Assembly: GCA_017469525.1 (NCBI GenBank)
Contig: JAFUGG010000018.1
Location: forward strand, 1-64,000
Source: Bacteroidaceae bacterium
GTDB lineage: Bacteria; Bacteroidota; Bacteroidia; Bacteroidales; Bacteroidaceae
Direction of reading: 5' to 3'
Length of the DNA stretch: 64,000 nucleotides
Shown here one piece after another: positions 1 through 64,000 of the stretch. Made by a program: the position numbers and the translations under genes. A model generated the notes under the pieces. That model was not told where the DNA came from, did not search any database, and worked only from the letters and a program-made list of their open reading frames with translations. Numbering within the stretch: the stretch's first letter is position 1; each line of letters opens with the position of its first letter.

Positions 1-1
1 C

Positions 2-319
2 AAGAGTACGAAGGAGAGCCTCGTGAAGCTCGACGAGCAGACGCTGCTCGACGTCTTCAGCGGCGTGCCTCAGTTTGAGATCAGCAAGGAACTGCTTGCC
101 GGCGAAGGCACGAAGGCAGTCGACCTCTTTGCCGAGCACACCCAGTGCTTCCCCAGCAAGGGCGAGATGCGCAAGCTCACACAAGGCGGCGTCGTCAGCC
201 TCAACAAGGAGAAGCTCGCTTCGTTCGACCAGATGGTGACCGAAGCCGACCTCCTCGACGGCAAGTACCTCCTCGTGCAGCAAGGCAAAAAGAAGTACTT
301 CCTGCTCATTGCAAAATAG
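2..319 (+). CDS. tyrS: Tyrosyl-tRNA synthetase, C-terminal part (5' end outside window)
   Basis: The frame is open from the left edge to TAG at 317-319. The GTG at 23 is internal, so this is a fragment of a longer gene. The visible residues form an S4-type RNA-binding tail ([14 protein letters not shown], then [15 protein letters not shown]). I know this pattern from the end of bacterial TyrS, the cytoplasmic enzyme that charges tRNA-Tyr. The catalytic domain with its HIGH and KMSKS motifs lies outside the window, so assignment rests on the tail alone. An S4-domain protein of another kind is the main alternative. Confidence 0.82.
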
Positions 320-476
320 AAGAAGGTAGAAGGAGATAGAAGAATAGAAGGAGATAGAAGACATTAGTTTTGGCAACTGACAAATGTATCGTCCTCTATC
401 TTCGCGGCGAAGCCGCATATCTTCCTCTATCTTCCTTTATCTCCTTCTATCTTCCTCTGTCTCCCTCTATAAAACA
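316..476. repeat. Purine-rich repeat facing a pyrimidine-rich repeat
   Basis: Between tyrS and the next gene, positions 316-361 are almost all purine (AGAAGGAGATAGAAG twice, 18 bp apart) and 392-472 almost all pyrimidine with the complementary words (CTTCTATCTTCC and relatives). The two tracts can pair as a long imperfect hairpin around the short palindrome CTTCGCGGCGAAG at 409-421. It may end tyrS transcription, but no clean terminator with a T-run is visible. No gene or consensus promoter is seen here. Confidence 0.6.
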
Positions 477-513
477 TCTCCTTTTCTTATAAAAACAAAA
501 AAAGACTACAATC

Positions 514-2073
514 ATGAAAAGATGTGCTATCCTATTCGCTATACTCGCCACGATGTTCATGTTTACAGGGCTGCGTGCCGAAGAGAAATTCGGTTTCTCC
601 ATTGCCGGCATTCAGGTAAGCGACGAGAACTATTTCCAGCTCGACAATGTGCTGAAGTGGGCAAACTTTCTGCTTTCAGGCAACATCGACTATGCGCCCG
701 AGACAAACACGCTGACCCTCGACAATGCCTACGTCCGATATCCCTTTGGAAAAGATGGTATCCGAAACGAATCATGCCAGAATCTGACCATAGTCGTGAA
801 AGGTGCATGCAAGTTGGTAAATGCCATCTTTGATTCTGGTTATTCTGCGGTGAGCGCATGTAGAGAAACCCACATCATTGGGACGCCCGCAGACACGCTG
901 TACATAGAAGGCGGCATGGGTACAGACGTGACAAGAGAATATGATGGCAACACAGACCTCTATTTTGAATCACTTACCGTTGATTTTGACATACATACGG
1001 GGGGAGGACGTTGCTTTAAGAGTTATTATGGTGCAAAAAACTATATCAACAGGGCTACGATTATCGCCCATCAATTTGCAAACGATTATCATGACGGTTT
1101 TGGAACCAATTCGTTGGTTTTCAGCGAAGGCTGGGGCTTTGTCTATCCCGTTGGCGTATATTACGATGAAGAGAAAGGGATGTGGGTAAACAAAGACGGG
1201 AGTCTTATCGCATCTGAATATTGGGGGTATAAGAATCTGCCTAATCCCATCCAAGTCATCATCCGCAGTCTCGACGAGCCTTTCAAAGAGAGCAACGTCT
1301 GGATTGCGAGTAAACGGATAAACGAATTGAACAACGCCGACGTGCTTGGCGACGGCACCATCAACTATGACTTCGCGACCAAGACCCTTCACCTCTCCGA
1401 CGCCACAATCCAAGGCTCGGGTTCCGCCACGGGCGATGTCTCGGAGCGAGGCACAGGCATCTACATCGAGGAGAGCGACGTGACCATCGACGTGCAGGGC
1501 ATCTGCACCGTCACGGGCGACACGGAGTGCAATGCCCTGTGGTTCGGCTCTGGATGCAGAAGGTCGGGCATCGCGGGCGACGGTACGCTGAAGCTCGTAA
1601 GCGACTACATAGCACTCTTTGACAACAGCACGGGCGACACGCTGACCATCGGCGGCAACGTGATGGTGGAAGCCGACGGAGGCATAGTCGGGCTTCAGAG
1701 ATACCGCCGCGCCGGCGTAAGCTGGTACAATACACTCCGCATAACAGACTTCGCTACAGTGAAGGCCATGAGGAGCATCAGCCCCGGCATAGAATCCTGG
1801 AAGGAGCTTTTGCTTGAGAACGAGCACGAAGTGACCGCACCCGAAGGTGCCTACTGGGATGCAGAGCAGCATGAACCTCTCCATGCCGACGGCAGCAGAA
1901 TCACCGGCGGCGAGTGGGTGGTCATCGACAACGAGGAGTACATCACGGGCGTCAGCTCCCTCCTGACCTCCCCCGAGGAGGAGGGACAAAGTTACAACAT
2001 GGCCGGCCAGAAGGTAGGCGAAGGCTACAAGGGCATCGTCATCAAGGACGGCAAGAAAGTGCTGGTGAAATAG
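514..2073 (+). CDS. Secreted protein with two beta-repeat modules, function unknown
   Basis: 519 aa. The first 22 residues form a signal peptide (MKRCAILFAILATMFMF...LRA), so the protein is exported. Two modules follow, each opening with a short strand pattern (INYDFATKTLHLSDA near residue 290; IDYAPETNTLTLDNA near 60) and continuing with repeated TIxVxG strands. I know this arrangement from Bacteroidales surface proteins of unassigned role that resemble carbohydrate-binding beta-helices. The tail YNMAGQKVGEGYKGIVI is a typical Prevotella ending. Just before it, SSLLTSPEEEGQ is encoded by a copy of the G/C-rich palindromic element (1955-1988). No catalytic motif is visible. A polysaccharide-binding role is only a guess. 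Confidence 0.75.
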   Translation: MKRCAILFAILATMFMFTGLRAEEKFGFSIAGIQVSDENYFQLDNVLKWANFLLSGNIDYAPETNTLTLDNAYVRYPFGKDGIRNESCQNLTIVVKGACKLVNAIFDSGYSAVSACRETHIIGTPADTLYIEGGMGTDVTREYDGNTDLYFESLTVDFDIHTGGGRCFKSYYGAKNYINRATIIAHQFANDYHDGFGTNSLVFSEGWGFVYPVGVYYDEEKGMWVNKDGSLIASEYWGYKNLPNPIQVIIRSLDEPFKESNVWIASKRINELNNADVLGDGTINYDFATKTLHLSDATIQGSGSATGDVSERGTGIYIEESDVTIDVQGICTVTGDTECNALWFGSGCRRSGIAGDGTLKLVSDYIALFDNSTGDTLTIGGNVMVEADGGIVGLQRYRRAGVSWYNTLRITDFATVKAMRSISPGIESWKELLLENEHEVTAPEGAYWDAEQHEPLHADGSRITGGEWVVIDNEEYITGVSSLLTSPEEEGQSYNMAGQKVGEGYKGIVIKDGKKVLVK

Positions 2074-2104
2074 TGCCGGCTTCATATAGGCCAGTCTTAT
2101 CCTC

Positions 2105-2192
2105 AAACATGGCACGTCGAATTTGCAAACTCGGCGTGCCATGTTTGGAGGTGCGGCGTGCCATGTTTGTCAACTCGGCGTGCCATGTTTGT
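2105..2192. repeat. 22-bp periodic array (3 direct units, 1 inverted)
   Basis: CGTGCCATGTTTG starts at 2135, 2157 and 2179, an exact 22-bp period. The reverse complement CAAACATGGCACG lies at 2104-2116. It fills the spacer after the secreted-protein gene. This is one of eight arrays of the same period in the window; the others have unrelated sequences. Confidence 0.85.
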
Positions 2193-2302
2193 CCCTTCTG
2201 TGCTCTTTTAAGTTCGCCTTGGCGATGAAGCATCCAAAAACCAAGCTTGCTGTGTCATGCTGCGGGGCGAATGAAGTTAATGAATAAAAAGGTTCACGAT
2301 TG

Positions 2303-2334
2303 TTTGGCTGGGCGAAAAAAACTTCGTAACTTTG
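2303..2334 (+). promoter_or_regulatory. Promoter of metG
   Basis: TTTG at 2303-2306 and TAACTTTG at 2327-2334 are 20 bp apart, matching the Bacteroidetes -33/-7 consensus. The metG ATG follows 21 bp after the -7 box. Confidence 0.75.
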
Positions 2335-2355
2335 TGCACAAATTTTTAGAATCAC

Positions 2356-4440
2356 ATGGAAAAACATTTCAAGAGAACCACCATCACGTCCGCTCTGCCT
2401 TATGCCAACGGACCAGTACATATCGGTCATCTGGCTGGCGTCTATGTGCCGGCCGACATCTATGCGCGCTACCTCAGGCTGAAGGGCCGCGAGTGCATCT
2501 TCATCGGCGGCTCGGATGAGCACGGTGTGCCTGTCACCATCCGTGCCCGCAAGGAGGGCATCACCGTGCAGGAGGTCGTGGACCGCTACCATAACCTCAT
2601 CAAGGACAGCTTTGAGCGCTTCGGCATTTCCTTCGACATCTACAGTCGCACCACAAGTGCGACTCACCATAAGCTGGCCAGCGACTTCTTCCGCAAGCTC
2701 TACGACGACGGGAAGTTCATCGAGCAAGTGAGCGAGCAGTTCTACGACGAACAGACGGGCCACTTCCTGACCGACCGCAACATCCGCGGTGAGTGTCCGC
2801 GCTGTCATGCTCCCGAAGCGTATGGCGACCAGTGCGAGAAGTGCGGCGCCACGCTGTCGCCCGAGGAACTCATCAACCCCTACAATGCCGAGACGGGCAA
2901 CCCCCTCGTCAAGAAGCCGACCAAGCACTGGTATCTGCCCCTCGACAAGGACCAGCCTTGGCTCGAGAAGTGGATACTGGAGGAGCACAAGGAGTGGCGC
3001 AGCAATGTCTATGGGCAGTGCAAGAGCTGGCTCGACGGCGGACTGCGGCCCCGTGCCGTGACGCGCGACCTCGACTGGGGCATTCCCGTCCCCGTGGAAG
3101 GGGCCGAGGGCAAGGTGCTCTACGTTTGGTTCGACGCCCCCATCGGTTACATCTCCAACACAAAGGAGCTTTGCGATGCCCATCCCGAGAAGTACGGCTC
3201 CTGGGAGAAGTGGTGGAAGGACGAAGAGACAAGATTGGTCCATTTCATCGGAAAAGATAACATTGTGTTCCATTGTATTGTCTTCCCCGCTATGCTCAAG
3301 GCACACGGCGACTACATCCTGCCCGACAACGTGCCGAGCAACGAGTTCCTCAACCTGGAAGGCAACAAGATATCGACCTCGAAGAACTATGCCGTCTGGC
3401 TCAACGAATACCTCGACGAGCTCCCCGGCCGTCAGGACGAGCTGAGATACGTGCTTACCGCCAACGCTCCCGAGACGAAGGACAACGACTTCACCTGGGA
3501 CGACTTCCAGGCGCGCTGCAACAACGAGTTGGTGGCCGTCTATGGCAACTTCGTGAACCGTGCCCTGCAACTCACGCAGAAGTATTATGAGGGAAAAGTG
3601 CCCGAGTGCGGCGAACTCAACGATTACGACAAGGAGACGCTCTCGGAGTTCTGCGACGTGAAGGCTCGACTGGAGCAGCTGCTCGAGGGCTTTAAGTTCC
3701 GCGAGGCGCAGAAAGAGGCGATGAACCTCGCCCGCATTGGCAACAAATATATTGCAGACTGTGAGCCCTGGAAGGTCATTAAGACCGACCCCGAGCGCGT
3801 CAAGACCATCATCTACCTCAGCCTCCAGATCACGGCCAACCTCGCCATTGCCTTCGAGCCCTTCCTGCCATTCAGCAGCAAGCGGCTGAGAGAGATGATA
3901 AGCCTCTCCCCCAACCCCTCCCCTGAAGGGAAGGGGAGTCTTTGGGAGATGCTCGGCCGCACCGACATTCTGCCTGCAGGTAAACAGCTGCCCAAGCCAG
4001 AACTGCTCTTCACCAAGATTGAAGATGAGGTTGTGGCTGCACAAAAGAAGAAGCTTGAGGACACGCTCAAGGCCAACGAAGCAGCAGCCTACAAGGCAGC
4101 GCCCGTTAAGCCCATCGTCTCGTTTGAGGACTTCGAGAAGCTCGATATCCGTGTCGGCATCGTCAAGAGTTGCGAGAAGATTAAGAAGAGCAAGAAGCTG
4201 CTGAAGTTCATCATCGACGACGGCAGCGGCAAGGACCGCACCATCCTCTCTGGCATAGCACAATGGTACGAGCCCGAGCAGCTTGTTGGCAAAAGCGTCC
4301 TTTTCATCGCTAATTTTGCCCCTCGCCAGATGATGGGAGAGGAGAGCCAGGGCATGATACTCAGCGCCGTCAATTACAACGGCGACCTCAGCGTCACCAC
4401 TGTCCTCAACCCCGTCAAAGGCGGCAGCCAGGTAGGATAA
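2356..4440 (+). CDS. metG: Methionyl-tRNA synthetase
   Basis: 694 aa, cytoplasmic; charges tRNA-Met and initiator tRNA. Visible motifs are a literal HIGH at residues 22-25 after PYANGPV, a zinc knuckle CPRCH...CEKCG at about 147-164, KISTS (the KMSKS loop) near 338, and a C-terminal tRNA-binding domain (DIRVGIV...[16 protein letters not shown]) from about 590. Length and order fit the dimeric MetG type. One oddity: residues about 516-529 ([14 protein letters not shown]), between the anticodon-binding domain and the tail, are encoded by a copy of the palindromic element at 3902-3942. The reading frame is intact. It has its own promoter just upstream. Confidence 0.96.
3902..3942. repeat. G/C-rich palindromic element inside metG
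   Basis: GCCTCTCCCCCAACCCCTCC followed by CCTGAAGGGAAGGGGAG: two C-rich runs, then a hairpin CCCCT-GAAG-GGG. It matches other copies in intergenic DNA at 31533, 48773 and 44917. It is translated in frame as part of a linker. Confidence 0.8.
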
Positions 4441-4452
4441 AATCATAGGATT

Positions 4453-5619
4453 ATGAAGCGAGCAGCAACCTTAGGACTCATCTTCGCCCTCTTCTGCGCA
4501 ACGAACCTCCGGGCTGAGGTCTATACCATCGACTTCAATAGGGGAACTTACAATAATTTTGGCAATTATTCTTCTTTGCCAAGTAATAATGCAGCGGCAT
4601 TCTGTCAAAGAGGTGCTGATTACATATCCGAATATTCAGCCGATGGTTGTTCATATTATGATATAAGCAATAAGAGAGGGTGTGGTGTTCGAATTGGTGT
4701 TCAGAAGAATTCAGGTACATCATTTTTATTAATTACTTTATGCAGTGATATACAAAGCAAGATTATTGAGAAGGTCATCATCTATGCTTCAAGGGGAACA
4801 ACAAATACAACTGCTGTGATGAGTGTTTTGACAAAAGATATTACTCAGTCAATAAGCTTTGAGGATATGATGGAATACAATTCTTCTTTGCCAGAATCCT
4901 CAAACTATGCACTTCCTTCCATTAGTATTAACAATTCGGTCCCTAAGTTACAGATTAAGGTAAATAATCCAAACTATATCATCCTCCATCGTATTGACAT
5001 CGTTATTTCAGAAGACAACGTTACGCTTCCTGCTCAGAATGGTGAGACGCACTATGCTACTTTCAGCAGCGACAAAGCGACTTTCTTTCCAAGCGATGTG
5101 ACTGTGAGCAAGGTGTCGGTCAATGACGGGCACTTGGTGGTAACGGCTTTGGAAACGCAGAAGGGCTTTGGTACGACAGGTTGTTACGTGCCGGCTAATA
5201 CGGGCGTGCTCTTGTCGTCTCCCAATGAAGGTGCGTCTTATTATTCGCTCGAAGGCGAGACGCTCGACGCGCTTACTGACAACATGTTGAAGCCAGCATC
5301 GGAGGAAATGACGGGCAGCGGCAAGTTCTACAAGCTGGCTTACGATGACTATGCCAACCGCACCGGTCTTGGCTTCTATTGGGGCGCTGAGGATGGCGGT
5401 ACGTTCTCATGCAAGGAGGGGACAGCCTACTTGTATGTTCCAGGCTCAAGCAGCGTCAAAGGCTATGTCTTGGACGACGCAGCCGATGAAGATGCGGTAC
5501 ATTTCCCAACGGAATTTGTCGATGAAATGGGCGATATTTACAATTTTGCAGGTCAGCGCGTCAGCAAACCTTCACAAGGTGTATACATAAGAGGAGGCAG
5601 AAAGTATGTGGGTAAATAA
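4453..5619 (+). CDS. Secreted protein with Prevotella-type C-terminal module, function unknown
   Basis: 388 aa. A signal peptide (MKRAATLGLIFALFCATNLRA) starts 12 bp after metG. Residues 1-190 resemble nothing I can name and are encoded by AT-rich DNA (about 4530-5030). The second half (YATFSSDKATFFPSDVTVSK..., then VPANTGVLLSS and IYNFAGQRVSKPSQGVYI) is a module I know from the ends of many secreted Prevotella proteins, where it follows varied N-terminal parts. This suggests a swapped N-terminal domain on a conserved tail. The gene may be cotranscribed with metG, as no promoter box is seen in the gap. Confidence 0.75.
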   Translation: MKRAATLGLIFALFCATNLRAEVYTIDFNRGTYNNFGNYSSLPSNNAAAFCQRGADYISEYSADGCSYYDISNKRGCGVRIGVQKNSGTSFLLITLCSDIQSKIIEKVIIYASRGTTNTTAVMSVLTKDITQSISFEDMMEYNSSLPESSNYALPSISINNSVPKLQIKVNNPNYIILHRIDIVISEDNVTLPAQNGETHYATFSSDKATFFPSDVTVSKVSVNDGHLVVTALETQKGFGTTGCYVPANTGVLLSSPNEGASYYSLEGETLDALTDNMLKPASEEMTGSGKFYKLAYDDYANRTGLGFYWGAEDGGTFSCKEGTAYLYVPGSSSVKGYVLDDAADEDAVHFPTEFVDEMGDIYNFAGQRVSKPSQGVYIRGGRKYVGK

Positions 5620-5629
5620 CATTGACACA

Positions 5630-5821
5630 ATGTTGAGAAAACACTACATTGCACCTTCTGCTTTGGTTGTCGTGCTTGGCCTGAACGAAGGCCTTTTGAC
5701 ATCAGGTAGTGGCGTCGTCCTCTCTAATGGAGGGGCTGTTGGTGATTACTTACCCACTAACGACAATACAGACAATCAGTTTGTGAAGTCCCACAGCAAT
5801 CAGTGGGACGATGAATGGTAG
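5630..5821 (+). CDS. Small acidic peptide with Trp-rich C-terminus, unknown
   Basis: 63 aa from ATG 5630 (an in-frame ATG at 5606 overlaps the previous gene and is less likely). The sequence starts MLRKHYIAPSALVVVLGLNE, then LLTSGSG, a low-complexity Asn/Asp/Ser region and the end NQWDDEW. Small Bacteroidales proteins with the plan K-x-YI-x-P, VV, LL-x-S and a final Trp/Asp cluster are common and unassigned; I recognise the pattern but no function. The 3' end overlaps the convergent gene at 5800-5821. No signal peptide or membrane span is evident. Confidence 0.65.
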   Translation: MLRKHYIAPSALVVVLGLNEGLLTSGSGVVLSNGGAVGDYLPTNDNTDNQFVKSHSNQWDDEW

Positions 5822-6357
5822 TTCTTCAGCACCTTTCTGGTTTGTATCTGATGCCCATTCTTGTCCATGTAGCGGAGCAGGAGGGGGCAGGAGCGATAGG
5901 CAGAGAGTTCAGACAGGCTCTTCACACGCCCCAGCAGCGTGCCGCTCATAGAATAGACGTCGATGTGGTCGGCCTCTGTTGCTGACGCTTCACTTATCGC
6001 GGTCGGCGTCTGGACAGGAATCTCGATGGTGCGCTTGTCCTCGCCGTACTCGTTCTCCACGCTCACATCAATCCACACCCTGTTGCCGCGGCTCAGGTAC
6101 TTGAGGTAAACATGAGCAAGGGTCGGCTCGTTCACATGATGAATCTCATAATAGGAACTGTATTCCTGCTCCACACCGATGGTGACGGACGAAGCCCCGA
6201 CGTAGGAGACGGTGAAGCTGTAGTCGTAGAGCGTGGCATAGCCATTGTCTATGACAGTTTCGTCGTTGATGGAAAGAATCTTTGGTGCGCCATCCTGCGC
6301 ATAGACTTGAATGCCCAGGAACATTACAAACAGGGTGATAACGATGCGGTTGTTCAT
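5800..6357 (-). CDS. Secreted protein with Bacteroidetes sorting-like tail, unknown
   Basis: 185 aa. A signal peptide (MNNRIVITLFVMFLGIQVYA) is followed by a beta-rich region like an immunoglobulin fold (SFTVSYVGASSVTIGVEQ, NRVWIDVSVENEYGED). The C-terminus DHIDVYSMSGTLLGRVKSLSEL...LLLRYMDKNGHQI resembles the end modules of Bacteroidetes secreted proteins that write IYS-x-GxLV. It is transcribed toward the small peptide gene and overlaps it by 22 bp. Function cannot be inferred. Confidence 0.7.
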   Translation of the reverse strand: MNNRIVITLFVMFLGIQVYAQDGAPKILSINDETVIDNGYATLYDYSFTVSYVGASSVTIGVEQEYSSYYEIHHVNEPTLAHVYLKYLSRGNRVWIDVSVENEYGEDKRTIEIPVQTPTAISEASATEADHIDVYSMSGTLLGRVKSLSELSAYRSCPLLLRYMDKNGHQIQTRKVLKNYHSSSH

Positions 6358-6441
6358 AGTGAAGCTTTTAGTGTGTATGCTAATATAACGGAAAGCGCAG
6401 CCGAATTATTGTACAAAGACGGGCCTTTTTGAGACTGTGTT

Positions 6442-6930
6442 TCAGATGTTGTCCCTCCATATCTTATACGGGTAGCGACGCATGTGGCTGTTGTAGAAGC
6501 GGCGGTCGCCTGTAACTTCTGGACCGATGAAATCGGGCTTTTTGAAATCATCTGTCTCGCTTTCTAACTCTATCTCCGCCATAATCAAGCCCTCGTTGTC
6601 GCCCTCGAAGACATCGACTTCCCATGTATGTTTGCCGTCCTCGGCAGGCACGAGCCAACGCGTCTTCTCTATGATGCCAGGCTCGCAGATGCTCATCAAG
6701 GCTTTTGCCTCGTCCAGAGGAATCTCCTTCTCCCACTCGAAGCGTGCAAGGCCAGCCTTGTTGCTCGGGCCTTTGATGGTGAGATAGCCCTTGTCGCCGC
6801 GGATGCGGACACGTACGGTGCGGCCATTGCCCGAGGCGATGTAGCCTTGAGCAATGTGGGTAGAGCTGACGGCTCGGCTGCGGAAGTCGCCTGTGACGAG
6901 GAACTTGCGCTCGATTTCAATGAGGGGCAT
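6442..6930 (-). CDS. CYTH-domain protein (triphosphate tunnel metalloenzyme)
   Basis: 162 aa. It begins with the family signature EIERKFL at residues 5-11, followed by basic strands VRVRIRGDKGYLTIKG and acidic strands FEWEKEI and MAEIELESE, which are the alternating Glu/Lys/Arg strands lining the tunnel. Bacterial members of this size hydrolyse inorganic triphosphate or related substrates; a few are adenylate cyclases. I infer a cytosolic triphosphatase. Length is normal and the domain is complete. No promoter box is obvious upstream. Confidence 0.88.
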   Translation of the reverse strand: MPLIEIERKFLVTGDFRSRAVSSTHIAQGYIASGNGRTVRVRIRGDKGYLTIKGPSNKAGLARFEWEKEIPLDEAKALMSICEPGIIEKTRWLVPAEDGKHTWEVDVFEGDNEGLIMAEIELESETDDFKKPDFIGPEVTGDRRFYNSHMRRYPYKIWRDNI

Positions 6931-7008
6931 GGGGTTTTAAGGAGTTAAGGGAGTTAAAGACGATACATTGGAGCTGTTGGGGCTAATGAGTTTAATGGGC
7001 TATGTGGG

Positions 7009-7040
7009 CACTCCCCCAAAGGGGGAGCGGGGAGGGGGCT
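7009..7040. repeat. G/C-rich palindromic element
   Basis: CACTCCCCCAAAGGGGGAG followed by CGGGGAGGGGGCTT. This is the reverse orientation of the element; the hairpin CTCCCCC-AAA-GGGGGAG is perfect. It lies directly at the 3' end of prfB (its stop codon starts at 7043 on the minus strand), so it may also serve as that gene's 3' hairpin. Confidence 0.8.
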
Positions 7041-8147
7041 TTATTCAGCGAATTCCATGAGATAGGCCTTGATGAAGGCGTCTATCTTGCCGTCCATCAC
7101 GCCGCTGACGTCGCTTGTTTGGTAGTTTGTGCGGTGGTCCTTGACGCGGCGGTCGTCGAAGACATAGCTGCGAATCTGGCTTCCCCATTCAATCTTCTTC
7201 TTGCCCGCCTCCACCTTCGCCTGCTCCGCCATGCGGTGCTTCAGTTCTTTGTCGTAGAGCATGGAGCGCAGCAGTCGGAGGGCATTCTCTTTGTTCTTGG
7301 GCTGGTCGCGTGTCTCGGTGTTCTCGATGAGGATTTCCTCCTCCTCGCCCGTATAGGGGTCTTTGTACTGATAGCGCAGACGGACGCCCGACTCCACCTT
7401 GTTGACGTTCTGACCTCCAGCACCCGACGAGCGGAAAGTATCCCAGGAGATGCGGGCCTGCTCAATGTTCACCTCGATGGTATCATCGACGAGCGGGGTG
7501 ACGAAGACCGATGCGAAGCTCGTCATACGCTTGCCCTGGGCATTATAAGGCGAGACGCGAACCAGACGATGCACGCCGTTCTCGCTCTTCAGGTAGCCGT
7601 ATGCGAACTCGCCCTGTATTTCGAGCGTGCAGGACTTGATGCCGGCATCATCGCCGTCGAGCAGGTTGCTGACCACGCATTTATAGCCGTGGGTCTCGGC
7701 GTAGCGCATGTACATACGCATCAGCATCTGAGCCCAGTCCTGAGCCTCCGTGCCGCCTGCGCCGGAGTTTATCTTCAGGACGGCGTCCATCGCGTCCTCC
7801 TCGCGGCGAAGCATATTTTTGAGTTCGAGCGCTTCTACAGCTTCGATGGCCTTGGCATAGATGGCATCCACCTCTTCCTCGGTGACGAGTTCCTCCTTGT
7901 AGAACTCGAAAGCCGTGTCGAGTTCGTCGCAAAGCGTCTTGACTTCGGCATAGCCCTTGAGCCATTTCTCCAGTCCTTTGACGAGTTTCATCTGCTGCTC
8001 GGCGCGTTTTTGGTCGTCCCAGAAGCCCGGGGCCTGTGTGCGAAGCTGTTCTTCTTCGTACTGTATCTTCTTGCCGTCGATGTCGAGGTAGCGGTGCAGT
8101 TGCTCTGTGCGGTCTTTTACTTCCTTTAGTTGTTCTTGGGTTATCAT
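7041..8147 (-). CDS. prfB: Peptide chain release factor 2
   Basis: 368 aa, cytoplasmic; reads stop codons UGA and UAA and triggers peptide release. The catalytic loop SSGAGGQNVNKVESG is near residue 245 and the C-terminal IRSYVFDDRRVKDHRTNY block is present. The start MITQEQLKEVKDRTEQLHRYLDIDGKK is continuous. Many bacteria need a +1 frameshift at the YL-D junction (CTT TGA C). Here the DNA reads CTC GAC, so neither the slippery codon nor the in-frame UGA exists. The recognition region reads SPYNAQGKR. An in-frame stop control by RF2 itself is therefore absent. Confidence 0.95.
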   Translation of the reverse strand: MITQEQLKEVKDRTEQLHRYLDIDGKKIQYEEEQLRTQAPGFWDDQKRAEQQMKLVKGLEKWLKGYAEVKTLCDELDTAFEFYKEELVTEEEVDAIYAKAIEAVEALELKNMLRREEDAMDAVLKINSGAGGTEAQDWAQMLMRMYMRYAETHGYKCVVSNLLDGDDAGIKSCTLEIQGEFAYGYLKSENGVHRLVRVSPYNAQGKRMTSFASVFVTPLVDDTIEVNIEQARISWDTFRSSGAGGQNVNKVESGVRLRYQYKDPYTGEEEEILIENTETRDQPKNKENALRLLRSMLYDKELKHRMAEQAKVEAGKKKIEWGSQIRSYVFDDRRVKDHRTNYQTSDVSGVMDGKIDAFIKAYLMEFAE

Positions 8148-8190
8148 TTTTGAAATGAAATAATGAAATAATGAAAAAATGAGACGTGGC

Positions 8191-10005
8191 TCATTCTTCG
8201 TACATTTTATCTATCTGTTCCTTGTAGAGTTCATTGAGGACGGGGCGCTTCACCTTCAGCGTGTTGGTGAGCTCGCCGCGCTCCATGCTGAAAGGTTCCG
8301 GCAGGAGTGTGATGCGCTTCACTTGCTCGTAGCTGGCCAAGTCCTGCTGAATGGTCTCGATACGGTCCATGACGAACTGCACTATCTGTGGGTTGTTGCA
8401 GAGCTCGGCACGACTGCTGAAGTCGATTCCCCGCTTCTTTGCCAAGTCCTCGAGCAGCTTGTATTCAGGAATGACGAGAGCCGAGACGAATTTATGCTGG
8501 TCGGCAATGATGACAATCTGGTCGATGTAGCGGTCCACGCAGAACTTCGATTCGAGCATCTGCGGGGCGATGTACTTGCCGTTGCTCGTCTTGAAGAGGT
8601 CCTTGATGCGTTCCGTCATGAAGAGTTCGCCATTCTTCATGTAGCCGGCATCGCCCGTGTGGAACCACCCCTCCTCGTCAATCGCCATGGCCGTTATTTC
8701 GGCTTTGCGGTAGTAACCCTTTGTGATGGTGTCGCCCTTGAGCAGGATCTCGTTGTTCGGGCCGAACTTAATCTGCAATCCATTCAGGGGACGGCCGATG
8801 GAGCCGAGTGTGATGGGCTTGTTCCAGCGGTCGCACGACACGGTGGCTGTGCTTTCGGTGAGTCCGTAGCCTGCTATCATCATGATGCCTGCCGAGCGAA
8901 CAAACTCCTCAATGACAGGCGGGATGGCTGCTCCGGCAGTAGGGAAGAAGTTGTGCCGCTCCAGTCCCAACATCTTCAGTAGCAGGGCGATGACCGTCTT
9001 CTCGTAGAAGAGATAGCGCATCTTCAGGGCGAGCGGCGGCACGAGGCCTCGCATCTTGTAATCGACGTTGTAGGCCTTGCCGATGCGCAGCGCGTCTTCT
9101 ATCATCTTCTTCTGTATCGGCGACGACGAGTTTATCTTTTCCTGGACACCGGCATACACCTTTTCCCAAAAGCGAGGCACGGCACACATGCACGTCGGAT
9201 GCACTTCGCGCAGGCTCTGAAGGATGTCCTGCGGACGTCGGTTTACAGCCAGCGTGCAGCCTGTCTTGATACAGAGATACGACCATCCGCGCTCGAAGAC
9301 GTGGGTGAATGGCAGGAAGTTCATGACGAGGTCGCTGTCGGAGAGCGGCAGAGCCCCTACGTGTCCGCGGAAAGCTGCATTGTACATCCTGTGCGTCAGC
9401 ATGACGCCCTTGCTGATGCCCGTCGTTCCGCTCGTATAGAGAATGTTGGCGAGGTCGTCCTCCTGCACTTCGGAGATGAGTTTTTCTATTTCTTCCTTGT
9501 GGTCTTTACCATTGCTGAGTGCCAGGAACTCATCGAAGTAGAGGCTCACGTTGTCTTGTGGGTCTTTCTCCACGGAAGGGTCGAAGATGATGAGCCGCCG
9601 CATGGAGTGCTCGATTTTGAGTATGCGGTAGGCCGTGTCATACTGGTACTGCTCGCCGACGAAGATATAGCGTATCTTGGCATCGCTCACCATGTACTTC
9701 ACTTGCATCTCGCTGCTTGTGGCGTAGAAGGGGATGGTGACGGCCCGGATGCCGTATGCGCCGAAGTCGACGTACATGCACTCCGGCATGTTCTGCGAGA
9801 AGACGGCGATGTTCTCCTGCACTCCGACGCCCAGCTCGAGCAGTGAGGCCGACACGCGGCTCACCGTCCGGGTGTAGCTCTCCCACGAGATTTCCTTCCA
9901 TTTCTGCTGTTCGTCGTCGCGATAAAGCATAGCGGCTCGCTTGCCGTACTGGGCAGCTTGGCTCTGGATGAGCGAGGGTAGGGGACTGGGGTTCTGCATG
10001 GTCAT
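8191..10005 (-). CDS. Long-chain fatty acid CoA ligase (AMP-forming)
   Basis: 604 aa from ATG 10005. A longer frame begins at GTG 10023, but that codon sits on the -7 promoter box (10023-10030), so it cannot be the start. Motifs: the P-loop NILYTSGTTGISKGVMLTH, the AMP-binding motif GYGLTESTATVS, and the hinge/nucleotide motif WFHTGDAGYMKNGELFMTERIKDLFKTSNGKYIAPQ. The enzyme activates fatty acids with ATP and transfers them to CoA, at the inner face of the membrane. Family and order match FadD/long-chain acyl-CoA synthetases of Bacteroidales. Confidence 0.9.
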   Translation of the reverse strand: MTMQNPSPLPSLIQSQAAQYGKRAAMLYRDDEQQKWKEISWESYTRTVSRVSASLLELGVGVQENIAVFSQNMPECMYVDFGAYGIRAVTIPFYATSSEMQVKYMVSDAKIRYIFVGEQYQYDTAYRILKIEHSMRRLIIFDPSVEKDPQDNVSLYFDEFLALSNGKDHKEEIEKLISEVQEDDLANILYTSGTTGISKGVMLTHRMYNAAFRGHVGALPLSDSDLVMNFLPFTHVFERGWSYLCIKTGCTLAVNRRPQDILQSLREVHPTCMCAVPRFWEKVYAGVQEKINSSSPIQKKMIEDALRIGKAYNVDYKMRGLVPPLALKMRYLFYEKTVIALLLKMLGLERHNFFPTAGAAIPPVIEEFVRSAGIMMIAGYGLTESTATVSCDRWNKPITLGSIGRPLNGLQIKFGPNNEILLKGDTITKGYYRKAEITAMAIDEEGWFHTGDAGYMKNGELFMTERIKDLFKTSNGKYIAPQMLESKFCVDRYIDQIVIIADQHKFVSALVIPEYKLLEDLAKKRGIDFSSRAELCNNPQIVQFVMDRIETIQQDLASYEQVKRITLLPEPFSMERGELTNTLKVKRPVLNELYKEQIDKMYEE

Positions 10006-10022
10006 ATTGTGCTTTGATAGCA

Positions 10023-10030
10023 CAAAGATA
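10023..10030 (-). promoter_or_regulatory. -7 promoter box of the acyl-CoA ligase gene
   Basis: TATCTTTG read on the minus strand. It lies 17 bp from the ATG at 10005, implying a very short leader and excluding the upstream GTG as start. Confidence 0.65.
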
Positions 10031-10083
10031 CAAATAAATTAAGAATTAAGAGTGAAGAATGCTGAATTATTTGTTTTTTTTCT

Positions 10084-10091
10084 TATCTTTG
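10084..10091 (+). promoter_or_regulatory. -7 promoter box of the DUF1016 gene
   Basis: TATCTTTG, 26 bp before the ATG at 10118. No TTTG is found at the usual upstream distance. Confidence 0.6.
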
Positions 10092-10117
10092 TCGCGTGAA
10101 ACCGTAAAGAAAGATAT

Positions 10118-11344
10118 ATGGCAGAGGAGAATAGGATGCCGGAAATCGGTGAACCATATATGGTGAAGTCGCACGACGTGATGCTGGATGCGGACTATGC
10201 AGAATGGATTGCAGAAGTGAAGCATCGCTATCGTTCGGCACAGGTGAAGGCAGCCGTGAAGGTGAATGGCGAGAAGCTTCTCTTCAACTGGCAGATGGGA
10301 TGCGACCTTGTCCAGAAGAAAGCCGAGGAGCGATGGGGGGCTGGTGTCGTGGAGCAAGTCAGCCTGGACCTTCGACAGGAGTTTCCTCACGAAGAAGGTT
10401 TCTCTGTTCGTAATCTGCATTACATGAAGCAATGGTATTCGTTTTATACAGGCGAAGCAGCAAAACTGCAACGACCTGTTGCAGAAATCATGGCAGAGAC
10501 GGCTTGGAGTGGTAATCTGAAAAAATTGCAACAACCCGTTGCAGAAATCCAGAAGGTGGCTCAAAACCCTGATGATAATGCTTTTCCGCAGTCGTTCGCA
10601 CTCGTTCCATGGGGGCAACATATCGAGATAATCACACGGAGCAAGAGCCTTGAAGAGGCTTTGTTTTACATCCGACAGATCGTCGACCAGGGATTAAGCC
10701 GTTCAGCGTTAATTAGCTGCATGAAGGCAAATCTGTTCGAACACCAGGGTAATATCGTCAATAATTTTTCTGCCCATCTGCCGGAAGCGCAAAGCAGGCT
10801 TGTGCAAGAAGTACTGAAGGAGAATTACAACTTTGGTTTTGCGGCTGTCGACCATGTGCCTTTTGAGGAACGTGAACTGGAGGATGCTCTTACGAGTGAT
10901 GTCACAAGGCTTTTGTTGGAGATGGGGACGGGCTTCGCTTTCATGGGAAGACAGAGGGAGATTGTTGTGGGAGGGCGCTCCAGGCGGATTGACTTGCTGT
11001 TCTATCACGTCCGTCTTCGCTGTTACATTGTGTGTGAAATAAAGGTGAAGCCTTTTGAACCCGAATTTGCAGGCAAGCTGAACTTCTATGTCAGTGCTGT
11101 AGATGAATTGCTGAAAGCGTCGGACGACAACCCCACGATAGGTCTGCTCATCTGTTCCGACATGAACCGAACGGACGTCCAATGGTCTTTTCGAGGCATG
11201 ACTGCGCCTTTGGGAGTGGCCACTTATAACAATATACGCATCAAGGACATGTTGCCCACCCAGGAACAACTGAAGGAACGTATGGAACTGTTACAGAGGG
11301 AACTAAGGGCGACAAAACGAATGATGAAGAATTCAGAGAAATGA
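10118..11344 (+). CDS. DUF1016 / YhcG-type PDDEXK nuclease family protein
   Basis: 408 aa. The N-terminal domain (VKVNGEKLLFNWQMGCDLV ... FSVRNLHYMKQWYSFY) and the C-terminal nuclease-like domain (RRIDLLFYHVRLRCYIVCEIK, with Asp near residue 291 and E-x-K near 306) match the DUF1016 family, often found beside restriction systems and mobile DNA. The family is thought to act on DNA, but the role is unproven. Between the two domains is an extra segment with KLQRPVAEI and KKLQQPVAEI, 60 bp apart. Both copies are encoded by palindromes (CTGCAAC...GTTGCAG at 10466-10484 and 10526-10544). The last codons overlap the next ATG by 4 bp (ATGA), so the two genes are probably cotranscribed. Confidence 0.85.
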   Translation: MAEENRMPEIGEPYMVKSHDVMLDADYAEWIAEVKHRYRSAQVKAAVKVNGEKLLFNWQMGCDLVQKKAEERWGAGVVEQVSLDLRQEFPHEEGFSVRNLHYMKQWYSFYTGEAAKLQRPVAEIMAETAWSGNLKKLQQPVAEIQKVAQNPDDNAFPQSFALVPWGQHIEIITRSKSLEEALFYIRQIVDQGLSRSALISCMKANLFEHQGNIVNNFSAHLPEAQSRLVQEVLKENYNFGFAAVDHVPFEERELEDALTSDVTRLLLEMGTGFAFMGRQREIVVGGRSRRIDLLFYHVRLRCYIVCEIKVKPFEPEFAGKLNFYVSAVDELLKASDDNPTIGLLICSDMNRTDVQWSFRGMTAPLGVATYNNIRIKDMLPTQEQLKERMELLQRELRATKRMMKNSEK

Positions 11345-12429
11345 AAATGGTCAACGGTCAATGTTCAAAGCTCGCGGAGCGTGCGATAGAGTTGCTTTGC
11401 AGACTCATCGAGACGCCGCGCGTGAGCAGGGAGGAGAAGGCGGCAGCCGATTTGCTACAGGCGTACATGCAGGACGAACTGGGGCTCGAGGTGAGGCGCG
11501 AGGGCAACAATCTATGGTCGCTTCAGCCGAACTTCGACGCCACGAAGCCGACGCTCCTGCTGAATGCCCACATCGACACCGTGAAACCTGTAAGTGGTTG
11601 GCAGCGAGACCCCTTCAAGGCGACGCGCGAAGGCAGCCGCATCTACGGCCTCGGGTCGAATGACGACGGTGCCAGCCTGGTCTCTTTGCTCCATGTCTTC
11701 GCCGCTCTGACACAAATCTCCTCCCCCTTGGGGGAGGCTGGGAGGGGGCTTAACCTCGTCTTCCTGGCCAGCGCAGAAGAGGAAGTGAGCGGAAAAGGCG
11801 GCATAGAAAGCGTCTTGCCCTTACTTCCGAAGATTGATGTTGCACTCGTAGGAGAGCCGACAGGCATGCAGCCAGCCATCGCCGAGAAAGGTCTGATGGT
11901 GCTCGACTGCACGGCTCACGGCAAGGCCGGACACGCTGCCCGCGACGAGGGAGACAATGCCATCTATCACGCCATCGACGACATCGAGTGGTTCCGCAGT
12001 TATAAGTTCGAGAAAGTCTCGTCCTTGCTTGGTCCGGTCAAAATGACGGTCACCATTGTGAATGCAGGCACGCAGCATAACGTAGTGCCCGACACCTGCA
12101 CTTTTACTGTGGATGTGCGGTCGAATGAGTGTTATACGAACCGCGAATTATTCGATGAAATCGGCAAAAATGTCAAGTCTGAGGTCAAGGCTCGCAGTTT
12201 CAGGTTGGGTTCTTCGAGCATAGACGTGAACCATCCTCTTGTGCAAAAAATTATCGGACTTGGCGGCAAACCCTTCGGTTCGCCCACTTTGAGCGACCAA
12301 GCCCTCATGCCGTTCCCCAGCCTCAAGCTTGGTCCAGGCGAGAGCAGCCGCAGTCATTCTGCCGATGAATTCGTGGATTTCTGCGAAATTGAGCACGCAA
12401 TAGAGACCTATCTCAAACTCCTGAAGTGA
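11341..12429 (+). CDS. M20-family deacylase, probably N-acyl-citrulline/ornithine deacetylase of arginine synthesis
   Basis: 362 aa, cytoplasmic zinc hydrolase. Metal-site motifs: LNAHIDTVKPV near residue 73, GLGSNDDGASLVSLLH near 105, ASAEEEVSGKGG and VGEPTG. The late His motif is SRSHSADEFV. In Bacteroidetes a related M20 enzyme removes the succinyl or acetyl group in arginine synthesis; assignment to that step is inference, and another M20 peptidase remains possible. Residues about 126-137 (ISSPLGEAGRGL) are an in-frame copy of the palindromic element (11717-11752) inserted before NLVFLASAEEE. The ATG overlaps the DUF1016 stop. Confidence 0.8.
   Translation: MKMVNGQCSKLAERAIELLCRLIETPRVSREEKAAADLLQAYMQDELGLEVRREGNNLWSLQPNFDATKPTLLLNAHIDTVKPVSGWQRDPFKATREGSRIYGLGSNDDGASLVSLLHVFAALTQISSPLGEAGRGLNLVFLASAEEEVSGKGGIESVLPLLPKIDVALVGEPTGMQPAIAEKGLMVLDCTAHGKAGHAARDEGDNAIYHAIDDIEWFRSYKFEKVSSLLGPVKMTVTIVNAGTQHNVVPDTCTFTVDVRSNECYTNRELFDEIGKNVKSEVKARSFRLGSSSIDVNHPLVQKIIGLGGKPFGSPTLSDQALMPFPSLKLGPGESSRSHSADEFVDFCEIEHAIETYLKLLK
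11717..11752. repeat. G/C-rich palindromic element inside the M20 gene
   Basis: CTCCTCCCCCTTGGGGGAGG, then CTGGGAGGGGGCTTAA. The hairpin CTCCCCC-TT-GGGGGAG is perfect and in the reverse orientation to the metG copy. It is translated as SSPLGEAGRGL. Confidence 0.8.
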
Positions 12430-12450
12430 CTTTTCAAAAAGTGTAGTCTC

Positions 12451-12800
12451 CAGACTCGACAGACATCGACTTATCGGTTGACAGGTGTCAAGCTAAAACT
12501 TCTGCAGAGAAAATGCCCAACTTCTCTGCAGAAGTTTTAGCTCGACGCCAGTCAACTTTGGCAACTTCTCTGCAGTAATTTTTGCGGTTTTCTATAGTTC
12601 TGTTTTCCAGGCATTTGCAAAAATCAAAAAAAGGGACGCGTCCCTATGCCCAGAGCGACGCGTCCCTAAGCCCGAAGGGACACGTCCCTATTCCCCAAGG
12701 GACACGTCCTTTTGCCCAAATCCACGTGTGGATTTCATCAAATCCTCCTGTGGATTTTGCCAAATCCTCACGAGGATTTTCACAAGTCCTTGTGAGGTGT
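12451..12800. repeat. 350-bp array of 22-bp palindromic units
   Basis: Small inverted repeats are centred at 12462.5, 12484.5, (12504.5), 12528.5, 12572.5, 12594.5 and at 12638.5, 12660.5, 12682.5, 12704.5, 12726.5, 12748.5, 12770.5 and 12792.5: one every 22 bp, or a multiple of it, except the bracketed centre, which is 2 bp off. The units differ in sequence (TTGACAGGTGTCAA, CTGCAG, GGGACGCGTCCC, GGGACACGTCCC, ATCCACGTGTGGAT, ATCCTCACGAGGAT, CCTTGTGAGG) but keep symmetry and phase. A perfect 21-bp inverted repeat (12491-12511 with 12522-12542) lies inside. No gene is seen in this 775-bp spacer before the leader RNA. Confidence 0.85.
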
Positions 12801-12868
12801 TAAATACTCTCTGTAATGTCTCATGAAATATTTTTTCATATTTTACTTTTCTGAATTCATATTTTTTG

Positions 12869-12876
12869 TATCTTTG
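12869..12876 (+). promoter_or_regulatory. -7 promoter box upstream of leader RNA 1
   Basis: TATCTTTG at 12869-12876. Transcription should begin near 12883, just before the conserved hairpin. The next ORF starts about 320 bp later, so a long leader is implied. Confidence 0.7.
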
Positions 12877-12882
12877 TCCCTC

Positions 12883-13171
12883 GAAAGGGCTATAATACCC
12901 TCAGCGGAGGTGCCCTTTTTAATCTTATTGGAAAAAAACGAAGCGTTATGCTCTTCTCTTGCAAACTGAAAACCTAGGAAACTTTCATCATTGCAAAGAA
13001 TCTCCGGAGTCCTGTAGTAATGACTCTGAATAGAAGAAGGTTGACATAGCGGCTTCATGCGTTAGCGTGGAACTGCTTTACATCATCTTTTCTATTCGGG
13101 CTTTCCTAGGGCCTTCAGTTTGAAGATGGGACATACAGTTCCACGCTTCTGCATATATTAACCGTCTCTTC
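12883..13171 (+). ncRNA. Structured leader RNA 1 (shares its 5' hairpin with the RNA at 37548)
   Basis: No recognised family. The 5' hairpin is AGGGC-TATAATAC-CCTC-AGCG-GAGG-T-GCCCT (12886-12916), followed by ATTGG at 12927. The block CCTCAGCGGAGGTGCCC is identical in the RNA at 37607-37623. Further pairings: CAAACTGAA/TTCAGTTTG plus CCTAGGAAA/TTTCCTAGG (12962-12981 with 13102-13122), enclosing GAATAGAA/TTCTATTC (13028 with 13091). AGCGTGGAACTG (13065) inside that loop can pair with CAGTTCCACGCT (13136), a pseudoknot. A third partner, CGTGGAAC (13171), follows just before the first ORF. A switch that controls the downstream gene is inferred; a free RNA gene is also possible. Confidence 0.6.
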
Positions 13172-13204
13172 GTGGAACAGGAGAGGGCAAATCTTATAAA
13201 AAAG

Positions 13205-13888
13205 ATGAACGATCAACTAAACTTTAATGCCCTTATGGCATGGACAGCTTTCGGTGCTCAAGACTATTCTGGCTTGGAACGACATGGAAGAGATATTTAC
13301 AATTATTTCGTTCACAATGCGAGTGAAATCCTAAAATTGGATAATCCTCTTTTAATAGGAAAGATTTTCCAAGTATGTCTAGGCTTCCAAGAACCAGATG
13401 AAGACATACAGGAGGTGAGAGCAGAAAATGCATTTATATGCTTTTCGCAAGCTTTGAAATCAGATAAGTCAAATGTTCATGATGAAGCAGCAGCAAGATT
13501 AATGATGCTTCTAATACGAGATCAAAGACATTTGAAGAGCAAGGTTGAGCAGTCATGTCAAAACGAGAATGCCAATCCTTATAGCTTCTTTGGCATGCTT
13601 GATGACGACATGCCAAGCGACATGCCTATGGCAACAAATACAAAGATGCTTTTCACGGCATATCATCTTTATGATAGAATTATAGATAAATCAAATGTCA
13701 GTAATGAGTTTGTCAATGCCAATGAAAGAAGAGCATTTGAGAATGTAAAGAGCCACGTTCTTGAGAATTGTAATATGTTTTGTGATGAACGTCTCACTTT
13801 AGATAGACAGGAAGAACTAGGTGGTATAGTTTTTGAGAGGATATGCGGAAGACTGCGGAAAGACATTGAACTTTATTCTAAACAATAA
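13205..13888 (+). CDS. Hypothetical protein, first gene of an AT-rich island
   Basis: 227 aa from ATG 13205 (MNDQLNFNALMAWTAFGAQDY). A GTG at 13172 extends the frame but lies in the third repeat of the leader RNA, so the ATG is preferred. I recognise no family. The protein is soluble, rich in acidic residues and probably all-helical, with no signal peptide or membrane span. Base composition is clearly AT-richer than core genes such as metG, suggesting acquisition by transfer. The next gene starts 15 bp after the stop, so the two form a transcription unit downstream of leader RNA 1. Confidence 0.7.
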   Translation: MNDQLNFNALMAWTAFGAQDYSGLERHGRDIYNYFVHNASEILKLDNPLLIGKIFQVCLGFQEPDEDIQEVRAENAFICFSQALKSDKSNVHDEAAARLMMLLIRDQRHLKSKVEQSCQNENANPYSFFGMLDDDMPSDMPMATNTKMLFTAYHLYDRIIDKSNVSNEFVNANERRAFENVKSHVLENCNMFCDERLTLDRQEELGGIVFERICGRLRKDIELYSKQ

Positions 13889-13903
13889 TATTAAAATACA
13901 ATT

Positions 13904-14311
13904 ATGGCTGAAGGAATCAATATGGGGCGCAAATCCCCATGGACAAAAGAAGAGTATGTTTCAGTGTATGAAAGGGTCGGCAATTATGCTGCCCGATTGT
14001 CGGCACAGTTATTGAGAGAGGAAGGAGCAAAATCGGCGGCAGAAGCAATAGCTGCATACAACATCTATAAATGTCCTGTCATATACCTTTTTGTTCATTA
14101 CCATTATGGCAAATTTGAAGATTTGGGTATGAGTAGTGATGAAACGACTGCTTATCTAATGATGTTCCTCCCTAATGTCAAGTACCTTGCAGGCGAATTG
14201 AAGAAGGCATTCCTTTCCAGGAAGGTTTTCCTCAATGATTCGGATAATGAGTTGGCTTCTAAATTGGCTGGTATGTGCGAGGAAATAACCTTTATTGAGA
14301 ACAATCTCTAA
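13904..14311 (+). CDS. Hypothetical protein
   Basis: 135 aa, MAEGINMGRKSPWTKEEYVSVYERVGNYAARLSAQ..., unrecognised. It looks helical. A moderately hydrophobic stretch (NIYKCPVIYLFVHYHYG) is too polar for a clear membrane span. It lies 15 bp after the preceding ORF and 19 bp before the next, same strand and same AT-rich composition, so it is part of the same operon. Confidence 0.65.
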   Translation: MAEGINMGRKSPWTKEEYVSVYERVGNYAARLSAQLLREEGAKSAAEAIAAYNIYKCPVIYLFVHYHYGKFEDLGMSSDETTAYLMMFLPNVKYLAGELKKAFLSRKVFLNDSDNELASKLAGMCEEITFIENNL

Positions 14312-14330
14312 TCACTAACATACGATTATT

Positions 14331-14975
14331 ATGGACTCAGAATTGCAGAAATCCAGCATCTTTGGCCTGCTGCAAGAAACAGGTGTACAACATGCAGAAG
14401 GTCGTGTTCGATCAAAGTCCCTCATGGAAGAAATGTCTCTAATAGGCTTTATACCCTATACTGACAACTACTTGCTTCAAAAGGATATTGGCATGGGAAT
14501 TGACTTGAATGGTCATCTGTATGTGGCACCAAATCTTGTCAAATTTTCAAAAGACACTCCAATATACCCATATTTCAAAAAGATAGTTAAAGCTAATGGA
14601 AAGAAATATAATTTAAATGAGAATCTCTATCTTGACCCTATCCTGGACAAGGCACCATTATATGAATTTAATCACAAGGAAATTAGGATGCCTTATGATA
14701 GCGCTCAATTACTAAAACTTCTTAAATACAAAACAAAACTTTTGAGAGTATTAAAGGAGAAAGGAGTATTGATAGAAGAAGAAAAGGACAAATATGACTA
14801 TATAGCAGGCGAGGGAGAAATAGAGCTATCTCATGGACTTGGGAACATGATAGCTATTTCCTGTAACTTCCTTTGCCTATGCTCATATATAAATAAGGTG
14901 AAAGGCACTCCCTGCTATGTAGTTTTGACATCTGATGATACAATAAGAGTTCAACCAGAAGATGAAGACGAGTAA
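14331..14975 (+). CDS. Hypothetical protein
   Basis: 214 aa, unrecognised. It opens MDSELQKSSIFGLLQETGVQHAEGR and contains a Lys/Leu-rich central part (LLKLLKYKTKLLRVLKEKG), then a Cys-containing stretch (NFLCLCSYINKVKGTPCYVVL) and an acidic end (QPEDEDE). No export signal. It overlaps the next gene by 14 bp, indicating translational coupling. Confidence 0.65.
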   Translation: MDSELQKSSIFGLLQETGVQHAEGRVRSKSLMEEMSLIGFIPYTDNYLLQKDIGMGIDLNGHLYVAPNLVKFSKDTPIYPYFKKIVKANGKKYNLNENLYLDPILDKAPLYEFNHKEIRMPYDSAQLLKLLKYKTKLLRVLKEKGVLIEEEKDKYDYIAGEGEIELSHGLGNMIAISCNFLCLCSYINKVKGTPCYVVLTSDDTIRVQPEDEDE

Positions 14976-15267
14976 CTCATATTACTTTGAAGACATCTCT
15001 ACTGTATTTCGTTTTGGCAAATATTGTGGTAGACCGTTGTGGAGCGTAATATCTAAGGAAGAATCATATGTTTACTGGTGTATAAACAACATTGCTGAAT
15101 TTACTTTAAGCAAAGAAGCCATTAAGCAAATTCGAATGCTGTTTCCAATGTTTATTATTACATCCAATTTCACAAATCATATTGGAGAACCGCAAGACAA
15201 GGATGACTATTACGGAAATGACAATTCTTTTGATGATAGAAATAAAAACGGATATTGCATCAGTTAA
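14962..15267 (+). CDS. Small protein with exodeoxyribonuclease X C-terminal-like motif
   Basis: 101 aa. Residues 14-40 (VFRFGKYCGRPLWSVISKEE then SYVYWCINN) match the pattern FGKYKGxPLxEVxxxDPSYxxW, which I know from the C-terminal domain of ExoX-like exonucleases and from small stand-alone proteins in phage or defence regions. No DnaQ nuclease domain is attached, so no catalytic role can be claimed. The acidic Asn/Asp tail is low complexity. Overlap with the preceding gene suggests they act together. Confidence 0.6.
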   Translation: MKTSNSYYFEDISTVFRFGKYCGRPLWSVISKEESYVYWCINNIAEFTLSKEAIKQIRMLFPMFIITSNFTNHIGEPQDKDDYYGNDNSFDDRNKNGYCIS

Positions 15268-15352
15268 AAATGGAAATACAGTTTTTAATGCAATCCAAGA
15301 TGATTTCGTATCTGTGATAGAAGGCATTCGCTATCTGAGCATAATCGCTTAA
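15233..15352 (+). CDS. Possible 39-aa ORF overlapping the previous gene
   Basis: ATG 15233 opens MIEIKTDIASVKNGNTVFNA... and ends at TAA 15350-15352. It overlaps the previous stop by 35 bp in another frame. The sequence looks protein-like (mixed hydrophobic and charged, ending SVIEGIRYLSIIA) and may be the remnant of a larger gene. Coding status is uncertain. Confidence 0.35.
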   Translation: MIEIKTDIASVKNGNTVFNAIQDDFVSVIEGIRYLSIIA

Positions 15353-15362
15353 TACTACTACA

Positions 15363-15521
15363 ATGGAAACTAATGAGAGAAAAGAGAAAAAAGTCAAACC
15401 GCGTCGTGAACTGCAGGCACTATTTGATTGGGCTTAAATAGGGAAGTATAGAGAAATATTATATCTATTGACCTTGGATGAATCATGGTGTTTTGAACAT
15501 GAGCTTTACAACAGAATTTAG
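15363..15521 (+). pseudogene. Degraded ORF with an internal stop
   Basis: ATG 15363 gives METNERKEKKVKPRRELQAL, then FDWA and TAA at 15435. The same frame continues with protein-like residues (IGKYREILYLLTLDESWCFE...) to TAG at 15519. A single stop splits a frame of about 50 codons. It is best read as a decaying gene or a fragment left by deletion. The 67 bp to the next gene show nothing. Confidence 0.45.
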
Positions 15522-15588
15522 CGCTAATGAGAACATAATTATGCATAAAACTACTATACAAAATCTAACCTAAACACATTAATATATT

Positions 15589-15915
15589 ATGCAAATCAAC
15601 ATCACTTATCCGAAGCTAATTGACTTTGACAAAGCTTCTAAGTATCTTCCTGTGAGATTATCAACCACTTATTTTGATGGTATCGGAGAATGTATCTGTA
15701 TCGTCGCGAACCGAGCCGATGGGTTGACCTGTGAAATAGTAGAAAATAAAGACTCAGAGGTTTTCTTGACAACTATGAGGCCATCACTTTATGAAGATAT
15801 CAAGCATCGAGTTTTGAATATGGACTTCTGGGTTCCTGATAAATGGTACAATACCGTTTTGGGGTTAGCAGATGGAGTGGAAAGGAAAATTCATTTAGAT
15901 TGTGAAGTATTTTAG
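15589..15915 (+). CDS. Hypothetical protein
   Basis: 108 aa, MQINITYPKLIDFDKASKYL..., unrecognised. Beta-strand-like alternation is visible (RLSTTYFDGIGECICIVANR), with a Trp motif (FWVPDKWYNTVLG). The size and neighbourhood resemble small cytosolic proteins of toxin-immunity or defence islands, but that is speculation. AT-rich like its neighbours. Confidence 0.55.
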   Translation: MQINITYPKLIDFDKASKYLPVRLSTTYFDGIGECICIVANRADGLTCEIVENKDSEVFLTTMRPSLYEDIKHRVLNMDFWVPDKWYNTVLGLADGVERKIHLDCEVF

Positions 15916-15938
15916 CAATTACATATTGAAAAAGATAA

Positions 15939-16064
15939 ACTTCTTTCAACGACATCTATACCTCGTGGATATACAGCGGCGTTGACGAAGAGAGAGAACT
16001 CGCCTTGGATTACGAGGTAAGGAACTTCTGTTTAGACGAAGAAAAGACCGGCATTGGAATATAG
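15939..16064 (+). pseudogene. Coding remnant without start codon
   Basis: A frame without ATG reads NDIYTSWIYSGVDEERELAL, then DYEVRNFCLDEEKTGIGI and TAG at 16062-16064. The residues look like the tail of a real protein. A stop codon (15936) closes the frame upstream. It is probably the last piece of a deleted gene. Confidence 0.4.
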
Positions 16065-16082
16065 ACTAACCGTTAAACAAAT

Positions 16083-17321
16083 ATGAAAAACATTTCTTTT
16101 AGGATGTGGTCAACAGGTTTGGCCCTCTGTCTTTTGTCTGCGATGGCTCTGTCAGGTTGCTCTGGAGCGAGCAAAGGAAACACAAAAGATGTAGAAGTCG
16201 CAAAAAGTAATGAAAATCGTTCAAGTTCATTTGAATACAGCATGCCTGTTGACTTGACGGATATCCTTCAAGCATACGAGTTGTATCAAAAGAGTAGCGC
16301 TGATGAACAGGAGTCTATTCTGTTCTCTTTTGTGGATGAGGAAATGTGCGAAGGAGAAGTGACTTTGTTCGAAGATACTTCTTTTGTTATCCGTTTGCCA
16401 GAGTATAGGGATTTTAAGATTCCTTTCCTGGCTGTTGCAGAAGAATTCTACAATAATTGTTCGTTTGCATGGAATATGTGGAGCAACTTTGAAGTCTGGT
16501 ATCGTGGTCATACGGCAGGAGATTTGCGAAACGACAAAGACGTCATTCAAAGCATAAGAGCCTTCGATGTAAACATCATCAGAGATGCTGAACTCAGCAA
16601 AGCTGCCCAAAGCTACCGAGATTCCATTCTTGTTTTGATGTCGATGGGTCTTGACGATTGGGATGATGCCCACAACGCATGGAATGTGCGCGGTACATAT
16701 AACGATGCGATAGCTAAAAAGGCATGCCGGTTTTATGACGATAAAGATGAGTTTCAAGACAGATATAATAAGATTGTTGAATATGCAGAAGGAATGGGGG
16801 ATGACAAATTCAGTCATTACCTTAATTCCAATGAGGATGAACAAGTGAGCGTGATGCTGTCAGAGTTGAACACATGTGCAAATTTTGATGAACAGTGTTC
16901 TCTTTGGAGGAAATGGGCTAATAGCAAGGAGTCCGAAGGAGTTGATGCTTGGCTGGTGGCTGTAGGAAACAAGTTGATGGAGAGTGGCAACTATAATCCC
17001 AATCTTAATCGGATATGGATAACATGGCGAACACTTTGTCAGTTCTATTATTGTGGGGCCTCAAAAGATTCGGTAATACCCAATCCGTTCTATAATCAAT
17101 TCCGAAGGATGTGTTATCATACATGCTTGAAAAGGATAGAAACCCACCCTGATGATATATTCGCTATGAATTGCGCTGCATCTTTAGCAGGCAACCCAAA
17201 TGTAATCAGAATAGGAAATTTCCTCTACGGCAACGATGCCGTAATAGATGCTTCACAAATGATGCCAGAACGATTCAAATCTGATGATTTATCAGATGAT
17301 AACGAGGAAGAAATAGAATAA
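16083..17321 (+). CDS. Predicted lipoprotein, function unknown
   Basis: 412 aa. A type II signal peptide ends in LSGC (Cys26) after a hydrophobic run, so the protein should be lipidated and sit in the cell envelope. The mature part begins with a Ser/Asn/Lys-rich linker, then a mostly helical domain with many Trp, Tyr and Asp residues (FAWNMWSNFEVWYRG, MGLDDWDDAHNAWNVRG, RIWITWRTLCQFYYCG) and an acidic tail (SDDLSDDNEEEIE). I do not recognise the family. It ends the AT-rich island and is followed by a terminator. Confidence 0.7.
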   Translation: MKNISFRMWSTGLALCLLSAMALSGCSGASKGNTKDVEVAKSNENRSSSFEYSMPVDLTDILQAYELYQKSSADEQESILFSFVDEEMCEGEVTLFEDTSFVIRLPEYRDFKIPFLAVAEEFYNNCSFAWNMWSNFEVWYRGHTAGDLRNDKDVIQSIRAFDVNIIRDAELSKAAQSYRDSILVLMSMGLDDWDDAHNAWNVRGTYNDAIAKKACRFYDDKDEFQDRYNKIVEYAEGMGDDKFSHYLNSNEDEQVSVMLSELNTCANFDEQCSLWRKWANSKESEGVDAWLVAVGNKLMESGNYNPNLNRIWITWRTLCQFYYCGASKDSVIPNPFYNQFRRMCYHTCLKRIETHPDDIFAMNCAASLAGNPNVIRIGNFLYGNDAVIDASQMMPERFKSDDLSDDNEEEIE

Positions 17322-17373
17322 ATAATATATGCTTTTTATAGAGCAAGGCTTAGTTCTTGCTTGAAATATCAAG

Positions 17374-17404
17374 GAGCCTGTTCAATCGAAGCAGGCTCTT
17401 TTTT
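17374..17404 (+). terminator. Rho-independent terminator after the lipoprotein gene
   Basis: GAGCCTG, an 11-nt loop, CAGGCTC, then TTTTTT. Strong stem and T-run. Confidence 0.85.
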
Positions 17405-17437
17405 GTTTCTTCTCTTGCCGGTATCGGCAAAAATTTG

Positions 17438-17445
17438 TATCTTTG
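17438..17445 (+). promoter_or_regulatory. -7 promoter box of the Fic gene
   Basis: TATCTTTG; a partial -33 (CTTG) lies about 20 bp upstream. The gene starts 40 bp downstream at ATG 17486, which excludes the longer in-frame start at 17357. Confidence 0.65.
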
Positions 17446-17485
17446 CAGCAGAAAATGCAGCAAAAACTTGCCGATAGAGGATATT

Positions 17486-18373
17486 ATGGAGTATATTTCA
17501 GTGATACAATTTGCCGAGAAGTATGGCATTTCGGAGAGGACTGTCCGCAACTATTGTTCGGGTGGAAAGATAGAAGGTGCTTTCCTGACTGGAAAGACGT
17601 GGAACATTCCTGCTGATGCGGCTCTGCCAAAGCGCGGCTCTGCCAGGGAGAAGGTCTCGCCATTACTGAAAACACTAAGGGAACAGAAGTCTTCGAGGCT
17701 GAAAGGCGGCATCTATCATCGCACACAAATCGACCTGACTTATAACTCCAATCACATGGAAGGTAGTCGTCTGACGCACGACCAGACCCGCTTCATCTAT
17801 GAGACAAACACTATCGGCATCAGCGATTCGTCTGTCAATGTGGACGATATAGTTGAAACAATCAACCACTTTCGTTGCATTGACTTCATCATCGACCACG
17901 CAGAAGAAAGGCTGACAGAAGGGCTCGTCAAACAACTACATCTGCTTTTGAAGTCGGGCACTTCAGACAGCCTCAAGGATTGGTTTGCTGTGGGTGACTA
18001 CAAGAAACTGCCTAACGAGGTTGCTGGGGAGAAGACAAGTCTGCCCCAGGAAGTGTCCTCACACATGAAAACCTTGTTGAGCGGCTATAACAATAGCCGT
18101 CGACATACCTTAGAGGACATCCTCGACTTCCATGTTCGCTTCGAGCGAATTCATCCTTTTCAAGATGGAAACGGCAGAGTTGGGCGGCTGTTGATGTTCA
18201 AGGAATGTCTGGCAAACAGCATCGTTCCGTTTATTATCACAGACGAACTCAAGATGTTCTACTATCGTGGACTGCGAGAATGGGGACACATAAATGGTTA
18301 TCTGATGGATACTTGCTTGACAGCTCAAGACGCATACAAGGAGCTGCTTGACTACTTCAAGGTTTCACTATAA
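17486..18373 (+). CDS. Fic-domain protein (probable AMP transferase) with N-terminal HTH
   Basis: 295 aa from ATG 17486. The first 45 residues look like a helix-turn-helix (VIQFAEKYGISERTVRNYCSGG). The Fic core carries HPFQDGNGRVGR near residue 222, the complete catalytic motif HPFx(D/E)GNGRxxR. Near residue 88, SNHMEG fits the inhibitory motif (S/T)xxxE(G/N), placed N-terminal to the Fic core as in self-inhibited class II Fic proteins. The enzyme should transfer AMP to a protein target. The target is unknown and no antitoxin gene is adjacent. Cytoplasmic. Confidence 0.88.
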   Translation: MEYISVIQFAEKYGISERTVRNYCSGGKIEGAFLTGKTWNIPADAALPKRGSAREKVSPLLKTLREQKSSRLKGGIYHRTQIDLTYNSNHMEGSRLTHDQTRFIYETNTIGISDSSVNVDDIVETINHFRCIDFIIDHAEERLTEGLVKQLHLLLKSGTSDSLKDWFAVGDYKKLPNEVAGEKTSLPQEVSSHMKTLLSGYNNSRRHTLEDILDFHVRFERIHPFQDGNGRVGRLLMFKECLANSIVPFIITDELKMFYYRGLREWGHINGYLMDTCLTAQDAYKELLDYFKVSL

Positions 18374-18388
18374 AAAGAAGTCAGGCTT

Positions 18389-18829
18389 CTATCGCTTTTC
18401 CTTGAAGAAGCGTTGCATCAGTTCTATGCATTCGTCGGCCATCACGCCGCTCGTGACCTCTGTTCGAGGGTGCAGGGCTTGGGGGGCAAAACGAGAATAA
18501 CCGCGCTTTTCATCGGGTGCTCCATAGACAATTCGGCTGATTTGTGACCACCCGAGGGCTCCTGCACACATTACGCAAGGCTCAACAGTAACATAAAGCG
18601 TGCAGTCGTTCAAGTACTTTCCACCCAGATGCTCTGCCGCGGAAGTGATGGCCTGCATCTCGGCATGAGCCGTCACGTCGTGCAGAAGTTCGGTTAGATT
18701 GTGGCTCTTTGCGATGATCTTATCCCTGCAAACAACGATTGCCCCGATGGGTACTTCGCCTTGCCTGTACGCCTCCACCGCTTCCGCCAGCGCCTGCTTC
18801 ATGTAGAATTTGTCAACGTCGTTTGTCAT
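18389..18829 (-). CDS. tadA: tRNA-specific adenosine deaminase
   Basis: 146 aa. The zinc site is complete: HAEMQAI near residue 75 and PCVMCAGAL near 105. The enzyme converts A34 to inosine in tRNA-Arg(ACG). The N-terminus AVEAYRQGEVPIGAIVV is typical. The gene is convergent with fic, leaving 15 bp between stops, and it lies 25 bp after the stop of the RhuM-type gene on the same strand, so the two may be cotranscribed. Confidence 0.93.
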   Translation of the reverse strand: MTNDVDKFYMKQALAEAVEAYRQGEVPIGAIVVCRDKIIAKSHNLTELLHDVTAHAEMQAITSAAEHLGGKYLNDCTLYVTVEPCVMCAGALGWSQISRIVYGAPDEKRGYSRFAPQALHPRTEVTSGVMADECIELMQRFFKEKR

Positions 18830-18854
18830 GATATGTCGTTTACCATTTTGATTA

Positions 18855-19688
18855 TCAAAGATGTCGGATGATGTTGTCAGCCTTCGTCTCTTCCATCTTC
18901 ATGATGGCGAACCAACGTTTGCCAAGGTCCTTGATACTGGCCCCGACATGATAGGCTTCGTCATCAATCAGAAGGAAGCGGTCGTGCGAGGAAGTCATGC
19001 TGTGGACGGGTATAGGAGGATACTGACTGTTGTGACGAAGAATGTCAAGTTGCAGTTGTGCACTGACATGTTTAGTGTATATTTCTGCCGTCACTTCTGC
19101 CCTTCGCTTATCCAGCAAGGTCAGCACGCTTTCGTCGATATAGTTGTCTATCAATACGATTCTATGCTTGGCACGTTTCACCAGCTTGCTCACCAACTCG
19201 TAAGCATCATATATCTGACCGTCGAAGAAAATGCCTTCAACAGGCGGCAGCGACGTGCGGACAAAGAAGTCAATCTTTTCTTCCGTGCGGCTGACGCGTT
19301 GCTCAAGCCTTTCTAATCGCTGATTGAAGGTATAGCCGCGCAACAAGTATTCCTTCAGCACATTGTTGGCCCATTGCCTGAAAAGGATACCTTGGCTTGA
19401 CTTGACTCTGTATCCGACAGACAGAATCATATCTAAATTGTAGAATTCCACAAGACGTGTAACTTGACGCCCACCTTCTTTTTGAACTATCGCAAATTTT
19501 GCGACAGTTGCCATGTCCTGCAGTTCTTCGCGGAGCGCGTTGTTTATGTGCTTGCCAATGGTCTTGACATCGCGTCCAAACAAAATAGCCATTTGGTTCC
19601 TATTCAACCAGACAGTCTCCGACTCTAACCTTACCTCCAAGTGTATGGCATCATTCGGTTGATAGAGCACTATCTCGTTCTCTTGCAT
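18855..19688 (-). CDS. RhuM-like protein with degenerate phospholipase D-like C-terminus
   Basis: 277 aa from ATG 19688; the longer frame starts within the promoter box and is rejected. Residues 1-125 match the RhuM (virulence RhuM, KilA-N-like) pattern: LESETVWLNRNQMAILFGRD, VAKFAIVQKEGGRQVTR, YNLDMILSVGYRVKSSQG, FRQWANNVLKEYLLRGY. A coiled segment follows, then a C-terminal domain with VLIDNYIDES and HDRFLLIDDEAYHVGASI. The last resembles an HxK(x4)D phospholipase D-type motif with Arg instead of Lys. Such proteins occur in mobile islands and phages; a DNA-binding regulatory role is inferred. Confidence 0.75.
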   Translation of the reverse strand: MQENEIVLYQPNDAIHLEVRLESETVWLNRNQMAILFGRDVKTIGKHINNALREELQDMATVAKFAIVQKEGGRQVTRLVEFYNLDMILSVGYRVKSSQGILFRQWANNVLKEYLLRGYTFNQRLERLEQRVSRTEEKIDFFVRTSLPPVEGIFFDGQIYDAYELVSKLVKRAKHRIVLIDNYIDESVLTLLDKRRAEVTAEIYTKHVSAQLQLDILRHNSQYPPIPVHSMTSSHDRFLLIDDEAYHVGASIKDLGKRWFAIMKMEETKADNIIRHL

Positions 19689-19737
19689 TGGTATAGTAAT
19701 GTTTTTGTAAGAGTTCGTATTTGTAGCTTTTGTGGAA

Positions 19738-19745
19738 CAAAGATA
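19738..19745 (-). promoter_or_regulatory. -7 promoter box of the RhuM-like gene
   Basis: TATCTTTG on the minus strand, 50 bp before ATG 19688. Confidence 0.6.
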
Positions 19746-19798
19746 CAAAATATTTAAGAATAACTCGCATTGAGCGATGTTTATTACGGGCTTTTTCG

Positions 19799-19806
19799 TA
19801 ACTTTG
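19799..19806 (+). promoter_or_regulatory. -7 promoter box of the OB/HD nuclease gene
   Basis: TAACTTTG; ATG 19833 follows after 26 bp. It overlaps the longer in-frame ORF (19770), which is therefore not the start. Confidence 0.65.
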
Positions 19807-19832
19807 CGAAGAATTTAGAAACAAATTGTGCT

Positions 19833-20696
19833 ATGAACAACAAGGAATACCTCGTCATCAGTCGCAGTAACGGGACGACGAAAACCGGGTCGCCATACGC
19901 TTCGCTCAAGGTGGCGAACCTCACCGAGACCATCAACGTGGCGGTCTGGGACATGGCTCCGACGGCCGAGCCGCAGGTCGGACAACTCGTCTTCTTCTAT
20001 AATCTGAAGGACAACGACGGCAAGAAGTCGTGCGACTTCCGCGACCTGAAGTGCGGCGGAGAACCGCTGCTCGACCATCCGCTCTACAACCTCTTGCCTC
20101 GGCCTGTGCGTCGCGATGTCTGGGACGACACGATAAAGAAGCTCCTCAGCTATTGCTCGGACAAAACCCTAATGGGCATCATCGAGGAATTTGCCGCACG
20201 TTTTTACGAGCCGTTCAGCCTCTATCCGGCTGCCACATCTATGCATCATGCCTATCCCGGCGGGCTGCTGAACCATACGCACCAGATGTTGCGGATGCTC
20301 GAGGGACTTTATCCCTGTCTGCCATATGAGGTGAAAGTGGAACATTGCATCCTTGCGATACTCTTCCACGACTGCGGCAAGATGAGCGAATACAGCAAGC
20401 AGGGCGAGTCGCTGCCAGACATGTATCTGCTCGGACACATCTACATCGGCGCTCACTGGCTGAATAATATCCTCGACAACAAGGGAATGGACAAGGAGGA
20501 GACGAAGCGAATCGTCCATTGCGTGCTGTCTCATCACGGGCAGAGGGAGTTCGGAAGCCCCGTCGTGCCATGCACCCAAGAGGCTATCGTCGTGAGTATG
20601 ATAGACAATCTCAGTGCCAAGACCGACAACTGGGAAGGTGCCGGCGAGATGGAATACATGAATGCTTTGGGGACGAAGAAGGTTGCCCCCCTCTAA
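19833..20696 (+). CDS. OB-fold/HD-domain protein, YhaM-like 3'-5' exoribonuclease
   Basis: 287 aa. Residues 1-85 form an OB-like domain (YLVISRSNGTTKTGSPYASL). Then comes an HD domain with HHAYPGGLLNHTHQMLRM, HCILAILFHDCGKMSEY and VLSHHG, which supply the metal-binding His and Asp residues. This order matches YhaM, a 3'-5' exonuclease acting on RNA and DNA. The C-terminus ends LGTKKVAPL: the last codons and the TAA stop (20694-20696) come from a palindromic element at 20685-20714, so the original end was replaced. The next gene begins 33 bp later. Confidence 0.82.
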   Translation: MNNKEYLVISRSNGTTKTGSPYASLKVANLTETINVAVWDMAPTAEPQVGQLVFFYNLKDNDGKKSCDFRDLKCGGEPLLDHPLYNLLPRPVRRDVWDDTIKKLLSYCSDKTLMGIIEEFAARFYEPFSLYPAATSMHHAYPGGLLNHTHQMLRMLEGLYPCLPYEVKVEHCILAILFHDCGKMSEYSKQGESLPDMYLLGHIYIGAHWLNNILDNKGMDKEETKRIVHCVLSHHGQREFGSPVVPCTQEAIVVSMIDNLSAKTDNWEGAGEMEYMNALGTKKVAPL

Positions 20697-20714
20697 CTCC
20701 CCCAAAGGGGAGGA
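20685..20714. repeat. G/C-rich palindromic element carrying the HD gene's stop codon
   Basis: GCCCCCCTCTAACTCCCCC, then AAAGGGGAGGA. It matches the other copies. The TAA in its middle (20694-20696) ends the upstream frame. Confidence 0.75.
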
Positions 20715-20729
20715 CACCAAAACGAGAAG

Positions 20730-21563
20730 ATGAATTACCAAGAGCAGGAACTTCAGCAGCTTCAGGAAGCGCTCTACACGACGCTTGCCGAGGTGGACCG
20801 CATCTGCAGGAAGCATGGCATCCGCTACTTCGTGACGGGCGGGACGGCTGTCGGTGCGTACTTCTGGCAGAAGATACTGCCTTGGGACGACGACGTCGAC
20901 GTTGGCATGATGCGTCCCGACTATGAGCGTTTTGCTGAAGTCGCTGCCAAGGAGCTTGGCGACCGCTTCTTCCTGCAGACACCCGACACGGAGCCGCACA
21001 CGCCGTTCTTCTTCATGAAGGTCCGTATGAATGGCTCCCGCTTCTCGGAATCCACGTTCCGGCACATCAAGATGCACCAAGGCATCTTCGTCGACATATT
21101 CCCCTTCGACAAAATCCCCAGGCAGCGATGGCTCGAAAGCTTGCAATACACGCTCTTCCAGACGCTCAACGGACTCTTCATCGCTACGGAGATATGGCAA
21201 TGGAAGCATTGCGGCAAGTGCGACATCCCTGTGCCCAGGAAGCGCGGCTGGCTGCCGTGTCTGATGACGCGACTGCTCATTACTGTCCTCCCGAAATGCT
21301 TTATATATAATATAATGTATAGGGTGCAGACGATGTTCAACGGCTTGCAGCTCGACGAGGTGAAGAACATCGTCACGAAGAGCGAGCATCTGCCCATCGA
21401 GGACATCAAGGCGGCGCAGACCGTGACACTCGGCCCGCTGCAAGTCAAAGCGCCCCGCGACCTCCTGCTCTACTTGAACAATCACTACGGCACAGTCCGC
21501 AAGGACATTCCCGACGAGATGAAAGTCAGCCATCGGCCCGAAGAATTAGCCTTTCCGGAATAG
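20730..21563 (+). CDS. LicD-family nucleotidyltransferase-fold protein
   Basis: 277 aa. YFVTGGTAVGAYFWQKILPWDDDVDVGMMRPDY is quoted here in two parts: GGTAVGA and PWDDDVDVGM. These are the LicD signature with the paired Asp metal ligands. LicD enzymes transfer phosphocholine or similar groups to surface glycans at the cytoplasmic side of the membrane. The acceptor is unknown. The adjacent membrane acyltransferase (2 bp away) suggests a small surface-polymer-decorating unit. Confidence 0.85.
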   Translation: MNYQEQELQQLQEALYTTLAEVDRICRKHGIRYFVTGGTAVGAYFWQKILPWDDDVDVGMMRPDYERFAEVAAKELGDRFFLQTPDTEPHTPFFFMKVRMNGSRFSESTFRHIKMHQGIFVDIFPFDKIPRQRWLESLQYTLFQTLNGLFIATEIWQWKHCGKCDIPVPRKRGWLPCLMTRLLITVLPKCFIYNIMYRVQTMFNGLQLDEVKNIVTKSEHLPIEDIKAAQTVTLGPLQVKAPRDLLLYLNNHYGTVRKDIPDEMKVSHRPEELAFPE

Positions 21564-21565
21564 TT

Positions 21566-22606
21566 ATGAAACAGAGAAACCACGCCTTCGACATCCTTTG
21601 TGGCATTTGCATCATCCGCATGGTCACGCTTCACATCATGGCTTTTTGTGGCATGGAGCATCAAGAATGGTGGCTCGAAGTCATGAAGTGGAGTTTCTTC
21701 TTTATGAGTTTCTTCTTCTTCAAGGCCGGATACTTCAACAAGGGGACGTCGAGCGGCACAGACCTCGACTACCTGAAGGACAGGAGCAAGCGTCTGCTGG
21801 TGCCCTACCTGATGAGTGGCATCATTGGTGCTACGGTCTATTTCAGTTTCTATTTCCCTCTCGTGGACAGATACAAGAAGTTTGTCGAACCGCTGGAGTG
21901 GGACCACATCTGGATGAAGAGCGGCTTCTACGGCAACTCCCCCATCTGGTTCCTCTTTTCGTTCTTCACTGTCTATATGATGGTGCGGTACATCGACAAA
22001 GTGAAGTATCTCTGCTGGCTCACGGTGCTCTTTCCTGCCATCAGTTACTGGGCATACCGGACGGGCAACAACGTGCCCATGAGCCTCGGCAATGTCTTCA
22101 TCGCGTGCTACTTCTTCTACCTCGGCCGACTGTGGCACTGGGTGATGCAAAGGTATAGTCGCGAGCAGGTGATGACGGCCTCGTGGCTGATGGTGGCAGC
22201 CTTCGTCGTGCTCGGCCTCATGGCTCCCGGCACTTACAACATGAGCCAGAACCTCTTCACGGGCAATGCCTTGATGGCAGTCGTCAATGCCACCTTGGTG
22301 CTTTGCGGTTTGGCGGGAGTGCTTCTGACGCTCCAAGTGCCCCGAATCCCCTTGCTTTGCTTCATCGGAGAGCACAGCATGGTCTTCTTCATCTCACATT
22401 ATCCGATGCTTTACTTCTATAAGTTCACGCATCTTTCCTTCGGCAGAAGCATCTACGGAAGGGTGGACGACGTGCTCATCCTCGTGCCGGTCATCTTCTG
22501 CATTTGTGCCTGGCTTGTGCCTTATATTGAGCGCGTTCCGTGGCTCAGCGGGCGTTGGCCGAGCCCGAAGCCTGCATCTCCAGCAACCGACGCACGCCAA
22601 GGCTGA
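21566..22606 (+). CDS. Membrane acyltransferase (acyltransferase 3 family)
   Basis: 346 aa with about ten hydrophobic segments. It starts QRNHAFDILCGICIIRMVTLHIM, the family's first helix with the catalytic His, and has the typical FFFFKAGYF and IWFLFSFFTVYMMVRYI blocks. Such proteins O-acylate surface sugars using acyl-CoA. It follows licD by 2 bp, so both likely modify the same cell-surface glycan. The C-terminal 62 bp overlap the convergent NUDIX gene, where the tail GRWPSPKPASPATDARQG is poorly conserved in character. Confidence 0.85.
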   Translation: MKQRNHAFDILCGICIIRMVTLHIMAFCGMEHQEWWLEVMKWSFFFMSFFFFKAGYFNKGTSSGTDLDYLKDRSKRLLVPYLMSGIIGATVYFSFYFPLVDRYKKFVEPLEWDHIWMKSGFYGNSPIWFLFSFFTVYMMVRYIDKVKYLCWLTVLFPAISYWAYRTGNNVPMSLGNVFIACYFFYLGRLWHWVMQRYSREQVMTASWLMVAAFVVLGLMAPGTYNMSQNLFTGNALMAVVNATLVLCGLAGVLLTLQVPRIPLLCFIGEHSMVFFISHYPMLYFYKFTHLSFGRSIYGRVDDVLILVPVIFCICAWLVPYIERVPWLSGRWPSPKPASPATDARQG

Positions 22607-23105
22607 TGGACTTCAACCCGAAGTCCTCCGGCTTGACCTTCTGCCAGGGCAGCCACATCACTTCGCTGGCATCGTCCATCGCCGTCGCGCCGCCCGTTTC
22701 CTTTACCTTGCAGAGGAAGAACAGGTCGAGTGTCGGGATGTCGAGGCCGCTGTATCGATACATATTGGGCAGGGAGAAGAGGTAACGCGCCTCAGTGACT
22801 TCGAGCCCGGTCTCTTCCATCACTTCCCGCCTGACACCCTCCTCGCCCGTCTCGTGGCAGTCGCAGAAGCCGCCGGGGAGGTCGAGGGTGCCCTTCGCAG
22901 GCTCCTTGCTTCGACGAACAACCAGCAAACGCCCCATTTCATCGACAATTATGGCAACCGTCGAGGCACTGGGATTCATGAAATACTGAAAGCCGCAAGC
23001 CTCGCAACGCTTGCTTTTCTCCGAGTCCGCGACGAACCTCTCCGACCCGCATTTAGGGCAGTGGGAGAAGACGTGCAGCAGATGTTTTCCTTCCGTAACA
23101 GCCAT
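22545..23105 (-). CDS. NUDIX hydrolase with N-terminal zinc ribbon
   Basis: 186 aa from ATG 23105 (MAVTEGKHLLHVFSHCPKCG). A zinc ribbon CPKCG...CEACG is followed by the NUDIX box GGFCDCHETGEEGVRREVMEETGLE, fitting GX5EX7REUXEEXGU. It cleaves a nucleoside-diphosphate-linked substrate; the zinc ribbon recalls NudC-like NAD/RNA-cap pyrophosphatases, but substrate is not deducible. The stop lies 62 bp inside the convergent acyltransferase gene. Confidence 0.88.
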   Translation of the reverse strand: MAVTEGKHLLHVFSHCPKCGSERFVADSEKSKRCEACGFQYFMNPSASTVAIIVDEMGRLLVVRRSKEPAKGTLDLPGGFCDCHETGEEGVRREVMEETGLEVTEARYLFSLPNMYRYSGLDIPTLDLFFLCKVKETGGATAMDDASEVMWLPWQKVKPEDFGLKSISLGVRRLLEMQASGSANAR

Positions 23106-23126
23106 TGTTTTGATACTTATTGTTTG

Positions 23127-23134
23127 CAAAAGTA
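23127..23134 (-). promoter_or_regulatory. -7 promoter box of the NUDIX gene
   Basis: TACTTTTG on the minus strand, fitting TAnnTTTG, 22 bp before the ATG. Confidence 0.55.
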
Positions 23135-23223
23135 GCAAAAAGTGCGATATAATGCAACAAATCGTTGCCCATTAAGCCGAAAAAGCCTAACTTTGTCTCA
23201 CAGAACAACCAATTGTGTAAACT

Positions 23224-23844
23224 ATGATGACATCATTTCTTGACTGGTACGGAGCGTTGCCTCCCTACCTGCGTGCTTATTGGACGATAGCCATCGTTGT
23301 GTCTGTCGTCTTTCTTATCCAGATGGCTTTGACGTTGATCGGTTTGGGAGACACCGATGCGGGCGGCGACATGGGCGACCTCGACACGGGTGGGGCCGAC
23401 ATGAGCGACGGCAACGGCGACACAATGGACACGGGCGGAGCCATTCAACTCTTTACGATTCGCAACACGGTGAACTTTCTTCTGGGCGTCGGATGGGGCG
23501 GTGTCTGCCTGAGCAGCGTTATTGAGAACAGCCTGCTGCTCGCCGTGGCAGCCCTTCTGTGCGGCTGCATCATGGTGGGAGCCTTTATACTAATGTATCG
23601 GCAGCTGATGAAACTGGAGGGAAACGGCAGTTACCGCATCGAAGAGAGCGTGGGACAGGTGTGCGAGGTCTATATCAGAATTCCTGCTCAGTTCAGCGGC
23701 AGCGGCAAAGTGCAAGTGAGTTTCCACGGCTCGGTGCAGGAGCTTTCGGCTCAGACGGAAGGCGACGCCATCCCGAGCGGCACGAAGGTCAGGGTGACGA
23801 GGGTCATCGAAAAGGCCATCCTGGTAGTGGAGCCTCTGACCTGA
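23224..23844 (+). CDS. NfeD-like membrane protein, flotillin partner
   Basis: 206 aa. It has hydrophobic segments near residues 20-42 and 85-125, separated by a Gly/Asp-rich loop (GDTDAGGDMGDLDTGGADMS). The C-terminal 70 residues form an OB-fold-like domain (GSYRIEESVGQVCEVYIRIP...VTRVIEKAILVVEPL) as in NfeD proteins. NfeD-type proteins sit next to flotillins and help organise membrane microdomains. The flotillin gene follows after 75 bp, which supports the call. Confidence 0.78.
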   Translation: MMTSFLDWYGALPPYLRAYWTIAIVVSVVFLIQMALTLIGLGDTDAGGDMGDLDTGGADMSDGNGDTMDTGGAIQLFTIRNTVNFLLGVGWGGVCLSSVIENSLLLAVAALLCGCIMVGAFILMYRQLMKLEGNGSYRIEESVGQVCEVYIRIPAQFSGSGKVQVSFHGSVQELSAQTEGDAIPSGTKVRVTRVIEKAILVVEPLT

Positions 23845-23858
23845 ACCGTTTTAACGTC

Positions 23859-23915
23859 ATAACGTCATAACGTCATAACGAAACAGTAAATAGTAAATCA
23901 TTAAATAGTAAATTG
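23859..23915. repeat. Short tandem repeats before the flotillin gene
   Basis: TAACGTCA repeats three and a half times with an 8-bp period (23862-23880). Then come AT-rich words AAACAGTAAATAGTAAAT and CATTAAATAGTAAATTG. The second motif (TAAATAGTAAAT-like) recurs upstream of 31610, 30225 and 48846. Confidence 0.7.
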
Positions 23916-23919
23916 CCTT

Positions 23920-25296
23920 ATGGAACCATTCTTTCTTCTTGTGATTGGAGTCATCGTACTCGTCTTTCTCTTCATGGCCATTATCAATCGCTACCGTCGC
24001 TGTCCCAGTGACAAGATATTGGTGATTTATGGCAACCGCGGTAACAGCAAGAGTGCCAAATGCGTCCACGGCGGCGGTGCCTTCGTATGGCCTATCATCG
24101 AGGATTACGCTTATCTTTCTCTGACGCCCATCGGCATCGATGCGAACCTGACGAACGCCCTGTCGAAGCAGAACATCCGTGTGGATGTGCCTTGCCGCTT
24201 CACCGTGGGCATCAGCACGGAACCCGAGAGTATGCTTGCAGCTGCAGAACGTCTGCTCGGACAGACGCCTCAGCAGATTCAAGAGCTTGCCCGCGACATC
24301 CTCTTCGGACAGCTGCGTCTGGTCATAGCCACAATGAGCATCGAGGAACTGAACAGCGACCGCGACAAGTTCCTTGAGGCTATCACGGCCAACGTCGAGG
24401 TTGAGTTGAAGAAGATCGGCCTGCGTCTCATCAATGTTAACGTGACGGACATCAAGGATGAGAGTGGCTACATCGAAGCTCTTGGTCAGGAAGCTGCTGC
24501 GAAAGCCATCAATGAAGCCAAGGTTCGCGTTGCCGAGCAGGAGCGAAACGGTGAGATTGGTAAGGCTGAGGCTGTGCGTGAGACGCGTATCCGTACTGCC
24601 GAGGCGAATGCTGAAGCCGTGAAGGGTGAAAATGAAGCCAAGATTGCCATTGCCAATTCGGATGCCGTGCGTCGTGAGCGGGAAGCAGAAGCTCAGCGAA
24701 AAGCTGTGGCTGCAGAAAAAGTGGCAAACGCTCAGGCTCTCGAAGAAGCGTATGCTGCCGAGCAGAAAGCCGAGAATGCACGTGCCGACAAGGAGCGTGC
24801 GAGCCAGCAGGCCAACGTCATCGTGGCACAGGAAATAGAGAAGAAACGACTCGTCATCGCTGCCGAGGCTGAGGCAGAACAGAAGCGCGTCAACGCCAAA
24901 GGTGAGGCTGATGCCATCTTCGCCAAGATGGAAGCCGAGGCAAAGGGCTTGTTCCAGATACTGACGAAGCAGGCCGAGGGCTACGACAAGATGATTCAGG
25001 CGGCCGGCGGCGACGCTACGAAGGCCTACACGCTACTGCTCCTGGAGAAGTTGCCGGAACTTGTCAAGACGCAAGTCGAAGCAATCAAGGGCATCAACAT
25101 CGACAAGGTGACGGTCTGGGACAACGGCGGCGCTGGCGGCGACGGCAAGACGAGCACGGCCAACTTCCTGGCCGGACTGATGAAGTCGGTGCCTCCCTTG
25201 GCCGAACTCTTCGATCAGGCTGGCATGGCGCTGCCCGAATATCTGGCCAAGAAGAAAGAGGAGCAGAACGAGGCTCCCAGCGAGCAGGAGGAATAA
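23920..25296 (+). CDS. Flotillin-like SPFH/band 7 protein
   Basis: 458 aa. One N-terminal hydrophobic segment (FFLLVIGVIVLVFLFMAII) anchors it. The SPFH domain follows (DKILVIYGNRG..., DVPCRFTVGIST), then a long Ala/Glu coiled coil with many EA/AEA repeats (residues about 190-330) and a Gly-rich end. This is the FloT/YuaG architecture. Flotillins form large assemblies on the inner membrane that affect membrane fluidity and signalling. It is paired with the NfeD-like gene upstream. Confidence 0.92.
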   Translation: MEPFFLLVIGVIVLVFLFMAIINRYRRCPSDKILVIYGNRGNSKSAKCVHGGGAFVWPIIEDYAYLSLTPIGIDANLTNALSKQNIRVDVPCRFTVGISTEPESMLAAAERLLGQTPQQIQELARDILFGQLRLVIATMSIEELNSDRDKFLEAITANVEVELKKIGLRLINVNVTDIKDESGYIEALGQEAAAKAINEAKVRVAEQERNGEIGKAEAVRETRIRTAEANAEAVKGENEAKIAIANSDAVRREREAEAQRKAVAAEKVANAQALEEAYAAEQKAENARADKERASQQANVIVAQEIEKKRLVIAAEAEAEQKRVNAKGEADAIFAKMEAEAKGLFQILTKQAEGYDKMIQAAGGDATKAYTLLLLEKLPELVKTQVEAIKGINIDKVTVWDNGGAGGDGKTSTANFLAGLMKSVPPLAELFDQAGMALPEYLAKKKEEQNEAPSEQEE

Positions 25297-25320
25297 GGGC
25301 TAACCTATCTTTTCAATAAG

Positions 25321-25408
25321 CTATACCTCTTTAGCCCAAAAGCTATACCTCTTTGGCCCAAAAGGTATACCTCTTTAACGTAAAAGGTATACCTCTTTTG
25401 GAAGATAA
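25321..25408. repeat. 22-bp periodic array (4 units)
   Basis: TATACCTCTTT recurs at 25322, 25344, 25366 and 25388, exactly 22 bp apart. The centre AGGTATACCT in the last units is a perfect palindrome. The same core word appears in the array at 50775, 25 kb away. Confidence 0.85.
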
Positions 25409-25446
25409 CCTCGGCATCTCATCGTTTTTAGGTAATTTTATCATTT

Positions 25447-25482
25447 AGAGGCATGTGGCTGCTTGCTATGTGCCTCTTTTTT
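25447..25482 (+). terminator. Terminator after the flotillin gene
   Basis: AGAGGCA, a 17-nt loop, TGCCTCT, then TTTTT. The T-run stops 2 bp before the feoB -7 box, so terminator and promoter are interleaved. Confidence 0.7.
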
Positions 25483-25484
25483 CG

Positions 25485-25492
25485 TACCTTTG
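25485..25492 (+). promoter_or_regulatory. -7 promoter box of feoB
   Basis: TACCTTTG with CTTG 20 bp upstream inside the terminator loop. ATG 25522 follows after 29 bp. No Fur-like palindrome is evident. Confidence 0.65.
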
Positions 25493-25521
25493 CAAAGCAA
25501 TAGGCATAAACAGGCAGAACG

Positions 25522-27909
25522 ATGACTCTGAGAGAACTTGGCAAAGGGCAGTCGGCCGTCATACTGAAGGTGGGTGGCGAAGGAGCACTCCGTCAGCATT
25601 TCCTCGACATGGGTGTGATACCCGGCACGCAGGTCACGCTGCAGAAGTTCGCACCCCTCGGCGACCCGATAGAACTGCGGATTCACGGCTACGAACTGAC
25701 CTTGCGACTGGCCGATGCAGAGCAGATAGAAATAGAAGCCCCTTCCTCCGACCCCTCCCCCGAGGAGGAGAGGAGCAGAAGTATGTATAAGAAAAGCCTC
25801 CCCCCGAGGGGGGAGGTTGGAGGGGGGCCGCATCCTGGCTTCGGCGAGGAAGGTCGCTACCACGATGAAGATGCATTTCATCCCATTTCATCGGCTAAAA
25901 AGGGACCGCTCACCTTTGCCCTCGTCGGCAATCAGAACAGCGGAAAGACCACGCTCTTCAACCAGTTGACGGGTAGCAAGCAGCACGTCGGCAACTTCCC
26001 CGGCGTGACCATCGACCGCAAGGATGGCACCATCAAAGGCCATCCCGACTGCACCGTCACCGACCTCCCCGGCATCTACAGCCTCAGCCCCTACACCAGC
26101 GAGGAAATTATCTCGCGCCAGTTCATCCTCCAAAGCCATCCCGACGGCATCATCAACATCGTCGATGCCACCAACATAGAGCGCAACCTCTACCTCACCA
26201 TGCAACTGATGGAGCTTGGCATCCCTATGGTTTTGGCCCTCAACATGATGGACGAGGTGCGAGGCAACGGCGGAACCATCCGCATCAACCAGATGGAAAG
26301 GATGCTCGGCATACCCGTCGTGCCCATCAGCGCCATGAAGAACGAGGGCGTGGACGAAGTCGTGAGGCACGCTGTTCATGTGGCCCGTTACAACGAAGGC
26401 CCGGCGCGTCAGGACTTTTGCAGTCCCACGGAGCACGGAGGTGCTGTGCATCGCTGCTTCCATGCCATCATGCATCTCATCGAAGACCACGCTCAGGCCG
26501 CCGACATCCCTGTCCGCTTTGCCGCAAGCAAACTGATAGAAGGCGACAAGCTCGTGGCTTCGGCACTTCATTTCACTCAGAATGAGCAGGAAACCATCGA
26601 GCATATCATCCGCCAGATGGAAGAGGAACGTGGCCTCGACCGCTGTGCTGCACTGGCCGACATGCGTTTCAACTTCATCCTTCAGGTCAGCAGCCAGACC
26701 GTTGTCCACCCAGAGGAAAGCCAGGAGCACCGCAGGAGTGTCCGCATCGACAAAGTCCTCACCGGCCGCTACACCGCTATCCCTGCCTTCCTGCTCATCA
26801 TGGGATTGGTCTTCTACCTGACCTTCAACACGATAGGAGCTTGGCTTCAGGACCTCTTTCAGGACGGCATCGACCGCTTCACGGACTATTCCGACGCCCT
26901 CCTCACGCAGTGGAACATCGCGCCGCCCGTGCATTCGCTCATCATCGACGGCATCTATTCCGGCGTCGGCACCGTGCTCGTCTTCCTGCCGCTCATCGTC
27001 TGTCTGTTCTTCTTCCTCAGTATGCTCGAGGACACAGGTTATATGGCACGCATCGCGTTCGTCATGGATCGGCTGCTCAGAGGCTTGGGCCTCTCCGGAC
27101 GAAGCATTGTGCCGCTGCTGATAGGCTTCGGCTGTTCGGTTCCAGGAATCATGGCCAGCCGCACGCTTCCCAGTGAGCGCGACCGCCGGCTCACCATCAT
27201 GCTGACGCCTTTCATGTCCTGCACGGCCAAGATTCCCATATATGCCTTCTTCGCGGCGGCTTTCTTCCCGAGGCACGCGGCGTGGGTGATGATGTCGCTC
27301 TACGTGATTGGCATCCTCACGGGCATCGTCGTGGCGCTCGTCCTGAAGCGGACCCTCTTCCGGGGCGAAGCGGTGCCTTTCGTCATGGAACTGCCCAACT
27401 ATCGCTTGCCGGCACTGATGAACGTCTGGCATCTGCTGTGGGACAAGGCGAAGGACTTCTTGACGCGAGCCTTCACCGTCATCTTCCTGGCCAGCATCCT
27501 CGTGTGGCTGCTCCAGACGTTCGACTTCCATCTGCAGATGGTGACGGAGGAAAACGTCTCGCAAAGTATGCTGGCACAGATATCGAGCCTCGTTGCGCCT
27601 CTGTTCGAGCCACTTGGCTGCGGCGACTGGCGCATTGTGACGGCTCTCGTGTGCGGTTTGTTGGCGAAGGAAGTGGTAGTGAGCACGCTCAGCACACTCT
27701 TTGTCGGTGTGGCGATAACCAGCATCTTCTCGCCCGCCGTGGCGTTCACCTTGCTCGTTTTCTGCCTGCTCTATACGCCTTGCATGGCAACGATGGCGAC
27801 CATCCGACGCGAGCTCGGCACCCGATGGATGCTGCTCATCATGGTCGGACAGTGCGCCGTGGCATGGCTCGTGGCATTTCTAACTAAACAAATCATCTCA
27901 CTTCTATAA
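25522..27909 (+). CDS. feoB: Ferrous iron transporter FeoB with fused FeoA domain
   Basis: 795 aa, inner membrane. Residues 1-73 are a FeoA-like SH3 domain (LGKGQSAVILKVGGEGALRQ). The G domain starts near 131: G1 GNQNSGKTTLF, G3 DLPGIYSL, G4 NMMDE. The gating and transport part has IVPLLIGFGCSVPGIMASRT and FMSCTAKIPIY. GTP hydrolysis drives or gates Fe2+ uptake. The linker between FeoA and the G domain (about residues 74-129) is unusually long because two palindromic elements in opposite orientation are inserted there, in frame. The sialidase fusion gene follows 2 bp after the stop. Confidence 0.95.
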   Translation: MTLRELGKGQSAVILKVGGEGALRQHFLDMGVIPGTQVTLQKFAPLGDPIELRIHGYELTLRLADAEQIEIEAPSSDPSPEEERSRSMYKKSLPPRGEVGGGPHPGFGEEGRYHDEDAFHPISSAKKGPLTFALVGNQNSGKTTLFNQLTGSKQHVGNFPGVTIDRKDGTIKGHPDCTVTDLPGIYSLSPYTSEEIISRQFILQSHPDGIINIVDATNIERNLYLTMQLMELGIPMVLALNMMDEVRGNGGTIRINQMERMLGIPVVPISAMKNEGVDEVVRHAVHVARYNEGPARQDFCSPTEHGGAVHRCFHAIMHLIEDHAQAADIPVRFAASKLIEGDKLVASALHFTQNEQETIEHIIRQMEEERGLDRCAALADMRFNFILQVSSQTVVHPEESQEHRRSVRIDKVLTGRYTAIPAFLLIMGLVFYLTFNTIGAWLQDLFQDGIDRFTDYSDALLTQWNIAPPVHSLIIDGIYSGVGTVLVFLPLIVCLFFFLSMLEDTGYMARIAFVMDRLLRGLGLSGRSIVPLLIGFGCSVPGIMASRTLPSERDRRLTIMLTPFMSCTAKIPIYAFFAAAFFPRHAAWVMMSLYVIGILTGIVVALVLKRTLFRGEAVPFVMELPNYRLPALMNVWHLLWDKAKDFLTRAFTVIFLASILVWLLQTFDFHLQMVTEENVSQSMLAQISSLVAPLFEPLGCGDWRIVTALVCGLLAKEVVVSTLSTLFVGVAITSIFSPAVAFTLLVFCLLYTPCMATMATIRRELGTRWMLLIMVGQCAVAWLVAFLTKQIISLL
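25737..25830. repeat. Two inverted copies of the palindromic element inside feoB
   Basis: Copy one, 25737-25780, contains CCGACCCCTCCCCCGAGG; copy two, 25794-25830, contains CCTCCCCCCGAGGGGGGAGG in the opposite sense. They are separated by 13 bp. They are translated as PSSDPSPEEERSRS and SLPPRGEVGGGPHPG between FeoA and the G domain. Confidence 0.8.
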
Positions 27910-27911
27910 CC

Positions 27912-29333
27912 ATGAACATACAGAGTATCATTCTATTAGCAGTAGTTATCCTGGTGGCGGCCTACGTCTTGTACCGCTACCTCCACAGCGACAAAAAGTG
28001 CAGTTGCTGTGATGGATGCAACAAGGATTGTTGTTCAGCCCACATCCTCCTGCTTCTGCTTTTGCCGATGAATGTGGCGATTTCCTTCGCACAAGACGTC
28101 GATGCCACCACTGGTGCTTCGGACCTATACCCTCAGATGCGTGCCGAGAAACAAATCCTGGCCTACAGCAACGACAGCACCCGCGATGTCTATCGCATCC
28201 CGGCCATCGCCAAGAACAAGAAAGGAGAGTTGGTTGCCATCTACGATTACCGTGTTTGTGGCACCGACATTGGTTTCGGCGAGGTCGATCAGGTGATGCG
28301 CATCTCCCGAAACAACGGGCGGAAATGGTCCGAAGAGACTAAAATTGCCGATGGAATGGGCGGAAATGACAACGTCTTCGGTGTGGGTTTCGGCGACCCG
28401 GCCCTGTGTTTGGACCGCGAATCAGGACGTGGCGTGCTCATCACCGTCAGTGGGAAATGCATCTACGGCTATGCTAAAGCAGACCACAGACCGTTCATTG
28501 CCAGGCAGATAACCACAGACGGCGGACACACATGGAGTGCGCCGGAGGACATCACCCAGCAGTTCTGGGGACGGGAAGGTGCGCTCTTCCAAAAAGGCAA
28601 AAGTGACGATGGAATGGGCGTTTTTGCATGGGCAGGCTTCTTCGGCAGTGGTAAAATCCTGCAGAGCCGTGTGACGAAAGTCGGCGACTACTACCGTCTC
28701 TACGCCGCCCTGCTGCTTCGCGGCACGGGACTCAAGGGCGCGTATGTCGTCTATAGCGATGACATGGGCATGACGTGGCAGTTGCTTGGAGGCGACGCGA
28801 CGGTGCAGGCGGCCCCTGACAGCGATGAGCCGAAGGTGGAGGAACTGCCTTCGGGACAAATCGTGCTGAGCGGCAGGAAGTGGTACGGCCGTACGTTCAA
28901 CGTCTGGACCTTTGCCGAAGGGAGCATCACGGAAGGCTCTTGGGACACACCCGTCAATAGTCACGACTTCCCGACGGGCATCAAGGTGGGCGCCAATAGC
29001 TGCAACGGCGAGATTCTCATCGTGAGGGGAAGGCTCACGCAGACAGGCAAGCGTTGTCACGTCGCACTTCAAAGTCTGCCGAAAGCCGATACCCGAGCCG
29101 ACGTGTCCATCTTCTATAAAGTCCTCGAGGAAGACAAGAAGTACACTTCCGCCGAGTTTGCCGAGGACTGGAAGCTGGGCTTGCAAGTCACAAAGAAACG
29201 TTCCGCCTACTCGACAATGTGCCTTCAGAAGGATGGCCGCATCGCCTTCTTCTACGAAGAGGAACCCTACATCTTCAATATGGTTTATGTTCCTCTCACT
29301 CTGAGCCAAGCCACAAGCGGTGCCGTGAAGTGA
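27912..29333 (+). CDS. FeoB-associated Cys-rich peptide fused to a GH33 sialidase
   Basis: 473 aa. Residues 1-43 (one membrane helix, then KKCSCCDGCNKDCC) are a FeoB-associated Cys-rich membrane protein, normally a separate gene of about 50 codons after feoB. Without a stop the frame runs into ILLLLLLPMNVAISFAQ, which looks like a signal peptide that lost its own start. The rest is a sialidase: YRIPAI near residue 93 and Asp boxes SRNNGRKW, TTDGGHTW and SDDMGMTW. Sialidases release sialic acid from host glycans. The join suggests a small deletion fused two genes. Translation might also restart internally (ATG 28069). Confidence 0.82.
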   Translation: MNIQSIILLAVVILVAAYVLYRYLHSDKKCSCCDGCNKDCCSAHILLLLLLPMNVAISFAQDVDATTGASDLYPQMRAEKQILAYSNDSTRDVYRIPAIAKNKKGELVAIYDYRVCGTDIGFGEVDQVMRISRNNGRKWSEETKIADGMGGNDNVFGVGFGDPALCLDRESGRGVLITVSGKCIYGYAKADHRPFIARQITTDGGHTWSAPEDITQQFWGREGALFQKGKSDDGMGVFAWAGFFGSGKILQSRVTKVGDYYRLYAALLLRGTGLKGAYVVYSDDMGMTWQLLGGDATVQAAPDSDEPKVEELPSGQIVLSGRKWYGRTFNVWTFAEGSITEGSWDTPVNSHDFPTGIKVGANSCNGEILIVRGRLTQTGKRCHVALQSLPKADTRADVSIFYKVLEEDKKYTSAEFAEDWKLGLQVTKKRSAYSTMCLQKDGRIAFFYEEEPYIFNMVYVPLTLSQATSGAVK

Positions 29334-29367
29334 ACTTCAAACTCACATCTCTGCTGTCATCAGAAAA

Positions 29368-29455
29368 TTACTAACGTGTAATTAGTGATTTACTAACGAG
29401 AAGTTGGCAATTTACTAACGAGAAGTTGGCGATTTACTAACGTGTAGTTTTCTTG
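29368..29455. repeat. 22-bp periodic array (4 units)
   Basis: TTACTAACG starts at 29368, 29390, 29412 and 29434, an exact 22-bp period. Each unit contains a weak inverted repeat (CTAAC with GTTGG or ACTAA with TTAGT). It fills the spacer between two convergent genes. Confidence 0.85.
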
Positions 29456-29475
29456 CGACGCTTTGGAACTGACTT

Positions 29476-29943
29476 TCAACTCAACGGCAGTTGGTGCGAA
29501 TTCTTTACCTCCCCGAGCACGAAGAACGAGCCGAGCGATCCGATGCAGTCAAGGTCTCCGAGGATTCTGAGCACGAATTCCTGATAAGCCTTCATGTCGC
29601 TGACGTAGATTTTGAGCATGAAGTCGTAGTCTCCGCTGATGTTGTAGCACTCCACAATCTCGGGTATTTGCTGCACGGCCTCCATGATGCGCTGCGCATT
29701 CTCGTAGCTGTGCTGCTTCATGCGCAGGTTGCAGAAGGCGATAAAGCCGCGGCTGATCTTCTCCGCGTCGAGCACCGCCATGTATTTCTTAATGTATCCC
29801 TCGCGCTCCAGACGTTTCACGCGTTCGAATGTTGGCGTGGGGGAGAGGTGAATCTTTGCAGCTAACTCCTTGTTGGTCAGTCGGGAATCGTCTTGAAGGA
29901 AACTGAGGATTTGCAAGTCCGTTTGGTCGAGTTGAGTCGTCAT
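29476..29943 (-). CDS. Lrp/AsnC-family transcription regulator
   Basis: 155 aa. The N-terminal HTH reads LDQTDLQILSFLQDDSRLTNKELAAKI, followed by SPTPTFERVKRLEREGYIKKY. The C-terminal ligand-binding RAM domain is complete (NISGDYDFMLKIYV). These proteins sense amino acids. It is divergent from metY-cysK with a 281-bp shared upstream region, so control of sulfur amino acid synthesis is a reasonable inference. Confidence 0.9.
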   Translation of the reverse strand: MTTQLDQTDLQILSFLQDDSRLTNKELAAKIHLSPTPTFERVKRLEREGYIKKYMAVLDAEKISRGFIAFCNLRMKQHSYENAQRIMEAVQQIPEIVECYNISGDYDFMLKIYVSDMKAYQEFVLRILGDLDCIGSLGSFFVLGEVKNSHQLPLS

Positions 29944-30019
29944 GTTGCTTGAAGAATGTTTTTCCTGCCAGAGGTAGGTTTCTTTCCCCGTGGCAGGTGG
30001 TTTTATATTGTTTGCGTTG

Positions 30020-30027
30020 CAAAGTTA
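30020..30027 (-). promoter_or_regulatory. -7 promoter box of the lrp-like gene
   Basis: TAACTTTG on the minus strand. It lies 52 bp from the opposing metY box at 30079, so both promoters share a short control region. Nothing else is seen apart from an AT-rich leader before metY. Confidence 0.65.
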
Positions 30028-30078
30028 GGAATAATTTCTGAATTATCGATTCTTCTTGGAAGATTTTTAATGTTGCCG

Positions 30079-30086
30079 TAACTTTG
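30079..30086 (+). promoter_or_regulatory. -7 promoter box of metY
   Basis: TAACTTTG, 138 bp before the ATG. The leader holds a (TA)n tract (about 30158-30172) and GGTAAATCGTTAAATTGTAA-type words. I could not fold it into a known SAM riboswitch. Confidence 0.6.
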
Positions 30087-30224
30087 CAGTCGGAAATCAA
30101 CATAAAAGTGGACAGAGAAAAGTGAAGAATTTGCTACCGAGAAAGGAAACTTCTATAATATATATATAATGTATAGGGCAGAAACCTTAAATAAATGGTA
30201 AATCGTTAAATTGTAAATGATATT

Positions 30225-31511
30225 ATGAGTACACAGAAACAACACCTTGAGACTATCGCCCTCCATGCAGGGCAAGTGGCCGACCCCACGACAGATTCAT
30301 GTGCAGTGCCTATCTATCAGACAACAAGTTATGTGTTCCACAACTCCCAACACGCTGCTGACCGTTTCGGTCTGCGCGACGCGGGAAACATCTACGGACG
30401 CCTGACCAACTCCACTCAGGGCGTGCTGGAGGAGCGCATAGCCGCTTTGGAAGGCGGTGTGGCAGCACTGGCCGTGGCCTCCGGAGCTGCAGCTATCACC
30501 TACGCATTGCAGAATGTGTTGCAGTCAGGGGACCACATCGTGGCTGCCGATAACCTTTATGGAGGCTCCTACAATCTCATCACGCACACCCTCGCCGCGT
30601 CAGGAATCGCCCATTCCATCGTGAAATTAAACGATCTCGATGCCCTCGAAGCAGCCATTCAACCTAATACAAAAGTCATCTTCGGCGAGACTTTGGGCAA
30701 TCCCAACAGCGATGTCCTGAACCTGGAGGCAGTGGCAGAGGTGGCACATCGGCATGGTATCGTCTTCATCGTCGATAATACGTTCGCTCCGCTCCTTGTC
30801 CGTCCGCTCGAACATGGCGTGGACATCGTGGTACACTCCGCGACGAAGTTCATTGGCGGACACGGTTCGTCGCTCGGCGGCGTGATAGTCGACGGCGGAA
30901 AGTTCGATTGGAAAACCAACGCAGACCGTTATCCGAGCATTGCCAAGCCTGATGCCAGCTACCACGGAGCCGTGTTTGCCGACGTGGCAGGGCCAGCCGC
31001 TTTCGTGACAAGGATACGTGCCGTCATCCTTCGTGACACAGGAGCCGCCATCTCGCCCTTCAATGCCTGGATTCTCCTGCAAGGCGTCGAGTCGCTTCCC
31101 CTCCGTATTGAGCGGCACGTGGAGAACGCCCTGAAGGTGGTCGACTACCTGTCCAAGCATCCGCTCGTCGAGAAGGTGAATCATCCGGCTCTTGCCTCTC
31201 ATCCCGACCATGCGCTCTATGAGCAGTACTTCCCCAAGGGTGGAGCCAGCATCTTCACCTTCGAGATAAAGGGCGGAGAGCAGGCCGCATGGCGGTTCAT
31301 CGATGCGCTGAAGGTCTTCACCTTGCTTGCCAACGTTGCCGACGTGAAGAGCCTCGTCATACATCCTGCAACGACCACGCATTCGCAGCTCTCGCCCGAA
31401 GAGCTTGCCCAACAGCACATCACCCCCTCCACCATACGTCTGAGCGTCGGCGTGGAGCATATCGACGACATCATAGCAGACCTCGAACAGGCTTTCAATG
31501 CAATAAAATAG
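30225..31511 (+). CDS. metY: O-acetylhomoserine sulfhydrylase (PLP enzyme)
   Basis: 428 aa, cytoplasmic, Cys/Met-metabolism PLP family. ETIALHAGQVADPTTDSCAV is the family's N-terminus. YGRLTNSTQ and the PLP lysine in SATKFIGGHGSS are present. Length and motifs fit O-acetylhomoserine aminocarboxypropyltransferase, which makes homocysteine from O-acetylhomoserine and sulfide. cysK downstream supports a sulfide-assimilation unit. Confidence 0.9.
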   Translation: MSTQKQHLETIALHAGQVADPTTDSCAVPIYQTTSYVFHNSQHAADRFGLRDAGNIYGRLTNSTQGVLEERIAALEGGVAALAVASGAAAITYALQNVLQSGDHIVAADNLYGGSYNLITHTLAASGIAHSIVKLNDLDALEAAIQPNTKVIFGETLGNPNSDVLNLEAVAEVAHRHGIVFIVDNTFAPLLVRPLEHGVDIVVHSATKFIGGHGSSLGGVIVDGGKFDWKTNADRYPSIAKPDASYHGAVFADVAGPAAFVTRIRAVILRDTGAAISPFNAWILLQGVESLPLRIERHVENALKVVDYLSKHPLVEKVNHPALASHPDHALYEQYFPKGGASIFTFEIKGGEQAAWRFIDALKVFTLLANVADVKSLVIHPATTTHSQLSPEELAQQHITPSTIRLSVGVEHIDDIIADLEQAFNAIK

Positions 31512-31532
31512 ACATTAAATACGTTAATATAT

Positions 31533-31569
31533 AAGCCCCCTCCCTGCTCCCCCCTTGGGGGAGTGCTTA
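31533..31569. repeat. G/C-rich palindromic element between metY and cysK
   Basis: AAGCCCCCTCCCTGCTCCCC, then CCTTGGGGGAGTGCTTA. The ends AAGC/GCTT also pair. It is followed by TAAATAGTAAATCATTAAA before cysK. Confidence 0.8.
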
Positions 31570-31609
31570 GGAGCAAAATTAAATAGTAAATCATTAAAAA
31601 GTTAATATT

Positions 31610-32539
31610 ATGGCAATCTACAATTCAATCACGGAACTCATCGGCAGTACGCCGTTGGTTCAACTTAATGCTTTTGCAAAGAATCGCGACCTGAAAGCTA
31701 ACGTAATAGCTAAGGTAGAGTATTTCAATCCGGGTGGCAGCGTCAAGGACCGTATTGCCCTAAGCATGATCCTCGATGCTGAGGAGAAAGGAATCCTCCG
31801 TAAGGGAGGTACCATCATCGAGCCTACCAGCGGCAACACGGGTGTAGGCCTGTCGCTCGTCGGAGCAGTCCGTGGCTACAAAGTCATCTTGACGATGCCC
31901 GAGACGATGAGCATCGAGCGCCGCAAACTTGCTCAAGCTTACGGCACGGAAATCGTGCTGACGCCTGGCAGCGAAGGCATGAAGGGCGCCATCCGCAAGG
32001 CTGAGGAGCTGCGCGACAGCACCCCCGGAGCCGTCATCCTGCAGCAGTTCGAGAATCCCGCCAATCCTGCCATCCACGTCAAGACAACGGGCGAGGAGAT
32101 TTGGAAGGACACAGAAGGCAAGGTAGATGTGTTCGTGGCAGGCGTAGGCACAGGCGGAACTGTCTCAGGTGTTGCGAAGACCCTCAAGAGCCACAATCCT
32201 AACGTCCGCATCGTGGCTGTCGAGCCAGCCTCAAGTGCCGTCCTCTCCGGTCAACCTTCCGGTCCTCACAAGATACAAGGCATCGGTGCAGGCTTCGAGC
32301 CGAAGAACTTCGATCGTCCTCTCATCGACGAGATACTGCCCGTCAGCAACGAGGATGCTTTCGCCACGGCGCGTGCCTTGGCAAAGGAAGACGGCCTCTT
32401 TGTCGGCATTTCCTCTGGTGCGGCAGCTTACGCAGCCGCAACGGTGGCCCAGCGTCCTGAGTTTGCGGGCAAGAACATCGTTGTCCTCTTGCCAGACACA
32501 GGCGAGCGTTACCTTTCTACAGCCTTGCTGGAAGAATAA
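31610..32539 (+). CDS. cysK: Cysteine synthase A (O-acetylserine sulfhydrylase)
   Basis: 309 aa PLP enzyme. Motifs: PLP lysine in [12 protein letters not shown], phosphate loop [13 protein letters not shown], and [11 protein letters not shown]. It makes cysteine from O-acetylserine and sulfide. It lies 98 bp after metY with an element between, and no separate -7 box is obvious, so cotranscription with metY is likely. Confidence 0.94.
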
Positions 32540-32554
32540 ATAAAAGAACGCTTT

Positions 32555-32586
32555 TTTGCTTATTTGCAGATATTTTTGTACCTTTG
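32555..32586 (+). promoter_or_regulatory. Promoter of the glycosidase pair
   Basis: TTTG at 32555-32558 and TACCTTTG at 32579-32586, spaced 20 bp. ATG 32620 follows after 33 bp. Confidence 0.75.
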
Positions 32587-32619
32587 TCTCCCGAAGTGTG
32601 ATAAAATCGAGGGAAAGGT

Positions 32620-34827
32620 ATGAAAATATCTGCATCTTTTTTCCTGTTCTTCTTTACTTTAATTGCTTCGGCACAGGAGCTCCGCGACTTAGGGGCGCGC
32701 CTTGGTGTAAAAGCATCCGAGAAGACCACCTTCCAGACGGCAGGACCTTGGAAGCCGGTCACGGACATCCGTTCCGACCTTGTAATGGTCTATGGTGCCA
32801 CCGACAACCGACGCATGACCTTTCGCGAGCGTGTAGAGTCGTGGCGGCAAAGAGGTTATACCACGCACTTCATGACAGGCATTGCCTGGGGCGACTATCA
32901 GGACTATTTCACGGGACAGTGGGACGGCAAGTGGCACCTCGACGAAGGGCAGAAGACGATGCAGGGTGACACCATCTGGCACGGACGACTCATCCCTTAT
33001 ATTATACCCACGAAGAACTACCTCGCTTATTTCAAGGAACGTCACATCAAGCCCGTGATAGACGCAGGCATAGATGCCATTTTCCTCGAGGAGCCAGAGT
33101 TCTGGGCAAGGGCTGGCTACAGCGAGGCCTTCAAGCGCGAATGGCAAGACTACTACGGCTTTCCCTGGCGACCTCAGCACGAGAGTGCGGAGAATACCTA
33201 CCTCTCCAACAAACTCAAGTACCACCTCTACTATCGTGCTCTCGATGAGGCTTTCGCGTATGCCAAGCAGTATGGGCGCGAGAAGGGGATGAACGTACGC
33301 TGTTATGTGCCGACGCATTCCCTGCTCAACTATTCCCAATGGCAGATTGTCTCGCCCGAAGCCTCGCTTGCTTCGATGGAGAGCTGCGACGGCTACATCG
33401 CACAGGTATGGACGGGAACATCGCGCGAGCCTAACTACTTCAACGGCAAAGCCAAGGAACGTGTCTTCGAGACGGCATTTCTGGAGTACGGCTGTATGGA
33501 GTCCATGACACGACCCACAGGCCGCAAGATGTTCTTCCTGACCGACCCCATCGAGGACAGAGCAAAGGATTGGGAGGATTACAAACGCAACTATCAGGCG
33601 ACTTTCACTGCCCAGTTGCTATACCCGCAGATTGCCGACTACGAGGTGATGCCATGGCCCGACCGCATCTACGAAGGCTTGTATAAAGTGAGCGCCAATA
33701 GCAACGAAAGAGCCCACATCCCTCGTTTCTACTCCACGCAGATGCAGGTGATGATTAACACGCTGAACCACATGCCACTTTCCCAGAATCGGGTCAGCGG
33801 CTCACAAGGCATCTCTGTCCTGATGTCGAATTCCATGATGTTCCAACGCTCGCCTCGACCAGTGGAAGGTTACGACGATCCGCAGCTCTCCAACTTTTAC
33901 GGCGAGGCGCTTCCCCTCTTGAAACGAGGCATTCCCGTCAGCATCACGCACATCGAAAACGTGGGTTATCCGGAAACTTGGAAGGACGTGCAGGTGCTCT
34001 TGATGTCCTACAGCAACATGAAACCCCTCTCGCCCGATGCACATACTTATCTTGCTGAATGGGTAAAAAAGGGCGGTTTCATCGTATATTCTGGACGTGA
34101 CGACGACACTTATCAAGGAGTGCAGGAGTGGTGGAACCAAGGTGAGATGCACTATGCCGCTCCTTCCGAGCACCTCTTTTCCTTGATGGGTATTCCCGAG
34201 AAAGCAACCGAGGGCATATATAAATATGGTAAGGGCAAGGTCTATGTTTTGAGGCACGACCCGAAGGAATATGTTCTCGAGAAGGGGGGCGACAAGAAAC
34301 TCGTAGAGGTGGTAGAGAAGGCATATGACAAGTTGCAGCAGAAGAACTCTTTCTATCTGGAACGAGGCCCTTACACCCTTGTCGCCGTGCTCGACGAAGG
34401 GATTGTCAGCAACACTCCATTTACAAAAAAAGGCCATTTCATCGAACTTTTTTCACCTGAACTTGCTTATCGTTCAGAGATAAATGTCATGCCTGGGCAG
34501 CAAGGTTTCTTCTTCGATTTAACCAAAATCGACAAGAAACGTCCGCAGGTAATTGCAGCTGCTTCGCGTCAGTATGACGAGCAGACGACCGATGATGGCT
34601 TCAGCTTCACATGCAAGTCGCCTCTGAACACCACCAACATCGTTTGTCTCTATCTGCCCAAAGACTACAAGTCAGGCCATTTCACCCTGACCGATGCGGA
34701 AGGCAACACGGTCAACCACGAAATGAAGGTCATAACGGCTCCCGCCAACACCTTGGCCGGCCGACTCTTCTGGCTCTCGTTCGAGAACTCTCCAGACGGC
34801 ATAAAGGTTCAAATAAAGAAAAACTAA
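32620..34827 (+). CDS. Secreted TIM-barrel glycoside hydrolase-like protein
   Basis: 735 aa. A signal peptide (MKISASFFLFFFTLIASAQ) precedes a barrel-like domain. VIDAGIDAIFLEEPEFWARAG contains a likely catalytic or binding Glu pair. Later, VLLMSYSNMKPLSPDAHTYL and WVKKGGFIVYSG resemble the glutaminase-like domain of beta-galactosidases of the GH42 type. I cannot name the CAZy family. The gene is followed 5 bp later by an alpha-L-fucosidase, and a sialidase lies nearby, which suggests degradation of host or plant glycans in the periplasm. Confidence 0.65.
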   Translation: MKISASFFLFFFTLIASAQELRDLGARLGVKASEKTTFQTAGPWKPVTDIRSDLVMVYGATDNRRMTFRERVESWRQRGYTTHFMTGIAWGDYQDYFTGQWDGKWHLDEGQKTMQGDTIWHGRLIPYIIPTKNYLAYFKERHIKPVIDAGIDAIFLEEPEFWARAGYSEAFKREWQDYYGFPWRPQHESAENTYLSNKLKYHLYYRALDEAFAYAKQYGREKGMNVRCYVPTHSLLNYSQWQIVSPEASLASMESCDGYIAQVWTGTSREPNYFNGKAKERVFETAFLEYGCMESMTRPTGRKMFFLTDPIEDRAKDWEDYKRNYQATFTAQLLYPQIADYEVMPWPDRIYEGLYKVSANSNERAHIPRFYSTQMQVMINTLNHMPLSQNRVSGSQGISVLMSNSMMFQRSPRPVEGYDDPQLSNFYGEALPLLKRGIPVSITHIENVGYPETWKDVQVLLMSYSNMKPLSPDAHTYLAEWVKKGGFIVYSGRDDDTYQGVQEWWNQGEMHYAAPSEHLFSLMGIPEKATEGIYKYGKGKVYVLRHDPKEYVLEKGGDKKLVEVVEKAYDKLQQKNSFYLERGPYTLVAVLDEGIVSNTPFTKKGHFIELFSPELAYRSEINVMPGQQGFFFDLTKIDKKRPQVIAAASRQYDEQTTDDGFSFTCKSPLNTTNIVCLYLPKDYKSGHFTLTDAEGNTVNHEMKVITAPANTLAGRLFWLSFENSPDGIKVQIKKN

Positions 34828-34832
34828 CAACC

Positions 34833-36305
34833 ATGAAACGAATAGTATTTTCATTTTTTCATTGTTTCATTTCTTCATTATTCATCGCTGCCCAGAAGAA
34901 TGCGCCCGAGCCGATTGGTCCGCTGCCCTCGCCCCAGCAAGTGGAATGGCAGAAGATGGAGACCTATGCCTTCATCCATTACGGTCTGAACACCTTTACC
35001 GACAAGGAATGGGGCTATGGCGATACTGACCCTAAGGCGTTCAACCCCAGTCGGATGGATGTGGAGCAGTGGGTGCGCACGTTCAAGCAGGCGGGCATGA
35101 AGGGCGTCATCATCGTGGCCAAGCATCACGATGGCTTCACGATGTGGCCCTCGCCGCTGACCGATTACAACATCACACATTCTTCCTACGATGGGCCGAA
35201 GAACAAGGACGGCAAAGTCGATGTGCTGGCTGAGCTCCGAAAAGCGTGCGACAAGTATGGCCTCAAGATGGGTGTGTACCTCTCGCCCTGGGACAGGAAC
35301 CATGCCGAGTACGGTCGCCAGGCCTATGTGGAATACTACCATCAGCAGCTCGAACAGCTCACCACCGAATACGGTCCGCTCTTCGAGGTATGGCTCGACG
35401 GCGCGAATGGTGGCGACGGCTATTACGGCGGGGCACGCGAGACGAGGAAGATAGACCGTCGGGGCTACTACGACTTACCCAAGATTCATTCCATCATCCT
35501 CAGAAACCAGCCCCAGGCCATCATCTTCAGCGACGGAGGTCCCGGTTGTCGTTGGGTGGGCAACGAGCGAGGCGAAGCGGGCATCCCCAACTGGTCGTTC
35601 CTCAAGAAGGACGAGGTCTATCCAGGCATGCCGAACAGCGAGGTGCTGGGCAGCGGCTTCCCCGATGGCGACATCTGGGTGGCTGCAGAGTGCGATGTCT
35701 CCATCCGTCCGGGCTGGTTCTATCATCCCGAGGAGGACAGCAAGGTGAAGACGCCCGAGCAACTGGTTGACATCTATTATAAGTCTGTCGGAAGGAACGC
35801 GACCTTCTTGCTGAACTTCCCCGTCGACCGAGAGGGTAGGGTGAATGCCATCGACAGCACCAACGCCGTCCGTTTCCGTCAGATAATCGATGCAGAGTTC
35901 AAGACGAATCTCCTGCGTAAAGCCAAGGTCACAGCCAGCAGTGAGCGCGGTAAGAGTTTTAGAGCCAAGAAGTTGAACGACGGCAAGTGGAACACCTATT
36001 GGGCAACGCCAGACGGCGAGACGACAGGCTCCGTCACCTTCACCTTCACCAGGCCCACCCGCATGAACCGCCTCCTCCTGCAAGAGTTCATCCCTCTGGG
36101 ACAAAGGGTAGTACGCTTCGAGGCAGAAGCCTTAATAGATGGCAAATGGACAGCAATCGACCCGGGCGAGCCCTTCGGCAACATCGGCTACAAGCGCATC
36201 TTGCGTTTCGCCACCATTCAGGCCACATCCATCCGCATCAACTTCCTCGAATCCAGAGGTCCGCTCTGCATCTCCGGCATCGAAGCCTACTGCGCTCCGG
36301 AATAA
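34833..36305 (+). CDS. Alpha-L-fucosidase, GH29
   Basis: 490 aa from ATG 34833; a longer frame upstream belongs to the preceding gene's region. It has a signal peptide (MKRIVFSFFHCFISSLFIAA). GH29 motifs: WFxxxRFGMFIHYG-like YAFIHYGLNTF, AKHHDGFTMWPS, VYLSPWDRN, and FEVWLDGANG with the catalytic Asp nucleophile. A C-terminal discoidin-like domain (WATPDGETTGSVTFTF) may bind glycans. It releases terminal fucose. The signal-peptide DNA is an unusual run of TTTCATT words. It is in one operon with the upstream hydrolase. Confidence 0.9.
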   Translation: MKRIVFSFFHCFISSLFIAAQKNAPEPIGPLPSPQQVEWQKMETYAFIHYGLNTFTDKEWGYGDTDPKAFNPSRMDVEQWVRTFKQAGMKGVIIVAKHHDGFTMWPSPLTDYNITHSSYDGPKNKDGKVDVLAELRKACDKYGLKMGVYLSPWDRNHAEYGRQAYVEYYHQQLEQLTTEYGPLFEVWLDGANGGDGYYGGARETRKIDRRGYYDLPKIHSIILRNQPQAIIFSDGGPGCRWVGNERGEAGIPNWSFLKKDEVYPGMPNSEVLGSGFPDGDIWVAAECDVSIRPGWFYHPEEDSKVKTPEQLVDIYYKSVGRNATFLLNFPVDREGRVNAIDSTNAVRFRQIIDAEFKTNLLRKAKVTASSERGKSFRAKKLNDGKWNTYWATPDGETTGSVTFTFTRPTRMNRLLLQEFIPLGQRVVRFEAEALIDGKWTAIDPGEPFGNIGYKRILRFATIQATSIRINFLESRGPLCISGIEAYCAPE

Positions 36306-36332
36306 TTAAAAGTTAAAGATAAAGAAAAAAAT

Positions 36333-36362
36333 AAAGCCCTCGCCAATCACGGCGGGGGCTTT
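36333..36362 (+). terminator. Hairpin after the fucosidase gene
   Basis: AAAGCCCTCGCC, AATCAC loop, GGCGGGGGCTTT. The stem is strong but no T-run follows. Confidence 0.55.
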
Positions 36363-36368
36363 ATGGTT

Positions 36369-36485
36369 CTTAGAATCTTTAGAGTCCTTAAGGTCCTTAG
36401 AGTCCTTAGAGCCCTTAACGTCCTTAAAGTCCTTAAGGTCCTTAAGGTCCCTAACGTCTCAAAAGTCCTCAAGGCCCTTAGAAGC
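36369..36485. repeat. 9-bp tandem repeat, 13 units
   Basis: Units vary around CTTAAGGTC (CTTAGAGTC, CTTAACGTC, CTTAAAGTC). AAGGTCCTT is a near-palindrome across unit joints. Because 9 is divisible by 3 the repeat is open in frame (a VLK/VLR repeat), but there is no sign that it is translated. It differs from the 22-bp arrays. Confidence 0.85.
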
Positions 36486-36542
36486 AAAGCAGCCCAGAGC
36501 ACACGCCCCGAGCTGACTGCTTTCTGCCCTTTCAGGGCTTCC

Positions 36543-36578
36543 CTTTCCCCCCTCCCTTCAGGGAGGGGACGGGGGTAG
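36543..36578. repeat. G/C-rich palindromic element at the 3' end of the HU-like gene
   Basis: CTTTCCCCCCTCCCTTCAGG, then GAGGGGACGGGGGTAGG. It lies 2 bp from the HU-like gene's stop (minus strand). Confidence 0.75.
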
Positions 36579-36580
36579 GC

Positions 36581-37042
36581 TTACTCCAGGCCCTGAATCG
36601 TGTCCTCGTTCCTGATCACCTCGATGGCGTCGGCCTGTGCCTTGCGCGAAGGCACGAGCTGGAAGGTCGCCTCGCTGCGGAGGTTCTCGAAGCTCTTGCC
36701 AGGCGTCCAGCGCACATTCACATCCTCGATGTAGTTGATGTTGAAGTCGTCGGTAGTCTTCGCACCCTTAGTGGCAAGCTCAACGTGGAAGTCACCGAGG
36801 TCGCCAATCTTCACCTTGTTGCCAGCCAAGAGCTGTTCACGAAGGCAAGCCACCGCATCGGTCAAGACGCCCTTGATGGTGCCCTTCGAGAAAGGCGAAT
36901 GATGGTCAGCAATGTGCTTGCAGAAAGTGTCGAAAGAGAGAACCTCGTCAACTTGTGCTGCGCCATAGGCTTTTGTCTCGGTGATGTCGGCTTTTTTAGT
37001 ACCAGGATTTGCACTCTTGATGGAAATGCTGTAATTAATCAT
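36581..37042 (-). CDS. HU-like DNA-binding protein with extended C-terminus
   Basis: 153 aa from ATG 37042. It begins INYSISIKSANPGTKKADIT and has the HU-type core (DTFCKHIADHHSPFSKGTIKGVLTDAVACLREQLLAGNKVKIGDLGDFHVEL). The Bacteroidetes version of this family (HU-like, about 150 aa) extends beyond the usual 90 aa with a tail (RWTPGKSFENLRSEATFQLV). It is expected to coat or bend DNA. A 22-bp array and a large spacer lie upstream. Confidence 0.85.
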   Translation of the reverse strand: MINYSISIKSANPGTKKADITETKAYGAAQVDEVLSFDTFCKHIADHHSPFSKGTIKGVLTDAVACLREQLLAGNKVKIGDLGDFHVELATKGAKTTDDFNINYIEDVNVRWTPGKSFENLRSEATFQLVPSRKAQADAIEVIRNEDTIQGLE

Positions 37043-37128
37043 AATAGTAAATTTTAAATGGTTAATAGTTAATAGGTTAATTAGTTCGCATGTGTAGGCT
37101 GAAAAGATGACACGAAATGTTTCCAAAA

Positions 37129-37222
37129 GGGACACGTCCCTATTGGCAACGCGACACGTCCCTATTGGCAACGCGACACGTCCCTATGGCCAACGGGACA
37201 CGTCCCTATGGCCAACGCGACT
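37129..37222. repeat. 22-bp periodic array (4 full units)
   Basis: GACACGTCCCTAT recurs from 37131, 37153, 37175 and 37197, 22 bp apart. The core GGGACACGTCCC is a perfect palindrome and is the same as units in the 12.6-kb array. It lies upstream of the HU-like gene. Confidence 0.85.
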
Positions 37223-37417
37223 AAAGGATATTGAAAACGTCACATGTGAAGATGGCCAATTTGACTGCAGTCGATAAAAAACTTCACATGATTTTCGGTC
37301 TGACTTTTCAGAACCTTCACGCTTTTATATACAGGGCACCCCCCTTTTTTTTAACCCCAAGGCCCCAAAAAGATGCAAAAAAACATGGTTTTGCAATCTC
37401 CAGTTGTCAAAAAATAG

Positions 37418-37425
37418 TATATTTG
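37418..37425 (+). promoter_or_regulatory. Orphan -7-like box
   Basis: TATATTTG with TTTG 24 bp upstream. No ORF is convincing in the next 110 bp before the stronger TATCTTTG box. It could start a longer form of leader RNA 2. The region 37223-37417 shows nothing else. Confidence 0.4.
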
Positions 37426-37533
37426 CAGAAAAAGAAAGAAAAGGAGAACCAGTAATAGGCCCTTTGAGGAATAAAAGAAGAGAAGACAGAAAGAAAAACC
37501 TGTTTTCTCTTTCTTTGTATATATGTTTTTTTG

Positions 37534-37541
37534 TATCTTTG
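37534..37541 (+). promoter_or_regulatory. -7 promoter box upstream of leader RNA 2
   Basis: TATCTTTG, with TTTG at 37514 (16 bp, shorter than usual). The leader would be about 300 nt, like that of leader RNA 1. Confidence 0.65.
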
Positions 37542-37547
37542 CAGAGC

Positions 37548-37848
37548 GTTCCGCTCATAGAAGGAGCGCTTTGGTGCTAAATGCATCCAAGAATGGGCAA
37601 TAATAGCCTCAGCGGAGGTGCCCATATATTTTATTGGTAAATAGATAGTTGTATCTATATTCTGTAGGCTTCACGCTAAATAAGACCAAAATTAACTGAA
37701 AGAGCCTTATGGAATTCGGATACACCTTGTATTAGGTGTACCTGTTTCATATATATCTTTCAGGGATTGGTCTCCTAGCGTGAGTGTATATGGACGTGGT
37801 ACACTTTCTTTCTATCTGTACTTTATCGTTTCACGCTAAAAAGACCAA
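37548..37848 (+). ncRNA. Structured leader RNA 2 of the methylase operon
   Basis: The conserved hairpin is TGGGC-AATAATAG-CCTC-AGCG-GAGG-T-GCCCA (37594-37624), followed by ATTGG at 37633, as in leader RNA 1. Downstream, copy A (37670-37690, CACGCTAAATAAGACCA) can pair with A' (37767-37783, TGGTCTCCTAGCGTG). Between them are stems ACTGAAAG/CTTTCAGG and ACACCT/AGGTGT. A second direct copy A2 (37830-37850, CACGCTAAAAAGACCA) ends on the methylase ATG at 37849. Pairing A'-A2 would cover the start codon; A-A' would free it. A translational switch is inferred. A family name is not known to me. Confidence 0.6.
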
Positions 37849-38535
37849 ATGACACAAAAGGACGATAAAAATGAAAAACAGGTAGTTTCACGTCAACGCG
37901 TAGCTGACCATGGCGAGGTATATACAGCCAAGCGCGAGGTCAATGCTATGCTCGACCTGGTGAAGGAAGAGACGGAGCGCATAGACTCCCGCTTCCTGGA
38001 ACCCGCATGCGGCACGGGGAACTTCCTTGTAGAGATTCTTAACCGTAAAATGGAAGTGGTGAAGAGGCGCTTTGCCCGCAACCGCTTCGAGTATGACCTT
38101 GCCTCGGCACAGGCCGTCAGTTCGATTTATGGCATCGAACTTCTGCCCGACAATGTGGAGAACTGCCGAGGAAGGCTTCTTGTGCAGTATCTCGACACTT
38201 ACCGTCAGCACCTTTCTGCAGATGCTTCGCCCGAGTTGGAGCGATGCATCCGTTTCCTGTTAACCAAGAACATTCTTTGTGGCGACGCCCTGACCATGCT
38301 TCAGGAGGACGGGACACCCATCACCTTCTGCGAATGGACATTTATCGGCATGGACGGCAAGGTGAAGCGGCGCGACTTTGAACTGGCTGAACTTCTTCGT
38401 AATGTGGAGTTCGACAAGCCTAAGCCCGGCGAATATGGGAACCTCTTCAGCGACTTGGACGAACCAGTCTTCATGCCTCTGCCCAAGCGCGAATACCCTT
38501 TGACTGACTACCTAAAACTACCCGACTATGAGTAA
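37849..38535 (+). CDS. DNA methyltransferase-like subunit (N6-adenine type, motif I only)
   Basis: 228 aa. GEVYTAKREVNAML followed by FLEPACGTGNFLVEIL is the N-terminal and motif I (SAM-binding) part of Eco57I-type N6-adenine methylases. IYGIELLPDNVENCRGRLL is motif II-like. No (N/D)PPY motif is present, so it is not a complete enzyme. The end (PLTDYLKLPDYE) overlaps the next gene by 8 bp. It likely acts with that larger methylase as a two-part enzyme. The leader RNA's third repeat covers its ATG. Confidence 0.78.
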   Translation: MTQKDDKNEKQVVSRQRVADHGEVYTAKREVNAMLDLVKEETERIDSRFLEPACGTGNFLVEILNRKMEVVKRRFARNRFEYDLASAQAVSSIYGIELLPDNVENCRGRLLVQYLDTYRQHLSADASPELERCIRFLLTKNILCGDALTMLQEDGTPITFCEWTFIGMDGKVKRRDFELAELLRNVEFDKPKPGEYGNLFSDLDEPVFMPLPKREYPLTDYLKLPDYE

Positions 38536-40066
38536 GTTGAACTACAACCCCGATGTGCTGTCGTGCTTGGCAAACCTGAGCAACGACGAAGTGTTCACGC
38601 CGCCCAGTCTTGCCAACCAGATGTTGGATATGTTGCCGCAGGAGCTGTTCCGTAGTACTGACACGAAGTTCCTTGACCCTTGCGCGAAGAGCGGCGTCTT
38701 TCTTCGCGAGATTGCCAAAAGACTGATTGCAGGCTTGGCAGACAAGATTCCCGATTTGCAGGAACGTATCGACCACATCATGCACCATCAGCTCTATGGC
38801 ATCGCCATCACCCGCCTGACCTCGTTGATGAGCCGCCGCAGCCTCTATTGTTCGAAGAATGCAAGCGGGAAGTACGCCCTCTCGCAATTCGGCACAGAAG
38901 ATGGCAACATCCGCTTCAAAGACATTCGCCACACTTGGCAAAATGGGAAATGCAAGTACTGCGGAGCCTCGCAAGAAGTCTATGACCGAGGCGACGACCT
39001 TGAATCCCATGCCTACGAGTTTATCCACACAGACAAAACTAATACATTATATAATAATATGACTTTCGATGTAATAATAGGCAACCCGCCGTATCAGTTG
39101 AGTGATGGAGGAAATGGTGCAAGCGCAATCCCTATTTATCATAAATTTATCACTCAGGCAATCAAACTGAAGCCAAGATATTTGACGATGATTATTCCTT
39201 CAAGGTGGATGACTGGAGGTAGAGGATTGGATGATTTTAGGAAAACTTTTCTTGCAGACAATAGGCTTTCTGTTATTCACGACTTTAAGGATGCTTCTCT
39301 TTGTTTTTCAGGTGTGGAAATAAAGGGCGGGGTTAATTATTTCCTATGGGAAAGAGATAAAGTCTCCCCTTTATGTTTAATTATAAATGATAATGGCAGT
39401 GATGAAGTGAAAGAATGTAAGCGTCCACTAATAGAAAAGGGGTGCGATGTGTTTATTAGGAACAATGACTTAATTACTATTTATAGAAAGGTTAATTCAA
39501 GAAAAGAGAGGTCATTCTCTGATATTGTTTCCTCAATGAAACCTTATGGTTTACGAGGCGACTTCTTCAAAAGTCCACAAAAATATGGGCTACCAGCGAT
39601 AAGCGAAAAACCTATCAAAGATGGATATGTAATATATGGCTTGGATGAAAAGATGAAACGAAGTCGTAGATATATTCCTATAAATTATCCTCTTCCTAAA
39701 AAGGATGACATAGAGAAGTTTAAACTTTTTATGTCACGTAATCAAGGAGAAGGTATTTTAGGTGAGACTTTTGTCCCTCCTGTTTTTGCAAAACCTAACG
39801 AACTGTGTACTGAGACATTTGTAGTAATTGGAGGCTTTGATAATGAACAGGAAATGTATAATTGTTGGTCTTACATGAAGACAAAGTTTTTCAGGACGAT
39901 GCTTGGTATGAAGAAAAACGATCAAGGTTGCGGTCAATCTGTATATCAATTCGTCCCCCTTCAAGATTTCAGCAAGCCTTGGACGGATGAAGAACTCTAT
40001 AAGAAGTACGGCTTGACAGAAGAAGAGATTCAGTTCATCGAGTCGATGATAAGGCCAATGGAATAA
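38528..40066 (+). CDS. Eco57I-type DNA methyltransferase / restriction-modification protein
   Basis: 512 aa. DEVFTPPSLANQMLDML and FLDPCAKSGVFLREIAKR give motif I; NPPYQLSDGG near residue 182 is motif IV of N6-adenine methylases. A zinc-like CKYCG precedes it. The DNA of 38528-39035 has core-like GC, whereas about 39036-39950 is strongly AT-rich and then returns to normal. The break falls just before the NPPY motif, so the catalytic/target-recognition part seems to have been replaced by recombination. It modifies DNA; the partner nuclease is probably the helicase at 40906. Confidence 0.85.
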   Translation: MSKLNYNPDVLSCLANLSNDEVFTPPSLANQMLDMLPQELFRSTDTKFLDPCAKSGVFLREIAKRLIAGLADKIPDLQERIDHIMHHQLYGIAITRLTSLMSRRSLYCSKNASGKYALSQFGTEDGNIRFKDIRHTWQNGKCKYCGASQEVYDRGDDLESHAYEFIHTDKTNTLYNNMTFDVIIGNPPYQLSDGGNGASAIPIYHKFITQAIKLKPRYLTMIIPSRWMTGGRGLDDFRKTFLADNRLSVIHDFKDASLCFSGVEIKGGVNYFLWERDKVSPLCLIINDNGSDEVKECKRPLIEKGCDVFIRNNDLITIYRKVNSRKERSFSDIVSSMKPYGLRGDFFKSPQKYGLPAISEKPIKDGYVIYGLDEKMKRSRRYIPINYPLPKKDDIEKFKLFMSRNQGEGILGETFVPPVFAKPNELCTETFVVIGGFDNEQEMYNCWSYMKTKFFRTMLGMKKNDQGCGQSVYQFVPLQDFSKPWTDEELYKKYGLTEEEIQFIESMIRPME

Positions 40067-40070
40067 AGTT

Positions 40071-40098
40071 TCCCCTAACTTCTCCTAAAGGAAGGGGA
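40071..40098. repeat. Degenerate palindromic element after the methylase
   Basis: TCCCCTAACTTCTCC, then TAAAGGAAGGGGA. It is shorter and less G/C-rich than other copies but has the same layout. Confidence 0.55.
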
Positions 40099-40154
40099 TT
40101 AAAAACAAGAGTATAACAATTTAGGCGCTCTTTGACAAGATTTTGATTGGAAAG

Positions 40155-40186
40155 TTTGGAAGTTTCGGATAACCTCGCTACCTTTG
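40155..40186 (+). promoter_or_regulatory. Promoter of the MntA-HepT pair
   Basis: TTTG at 40155-40158 and TACCTTTG at 40179-40186, 20 bp apart: a full consensus. The toxin-antitoxin pair thus has its own promoter inside the restriction island. Confidence 0.75.
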
Positions 40187-40208
40187 CACTCGGTTAAACT
40201 ATATAACG

Positions 40209-40502
40209 ATGTTGGAACTTCAAGATTGTACTCATAAACTGGTTGCTTTTAAGCAAGCTTTTGGCAAGCAGTATGGTATAACGAAACTCGGCATCTTCGG
40301 TTCTGTAGCCAGACAGGAGAATACCGAGGACAGTGATATTGACATCGTTATAGAGGTTGAAAAGCCCACACTCTCTTTGATGTATGAGCTGAAGGAGGCT
40401 TTGAAAAACCTGTTCAATTGTAATGTTGATTTAGTCAGGTTCCGTTCAACTCTTCGTCCTCTGTTTAAGTCGAACATCTTAAACGATGCTGTGTATGTAT
40501 AG
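40209..40502 (+). CDS. mntA: MntA-type minimal nucleotidyltransferase (antitoxin)
   Basis: 97 aa. GIFGSVARQENTEDSDIDIVIE is the GSxxRxxxxxxSDxD motif of minimal nucleotidyltransferases. In type VII toxin-antitoxin systems MntA adds AMP to the HepT toxin and silences it. The next gene overlaps by 8 bp and encodes the partner. Cytoplasmic. Confidence 0.9.
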   Translation: MLELQDCTHKLVAFKQAFGKQYGITKLGIFGSVARQENTEDSDIDIVIEVEKPTLSLMYELKEALKNLFNCNVDLVRFRSTLRPLFKSNILNDAVYV

Positions 40503-40866
40503 TGAGGATTTAGAAATAAGAGACAGACTGGAGGACATTCTTGAATCCATTGATCTGATTCAGGAATGGAGTAAGGGAATGACTGAATTGCATGACTTCA
40601 TGATTTCTCCAAACCGAGTGATGGCTTTCAATGCCTGTGTGATGAGACTGCAAGTGATTGGCGAGCATGTGGGCAAACTGATGAAAGAAGAAAGCAAGCC
40701 CTTGGACAAATATACGGAAATTCCCTGGCATGCTATTTATGGGTTGAGAAACATTATTTCCCATGAATATGCAAACATAGATGAGGCAATCATTATTTCA
40801 GCCATCAATGAGGATTTGCCAAAGCTAAGAACTGTAATAGAGGAACTTCTTAGACAGTACTCCTAA
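40495..40866 (+). CDS. hepT: HepT-type HEPN RNase toxin
   Basis: 123 aa from ATG 40495 (an upstream ATG at 40486 is possible). The all-helical DUF86/HEPN pattern ends with RNIISHEYANID, giving the RNase motif R-x4-H plus the Tyr that MntA modifies in related pairs (RxxxxHxY). The toxin cleaves RNA when unmodified. It lies between the methylase and the helicase, so it may guard the island against loss. Confidence 0.9.
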   Translation: MYSEDLEIRDRLEDILESIDLIQEWSKGMTELHDFMISPNRVMAFNACVMRLQVIGEHVGKLMKEESKPLDKYTEIPWHAIYGLRNIISHEYANIDEAIIISAINEDLPKLRTVIEELLRQYS

Positions 40867-40905
40867 TCATTTTCTTTAATGTGAGCGCCATAACAGAAAT
40901 GCGTT

Positions 40906-43416
40906 ATGGCAACAAACTATTTCCCAAAGAAGTCGGAGTCGGCTCCGATGATTTATGCTTACGAAGACAAGTACGACCCGAACCTGAAGGGCATCCTGAA
41001 GGTGGGTTATACCACGATTGGCGTGCAGGAACGTGTGCGCCAGCAATACAACATTGTTCGCCCAGGCGAGCCTCCCTACAGGATATTGGTAGAGGAAAGC
41101 GCGATGCGGCAGGACGGCACTTCGTTCCTCGACCACGACGTGCATCGTGCCTTGGTGAAGATGGGCTGCCAACACATTGAGGGCGAGTGGTATCGCTGCA
41201 CGCCTCAACAGGTACGGGCAGCTGTGGTAGCCGTAAGGGAACGCAAGGACATTGCCTGGCATCGCGACAAAACTTTCGGTATGCGTGGGGAGCAGAAGGC
41301 GGCGGTGGACAAGACAGCAGCCTACTTCGAGAGTTATGCCAAAGAGCAAGGTCGCACACCTCACTTCCTCTGGAACTGCAAGATGCGCTTCGGCAAGACC
41401 TTCACCACCTATCAGCTGGCAAAGCGCATGGGTTGGACACGCATTTTGGTGCTGACCTTTAAGCCCGCCGTTGCCCAGGCTTGGGAAGAAGACCTGATGA
41501 CACACGTCGATTTCGAGGGCTGGCAGTTCATCGCCCGCAGTCAGGAAGCGACGATAGACTATCAGTTCGAACATGCCGACAAAAGGCGGCCGATGGTGGT
41601 GTTCGGTTCTTTTCAGGACTTCCTCGGCAAGAACACAGCCAGCGGCGGCATGAAACTGAAGCACGAATGGGCAAGGGAGTTCAACTGGGACTGCATCGTG
41701 CTCGACGAGTATCACTATGGTGCATGGCGCGAGAATGCCAAGGAGCTGATAGGCGCAAGCGAGGACCTGGGGGGCGAGATAGAGAACCCCGACTACTTCG
41801 ACGAGGACATGATTCCCATCACCTCCAACCACTACCTTTACCTCTCGGGCACACCCTTCCGTGCCATTGCATCGGGCGAGTTTATCGAGGAGCAGATATA
41901 CAACTGGACGTACTCCGACGAACAGAGGGAAAAGGAGAAATGGGGCGACAAGCCCGACAATCCCTACGCCTCGCTGCCCAAGATGGTGCTGCTGACCTAT
42001 CAGCTGCCTGCCGAAATTACCAGAGTGGCTGAAGAAGGCGAGTTTGACGAGTTCGACTTGAACACTTTCTTCGAAGCAGTAGGGAAAGGTGATAAAGCCG
42101 TCTTCAAGCATCACGACGAGGTGCAGAAGTGGCTCGACATGTTGCGAGGTCAGTATCTGCCTACTTCCGTCAACGACCTGAAGGCAGGCAACAGAAAGCC
42201 GCCTTTGCCATTCCTGAATGGTGATCTCTATTCCAATATGAATCACACGCTTTGGTTCCTGCCAAATGTGGCTTCGTGCTTTGCCATGAAGAACCTGTTG
42301 GAGGAATTCCAGAACACGTTCTATCGCGATTATCGTGTGATTGTCTGCGCCGGCACTCAGGCAGGAATAGGGCAGCAGGCTCTGCCTCCTGTGGAGAAAG
42401 CGATGGCACATCCCGACCCTTTACATTGTAAAACCATTACTCTGACTTGTGGTAAGCTGACGACAGGTGTAACGGTTCGTCCTTGGACTGGTATCTTCAT
42501 GCTTCGCGACACCTCGTCGCCAGAGACTTACTTCCAGTCGGCTTTCCGCGTCCAGTCACCTTGGACAATTACCAACAGCGACGGACTTCATCCCAATCAG
42601 GTGGAGATACTGAAGAAAGTGTGTTACGTCTTTGACTTCGCTCCCAACAGAGCTTTGCGAAAGGTCTCGGAATATTCCTGTCAACTGAACGTAGAGGAAG
42701 GCAACCCGGAGAAGTGTGTGGACGACTTCATCAAGTTCCTGCCTGTGCTCTGCTACGAGAACGGCGTGATGAAACAACTCTCGGCCAGTGACGTTCTAGA
42801 CATGGCGATGAACAACACTTCGGCTACCCTGTTGGCTCGAAGATGGGAAAGTGCTTTGCTCGTGAATGTCGATAACTTCACGCTCCAACGGCTGATGAAT
42901 AACAAGGAGGCGATGGATGCTTTGATGAAGATAGAGGGCTTCCGCTCACTTAATCAAGATATTGAGACCATTATCAACAAATCGGATGCCATCAAGAAGA
43001 AGCGCAAAGAGCACGAAGAGGGTCTTTCAAAGAAAGAGAAGAAACAACTGTCGGACGAAGAAAAGGAAATCAAGAGCAAACGCAGGCAAATACAAGAGAA
43101 ACTGATGAAGTTTGCCACGCGCATACCTATCTTTATGTATCTGACAGACTATCGCGAGTATTCGCTTAAAGACGTAATCCTTCAGTTAGAGCCTATGTTG
43201 TTCGAGCGTGTGACAGGCTTGACAAAACAAGACTTTGCTCTTCTGGTAAGCCTGAATGTCTTCAATGAAGCTCTGATGAATGATGCTGTCTATAAGTTCA
43301 AACGCTATGAGGACAATAGCCTAAGTTATTCAGGTATTGACCGCCACGCAGGAGAACAACTTGTAGGCGGCTATAGTACAGTAATCACGCAGGAAGAATA
43401 CCAGGAGCGACAATAG
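40906..43416 (+). CDS. GIY-YIG-like nuclease fused to a superfamily 2 helicase (restriction subunit)
   Basis: 836 aa. The N-terminal 100 residues resemble a GIY-YIG fold (MIYAYED..., ILKVGYTTIGVQERVRQQY, and a Glu in EGEWYRC). A superfamily 2 motor follows: Walker A-like CKMRFGKTFTTYQLAK near residue 160, DEYH box (VLDEYHYGAW) near 267, SAT-like LSGTPFRA, and motif VI-like QSAFRVQSPW. A Lys/Glu coiled stretch precedes the end. Together with the methylases it resembles an ATP-dependent restriction enzyme. The exact type cannot be assigned from sequence alone. Confidence 0.8.
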   Translation: MATNYFPKKSESAPMIYAYEDKYDPNLKGILKVGYTTIGVQERVRQQYNIVRPGEPPYRILVEESAMRQDGTSFLDHDVHRALVKMGCQHIEGEWYRCTPQQVRAAVVAVRERKDIAWHRDKTFGMRGEQKAAVDKTAAYFESYAKEQGRTPHFLWNCKMRFGKTFTTYQLAKRMGWTRILVLTFKPAVAQAWEEDLMTHVDFEGWQFIARSQEATIDYQFEHADKRRPMVVFGSFQDFLGKNTASGGMKLKHEWAREFNWDCIVLDEYHYGAWRENAKELIGASEDLGGEIENPDYFDEDMIPITSNHYLYLSGTPFRAIASGEFIEEQIYNWTYSDEQREKEKWGDKPDNPYASLPKMVLLTYQLPAEITRVAEEGEFDEFDLNTFFEAVGKGDKAVFKHHDEVQKWLDMLRGQYLPTSVNDLKAGNRKPPLPFLNGDLYSNMNHTLWFLPNVASCFAMKNLLEEFQNTFYRDYRVIVCAGTQAGIGQQALPPVEKAMAHPDPLHCKTITLTCGKLTTGVTVRPWTGIFMLRDTSSPETYFQSAFRVQSPWTITNSDGLHPNQVEILKKVCYVFDFAPNRALRKVSEYSCQLNVEEGNPEKCVDDFIKFLPVLCYENGVMKQLSASDVLDMAMNNTSATLLARRWESALLVNVDNFTLQRLMNNKEAMDALMKIEGFRSLNQDIETIINKSDAIKKKRKEHEEGLSKKEKKQLSDEEKEIKSKRRQIQEKLMKFATRIPIFMYLTDYREYSLKDVILQLEPMLFERVTGLTKQDFALLVSLNVFNEALMNDAVYKFKRYEDNSLSYSGIDRHAGEQLVGGYSTVITQEEYQERQ

Positions 43417-43560
43417 AATCCACTCCGCCACTCAGACGGAACGATAAGCAAGGTCGTGATTACTTAAATTACATTTTTCTTCACTACAAAACAAATCTCC
43501 GCTTAGGTCTTTCTGCGGCGGGGATTGTTGTATTAGGCAAAGGTAAATAGCTAAAAGTAA

Positions 43561-43588
43561 AGAGGATGAACCCAACGGCTCATCCTCT
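43561..43588 (-). terminator. Hairpin 3' of tRNA-Leu
   Basis: On the minus strand AGAGGATGA pairs with TCATCCTCT around a 10-nt loop, 11 bp after the tRNA end, followed by TTACTTTTA. The region 43417-43560 otherwise holds only an imperfect hairpin (about 43497-43528) that may end the helicase transcript. Confidence 0.65.
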
Positions 43589-43599
43589 TCTCTCGCTCG

Positions 43600-43916
43600 T
43601 GCCCGGAACGGGAATCGAACCCGTACGGCCATCACTGGCCAAGGGATTTTCTTACTACTCTTGCTTTCACACAAGCCATCTCAGAGAGATGTTGTAGTCT
43701 GGACTATTTCTTCACCATGCCACGGGAGCGGTTTAGGTGTTGCCTATATAGTCTCTACGCCATTTATCAGCTTTGTGCTGAATTTAGTGAGCCATCGCCA
43801 CATCTGTCGTCGCCGACAGAAAGGTTTCTGTTTGTTAGGGCAATTCTACTTCATCGGTTTCCCGATGAGCACTCTTGTTTTAAGTCCCTCGTGTCTACCA
43901 ATTCCACCATCTGGGC
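43600..43916 (-). tRNA. tRNA-Leu(UAA) interrupted by a group I intron
   Basis: Exon 1 is 43882-43916 (GCCCAGATGGTGGAATTGGT... ending AGGGACTT); exon 2 is 43600-43650 (AAAATCCCTTGGCCAGTGAT...). Joined, they form a class II tRNA: anticodon stem AGGGA/TCCCT, loop CTTAAAA with anticodon UAA, a long variable arm GGCC/GGCC, T-arm ACGGG-TTCGATT-CCCGT, and acceptor GCCCAGA/TCCGGGC with discriminator A. One acceptor pair is A5-C68, a mismatch. No CCA is encoded. It reads UUA and UUG codons. Confidence 0.92.
43651..43881 (-). other. Group I self-splicing intron in the tRNA-Leu anticodon loop
   Basis: 231 nt between U34 and A35. The exon ends in U and the intron ends in G, as group I introns require. 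P1: exon ACUU with intron GAGU, giving U-G at the splice site. Hairpins: CAUCGG-GAAA-CCGAUG, CAGAAA-CC-UUUCUG, UGUCG-GCGA-CGACA, UAGG-CAACA-CCUA (P8-like) and CAUCUC-UC-UGAGAUG (P9-like). The P7 pair is GACUA with UAGUC in GAAGAAAUAGUCCAG, the group I core signature. No homing endonuclease ORF. Position and type equal those of cyanobacterial tRNA-Leu introns. Confidence 0.9.
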
Positions 43917-43949
43917 AGCCTTGCAGGTACAATTCGCTAATTGCGGGTG

Positions 43950-43957
43950 CAAAGGTA
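43950..43957 (-). promoter_or_regulatory. -7 promoter box of tRNA-Leu
   Basis: TACCTTTG on the minus strand, 33 bp before G1. Upstream is a short (GTGAAAA)n run at 43967-43990. Confidence 0.6.
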
Positions 43958-44039
43958 AGAAAAAAAGTGAAAAGTGAAAAGTGAAAAGTAAAAAATTATT
44001 CTTTATTCACTAATCTCTAATCTTTAATCTGCGATATTA

Positions 44040-44909
44040 TCACGTCAATATGAAGTAAATGACGGAGGCGGGGATGGTGAGCAGGGCGCTGTCGAAGCGG
44101 TCGAGCATGCCACCATGACCGGGCAGGACGTGGCCGCTGTCCTTAATGCCGAGCTGACGCTTGATGAGGCTCTCCACAAGGTCGCCCCAAGTGCCGAAGA
44201 CTACGATGACGAAAGCAAAGCCAAGCCAGTGAAGCAGAGACATTGAGGATTGAGGATTGAGGATTGACCATTGTCCATTGTCCAACCTCCAGATGATGAC
44301 GGCTGCCAGCAGGGTGAAGAGTCCGCCGCCGATGCTTCCTATCCACGACTTCTTGGGTGAGATGCGGGGGAAGAGCTTATAGGGGATGTACTTCTGAAGC
44401 GTGCATCCGCAGAGGTAGGCGAATGTGTCGTTCACCCAAAGGAAGATGAACAGGGCAAGCGGATAAATCCAGTTGTAGGCCATGCTGCCTGTCGTCTCGT
44501 CATAGACGATGCTAAGCAAGGGCAGCAGTGCAAAGGGGAGGGCGATGTAGATTTGTGAGGCAAAGCAGAGAGCCCAGCCTTTCAGCGGCTCGCGGCTGTG
44601 GCGGTAGAGTGCGCTGATGAGGATGTAGAGCATCAATAGGCCATAAAGTGCGAACATCTGTGCTGTCTGCGGACTGGCAATGGCACTGAGCCATACGGCA
44701 GCTACAAGCACGACACCAGTCATCGCATTGATGGGGCGAGGCATCCTGGCTTCGAGATGCGTGTTCATTAGTGTGCTGAACTCCCATAATGCGGCTGCTG
44801 CTACGACAGCAAAGAAGAAGAAGGCACTGACGGGACTATAGATTGTGCAACCCACGAGCAGCAGCACATAGACGGCACCAGTCAAGGTACGGATGATGAG
44901 GTTCTTCAT
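44040..44909 (-). CDS. cdsA: Phosphatidate cytidylyltransferase
   Basis: 289 aa from ATG 44909. An earlier in-frame ATG at 44939 lies within a palindromic element and is not likely used. About eight membrane helices are visible, and the signature PGHGGMLDRFDS is near the end. It makes CDP-diacylglycerol for phospholipid synthesis in the inner membrane. In the middle, a heptamer repeat (TTGAGGA x3, then TTGACCA, TTGTCCA x2 on the plus strand, 44243-44284) encodes a 14-codon insert-like stretch (WSILNPQSSM). Third gene of the rsfS-ftsH-cdsA operon. Confidence 0.92.
   Translation of the reverse strand: MKNLIIRTLTGAVYVLLLVGCTIYSPVSAFFFFAVVAAAALWEFSTLMNTHLEARMPRPINAMTGVVLVAAVWLSAIASPQTAQMFALYGLLMLYILISALYRHSREPLKGWALCFASQIYIALPFALLPLLSIVYDETTGSMAYNWIYPLALFIFLWVNDTFAYLCGCTLQKYIPYKLFPRISPKKSWIGSIGGGLFTLLAAVIIWRLDNGQWSILNPQSSMSLLHWLGFAFVIVVFGTWGDLVESLIKRQLGIKDSGHVLPGHGGMLDRFDSALLTIPASVIYFILT
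44243..44284. repeat. 7-bp tandem repeat inside cdsA
   Basis: TTGAGGA three times, TTGACCA once, TTGTCCA twice: six units of TTGNNNA. Total 42 bp, so the frame is kept, but gain or loss of one unit would shift it. Confidence 0.85.
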
Positions 44910-44916
44910 AAATTGC

Positions 44917-44947
44917 AGCCCCCTTCCCGACTCCCCCAAAGGGGAGG
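44917..44947. repeat. G/C-rich palindromic element between ftsH and cdsA
   Basis: AGCCCCCTTCCCGACTCCCC, then CAAAGGGGAG. It is placed in the 54-bp gap of the operon. Confidence 0.75.
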
Positions 44948-44963
44948 AGAGCAGGAGAGCGGG

Positions 44964-46955
44964 TTATTGGTTAGTATTCGTTTCTTCTTGTTTGGTCTCT
45001 CCTTCTGAAGCAGGCTTTGAGTCGAGCAGTTCCTCGGTGCGGCTGGCCCAGGGACGCGGGCCGAAGATGCGCTCCACGTCCTCGGCGAAGATGACCTCTC
45101 GCTCGACGAGTAGCTGGGCAAGGGCTGCATGACCTTCGGCATTCTTCTGCAGGATGTCCTTCGCACGGGCGTATTGCTCAGCAATCATGGCCTTTGTCTC
45201 TTCGTCGATGAGTTGTGCCGTCGCCTCGGAATAGGGGCGTTGGAAGCCGTACTCCTGATTGTCGTAGTAACAGAGATTGGGCAGTTTGTCGCTCATGCCC
45301 ATGTAGGTTATCATGCTGAAGGCTTGCTTTGTGACGCGCTCCAGGTCGTTCATGGCGCCGCTACTGATGTGACCGCAGAAGAGTTCCTCGGCAGCGCGGC
45401 CTCCAAGGGTGGCGCACATCTCGTCGAGCATCTGTTCGCGGGTCGTTATCTGACGTTCCTCAGGCAGATACCAAGCGGCACCGAGGGCACGGCCTCGCGG
45501 CACGATGGTGACCTTGACGAGCGGGTTGGCGTATTGGAGGAGCCAACTGATGGTGGCATGACCCGCCTCATGGAGGGCGATGGTGCGCTTCTCCTCGGCA
45601 GTCATCACCTTGGTCTTCTTTTCCAGTCCGCCGATGATGCGGTCCACAGCAGCCAGGAAGTCATCCTTGTCCACAGCCTTCTTTCCGTTACGCGCAGCAA
45701 TGAGAGCCGCCTCGTTGCAGACATTTGCGATATCTGCACCACTGAAGCCAGGCGTCTGACGAGCCAGGAAGTCGATATCGAGCGTACTGTTGGTCTTGAT
45801 GGGTTTCAGGTGAACCTGGAAGATTTCCTTGCGCTCGTTCACGTCGGGAAGCTCAACATGTATCTGACGATCGAAGCGTCCGGCACGAAGCAAGGCTTTG
45901 TCCAGGATGTCGGCACGGTTTGTTGCAGCCATGATGATGACGCCGCTGTTGGTTCCGAAGCCGTCCATCTCGGTGAGGAGTTGGTTGAGTGTGCTTTCAC
46001 GTTCGTCGTTGGCTCCCATCTGGACGCCACGGCTGCGGGCACGGCCCACGGCATCAATCTCGTCGATGAAGATGATGCAGGGAGCTTTCTCCTTAGCTTG
46101 ACGGAAGAGGTCGCGTACTCGGCTTGCACCGACGCCCACGAACATCTCCACGAAGTCGCTGCCCGACATGCTGAAGAACGGCACGTCGGCTTCGCCCGCC
46201 ACGGCTTTCGCCAGCAGCGTCTTACCCGTTCCGGGAGGGCCAACAAGCAAAGCACCTTTGGGAATCTTGCCGCCCAGTTCTGTATAGCGTTGCGGGTTCT
46301 TGAGGAACTCCACAATCTCTTGCACCTCAAGCTTAGCGCCAGCTTGTCCTGCTACATCAGCAAAGGTGACCTTGTTCTCGTCGTTCTTCTCGAAGAGTTT
46401 GGCACGGCTCTTGCCCACGTTGAAGATGCCCATCGGTCCGCCTCCTTCGCTTCCTCCGCCCATTCTTCGCATGAGGAATATCCAGAAGAAGATGATGAAG
46501 ATGAGCGGACCGAAGCTCCAGAAGAAGTGCATGAAGTCGTCTTCTCCCTGACGATACTCTATTTCGCCTTTGAAGTTTTCGAGAGCCTGCTGTTCGCTTA
46601 TGAAGTCTTCGAGCTTGTCGGCCGACGGAACTTGCACAACGACATAAGGCCGTGTGCCTTGTTGTACCTTCTGTTCCTTGAAGACGTCGCGTATGTGTTC
46701 GGGCTCGACATACATCTGCAGAGCCCCTTCCTTCTTGTTGACGACGATGCGCGAGGCATAGCCTTGCTCCACATAACTCTTGAACTGGCTGTACGTTGCG
46801 TTTCGCGATGAACCGCCCGAGAGCAGAGAACTGTCGCCGCTCATGAAGAGATAGCCCAGCGTGATGGCGATGATGAGGTAGACCCATGTCAGGCTTATCG
46901 GTGAGCCAGGTTTCTTGTCCTTCTTATTCTTGTTGGTATTCTTGTTATCGTTCAT
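44964..46955 (-). CDS. ftsH: ATP-dependent zinc metalloprotease FtsH
   Basis: 663 aa, inner membrane. Two N-terminal membrane helices ([15 protein letters not shown] and [12 protein letters not shown]) flank a periplasmic domain. The AAA module has Walker A GPPGTGKT near residue 240 and FIDEID. The second region of homology and the zinc site HEAGH near 460 are complete. It degrades unneeded membrane and regulatory proteins. It lies 2 bp after rsfS, so it is cotranscribed. Confidence 0.96.
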
Positions 46956-46957
46956 AA

Positions 46958-47320
46958 TCAGTCGAGGTTAGGAATGCTTTTGAGGTCGGCATCGGCCCAG
47001 AGATGTTCGATGTCATAGAATGAGCGAAGCTCAGGCAGGAAGATGTGTACGATGACGTCAGCATAGTCCATTGCCACCCAAGCAGCATTGCCCAGTCCGC
47101 TGACGGCAATGGGTTTGGCTGCAACCTTCTCCCGACAAATGTCACCGACAGAGTGTGCCAAAGCCCCCACCTGCTGAGGTGAGCCACCCGAACAGATGAC
47201 GAAGTATTGGCAAATGGCATCGGGGATGTTGGTCAGGTCCGCCACGACGATGTCCCGTCCCTTCTTCTCTTGCAGTCCTTCCACTACGGCCTGCACCAGC
47301 TCATGTTCTTTTTCCTTCAT
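46958..47320 (-). CDS. rsfS: Ribosome silencing factor
   Basis: 120 aa from ATG 47320; the longer frame extends across the promoter. Motifs: GRDIVVADLTNIPDAICQYF, SGGSPQQVGALAHSV, GLGNAAWVAMDYADVIVHIF, and RSFYDIEHLW (RxFYxLExLW), the RsfS/YbeB signature. It binds ribosomal protein uL14 and blocks subunit joining in starvation. First gene of the operon with ftsH and cdsA. Confidence 0.93.
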   Translation of the reverse strand: MKEKEHELVQAVVEGLQEKKGRDIVVADLTNIPDAICQYFVICSGGSPQQVGALAHSVGDICREKVAAKPIAVSGLGNAAWVAMDYADVIVHIFLPELRSFYDIEHLWADADLKSIPNLD

Positions 47321-47359
47321 TGGCAATATATAATATATGTATATATGTAGAATTGGGTG

Positions 47360-47367
47360 CAAAGTTA
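47360..47367 (-). promoter_or_regulatory. -7 promoter box of the rsfS-ftsH-cdsA operon
   Basis: TAACTTTG on the minus strand, 39 bp before the ATG. It faces the tRNA-Gln promoter, which runs the other way. Confidence 0.7.
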
Positions 47368-47416
47368 CAAATAAGCACGCAAAATGCAAAATTATTAAGT
47401 TTTTTTTGCCAAAATA

Positions 47417-47448
47417 TTTGGTGAGTTTATAAAAATGCCGTACCTTTG
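47417..47448 (+). promoter_or_regulatory. Promoter of tRNA-Gln
   Basis: TTTG at 47417-47420 and TACCTTTG at 47441-47448 with a 20-bp gap; the tRNA starts 10 bp further on. It is the clearest consensus promoter in the window. Confidence 0.82.
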
Positions 47449-47457
47449 CAGCGCAAT

Positions 47458-47528
47458 TGGGCTATGGTGTAATGGTAACACTGCAGATTCTGGTCCTGCC
47501 TTTCCTGGTTCGAGTCCGGGTAGCCCAA
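47458..47528 (+). tRNA. tRNA-Gln(CUG)
   Basis: Acceptor TGGGCTA/TAGCCCA, anticodon loop TTCTGGT with anticodon CUG, T-arm CCTGG-TTCGAGT-CCGGG, discriminator A, no encoded CCA. Pair 31-39 in the anticodon stem is A-C, the other four are standard. Confidence 0.9.
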
Positions 47529-47539
47529 CGCTGAAAGGT

Positions 47540-47570
47540 AAAGGCTGTGCTGAGGAAGTGCGGCCTTTTT
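47540..47570 (+). terminator. Terminator after tRNA-Gln
   Basis: AAAGGC, a 17-nt loop, GCCTTTTT. The remaining 160 bp before corA hold only an 11-codon ORF and a frame read across corA's start. Confidence 0.6.
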
Positions 47571-47731
47571 CAAACATAAAGACATTTTACAATTCTATCA
47601 TCACAATGGACGACTATCACGCGGATAATTACAGTTCTTAGTGCTCTGGAGTCTGCATCGCTTTGCACGCTCCACGAGGAGCCGAGGATTTATGTGCAAG
47701 AACCCCAAAAAAGCAGAGGAGGAACAAGACG

Positions 47732-48658
47732 ATGCGAACATACTGGAACACTTCGAATGGTCTGCGTACCATTGGAGAATGGCAGCCAGGCTGCTGGGTG
47801 CAGGTGACCTGCCCGACAGAGGAAGATAAGAAATTCCTGGAGCAAGAGCTCAAGATTCCTGATTACTACGTTGGCGACATTGCGGATACGGACGAACGTG
47901 CCCGCTACGACATCGACGAGGGCTGGGTGCTCATCATCTTGCGTATCCCGTATGTCAAGGAGACGAAGAGCCGGACGCCTTACACGACGATTCCTCTGGG
48001 TATCATCATGAAGGGCGATGTGCTCATCACGGTCTGCAACTTCGAGACCGACATGATGATAGACTTCGTCTCCTACCAGCAGAAGCGTGGGCTGGGCTTT
48101 GTAGATAGCGTGGATATGATATTCCGCCTGTTCCTCTGTTGTGCCGTATGGTACCTGAAGCGCCTCAAGCAGATCAGTACCCGCATAGACAAGGCCAAGC
48201 AGAACCTCGACCGCAATATCAGCAACGCCGACCTTATTGCTCTGAGCCGCTTGCAGGATAGTTTGACCTACTTCGTCACATCTATCCGTGGCAACGAGAA
48301 CCTGCTTTCGAAGCTTAAGTTCAAGCTGCCTATCGACGAACTGGATGCAGACATGATAGAGGACGTAGGCATTGAGATGAGCCAGGCCCGCGAGACTACG
48401 AACATCTACACAAACATCCTTGACTCCACGATGGACACCTATGCCAACCTCATCAACAACAATATGAACTCGGTCATGAAGATGCTCACCAGCATCAACA
48501 TCATCCTGATGTTCCCCACGCTCATTGCTTCGCTCTTCGGCATGAACCTGGTCAATGGCATGGAGAGTGTAAAGTGGGGCTTCCCGCTTGCGCTTGTCCT
48601 CTCCATCAGCGTCACCATTTCGTTCCTGTGGTATTTCAAGCGAAAAACGTGGATTTGA
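47732..48658 (+). CDS. corA: CorA-like magnesium/divalent metal transporter
   Basis: 308 aa from ATG 47732 (MRTYWNTSNGLRTIGEWQPG). A longer in-frame start at 47663 adds an unlike N-terminus. A cytoplasmic alpha/beta domain precedes two C-terminal membrane helices with the signature FGMNLVNGM (the GMN filter) between them. It transports Mg2+ or Co2+ through the inner membrane as a pentamer. No -7 box is clear in the 200 bp upstream. Confidence 0.9.
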   Translation: MRTYWNTSNGLRTIGEWQPGCWVQVTCPTEEDKKFLEQELKIPDYYVGDIADTDERARYDIDEGWVLIILRIPYVKETKSRTPYTTIPLGIIMKGDVLITVCNFETDMMIDFVSYQQKRGLGFVDSVDMIFRLFLCCAVWYLKRLKQISTRIDKAKQNLDRNISNADLIALSRLQDSLTYFVTSIRGNENLLSKLKFKLPIDELDADMIEDVGIEMSQARETTNIYTNILDSTMDTYANLINNNMNSVMKMLTSINIILMFPTLIASLFGMNLVNGMESVKWGFPLALVLSISVTISFLWYFKRKTWI

Positions 48659-48722
48659 GTCATAGTTCATAGTTCATAGTTCATAATTAAGAGTTGAAAT
48701 TTCAACAATCGTGATAAAAAAC

Positions 48723-48754
48723 AAGCTCTTTCCTTGCAGGTTAGGGCTTTTTTT
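48723..48754 (+). terminator. Terminator after corA
   Basis: AAGCTCT pairs with AGGGCTT (one G-U), then a run of seven T. Modest stem. Before it, CATAGTT repeats three and a half times at 48660-48685. Confidence 0.5.
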
Positions 48755-48772
48755 GTTTACTTTGCGACCGCT

Positions 48773-48808
48773 AAGCCTCTCCCCAACCCTCCCCTAAAGG
48801 GAAGGGAG
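48773..48808. repeat. G/C-rich palindromic element upstream of the DUF349 gene
   Basis: AAGCCTCTCCCCAACCCTCC, then CCTAAAGGGAAGGGAG. It is followed by TAAATAGTAAATCGTAAATA before the ATG at 48846. Confidence 0.8.
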
Positions 48809-48845
48809 TAAATAGTAAATCGTAAATAGTTAAATAGTAAATGAC

Positions 48846-50747
48846 ATGATGGACTCTTTAGAGACTAATGAGACTACTGCCCTTGAGCAGTCTTCTGAGA
48901 TTACGAATGAACAACAGGTAGAACCCGCAGTTGAAGTTGCTGAACAGGCCGAGCCCGCAGTGGAAGCAGCTGTTCCCGAGGCTGAGGAAACCAAGCCCGA
49001 GGTGGAGGTGAGTGAGGCTGAGCAGCACACCATCGAGCAGACCTTCAAGACGAAGGACGAGGTGGTTGCCCGCGTGAAGGAAATTGCTGAGAGTGGCGAA
49101 GCCGGAGACAGGGCTGAGCTCAATCTACTGAAGCAGCTCTTCTACAAGTTCCACAATGCCGAGGTGCAGGAGGCCTTCAAGGCTTTCGTCGAGGCTGGTG
49201 GCGAAGAGGATAAGTTTATGCCGGAGCTTGACCAGGCCGAGCCTGCATTCCGCGAAGCTATGCAGACCATCCGCGAACGCCGTGCTGCTATCCAGGAGAC
49301 GCTGGAGAAGCAGAAGCAAGATAACCTGAAACGCAAGCTCGAGATACTGGAGCGCATCCAGCAGCTGGCCTCTACGCCCGAGGAAGCCAACCAGAACTTC
49401 GATGAGTTCAAGGCTTTGCAGACGGAGTGGAAGGAGATAAAGGCTGTGCCAGCAGAGCGTGCTACGGAACTGTGGAAGAACTATCAGCTTTACATAGAGC
49501 AGTACTACGACCTGCTGAAGCTCGGTCATGAGCTGCGCGACTACGACTTCAAGAAGAACCTCGAGACCAAGATGCGTCTCATCCAGCAGGCTGAGGCCCT
49601 CGCCGAGAATCCCGATGTGCTGCAGGCTTTCAACCAGCTGCAGACACTCCATCAGGAGTGGAAGGAGACGGGTCCTGTAGCAAAGGAAATCCGAGAAGAC
49701 GTGTGGGCTAAGTTCAAGGAGGCCTCTACCATCATCAATAAAAAGCACCAGGCTTACTTCGATGCCATCAAGGCTCGCGAGGAGGAGAACCTTACGAAGA
49801 AGACTGCCCTGTGCGAGCAGCTCGAGGCTTTCGAGACTGATGGGCTGAAGACGTTTGCCGACTGGGACGGCATCACGCAGAAGATTAAGGAGTTGCAGGC
49901 TGAGTGGAAGACCATAGGTTTTGCCCCTCAGAAGATGAACACTGCCATCTTCGAGCGCTTCCGTCAGGGTTGCGACGCCTTCTTCGAGAAGAAGAACGCC
50001 TTCTTCAAGGACCTCAAGGAGGAGCTGAACACCAATCTGGCCAAGAAGAAGGAACTGGTGGAGAAGGCAGAGGCTCTGATGGAGAGCACCGACTGGCGCT
50101 CTACAGGCGACATCCTCATCAACCTGCAGAAGCAGTGGAAGGAGATTGGCACCGTTCCCCGCAAGTATAGCGAGGACCTCTGGAAGCGCTTCACGTCGGC
50201 TTGCGACCATTTCTTCGAGGCGCGTCAGGCAGCAACAGCCGACGTTCGCAACGAGGAGAAGGCCAACAAGGAACAGAAGCTCGGCATCATCGACCAGCTC
50301 AAGCAGCTCGCCGAGACTGAGGGCGAGAACGTGATAGCACAGGTCAAGGAGCTGCAACAGAAGTGGAGCGAGGTGGGACATGTGCCCTTCCGCGACAAGG
50401 AGAAGCTCTATAAGGAGTACCGCGAACTCTGCGACAAGATTTACGATGCCTACGGCGTGAGCCAGGCCAAGCGTCGCCTCGACGGCTTCCGCAAGAATCT
50501 GGCGGAAAAGATGGAGAACGCCGGCAGCTCGCTCGAAAACGAGCGTCAGAAGATGCAGCGTGCCTATGAGCGCATGACGGCTGAAATCAAGACCTACGAG
50601 AACAACATAGGCTTCCTCAACGCCGGCAGCAAGAAGGGCAACTCACTCGTAGAAGCCATGAACAAGAAGGTGGAGAAGCTCCGCAGCGAACTCAATCTCC
50701 TGGCTCAGAAAATCAAGGCCGTCGACGAACAGATGAGAGAGGAATAG
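48846..50747 (+). CDS. DUF349 protein with five repeats
   Basis: 633 aa, acidic, coiled. After a Glu-rich N-terminus, five DUF349 repeats about 77 residues apart are marked by EWKEI, EWKET, EWKTI, QWKEI and KWSEV (near residues 195, 270, 352, 429, 506), each followed by a phrase like VPRKYSEDLWKRF. No export signal or membrane span. DUF349 proteins are common in Bacteroidetes and unassigned; a role in RNA or stress processes is not shown. The C-terminus is Lys/Glu-rich. Confidence 0.88.
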   Translation: MMDSLETNETTALEQSSEITNEQQVEPAVEVAEQAEPAVEAAVPEAEETKPEVEVSEAEQHTIEQTFKTKDEVVARVKEIAESGEAGDRAELNLLKQLFYKFHNAEVQEAFKAFVEAGGEEDKFMPELDQAEPAFREAMQTIRERRAAIQETLEKQKQDNLKRKLEILERIQQLASTPEEANQNFDEFKALQTEWKEIKAVPAERATELWKNYQLYIEQYYDLLKLGHELRDYDFKKNLETKMRLIQQAEALAENPDVLQAFNQLQTLHQEWKETGPVAKEIREDVWAKFKEASTIINKKHQAYFDAIKAREEENLTKKTALCEQLEAFETDGLKTFADWDGITQKIKELQAEWKTIGFAPQKMNTAIFERFRQGCDAFFEKKNAFFKDLKEELNTNLAKKKELVEKAEALMESTDWRSTGDILINLQKQWKEIGTVPRKYSEDLWKRFTSACDHFFEARQAATADVRNEEKANKEQKLGIIDQLKQLAETEGENVIAQVKELQQKWSEVGHVPFRDKEKLYKEYRELCDKIYDAYGVSQAKRRLDGFRKNLAEKMENAGSSLENERQKMQRAYERMTAEIKTYENNIGFLNAGSKKGNSLVEAMNKKVEKLRSELNLLAQKIKAVDEQMREE

Positions 50748-50774
50748 AATGCCCCCTGGCAAGGGAGTTTCAAA

Positions 50775-50906
50775 GACCTATACCTCTTTGCTTAAAGACC
50801 TATACCTCTTTGCCCAAAGACCTATACCTCTTTGCCCAAAGACCTATACCTCTTTGCCCAAAGAATACTAATACCTTGACCGGTGCCCTATAGGGGAACA
50901 AGAAAC
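50775..50906. repeat. 22-bp periodic array (4 near-identical units plus 2 diverged)
   Basis: GACCTATACCTCTTTG starts at 50775, 50797, 50819 and 50841, exactly 22 bp apart. In the same phase, the next-but-one unit (50885) carries the palindrome GCCCTATAGGGG, the core of the array at 62277. The array thus links two arrays that otherwise look unrelated (25321 and 62277). Confidence 0.85.
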
Positions 50907-50921
50907 CACCTATACAGAAGA

Positions 50922-50975
50922 GAGCAAATTTCCTGCCCGAAGAATAGTCTTCAAAGCAGGAAGTTTGCTCTTTTT
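50922..50975 (+). terminator. Strong terminator after the DUF349 gene and array
   Basis: GAGCAAATTTCCTGC and GCAGGAAGTTTGCTC pair over 15 bp with a 19-nt loop (which itself contains GAAGA/TCTTC), then TTTTT. Confidence 0.85.
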
Positions 50976-51085
50976 GTGTTCTTAAATTCGTATTTCAGCA
51001 ACCAAAAACACTTATTCTATTGCGAAAAAAGGAACAATAGTGCAAAATAAGTAACCCGAATAGTGCATGTTCGCATAATTATGTG

Positions 51086-51093
51086 TATCTTTG
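51086..51093 (+). promoter_or_regulatory. -7 promoter box of the acyl-lipid operon
   Basis: TATCTTTG, 48 bp before ATG 51142. No TTTG at the standard distance. Confidence 0.6.
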
Positions 51094-51141
51094 CAGCCGA
51101 AAAGTGCGCACTATGCGCGCACGCATATAAAGAAAAGAAGC

Positions 51142-52278
51142 ATGAAGTGCACCGTCGAGACCGTCCGGACAAAACGTCAGATGACCGACTTTGTGAAGCT
51201 TCCCCGGAAGATTTACAAGGGCAGTCCGTACTATGTTCCCGACCTGGACAAGGACGTCAGAGGCTGGTTCGACCCCAAGCACAACCCAGGGCTGAAGCAC
51301 AGCGAGGTGGTTCCCTTCGTAGCCTACGACGAGAAGGGCGAACCCGTGGGGCGCATCGTCGGCATCATCAACCATAAGGCCAACCAGATATGGAAGGGCA
51401 GCTGCGTCCGCTTCGGCTGGATAGAGTTCGTGGACGATACCGACGTCTCGGCCGCCCTACTGAAGACCGTCGAGGACTGGGGCCGCCAGAAAGGCATGGA
51501 CTCCATACAGGGACCGCTCGGCATCTCCGACTTCGACAAGGAAGGCATGCTCGTGGAGGACTTCGACAAGGTGGGCTCCACCATCACCATATACAACCCG
51601 CCCTACTACCCCGAGCACATGGCACGGCACGGCTACGGCAAGGAAGTGGACTGGGTGCAGGTGAGGATAGCCATCCCCGAAGACGTGCCGGCACGCTTCG
51701 CACGCGTAAAAAAGCTCGTCACAGAGATGTACGGACTACAGGTCAAGAAGCTCACCCCGCACGAAGTATTCAAGGAGCACTACGGGCGCAAGATATTCCG
51801 GCTCCTCAACGAAGCCTACAGCCAGCTCTTCGGCTACGCACCCCACGACGAAGAGGAAGCCGACGCTTTCGTCTCGGAATACATCAAGATGCTCGACCTC
51901 AAGATGCTACCCATGATAGAGGATGGCGAAGGCAACCTCATCGCATGCAGCATCACCATGCCAAACATATCGAAGGCACTGCAAAAGACCGGCGGAAGCC
52001 TGTTCCCCCTCGGATGGTACCACCTGCTCAAAGCACTCAAGTGGCACCACGGGAATGAAGTGGAACTGCTCCTCATAGCAGTCCATCCCGAATGGCAAGC
52101 ACTGGGCATCAACGCCCTCATCTTTGCTGACCTCATCCCCATCTTCAATGAAAAGGGATTCCAGTACGCAGAGACAGGGCCCATGCTCGAAGACAACCTC
52201 AAGGTGCTCACGCAGTGGAAAGCACTTAACCCCACTACCTACAAGCGCCGCCGTTGCTTCAGCAAAGAAATACAATAA
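51142..52278 (+). CDS. GNAT-fold acyltransferase, YghO / bacterial ceramide synthase-like
   Basis: 378 aa from ATG 51142 (a longer frame starts at 51091 on the promoter). The N-terminus FVKLPRKIYKGSPYYVPDLD, the phrase DPKHNPGLKHSEVVPFVAYD and GEPVGRIVGIINHK match the YghO / BcerS-like group as I recall it. The C-terminal half has the GNAT acetyl-CoA-like strand LLIAVHPEWQALGINALI. Some members N-acylate sphingoid bases to form ceramide. That substrate here is inference. The next genes encode a ketosynthase and ACP, which would feed it acyl chains. Confidence 0.68.
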   Translation: MKCTVETVRTKRQMTDFVKLPRKIYKGSPYYVPDLDKDVRGWFDPKHNPGLKHSEVVPFVAYDEKGEPVGRIVGIINHKANQIWKGSCVRFGWIEFVDDTDVSAALLKTVEDWGRQKGMDSIQGPLGISDFDKEGMLVEDFDKVGSTITIYNPPYYPEHMARHGYGKEVDWVQVRIAIPEDVPARFARVKKLVTEMYGLQVKKLTPHEVFKEHYGRKIFRLLNEAYSQLFGYAPHDEEEADAFVSEYIKMLDLKMLPMIEDGEGNLIACSITMPNISKALQKTGGSLFPLGWYHLLKALKWHHGNEVELLLIAVHPEWQALGINALIFADLIPIFNEKGFQYAETGPMLEDNLKVLTQWKALNPTTYKRRRCFSKEIQ

Positions 52279-52308
52279 AGCAAAATCGAATAAAAAACAT
52301 AAAAAAGA

Positions 52309-53529
52309 ATGGCAAATAGAGTAGTAATAACAGGCATGGGCATATGGTCATGCATCGGAACAACCCTCGACGAAGTGCGCGACGCACTCTATCAGGGCAA
52401 GAGTGGCATCATCTTCAGCCAGGAACGTAAGGACGCCGGATTCCGTTCGGCACTCGTGGGCAACGTCCCCAAAGTAGACCTCAAGCCCTACGTCCCCCGC
52501 AATCTCCGCAACTTCATGCCCGAAGAGGCCATGTACGGATATATCGCAACCAAGCAGGCACTCGACAATGCCGGAATCGACGAAGACTACCTCAACACCC
52601 ACGAAGTAGGCATCATCTACGGCAACGACTCAGTGGCAGAAGCCACCATGCAGAGCCTCGACAAGTTCCGTCAGGCTGGCAGTACAGTGGCTTGCGGCAG
52701 TGGAGCCATCTTCCAAAGCATGAACTCCAACATCACCATGAACCTGGCTTGCCTCTTCAAACTGCGTGGCATCAACCTCACAGCATCGGCAGCCTGCGCA
52801 TCAGGCTCGCAAAGCATCGGCCTGGCAGCACTCCTCATCTCGCAAGGCTTGCAGGATTGCGTGGTCTGCGGCGGTGCAGAAGAGAACAACATGTACGGCA
52901 TCGCATCCTTCGACGGCATACAGGCCTTCTCCATCCGTGAGAATGAACCCGAGAAAGCAAGCCGTCCCTTCGATGCAAGCCGCGACGGACTCGTACCCAG
53001 CGGCGGTGGCGCAACAGTCGTTCTGGAAAGCTATGAGCATGCTGTAAAGCGTGGAGCCAACATCATCGCAGAGATAGTAAGCTGGGGCTTCTCAGGCAAC
53101 GGCGACCACATCTCTACGCCCAACGTGGCAGGACCGGCACGCTCACTCGAACTCTGCCTCCGCAACGGTGGCATCGACCCCAAGCAAGTGGGTTACATCA
53201 ATGCACACGCCACCAGCACCGTCATAGGTGACCGTCGCGAGGCTCAGGCTATCGCACAACTCTTCGGCGAGCGCACCGTTCCCGTTACCTCAACAAAGAG
53301 TCAGACAGGACACGAGATGTGGATGGCTGGAGCAAGCGAAATCATCTACTCGACCCTGATGATGAAGAATGGCTTCATCGCCGGCAACATCAACTTCGAG
53401 AAGCCCGACGAAGAGACAGCATGCATCAACGTCCTGCCCGAAACGAAGGAGACACACTTCGACATGTTCCTCTCCAACAGCTTCGGCTTCGGCGGCACCA
53501 ACTCCACCATCATCGTGAAGAATGTCTAA
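52309..53529 (+). CDS. Beta-ketoacyl-ACP synthase (FabB/FabF-type)
   Basis: 406 aa. The catalytic triad is present: Cys in SAACASGSQS (near residue 163), His in NAHATST (near 299) and His in KSQTGHEM (near 335). It condenses malonyl-ACP with an acyl chain. A dedicated ACP gene follows 50 bp later, so it probably belongs to a special lipid pathway rather than housekeeping fatty acid synthesis. It starts 30 bp after the acyltransferase gene. Confidence 0.9.
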   Translation: MANRVVITGMGIWSCIGTTLDEVRDALYQGKSGIIFSQERKDAGFRSALVGNVPKVDLKPYVPRNLRNFMPEEAMYGYIATKQALDNAGIDEDYLNTHEVGIIYGNDSVAEATMQSLDKFRQAGSTVACGSGAIFQSMNSNITMNLACLFKLRGINLTASAACASGSQSIGLAALLISQGLQDCVVCGGAEENNMYGIASFDGIQAFSIRENEPEKASRPFDASRDGLVPSGGGATVVLESYEHAVKRGANIIAEIVSWGFSGNGDHISTPNVAGPARSLELCLRNGGIDPKQVGYINAHATSTVIGDRREAQAIAQLFGERTVPVTSTKSQTGHEMWMAGASEIIYSTLMMKNGFIAGNINFEKPDEETACINVLPETKETHFDMFLSNSFGFGGTNSTIIVKNV

Positions 53530-53579
53530 GACATATTATCAATTAATGCATTAATCAATAATAACTAAATCAGAACAAA

Positions 53580-53822
53580 ATGACAAGAGAAGAAATCATC
53601 GCAGAGATCAATGCCGAACTGGCAGAAGAGTTTGAAATCGACGAGGCTACCATCACTCCCGATGCTCCCATCTATCAGACCCTTGAGCTCGATAGCCTGA
53701 GCCTCGTGGACCTCATCGGCATCGTACAGACCAAGTATGGCGTGCTCATCTCCAAGGCTGAGCTTCCCACCATCAAGACATTCGCTCAGCTCTACGACTA
53801 CATCGAGCAGCACCAGAAATAG
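53580..53822 (+). CDS. Acyl carrier protein
   Basis: 80 aa, acidic, four-helix type. The phosphopantetheine site is LELDSLSLVDL with Ser near residue 39. The sequence differs from housekeeping AcpP (DSL-D-x-VEL). It pairs with the ketosynthase just upstream. It carries acyl chains as thioesters in the cytoplasm. Confidence 0.92.
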   Translation: MTREEIIAEINAELAEEFEIDEATITPDAPIYQTLELDSLSLVDLIGIVQTKYGVLISKAELPTIKTFAQLYDYIEQHQK

Positions 53823-53880
53823 TTAAGAGTTCAAAGTCCATAGTTAATAGTTAGGCTATGCCCTAACACCCTACAGCTGT

Positions 53881-53915
53881 GGACTATGGACTATGGACTA
53901 TGGACTATGAACTAT
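53881..53915. repeat. Heptamer repeat before the FAD enzyme start
   Basis: GGACTAT four times, then GAACTAT, period 7. Every unit contains an ATG, in three alternating frames (53886, 53893, 53900, 53907). The last gives the preferred start. Confidence 0.85.
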
Positions 53916-55313
53916 AACGTCCTGATTATCGGCAGCGGACTGGGCGGACTGGAATGTGGCGCACTGCTCGCCAGAAGAGGGCTTAAGGTGCTCGTGCTCG
54001 AAGGTTCCAATCAACCAGGAGGCTGCATGCAAAGCTTCCGCAGAGGCGGAATGCATTACGATACAGGACTGCACTATGTGGGCGGTCTGGCTCCAGGGCA
54101 AACAATGCATCATGCATTCGAAGAGCTCGGACTGCTTGACTTGCCATGGCAAAGGATGGACGAAGACTTCGACCACGTCATCATCGGCGGTCGGCACTTC
54201 GCTTTCCATCAAGGCTACGAAGCATTCGTCGAAGGACTGGCAAAGGACTTCCCGCATCAGCGAGAAGCACTCCAAGCCTTTGTCCAACGTTTGCAGAACA
54301 TTACGGCAGACGATATGGATGTCTGTGCTTATGATTACCTTAGGCAGACATTCTCCGACGAACTGCTTCTGAATGTGGTAAGCGCTGCAGCAATGAAGAC
54401 AGAGCTTCGTCGCGAGTCGCTTCCCCTTTTCAACTTCGCCCATACATGCTCCAGCTATATCGAAAGCAGTTGGCGGCTGAAAGGAGATGGCAACCTGCTG
54501 GTGAACAAACTCATCAGCACTATTGAGGAAGCGGGCGGCAAGATAAGGACAAACAGCAAGGTGGTAAGCCTCGTTGAGGCGGATGGCTGCATAGCAAATG
54601 TCATCTGTGCCGACGGACAAACCTACGAAGCGGAGTACTTTATCTCCGACATACATCCTGCTGTCCTATGCCAGCTGTTGGAGGATTGTCCTTCAGTAAG
54701 GAAGGCCTTCCGCAGGCGGATGACATCGGGGGAGAATACTTGCGGCATGTTCACTGCACAGCTCAAACTGAAGCATGGTGCGTTAAGATACTTTGCCCAC
54801 AACGTCTTCGTCTATGACAAGCCTAATGTCTGGACGATGACAGAAGACAACGACCCCGTGAAGGGTGTCATGATAAGTGCAAGGGTTCCGGAGGATGATT
54901 CGGATGAGCTCCGACAGATAGACCTCCTCACGCCCATGCCTTGGCACGAATGCAAGCCTTGGACAGAGACCAGGGTAGGCCGCCGTGGCGCTGACTATAA
55001 GGCATTCTGCCAGAAGAAGACTGAGCAATGCATGGCACTGGCAGAGCAGTATATACCCAATCTTCACGAGATGGTGGAGCAATGCTATACCAGCACTCCG
55101 CTCACCTATCGCGACTATCTGGGGAGTCCCGAAGGCGGTGCTTTCGGGCTGCGCAAGGATTGCCGTGCTTCGATGCTCAGCTTCCATTCCGTTGGGACAC
55201 CGTTTCCCAATCTGCTGCTTACCGGGCAGAACATTATTTTGCCTGGTATCGAGGGCGTCACCATGACAGCCTTTGAGACGTGCAGCAGGATAACGCAAGA
55301 CAACGCGAGATAA
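53907..55313 (+). CDS. FAD-dependent phytoene desaturase/CrtISO-like oxidoreductase
   Basis: 468 aa from ATG 53907 (an in-frame ATG at 53886 adds MDYGLWT from the repeat). The dinucleotide motif is VLIIGSGLGGLECGALLARR, then VLEGSNQPGGCMQSF and GLHYVGGL; the C-terminal FAD motif is NLLLTGQNIILPGIEGVTM. This matches carotenoid isomerase / retinol saturase relatives. In bacteria without carotenoid genes nearby the substrate may be another long-chain unsaturated lipid. It follows the ACP, suggesting reduction or isomerisation of an acyl product. Confidence 0.82.
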   Translation: MNYNVLIIGSGLGGLECGALLARRGLKVLVLEGSNQPGGCMQSFRRGGMHYDTGLHYVGGLAPGQTMHHAFEELGLLDLPWQRMDEDFDHVIIGGRHFAFHQGYEAFVEGLAKDFPHQREALQAFVQRLQNITADDMDVCAYDYLRQTFSDELLLNVVSAAAMKTELRRESLPLFNFAHTCSSYIESSWRLKGDGNLLVNKLISTIEEAGGKIRTNSKVVSLVEADGCIANVICADGQTYEAEYFISDIHPAVLCQLLEDCPSVRKAFRRRMTSGENTCGMFTAQLKLKHGALRYFAHNVFVYDKPNVWTMTEDNDPVKGVMISARVPEDDSDELRQIDLLTPMPWHECKPWTETRVGRRGADYKAFCQKKTEQCMALAEQYIPNLHEMVEQCYTSTPLTYRDYLGSPEGGAFGLRKDCRASMLSFHSVGTPFPNLLLTGQNIILPGIEGVTMTAFETCSRITQDNAR

Positions 55314-55323
55314 TAAACAAGAT

Positions 55324-57864
55324 ATGACAAGAAAACTCTTTGCAACCCTTGTATTGCTTCTGACTTTCATAATGAATGTTGCGGGACAGAAGATTACTGG
55401 AGTCATCCTTGATGCCTCCACTGGTGACAGCCTTTCCCTGGCAGGAGTAAGTTACAAGGAGCGCAAGACTTCCACTATAGCCGACCTGGACGGCATCTTC
55501 TCCATCACACGTATCAATGGCGCGACACTCACTTTCTCCTGTATGGGTTATAAAGATGAGAAGGTCAATGTTACCAAGGCTACTCCAAGTCGTCTCACCA
55601 TCAAGTTAAAGCCTGACACGAAGAGCCTTCAGGAGATTGTCATCAAGGCGGAAAAGAAGCGTTATGTCCGCAAGGACAATCCTGCGGTGGAGCTTATGAA
55701 GCGGGTCATTGAGGCCAAGAAGGAGACGAGACTGGAGAACCATGACTACTACATGTACAACAAGTACCAGAAGTTGTCGATGGCCCTTAATGACTATAAG
55801 GTCAAGGAGGTGGACAGCACAGAAGTCAAGGCTGGCAAGGTCAAGTGGACGCAGCAGGCTGAGCTGAGCCCTTATAATAATAAGATGGTGGTGCCACTGT
55901 CTCTCGACGAGACGGTTACGAAGCATGTCTACCGCAAGGACCCGAGGTCGGAGAAGGACATCATCACCGGCGAGCAGAGTTCTGGCCTGAACCAGCTCGT
56001 GGCAACTGGCGATATGGTGAATACCACGCTGAAGGAGGTCTTTCAAGATGTGGACATCTACGACAACTATGTCAAGTTGCTCAAGTTCCCCTTCCTGAGC
56101 CCCATTGGTGCCGGGGCGACGTCGTTCTACAGATACTATATCGTGGATACCGTGCTTGTGGAGCGCGACTCGTGCTACCATCTTACCTTCACGCCAAACA
56201 ACCCCCAGGACATCGGATTCGATGGTGACATATATATATTGAAGGATTCTACGCTTCACGTCAAGAAGTGTCACCTCAGCATTCCGAAGAAGAGCGACGT
56301 CAACTTTGTCAGCTCCCTCCATATCGACCAGGTGTACAGCCAGCTGCCTAACGAAGAGTGGGCCTTGACCACCGACGACATGTGGGCCGAGATGACGTTG
56401 CTGGGCAAGAGCGTGCTGGTGGTTCGCAATACGCGCTTGAGCGACTATAGCTTCGAGCCTTTGCACAAGAACTTGTTCAAGGGTACGGCAAAGGTGAAGC
56501 GCATGGCTGACTCGAGGAACCAGGACGAGGATTTCTGGAATGAGTACAGGGCGGTGGAGCTTTCCGAGAAGGAGGGAGGCCTGAACAGCTTCATGGAGCT
56601 CATGGCGAAGTCAAAGGCGATGCGTATTCCTCTGTTCATCGTGAAGACGCTTTTCGAGAACTACATTGAGACATCCAAGGCTGGCAAGCCGAGCAAGTTC
56701 GACATCGGACCCGTCATCAGCACCTTCTCCAGCAACTTCTACGACGGCTTCCGTCTGCGTGGAGGCGGTCAGACAACGGCTGCCTTCAACAAGCACCTCT
56801 TCCTGGAGGGTCATTATACGCACGGTTTCAAGTCGGGGGGTAACTACTACGGAGGCATGATTACGTACTGCTTCAACAAGAAGAAGAACTCCTACTTCGA
56901 GTTTCCGCAGCGAATGGTTGTGTTCGAGAGCTCGCTCGACGTGACGTCCGTCTCTGATAGGTTCCTCAAGAACAGCAAGGACAATCTGTTCGTCAACTTC
57001 AAGACCGAGACGGTGAACATGCTTTACCTGAACAACAGGCAGCGCCTGGGCTTCGTATGGGAGACGGATTACGGCCTGAACTTCAATACGAACATCGTGG
57101 CGGAGAGCAACAAGCCTCGCGGCGACCTGCACTTCGTCCATGTAACCGACCGCAGGGAGGACTTCCGTATGCGCACCACGGAGTGGAACGCCGAGGTCCG
57201 TTTCTGCCCGGGACAGACGTACATCAATACCAAGCAGGACCGCTGGCCCATCGACAAGGACCGCCCCGAGTTCACGATTCGTCACGCCATCTGCTTCAAG
57301 GGCATCCTGGGAGGCCAGTATGCTTCGAACCAAACGGAGGTGGGCGTCTTCAAGCGTCAGTGGCTGGGCAGCTGGGGACGTATCGACCTTTATGCGTCCG
57401 GTGCGATACAGTGGAACAAGGTGCCCTTCCCGTTGCTCATTACTCCGCCCACGTGTATCTCCTACGTTGAGCAGGAGGGTACGCTGGGCATGATGCGCAA
57501 CATGGAGTTTTTCATGGACCGCCGAGTCTTCTGGTCCATTGCCTGGAACATGAACGGCAAGATTTTCAATCGCATTCCCCTGTTCAAGAAACTCAAGCTC
57601 AGGGAGTACTTCGCCTTCAGGGGCGTCTGGGGAAGCCTGACTGACAAGAACAACCCACTGAAGAACGGTGGCGACGACATGCTCTACGAGTTCCCCGAAG
57701 GCTCCTATGCCATCGACGGCTCAAAACCCTACATGGAGCTGGCTGTGGGCGTGCGCAACATCTTCAAACTCTTTGGCGTGGACTACGTGCGCCGCCTCAA
57801 CTATCTCGACAATCGTGGCGTGAAGAAGAACGGCGTGCGTTTCAACCTGACATTCTCCTTCTAA
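55324..57864 (+). CDS. DUF5686 outer-membrane protein with carboxypeptidase-like regulatory domain
   Basis: 846 aa. A signal peptide (MTRKLFATLVLLLTFIMNVAG) precedes a CarboxypepD_reg-like beta domain (ITGVILDASTGDSLSLAGVS ... LTFSCMGYKDEKV). Then follows the DUF5686 region and a beta-strand-rich half ending in the aromatic VRRLNYLDNRGVKKNG-V-RF-LTFSF, an outer-membrane barrel ending (last residue Phe). Substrate unknown. It may export or build a lipid or polymer; its place after the lipid genes (10 bp gap) suggests a link. Confidence 0.85.
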   Translation: MTRKLFATLVLLLTFIMNVAGQKITGVILDASTGDSLSLAGVSYKERKTSTIADLDGIFSITRINGATLTFSCMGYKDEKVNVTKATPSRLTIKLKPDTKSLQEIVIKAEKKRYVRKDNPAVELMKRVIEAKKETRLENHDYYMYNKYQKLSMALNDYKVKEVDSTEVKAGKVKWTQQAELSPYNNKMVVPLSLDETVTKHVYRKDPRSEKDIITGEQSSGLNQLVATGDMVNTTLKEVFQDVDIYDNYVKLLKFPFLSPIGAGATSFYRYYIVDTVLVERDSCYHLTFTPNNPQDIGFDGDIYILKDSTLHVKKCHLSIPKKSDVNFVSSLHIDQVYSQLPNEEWALTTDDMWAEMTLLGKSVLVVRNTRLSDYSFEPLHKNLFKGTAKVKRMADSRNQDEDFWNEYRAVELSEKEGGLNSFMELMAKSKAMRIPLFIVKTLFENYIETSKAGKPSKFDIGPVISTFSSNFYDGFRLRGGGQTTAAFNKHLFLEGHYTHGFKSGGNYYGGMITYCFNKKKNSYFEFPQRMVVFESSLDVTSVSDRFLKNSKDNLFVNFKTETVNMLYLNNRQRLGFVWETDYGLNFNTNIVAESNKPRGDLHFVHVTDRREDFRMRTTEWNAEVRFCPGQTYINTKQDRWPIDKDRPEFTIRHAICFKGILGGQYASNQTEVGVFKRQWLGSWGRIDLYASGAIQWNKVPFPLLITPPTCISYVEQEGTLGMMRNMEFFMDRRVFWSIAWNMNGKIFNRIPLFKKLKLREYFAFRGVWGSLTDKNNPLKNGGDDMLYEFPEGSYAIDGSKPYMELAVGVRNIFKLFGVDYVRRLNYLDNRGVKKNGVRFNLTFSF

Positions 57865-57882
57865 CAAGACACACTCCCCCCT

Positions 57883-58371
57883 ATGAAGCACTTTCTCATC
57901 AGCTTTCTCCTGTGCACCCTCTCCTGCCTCACCCTGCAGGCCATTGTCATTCCCAAGGAGCACATCTTCCGCTTCGAACGCAGCACGAACTCCAATTATG
58001 TCTGCTACGACATCAACCTCCAGGGCGGTAAGCTCTGCCAGAAGGCACCCCTCAAAGGCTATTGGGTGCTCGACGACGAGACGAGGCTGGGCGAACTCTC
58101 CTTCTTGGAGCGCAAGATAGCATTCGGCATCAAGGTGGTCAGCACCAGCGAGAACGAGGCACGCGTACATATGACGGCCTACAAGGCCCTCGTCATCCGC
58201 ATCTGCAAGCACAAGGGCAAGTGGGTCGGCATCGTCAAGGTGAACGGCCACGAGATGATTCTCAAGAAGATGTTCGCACAGATGAAACCGGCCCTCCGGT
58301 GCGAGTATGTGGACATCTACGGCACGGACATCAACACGGGAGAAGCCCGTCGGGAGCGCATCACACAGTAG
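57883..58371 (+). CDS. Exported DUF4833-like protein
   Basis: 162 aa. A signal peptide (MKHFLISFLLCTLSCLTLQA) then FRFERSTNSNYVCYDINLQG, PLKGYWVLDDE and RKIAFGIKVVST, which fit the DUF4833 pattern as I recall it. Single small beta-rich domain, role unknown. It starts 18 bp after the DUF5686 gene and is followed by a terminator, so it closes the operon. Confidence 0.65.
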   Translation: MKHFLISFLLCTLSCLTLQAIVIPKEHIFRFERSTNSNYVCYDINLQGGKLCQKAPLKGYWVLDDETRLGELSFLERKIAFGIKVVSTSENEARVHMTAYKALVIRICKHKGKWVGIVKVNGHEMILKKMFAQMKPALRCEYVDIYGTDINTGEARRERITQ

Positions 58372-58406
58372 CCCCCGTGCCACCGGCTCTATGCAAGGAA
58401 CCCCTC

Positions 58407-58442
58407 AAGGCGGGGAAGCGACCAGCTTCCCTGCCTTTTTTT
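58407..58442 (+). terminator. Terminator of the lipid operon
   Basis: AAGGCGGGGAAGC and GCTTCCCTGCCTT pair with a 5-nt loop, then TTTTT. Confidence 0.85.
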
Positions 58443-58512
58443 GTGCCTTCCGGCAGAAAATGTTGCAAGAAATAACGTAGGGGAATGGTTGAAGAGTTAT
58501 GATTCTTTGATT

Positions 58513-58574
58513 GCACATACATGTAGATGCAATTGCATCTACATGTATATGCAATTGCATCTACATGTATGTGC
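58513..58574. repeat. 22-bp periodic palindrome array (ATGCAATTGCAT / TACATGTA)
   Basis: TACATGTA is centred at 58521.5, 58543.5 and 58565.5, and ATGCAATTGCAT at 58532.5 and 58554.5: two palindromes alternate every 11 bp, one unit every 22 bp. The ends form a perfect inverted repeat of 26 bp (58513-58538 with 58549-58574). Sequence unlike the other arrays. Confidence 0.85.
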
Positions 58575-58620
58575 AAACTCTTTGGTGTAAAGAATGGGGT
58601 GGGGAAGAGTGCCGGGAGGG

Positions 58621-59766
58621 TCAGAGCAACGCCTTGATTGCCTCCTCGAGGTCGGGTATGTTTTCCTGCCGAGCCTGGAGGTCGCAGTTGCGGTCTATGA
58701 GGAAGTATTGGGGCAGGTGGTTTACGTCGTAGAGCGTAAGCATGTCGCTCTCCAGACCCTCCTCGCAATAGACGCTGACCCAGGGCAGTGCCTCGCTCGC
58801 CAACTTCCAGAGATGCTGGCTGGGGTCGAGGCTGACCTGGTAAATCTCGAAGCCTTGGTCGTGATACTTATTGTAAATCTCGCGCAAGAGCAGCGTTCGT
58901 TCCGTGCTGCCGTCCATGGAAAATGCGGTGAAATCGAGCAAAATGACCTGTCCGCGCAGGTCGCTGAGTGTGCGCTCCTGTCCGTGGATGTCGGGGAAAG
59001 TCATGTCGATGATGCCCAGCTCTCGCACCTTGTCGCCGTCCACGTCGAGCACTATCTGTCGCGGCTTCTGCTGGTTCTTGCGGCACTCCTGGATGATGGC
59101 CACCAGGTTCTGGGTGCGCGGACTCTCTGGATACCTCTCGTTCCAGGCGTTGGCAATGGCGCGCATCCAGGTCAGGTCGCTCCTGTCGTTCATCGGATTG
59201 AAGATAAGGCTGCCGCCGAGCGTCTGGAAGCAAGCGTAGTAGCTGTACGTCCTGTCGTAGTGGCCATGCAGGAAGTCCTTCTTCACCTCAGCTTTGTAGC
59301 GGTCCACCAGACGCTGTATCATGCTGTCCCGCTCGGCGATGGTGAAGTTGCGGTCCGCAGAGATTCGGCGCGCCTCACGCTCCATGTCGGCCAGCTTCAG
59401 GCATAGCAGTCGGATGGAGTCGCACGCCGCGCTGCCCTCCACCGTGTAGCCGAACGACAGGTCCTTCATGTCGGCCTTGACGCGGACCGTCTCCGTGCTG
59501 TCGATGGCAAGGTTGATGCCGCCGTCAGCGATGCGCAGGCGGTAGAACTCGGGGCTGCCCGTGCCGGCTTTCTCGAAGCGGAACGTGCCGTCCTTACCCA
59601 GCCTGACGCTGTCGATGCGTACCACTCCCTCGCCCAGGGTCAAGTGCTCCAGGTAGAGAACAGACGAGTCGGCTCCGCTGATGCAGCCCTCGATGATGAA
59701 TCTTCTCGCGTGTTTGCAGCCGCATGGCAAAATGGCGGCTAAAAGTATGAATAGTGCCTTCTTCAT
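58621..59766 (-). CDS. Lipoprotein with DUF4369-like and thioredoxin-like domains, no CxxC
   Basis: 381 aa. The lipobox-like LPCGCKH at residues 14-20 suggests a lipid-anchored envelope protein. The N-terminal part (FIIEGCISGADSSVLYLEHL) resembles DUF4369. The C-terminal part has the TlpA/AhpC fold (MTFPDIHGQERTLSDLRGQVILLDFTAF, and VNHLPQYFLIDRN with cis-Pro). At the place of the usual WCxxC the sequence is FSMDGSTE, so a redox-active cysteine pair is missing. A binding or structural role is inferred. Confidence 0.82.
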   Translation of the reverse strand: MKKALFILLAAILPCGCKHARRFIIEGCISGADSSVLYLEHLTLGEGVVRIDSVRLGKDGTFRFEKAGTGSPEFYRLRIADGGINLAIDSTETVRVKADMKDLSFGYTVEGSAACDSIRLLCLKLADMEREARRISADRNFTIAERDSMIQRLVDRYKAEVKKDFLHGHYDRTYSYYACFQTLGGSLIFNPMNDRSDLTWMRAIANAWNERYPESPRTQNLVAIIQECRKNQQKPRQIVLDVDGDKVRELGIIDMTFPDIHGQERTLSDLRGQVILLDFTAFSMDGSTERTLLLREIYNKYHDQGFEIYQVSLDPSQHLWKLASEALPWVSVYCEEGLESDMLTLYDVNHLPQYFLIDRNCDLQARQENIPDLEEAIKALL

Positions 59767-59792
59767 TCCCTTTATATATATAATAATGTGTG

Positions 59793-59800
59793 CAAAGGTA
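59793..59800 (-). promoter_or_regulatory. -7 promoter box of the lipoprotein gene
   Basis: TACCTTTG on the minus strand, 26 bp before the ATG. It faces the pnp promoter. Confidence 0.65.
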
Positions 59801-59863
59801 CGAAGTTTTGCAAGAAAAAGAAAAAATATGAATGATGAATTGTGATTTATGAATTAAAATGCG

Positions 59864-59871
59864 TATCTTTG
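59864..59871 (+). promoter_or_regulatory. -7 promoter box of pnp
   Basis: TATCTTTG with a partial -33 (ATTG) about 21 bp upstream. The 58-nt leader holds no clear hairpin. Confidence 0.7.
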
Positions 59872-59929
59872 CGCGATTTTTTATATCATATGTGTGACGT
59901 TAAGAAAACAATAAGTTAAACAAATCAAG

Positions 59930-62215
59930 ATGAACGTAATTACAAAGACAGTCGAGTTGCCTGATGGAAGAACCATCAGCATCGAGACCGGGAAACTTGC
60001 CAAACAAGCCGATGGTTCCGTGATGCTCCGCATGAACAACACGATGCTCCTGGCCACTGTTTGCGCAGCCAAAGATGCCGTTCCCGGCACAGATTTCATG
60101 CCCTTACAGGTTGAGTACAGAGAAAAGTATTTTGCCGCAGGTCGTTTTCCTGGCGGCTTCACGAAGCGTGAGGGTAAGGCAAATGACGACGAGATACTGA
60201 CTTGTCGCCTCGTAGACCGCGCCCTGCGCCCTCTCTTCCCCAGCAACTACCATGCTGAGGTGTATGTAAATGTAATCCTCTTCTCAGCCGACGGCGTGGA
60301 CATGCCCGATGCTCTGGCTGGCTTTGCCGCCTCTGCAGCACTGGCTTGCAGCGACATCCCCTTCGAAGGCCCCATCTCCGAGGTCCGCGTGGCTCGTATA
60401 AACGGAGAATTTGTCATCAACCCAACCTTCCAACAGCTTGAGGAGGCCGACATGGACCTCATGGTCGGTGCCACCGAAGAGAACATCATGATGGTGGAAG
60501 GCGAGATGAAGGAAGTGCAGGAGAGCGACCTCCTCGCAGCCCTCAAGGCAGCCCACGAGGCCATCAAGCCCATGTGCCGCCTCCAGAAGGAACTGAGCAA
60601 AGAGCTCGGCAAGGACGTGAAGCGCGAGTACTGCCACGAGGTGAACGACGACGAACTCCGCGAAGCCGTGAAGCAGGCCTGCTACCAGAAAGCTTACGAC
60701 GTAACGAAGCAAGGCCTCGAGAAGCACGCTCGTGCCGAAGCATTCGAAGCCATCCGCGAAGACTTCAAGGCTGCCTACGCCGAGGCTCACGCCGACATGC
60801 CGGCAGAAGAGCTCGAGGAAAAGAACACACTCATTGACCGTTACTACCACGATGTAGAGAGAGATGCCATGCGTCGCTGCATCCTGGACGAAGGCATACG
60901 CCTCGACGGCCGCAAGACAACCGATATCCGTCCCATCTGGTGCGAGGTGAGCCCGCTGCCCGGACCTCATGGAAGCGCCATCTTCACCCGTGGTGAGACA
61001 CAGTCGCTGGCTACCTGTACGCTCGGCACAAAGCTTGACGAGAAGCTTGTCGACGATGTCCTCGTGCGCGAATACCAGCGTTTCCTGCTCCACTATAACT
61101 TCCCTCCCTTCTCCACCGGCGAGGCGAAGGCACAGCGCGGCGTAGGTCGTCGCGAGATAGGCCACGGCCATCTGGCATGGCGCGGCCTCAAAGGTCAGCT
61201 CCCGAAGGACTATCCCTACACCATCCGCGTAGTGAGCGACATCCTGGAGAGCAACGGTTCCAGCTCGATGGCCAGCACCTGTGCAGGCTGCTTGGCACTG
61301 ATGGATGCCGGTGTTCCCATTAAGGCTCCCGTCAGCGGCATCGCCATGGGACTCATCAAGAACCCGGGTGAAGACAAGTACGCAGTACTCTCCGACATCC
61401 TGGGCGACGAGGATCACCTCGGCGACATGGACTTCAAGACCACAGGCACACCGAATGGTCTGACCGCAACTCAGATGGACATCAAGTGCGACGGCCTCTC
61501 CTACGAGATTCTCGAAAAGGCGCTCATGCAGGCAAAGGCTGGTCGCGAGCACATCCTCGCTGAGATGATGAAGACGCTCGACAAGCCACGTCCAGAGTTG
61601 AAGCCTCACGTACCACGCATCGAGCAGATGATTATCCCGAAGGAATTCATAGGTGCTGTCATCGGCCCGGGCGGAAAGATTATCCAGGGAATGCAGGAGG
61701 AGACCGGTGCCACCATTACCATCGACGAGGAAGACGGCGTCGGCAAGGTACAGGTGAGCGGTCCCAACAAGGAAGTCATCGACGCTGCTATGGCTAAGAT
61801 CAAGGCTATCGTGGCTGTTCCCGAGATTGGCGAAGTCTATGAAGGTACCGTCCGCAGCATCATGCCTTACGGCTGCTTCGTAGAGTTCATGCCCGGCAAG
61901 GACGGACTTCTCCACATCAGTGAGATTGATTGGAAGCGCCTCGAGACCGTCGAGGAGGCTGGCATCAAGGAAGGCGACAAGATTCAGGTGAAGCTCCTCG
62001 AGATTGACCCGAAGACCGGCAAGTTCAAGCTGAGCCGTCGTGCCCTGATTGAGAAGCCCGAAGGCTATGTAGAGCGTGAGCGCGAACGCCGTCCCCGTCC
62101 CGAACGTGGCGAGCGTCGTCCTCGTCCCGAAGCAAGGCACGGCGAAAGCCAACGTGGTGAGCGTGGCGAACGCCGTCCCCGTCCCGAGCATGGCGAAGAG
62201 CCTGCTGCAGAATGA
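59930..62215 (+). CDS. pnp: Polyribonucleotide nucleotidyltransferase (PNPase)
   Basis: 761 aa, cytoplasmic. Two RNase PH-like domains ([20 protein letters not shown]..., and [25 protein letters not shown] with the second active site DMDFKTTGT), a KH domain ([19 protein letters not shown]) and an S1 domain ([20 protein letters not shown]). The enzyme degrades RNA 3'-5' with phosphate. The C-terminal 45 residues are Arg/Pro/Glu-rich ([19 protein letters not shown]), an RNA-binding-like tail. Confidence 0.97.
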
Positions 62216-62235
62216 AGCAATAGTCTCTAAATAAT

Positions 62236-62276
62236 GAAAGCGTGCCCTTCCAATCGGAGGAGCACGCTTTCTTTTT
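62236..62276 (+). terminator. Terminator of pnp
   Basis: GAAAGCGTGC and GCACGCTTTC with a 16-nt loop, then TTTTT. Confidence 0.85.
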
Positions 62277-62474
62277 CAACGCCCTATAGGGGCGACTGGG
62301 GTCCGGAGTATGCTCCGGAGAAGCCACTGAATGTGGCTTCGGCCCCACAAAGGGGAGCGAGTTTCCACTCGCGACGGAGGAACGTTCAACGCCCTATAGG
62401 GGAATGCTCAACGCCCTATAGGGGAATGGCCAACGCCCTATAGGGGAATGCTCAACGCCCTATAGGGGATCTGA
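62277..62474. repeat. Array of nine 22-bp palindromic units
   Basis: CAACGCCCTATAGGGG begins at 62277, 62387, 62409, 62431 and 62453. Between the first two, four units of 22 bp (62299-62386) have quite different palindromes: TCCGGAGTATGCTCCGGA, GAAGCCACTGAATGTGGCTT, CCCCACAAAGGGG and GCGAGTTTCCACTCGC. Phase is kept (62387-62277 = 110 = 5 x 22). Each unit keeps its own pairing. It immediately follows the pnp terminator. Confidence 0.88.
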
Positions 62475-62510
62475 AGACGCCTCTATGTGAGCCTTAAAAG
62501 AAGGAACGGG

Positions 62511-64000
62511 TTATCCGGGACAGAGCTGCCCGACGTTATACTCAAAATCGTTCTTGTCTATGGCTTGAGCCTTGATTCTCGAGCGGGTGTTATATACTGT
62601 TTGTGGCGACAAGTAGAGCAGAGTCGCTATTTCACCAGTGTTCGTAACACCCAAACGGATAAGCGCAAATATGCGGAGCGCAGTTGAAAGCTTGCCCGTA
62701 TGCCTCTTCTCTATCCCCGTTTCCAGCAAGGCATTGAACTCGTCGATGAATGTGGGGTACAACTCCAAAAATGCGTTGTCGAAACAGTCGAGGAAGAAGG
62801 ACGCATCTTCTTCACTTTGCTTGTACGATGATATCTCCGAGAGAAGTTCACCAGTCCTGTTTAGTGTTAACTTCCGCTTTACAAGCGTTTTGAATTTCTC
62901 ATGCCGGATAATCTGCGTCGCACTGTGGTCGATGAAAACCTTTGCCAGTTTCTCTCGACAGCCAGCCGTGTAGCACAATCTGTCGTTCAGGCTATTAAGG
63001 CGTCCGTTCAGTTCTTCCAATTGGCTGTTACTATAAGCCAATTTGCGACGTCTGTCATTCAGTTTTCTGTTTTGCCACCATGCAACTAGGCAGAAAGCAA
63101 TGGCCACAAGAGCCAGCAGGAAGGCAAACACAATCACGCCCTTCTGCATCTTATGCCGTTCGTTCGTAAGGTTTCGGTAGGTAAGATTGATGGTGGGATA
63201 GTCGAGGGCAGTCTCAAGAGTTCGGAGCCTTGCGTCGTAGAACCGGGCATCTTCCATGGCCGTGAGGATATAGTGCTCAGCCCTTTCTGCATCGGAAGTG
63301 CCTCTCTCCATCAGCAGCGTGGCAACCTTCCGTAAGGCCGCCGATTCGCGATTGATGGCCAACTGATCGCTTATCGCTGCCCGAATGTAATATTCAATCT
63401 CCTGCTCGTCTTCACCTTGCTGTCCACTCTCGTATCCCAATGAATAACAGGCCATAGCATAGGTGTGGCGGTTCTCTGGGACGGTCTTAATATGCTTAAG
63501 GTAATGCTGCCTTGCCAGCGTCCTATTTCCTGTTGCCTGATAATAATCGGCCATGTAGAAGTTGTAATCAACATGATCCGTGCTAAGGTAGTTGATGCCT
63601 TCCTTCCGGTACCGTTGTGCTTTCTCCTTGTATTCGGACTCATAACTTGTGCCTCTGCAGTAATCGGCCCAAAGGCTGTAAAGTGCTGTCAGCGTATGAT
63701 AGTATTCAAATTTTGTGTCCTGTAGAAGAAGCGTATCAACAGCCATTATTGTTCTTTCAGCCTCAGGATATAAACCTCCGCGAAGCAAAGTCTTAGCCTT
63801 ATATATCCCGAAAAGGTTCTGGTATATGGTATCTTTTAGTACATAGGCAAGTTGGAGACCTTGCTCAGCATAGTCAATCGCATCGTTGAAACTGTAGGAG
63901 TAGTACTCGTCGAATATCTTTTCGAGCAAGACCAACTTCTGTCTGTTGCCAGCCGTCCTCTGCAAATCGGCTTTCAATTGGTTAGTAATGGTTTCCTTCT
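62511..64000 (-). CDS. TPR-type sensor/regulator with LuxR-like HTH, DUF6377-like (N-terminus outside window)
   Basis: At least 496 residues in the window; the frame stays open to the right edge (KETITNQLKADLQ...), so the start lies outside. TPR-like helices (AIDYAEQGLQLAYVLKDT, HYLKHIKTVPENRHTYAMAC) fill the first part. A single membrane span is GVIVFAFLLALVAIAFCLVAW. A coiled segment and a C-terminal region with LGVTNTGEIATLLYLSPQTVYNTRSRIKAQA, a helix-turn-helix, follow. I know this plan from Bacteroidetes regulators with DUF6377. Likely senses an envelope signal and regulates genes. Confidence 0.78.
   Translation of the reverse strand, partial: KETITNQLKADLQRTAGNRQKLVLLEKIFDEYYSYSFNDAIDYAEQGLQLAYVLKDTIYQNLFGIYKAKTLLRGGLYPEAERTIMAVDTLLLQDTKFEYYHTLTALYSLWADYCRGTSYESEYKEKAQRYRKEGINYLSTDHVDYNFYMADYYQATGNRTLARQHYLKHIKTVPENRHTYAMACYSLGYESGQQGEDEQEIEYYIRAAISDQLAINRESAALRKVATLLMERGTSDAERAEHYILTAMEDARFYDARLRTLETALDYPTINLTYRNLTNERHKMQKGVIVFAFLLALVAIAFCLVAWWQNRKLNDRRRKLAYSNSQLEELNGRLNSLNDRLCYTAGCREKLAKVFIDHSATQIIRHEKFKTLVKRKLTLNRTGELLSEISSYKQSEEDASFFLDCFDNAFLELYPTFIDEFNALLETGIEKRHTGKLSTALRIFALIRLGVTNTGEIATLLYLSPQTVYNTRSRIKAQAIDKNDFEYNVGQLCPG

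Follow-up and report, generated by a model that had tools for sequence, protein, structure and literature searches.

The chromosome of a gut Bacteroidales bacterium carries a tRNA-Leu(UAA) gene interrupted in its anticodon loop, which raises the questions of whether the insert is a group I intron and by what route it entered a gene that the host should need. The gene lies in a stretch of 64,000 nucleotides (hereafter the window; positions 1 to 64,000 of contig JAFUGG010000018.1, assembly GCA_017469525.1), and the host chromosome is Prevotellaceae-like. A plain ARAGORN run without introns missed the gene. With introns allowed, the program reported a split tRNA at c[43599,43916] and gave it the anticodon AAA, a mislabel that arose because the cut was set at positions 37-38. 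The splice sites given in Table 1 come from a join test that required a U before the cut, a 7-nt anticodon loop and a cut at the G ending the core model.

Table 1 Features of the split tRNA-Leu(UAA) gene and its flanks in the window
Feature	Position	Strand	Evidence
Split tRNA-Leu(UAA) gene, exons and intron	43600..43916	-	ARAGORN with introns allowed; joined exons
5' exon, 35 nt, 3' end ...AGGGACUU (U34)	43882..43916	-	Equal to intact genes of G180 and G110
Group I intron, 231 nt, ORF-less, last base omega-G at 43651	43651..43881	-	Phage-only model R2; covariation
3' exon, 51 nt, begins AAAAUCCCU (AAAA), CCA not encoded	43600..43650	-	Join test; intact congeners
Presumed Bacteroidales-type -7 promoter box TACCTTTG (TAnnTTTG), about 33 nt upstream of tRNA	43950..43957	-	Sequence
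Terminator-like hairpin AAGAGGATGA...TCATCCTCTT downstream of tRNA, T-rich 3' side	43560..43589	-	Local fold
P1, exon ACUU (43885-43882) / guide GAGU (43874-43871), 4 bp, U.G at 5' splice site	43871..43885	-	Local fold
P2 hairpin, UCAUCGG-GAAA-CCGAUGA	43851..43868	-	Local fold; paired changes in L041 (CAG/CUG) and L042 (GGG/CCC)
P3 5' strand, partner 43744-43740	43839..43843	-	Compensatory changes in 4/5 pairs
P3 3' strand, pseudoknotted with P7	43740..43744	-	Covariation
P4 (43830-43829 / 43794-43793; 43824-43823 / 43799-43798)	43793..43830	-	A-U/G-C/C-G covariation in one pair (1/4)
P5, GCGA loop	43803..43820	-	7/7 pairs covary
P6	43767..43781	-	5/5 pairs covary
P7 5' strand GACUAU (G-site region)	43748..43753	-	Invariant in 15 sequences; RNAalifold on phage rows alone
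P7 3' strand AUAGUC	43702..43707	-	Alignment of 15 cores
P8	43713..43739	-	Compensatory in 4/6 pairs, e.g. CACC/GGUG to UAUC/GAUA
P9 stem (ACUAC/GUAGU) around P9.1 (43691-43677) and P9.2 (43675-43660)	43654..43698	-	P9.1 4/5 and P9.2 3/4 pairs covary

Joined at these sites, the two halves form a complete class II tRNA-Leu(UAA) of 86 nt with the intron between U34 and A35, as the original prediction had it, and the joined exons are identical at 86 of 86 positions to the intact tRNA-Leu(UAA) of two congeneric genomes (G180 and G110). The intact gene of G180 follows FtsH and CdsA, as in the window (protein identity 92% and 84%), and by sequence comparison the G180 site is an empty orthologous site that fixes both splice sites. 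Upstream of the tRNA lies a TAnnTTTG box, which we take to be a -7 box of the Bacteroidales type and a candidate promoter of the gene; a similar -7-like box is also found upstream in L011, L012 and L042. The stretch with the terminator-like hairpin folds locally at -27.7 kcal/mol. A plus-strand ORF over the intron (43661-43984) was set aside as mechanical. Adjoining the tRNA, at 37849-43416, the window also encodes MmeI-like and Eco57I-like methylases, a HepT-like protein and a T5orf172/ResIII helicase-nuclease, which as a whole resemble a split type IIG restriction-modification system.

An Rfam tRNA search of the window genome, a draft of 90.48% completeness, found no second tRNA-Leu(UAA), intact copies of which the original prediction had named as evidence against itself; the tRNA-Leu genes with anticodons TAG, CAA, GAG and CAG are intact in the same genome. 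In eight genes near the split tRNA, UUA makes up 13 of the 341 Leu codons. Because no other UAA tRNA was found and UUA codons are in use, a working tRNA-Leu(UAA) should be expected to be needed by the host. Since the draft is only about 90.5% complete, an intact second copy could sit in a gap.

The general Rfam model of group I introns (RF00028, Intron_gpI), which had been proposed as a check, gave no match to the window intron at gathering or relaxed thresholds (E up to 10), whereas its cut-off was passed by a phage relative (L074) and by L081 and L085, introns of other Bacteroidota that we call IC3-like, a label taken from motifs and general knowledge with no subtype model behind it. One general model is expected to capture subtypes poorly, and subtype models have been used instead (Nawrocki et al. 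2018, PMC6125680). The miss apparently reflects a model that does not cover the subtype of the window intron, and it was not taken as disproof because the covariation described below is strong. As RF00028 was silent, relatives were gathered in order to test group I identity.

Fifteen intron cores were aligned with MAFFT without structure and scored on the group I structure including its pseudoknot, whereby 98.0% of cells were paired and both sides had changed in 28 of 47 pairs. The covariation score was 0.503 against 0.157 in shuffles, none of the 500 shuffles reached it, and sliding the structure by 1-3 columns left only 31-46% paired. R2, a model whose only input was ten phage introns and for which RNAalifold supplied the structure, matches the window intron at 43651-43850 with 192 bits (E 2.8e-51). 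This match and the full identity of the joined exons to intact genes go far beyond what chance would give. At the level of sequence comparison, covariation and the phage-only model thus confirm the insert as a group I intron with a P3/P7 pseudoknotted core in a tRNA-Leu(UAA) gene of a Bacteroidales chromosome. The motifs on which the original prediction had relied are likewise present: the insert ends in G and the 5' exon in U34, P1 forms in the local fold with a U.G pair at the splice site, the predicted P7 strands GACUA/UAGUC are part of the invariant GACUAU/AUAGUC, and the GNRA loops cap P2 and P5. Of the relatives in which a splice site was located, all keep the splice-site U.G pair and the omega-G apart from L066, whose intron has A as its last base. 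The helices P7.1 and P7.2 of subgroup IA are absent between P7 and P3, because only 3 nt separate the P7 5' strand from the P3 3' strand.

The same covariation bears on whether the insert might be a decayed element that no longer splices, leaving a tRNA pseudogene with UUA read by another tRNA. The window intron has no HNH gene and the acceptor stem has one A.C mismatch (A5.C68), as might be expected of a decaying locus, but this mismatch is present in the intact congeneric genes too, the core helices are all intact and obey covariation, a promoter-like box and a terminator are kept, and no other UAA-anticodon tRNA was found. We therefore regard decay as very unlikely.

The close relatives of the window intron come from metagenome assemblies. 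A second genome with the insert (G073, 84% identity) was found among 201 of the family, and in 84,980 species genomes a 21-base core pattern occurs at four loci, each in a Prevotellaceae or Bacteroidaceae assembly. In phage records the window intron is matched by the crAss-like phage cr115_1 (80% over 150 nt) and by Lak megaphages. A second core pattern matched 20 viral contigs, of which L060 and L070 proved to be chance matches in other sequence; the pattern GTAGAGACTATATAGGCAACA found nothing in the viral contigs, and the plasmid collection gave weak partial matches only (74-77% over about 70 nt).

These matches also allow the proposal to be weighed that the intron is an artefact of a chimeric assembly or of phage contamination of the genome bin. 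The draft consists of 76 contigs and many of the relatives are indeed in phages, yet the intron is located inside a 117-kb contig beside FtsH and CdsA, where G180 has its intact gene, and close relatives occupy the same gene in four other Bacteroidales assemblies, so that such an artefact is hardly credible.

According to the join test, the cut lies after U34 in the Leu(UAA) genes of the window, L039, L041 and L042 and of phages L058, L059, L063, L064 and L111, in Lys(UUU) of phages L065, L067 and L115, and in Ile(UAU) of L069, Arg(UCU) of L076 and Leu(UAG) of L112. In the CUA amber-suppressor tRNAs of cr115_1 (L045), Lak-B1 (L046), L066, L075 and L077 the cut is at U35|A36, and the CUA suppressor tRNA of L061, judged by eye, is split alike. 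The intron of cr115_1 was considered as an insertion in the terminase gene, which was rejected since it sits in the suppressor-tRNA gene upstream of the terminase. Members of the window's clade are also present in Lak-B1, B2 and C1. The tRNA-Leu(UAA) of Lak-B2 (L047:2541-3063) and Lak-C1 (L048:2549-3062) is split twice by group I introns, in the D-loop and again in the anticodon loop. Phage contig L065 (1562-9837) contains an array of more than 20 tRNAs, several of which were called at 120-177 nt and are possibly further split tRNAs. In the 26 nt around the insertion the window equals Lak-B2 and Lak-C1 at 26 of 26 positions and phages L058 and L111 at 25 of 26; with target flanks this equal, one endonuclease could serve phage and host.

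Five or six phage contigs have introns of the clade in CUA suppressor tRNAs, among them cr115_1 and Lak-B1, whose group reportedly recodes UAG (PMC8346664). This might point to a regulatory role, in which splicing would gate the supply of tRNA-Leu(UAA) or of the phage amber-suppressor tRNA and the intron would not be a neutral parasite. Such a role is very unlikely: a conserved target and the requirement for a U.G pair offer a simple explanation of the insertion site, and most relatives are intronless.

Introns at U34|A35 of tRNA-Leu(UAA) in cyanobacteria and plastids are small ORF-less ribozymes. To place the window intron, a tree was made of 32 introns over 194 columns; the rows are short, and much of the inner branching within the phage and bacterial members is poorly resolved. 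Twelve phage and five Bacteroidales introns form one clade (support 99/99), in which the window intron is sister to L042 (98/97; 96% identical). The IC3-like introns of other Bacteroidota, which include tRNA-Leu(UAA) introns at the same U34|A35 site (L081, L083, L085, L087 and L097), form a clade of their own (100/99). Forcing all bacterial tRNA-Leu introns into one clade was rejected (p_AU 1.2e-40), while the five Bacteroidales introns as one clade were not rejected (p_AU 0.32). The tree of tRNA-Leu introns for which the original prediction had called thus nests the window intron with phage tRNA introns. The tie to cyanobacteria and plastids that it had drawn holds for the gene and the site, but the implied kinship is not supported. 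Because the tree separates IC3-like and phage-type clades, two ribozyme lineages are found, by sequence, at the same tRNA-Leu site in Bacteroidota, and that of the window is the phage type.

It follows that the intron is most improbably an ancient IC3 tRNA-Leu(UAA) intron of the cyanobacterial and plastid type, inherited by or transferred into Bacteroidales and working in the same way. Such an origin would account for the shared gene and site, and IC3-like introns do exist in other Bacteroidota, one of them (L082) encoding an HNH protein that shares 54% identity with the phage-type family. Against it stand the rejected joint clade, the position of the window intron below the Rfam cut-off that L081 and L085 exceed, and a core identity of about 53-61% to IC3-like introns versus 68-96% within its own clade. 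The rejection of a common clade places the window intron outside the IC3-like lineage as represented in the tree by introns of Bacteroidota alone.

The phage-type lineage differs within itself in its coding capacity. On its own strand the window intron has no ORF and hence encodes no homing endonuclease. Introns L039, L041, L042 and L044, from three other congeners and one neighbouring genus, have an HNH ORF (that of L044 is cut by the end of the stretch), whose protein of 162-166 aa is encoded in the P1 loop, 7 nt long in the window, and runs into P2-P3. The HNH proteins of L039, L041 and L042 match phrog_10822 with E 1e-47 to 1e-50 and the Pfam HNH models weakly; in the PDB no sequence relative was found. 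Some phage members carry HNH as well, and the protein of L058, in the same place, is 61% identical. In L082, an IC3-like tRNA-Leu(UAA) intron, the HNH ORF begins at base 968 of the reverse complement (minus strand). This protein suggests an exchange of endonucleases between ribozyme lineages at one site, and the HNH endonuclease seems to be carried by both lineages, the protein tree being poorly resolved.

The two sister introns read CTT-AAACG...ORF...CG-AAACAAGAG in L042 and CTT-AAAACAAGAG in the window. The ORF of L042 is flanked on both sides by AAAC, and the window resembles a deletion between these repeats, give or take one A. The window copy therefore appears to have lost its HNH gene, which is the simpler reading because HNH is present in L042, to which the window intron is 96% identical, and in all the remaining bacterial members; the gene could also be a gain in L042.

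Spread was counted with model R1. The intron was found in 4 of 139 genomes of the genus, 3 of 399 of the family, 3 of 295 of the order (two of the three being distant types) and 25 of 395 of the phylum, where the matches apart from the window are distant (E 1e-14 to 1e-4) and sit in tRNA-Leu(UAA), initiator tRNA, tRNA-Arg(UCU) and tRNA-Lys(UUU). Patchy presence with identical empty sites in G180 and G110 is the pattern by which mobile introns are recognized. Horizontal gain, offered at first as one option, is better supported by the 4 of 139 congeners, the empty sites and the finding that the closest non-bacterial relatives are in gut phages.

We consider it very probable that the window carries a small group I ribozyme of a phage and Bacteroidales clade that moved by transfer and has since lost its HNH gene. 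Splicing, homing, the direction of transfer and HNH loss over original absence are steps that we infer as follows. The transcribed intron would fold so that the guide GAGU pairs with the exon end ACUU, with a U.G pair at the splice site. Attack on the 5' splice site by a guanosine bound at P7 would be followed by attack of the exon end after the omega-G, joining the exons into an intact tRNA. The HNH endonuclease probably cuts intronless tRNA genes at the insertion site, upon which the intron would be copied across (homing). Transfer between phage and host, from one tRNA-Leu gene to another with the same target sequence, is the most likely history. The subsequent loss of HNH from the window copy would have left a splicing-only, immobile descendant of a homing intron.

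In a wider proposal, to which we give about even chances, a homing group I clade that has become a specialist of tRNA anticodon loops passes back and forth between gut phages and the Bacteroidales that they infect. It would occupy phage Leu(UAA), Lys and amber-suppressor tRNAs as well as the host's only tRNA-Leu(UAA), so that UUA decoding in the host and recoded UAG in the phage would both need the same kind of ribozyme, with HNH carried by two ribozyme lineages at one site.

We found no published report of gut Bacteroidales in which a tRNA that looks essential is split by a group I intron; more broadly, a literature search that left subscription papers largely aside found no group I introns in Bacteroidetes tRNA. 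The clade is missed by the general Rfam model and by ordinary tRNA scans, so that a tRNA split in this way would be recorded as absent. The window intron is tied to phage tRNA introns published as enigmatic. It also provides a system in which the movement of a ribozyme between the tRNA genes of phages and hosts can be tested, among them genes for the tRNAs by which phages alter the genetic code.

Those enigmatic introns are the Lak megaphage tRNA introns of Devoto et al. 2019 (PMC6784885), whose main text gives no class for them and which probably include members of the window's clade. An intron in tRNA-Tyr(GTA) of a baboon Lak phage, also on the paper's list, was not found again here, the Lak-B1 gene being read as CUA. 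Lak-B2 and C1 share with the window an intron at the identical tRNA-Leu site, and the Lak introns examined here fall in the group I clade, but the window copy lies in the chromosome of a bacterium. In a 2014 review (PMC3984707), protein genes are the only known location of phage introns. The cyanobacterial and plastid tRNA-Leu(UAA) intron (PMC3984707) shares gene, U34|A35 site and small ORF-less form with the window intron, which belongs to a different ribozyme lineage as judged by the tree and the AU test, in both of which IC3-like introns of Bacteroidota were the comparison. Group I-like inserts in tRNA-Leu(UAA) and tRNA-Arg(UCU) of Thiomargarita and Beggiatoa (PMC4853749) likewise occur in bacteria outside cyanobacteria; they are gammaproteobacterial, of a type that the paper did not determine, and are likened to the window intron by description. 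In crAss-like and Jug phages (PMC7886860, PMC12363816), which like phages of the window's clade belong to gut Bacteroidales, group I introns and HNH homing endonucleases are likewise reported, but the introns described there lie in protein genes whereas those of the clade lie in tRNA anticodon loops. The HNH proteins of the bacterial sister introns match the phrog_10822 family, and the window copy appears no longer to encode one.
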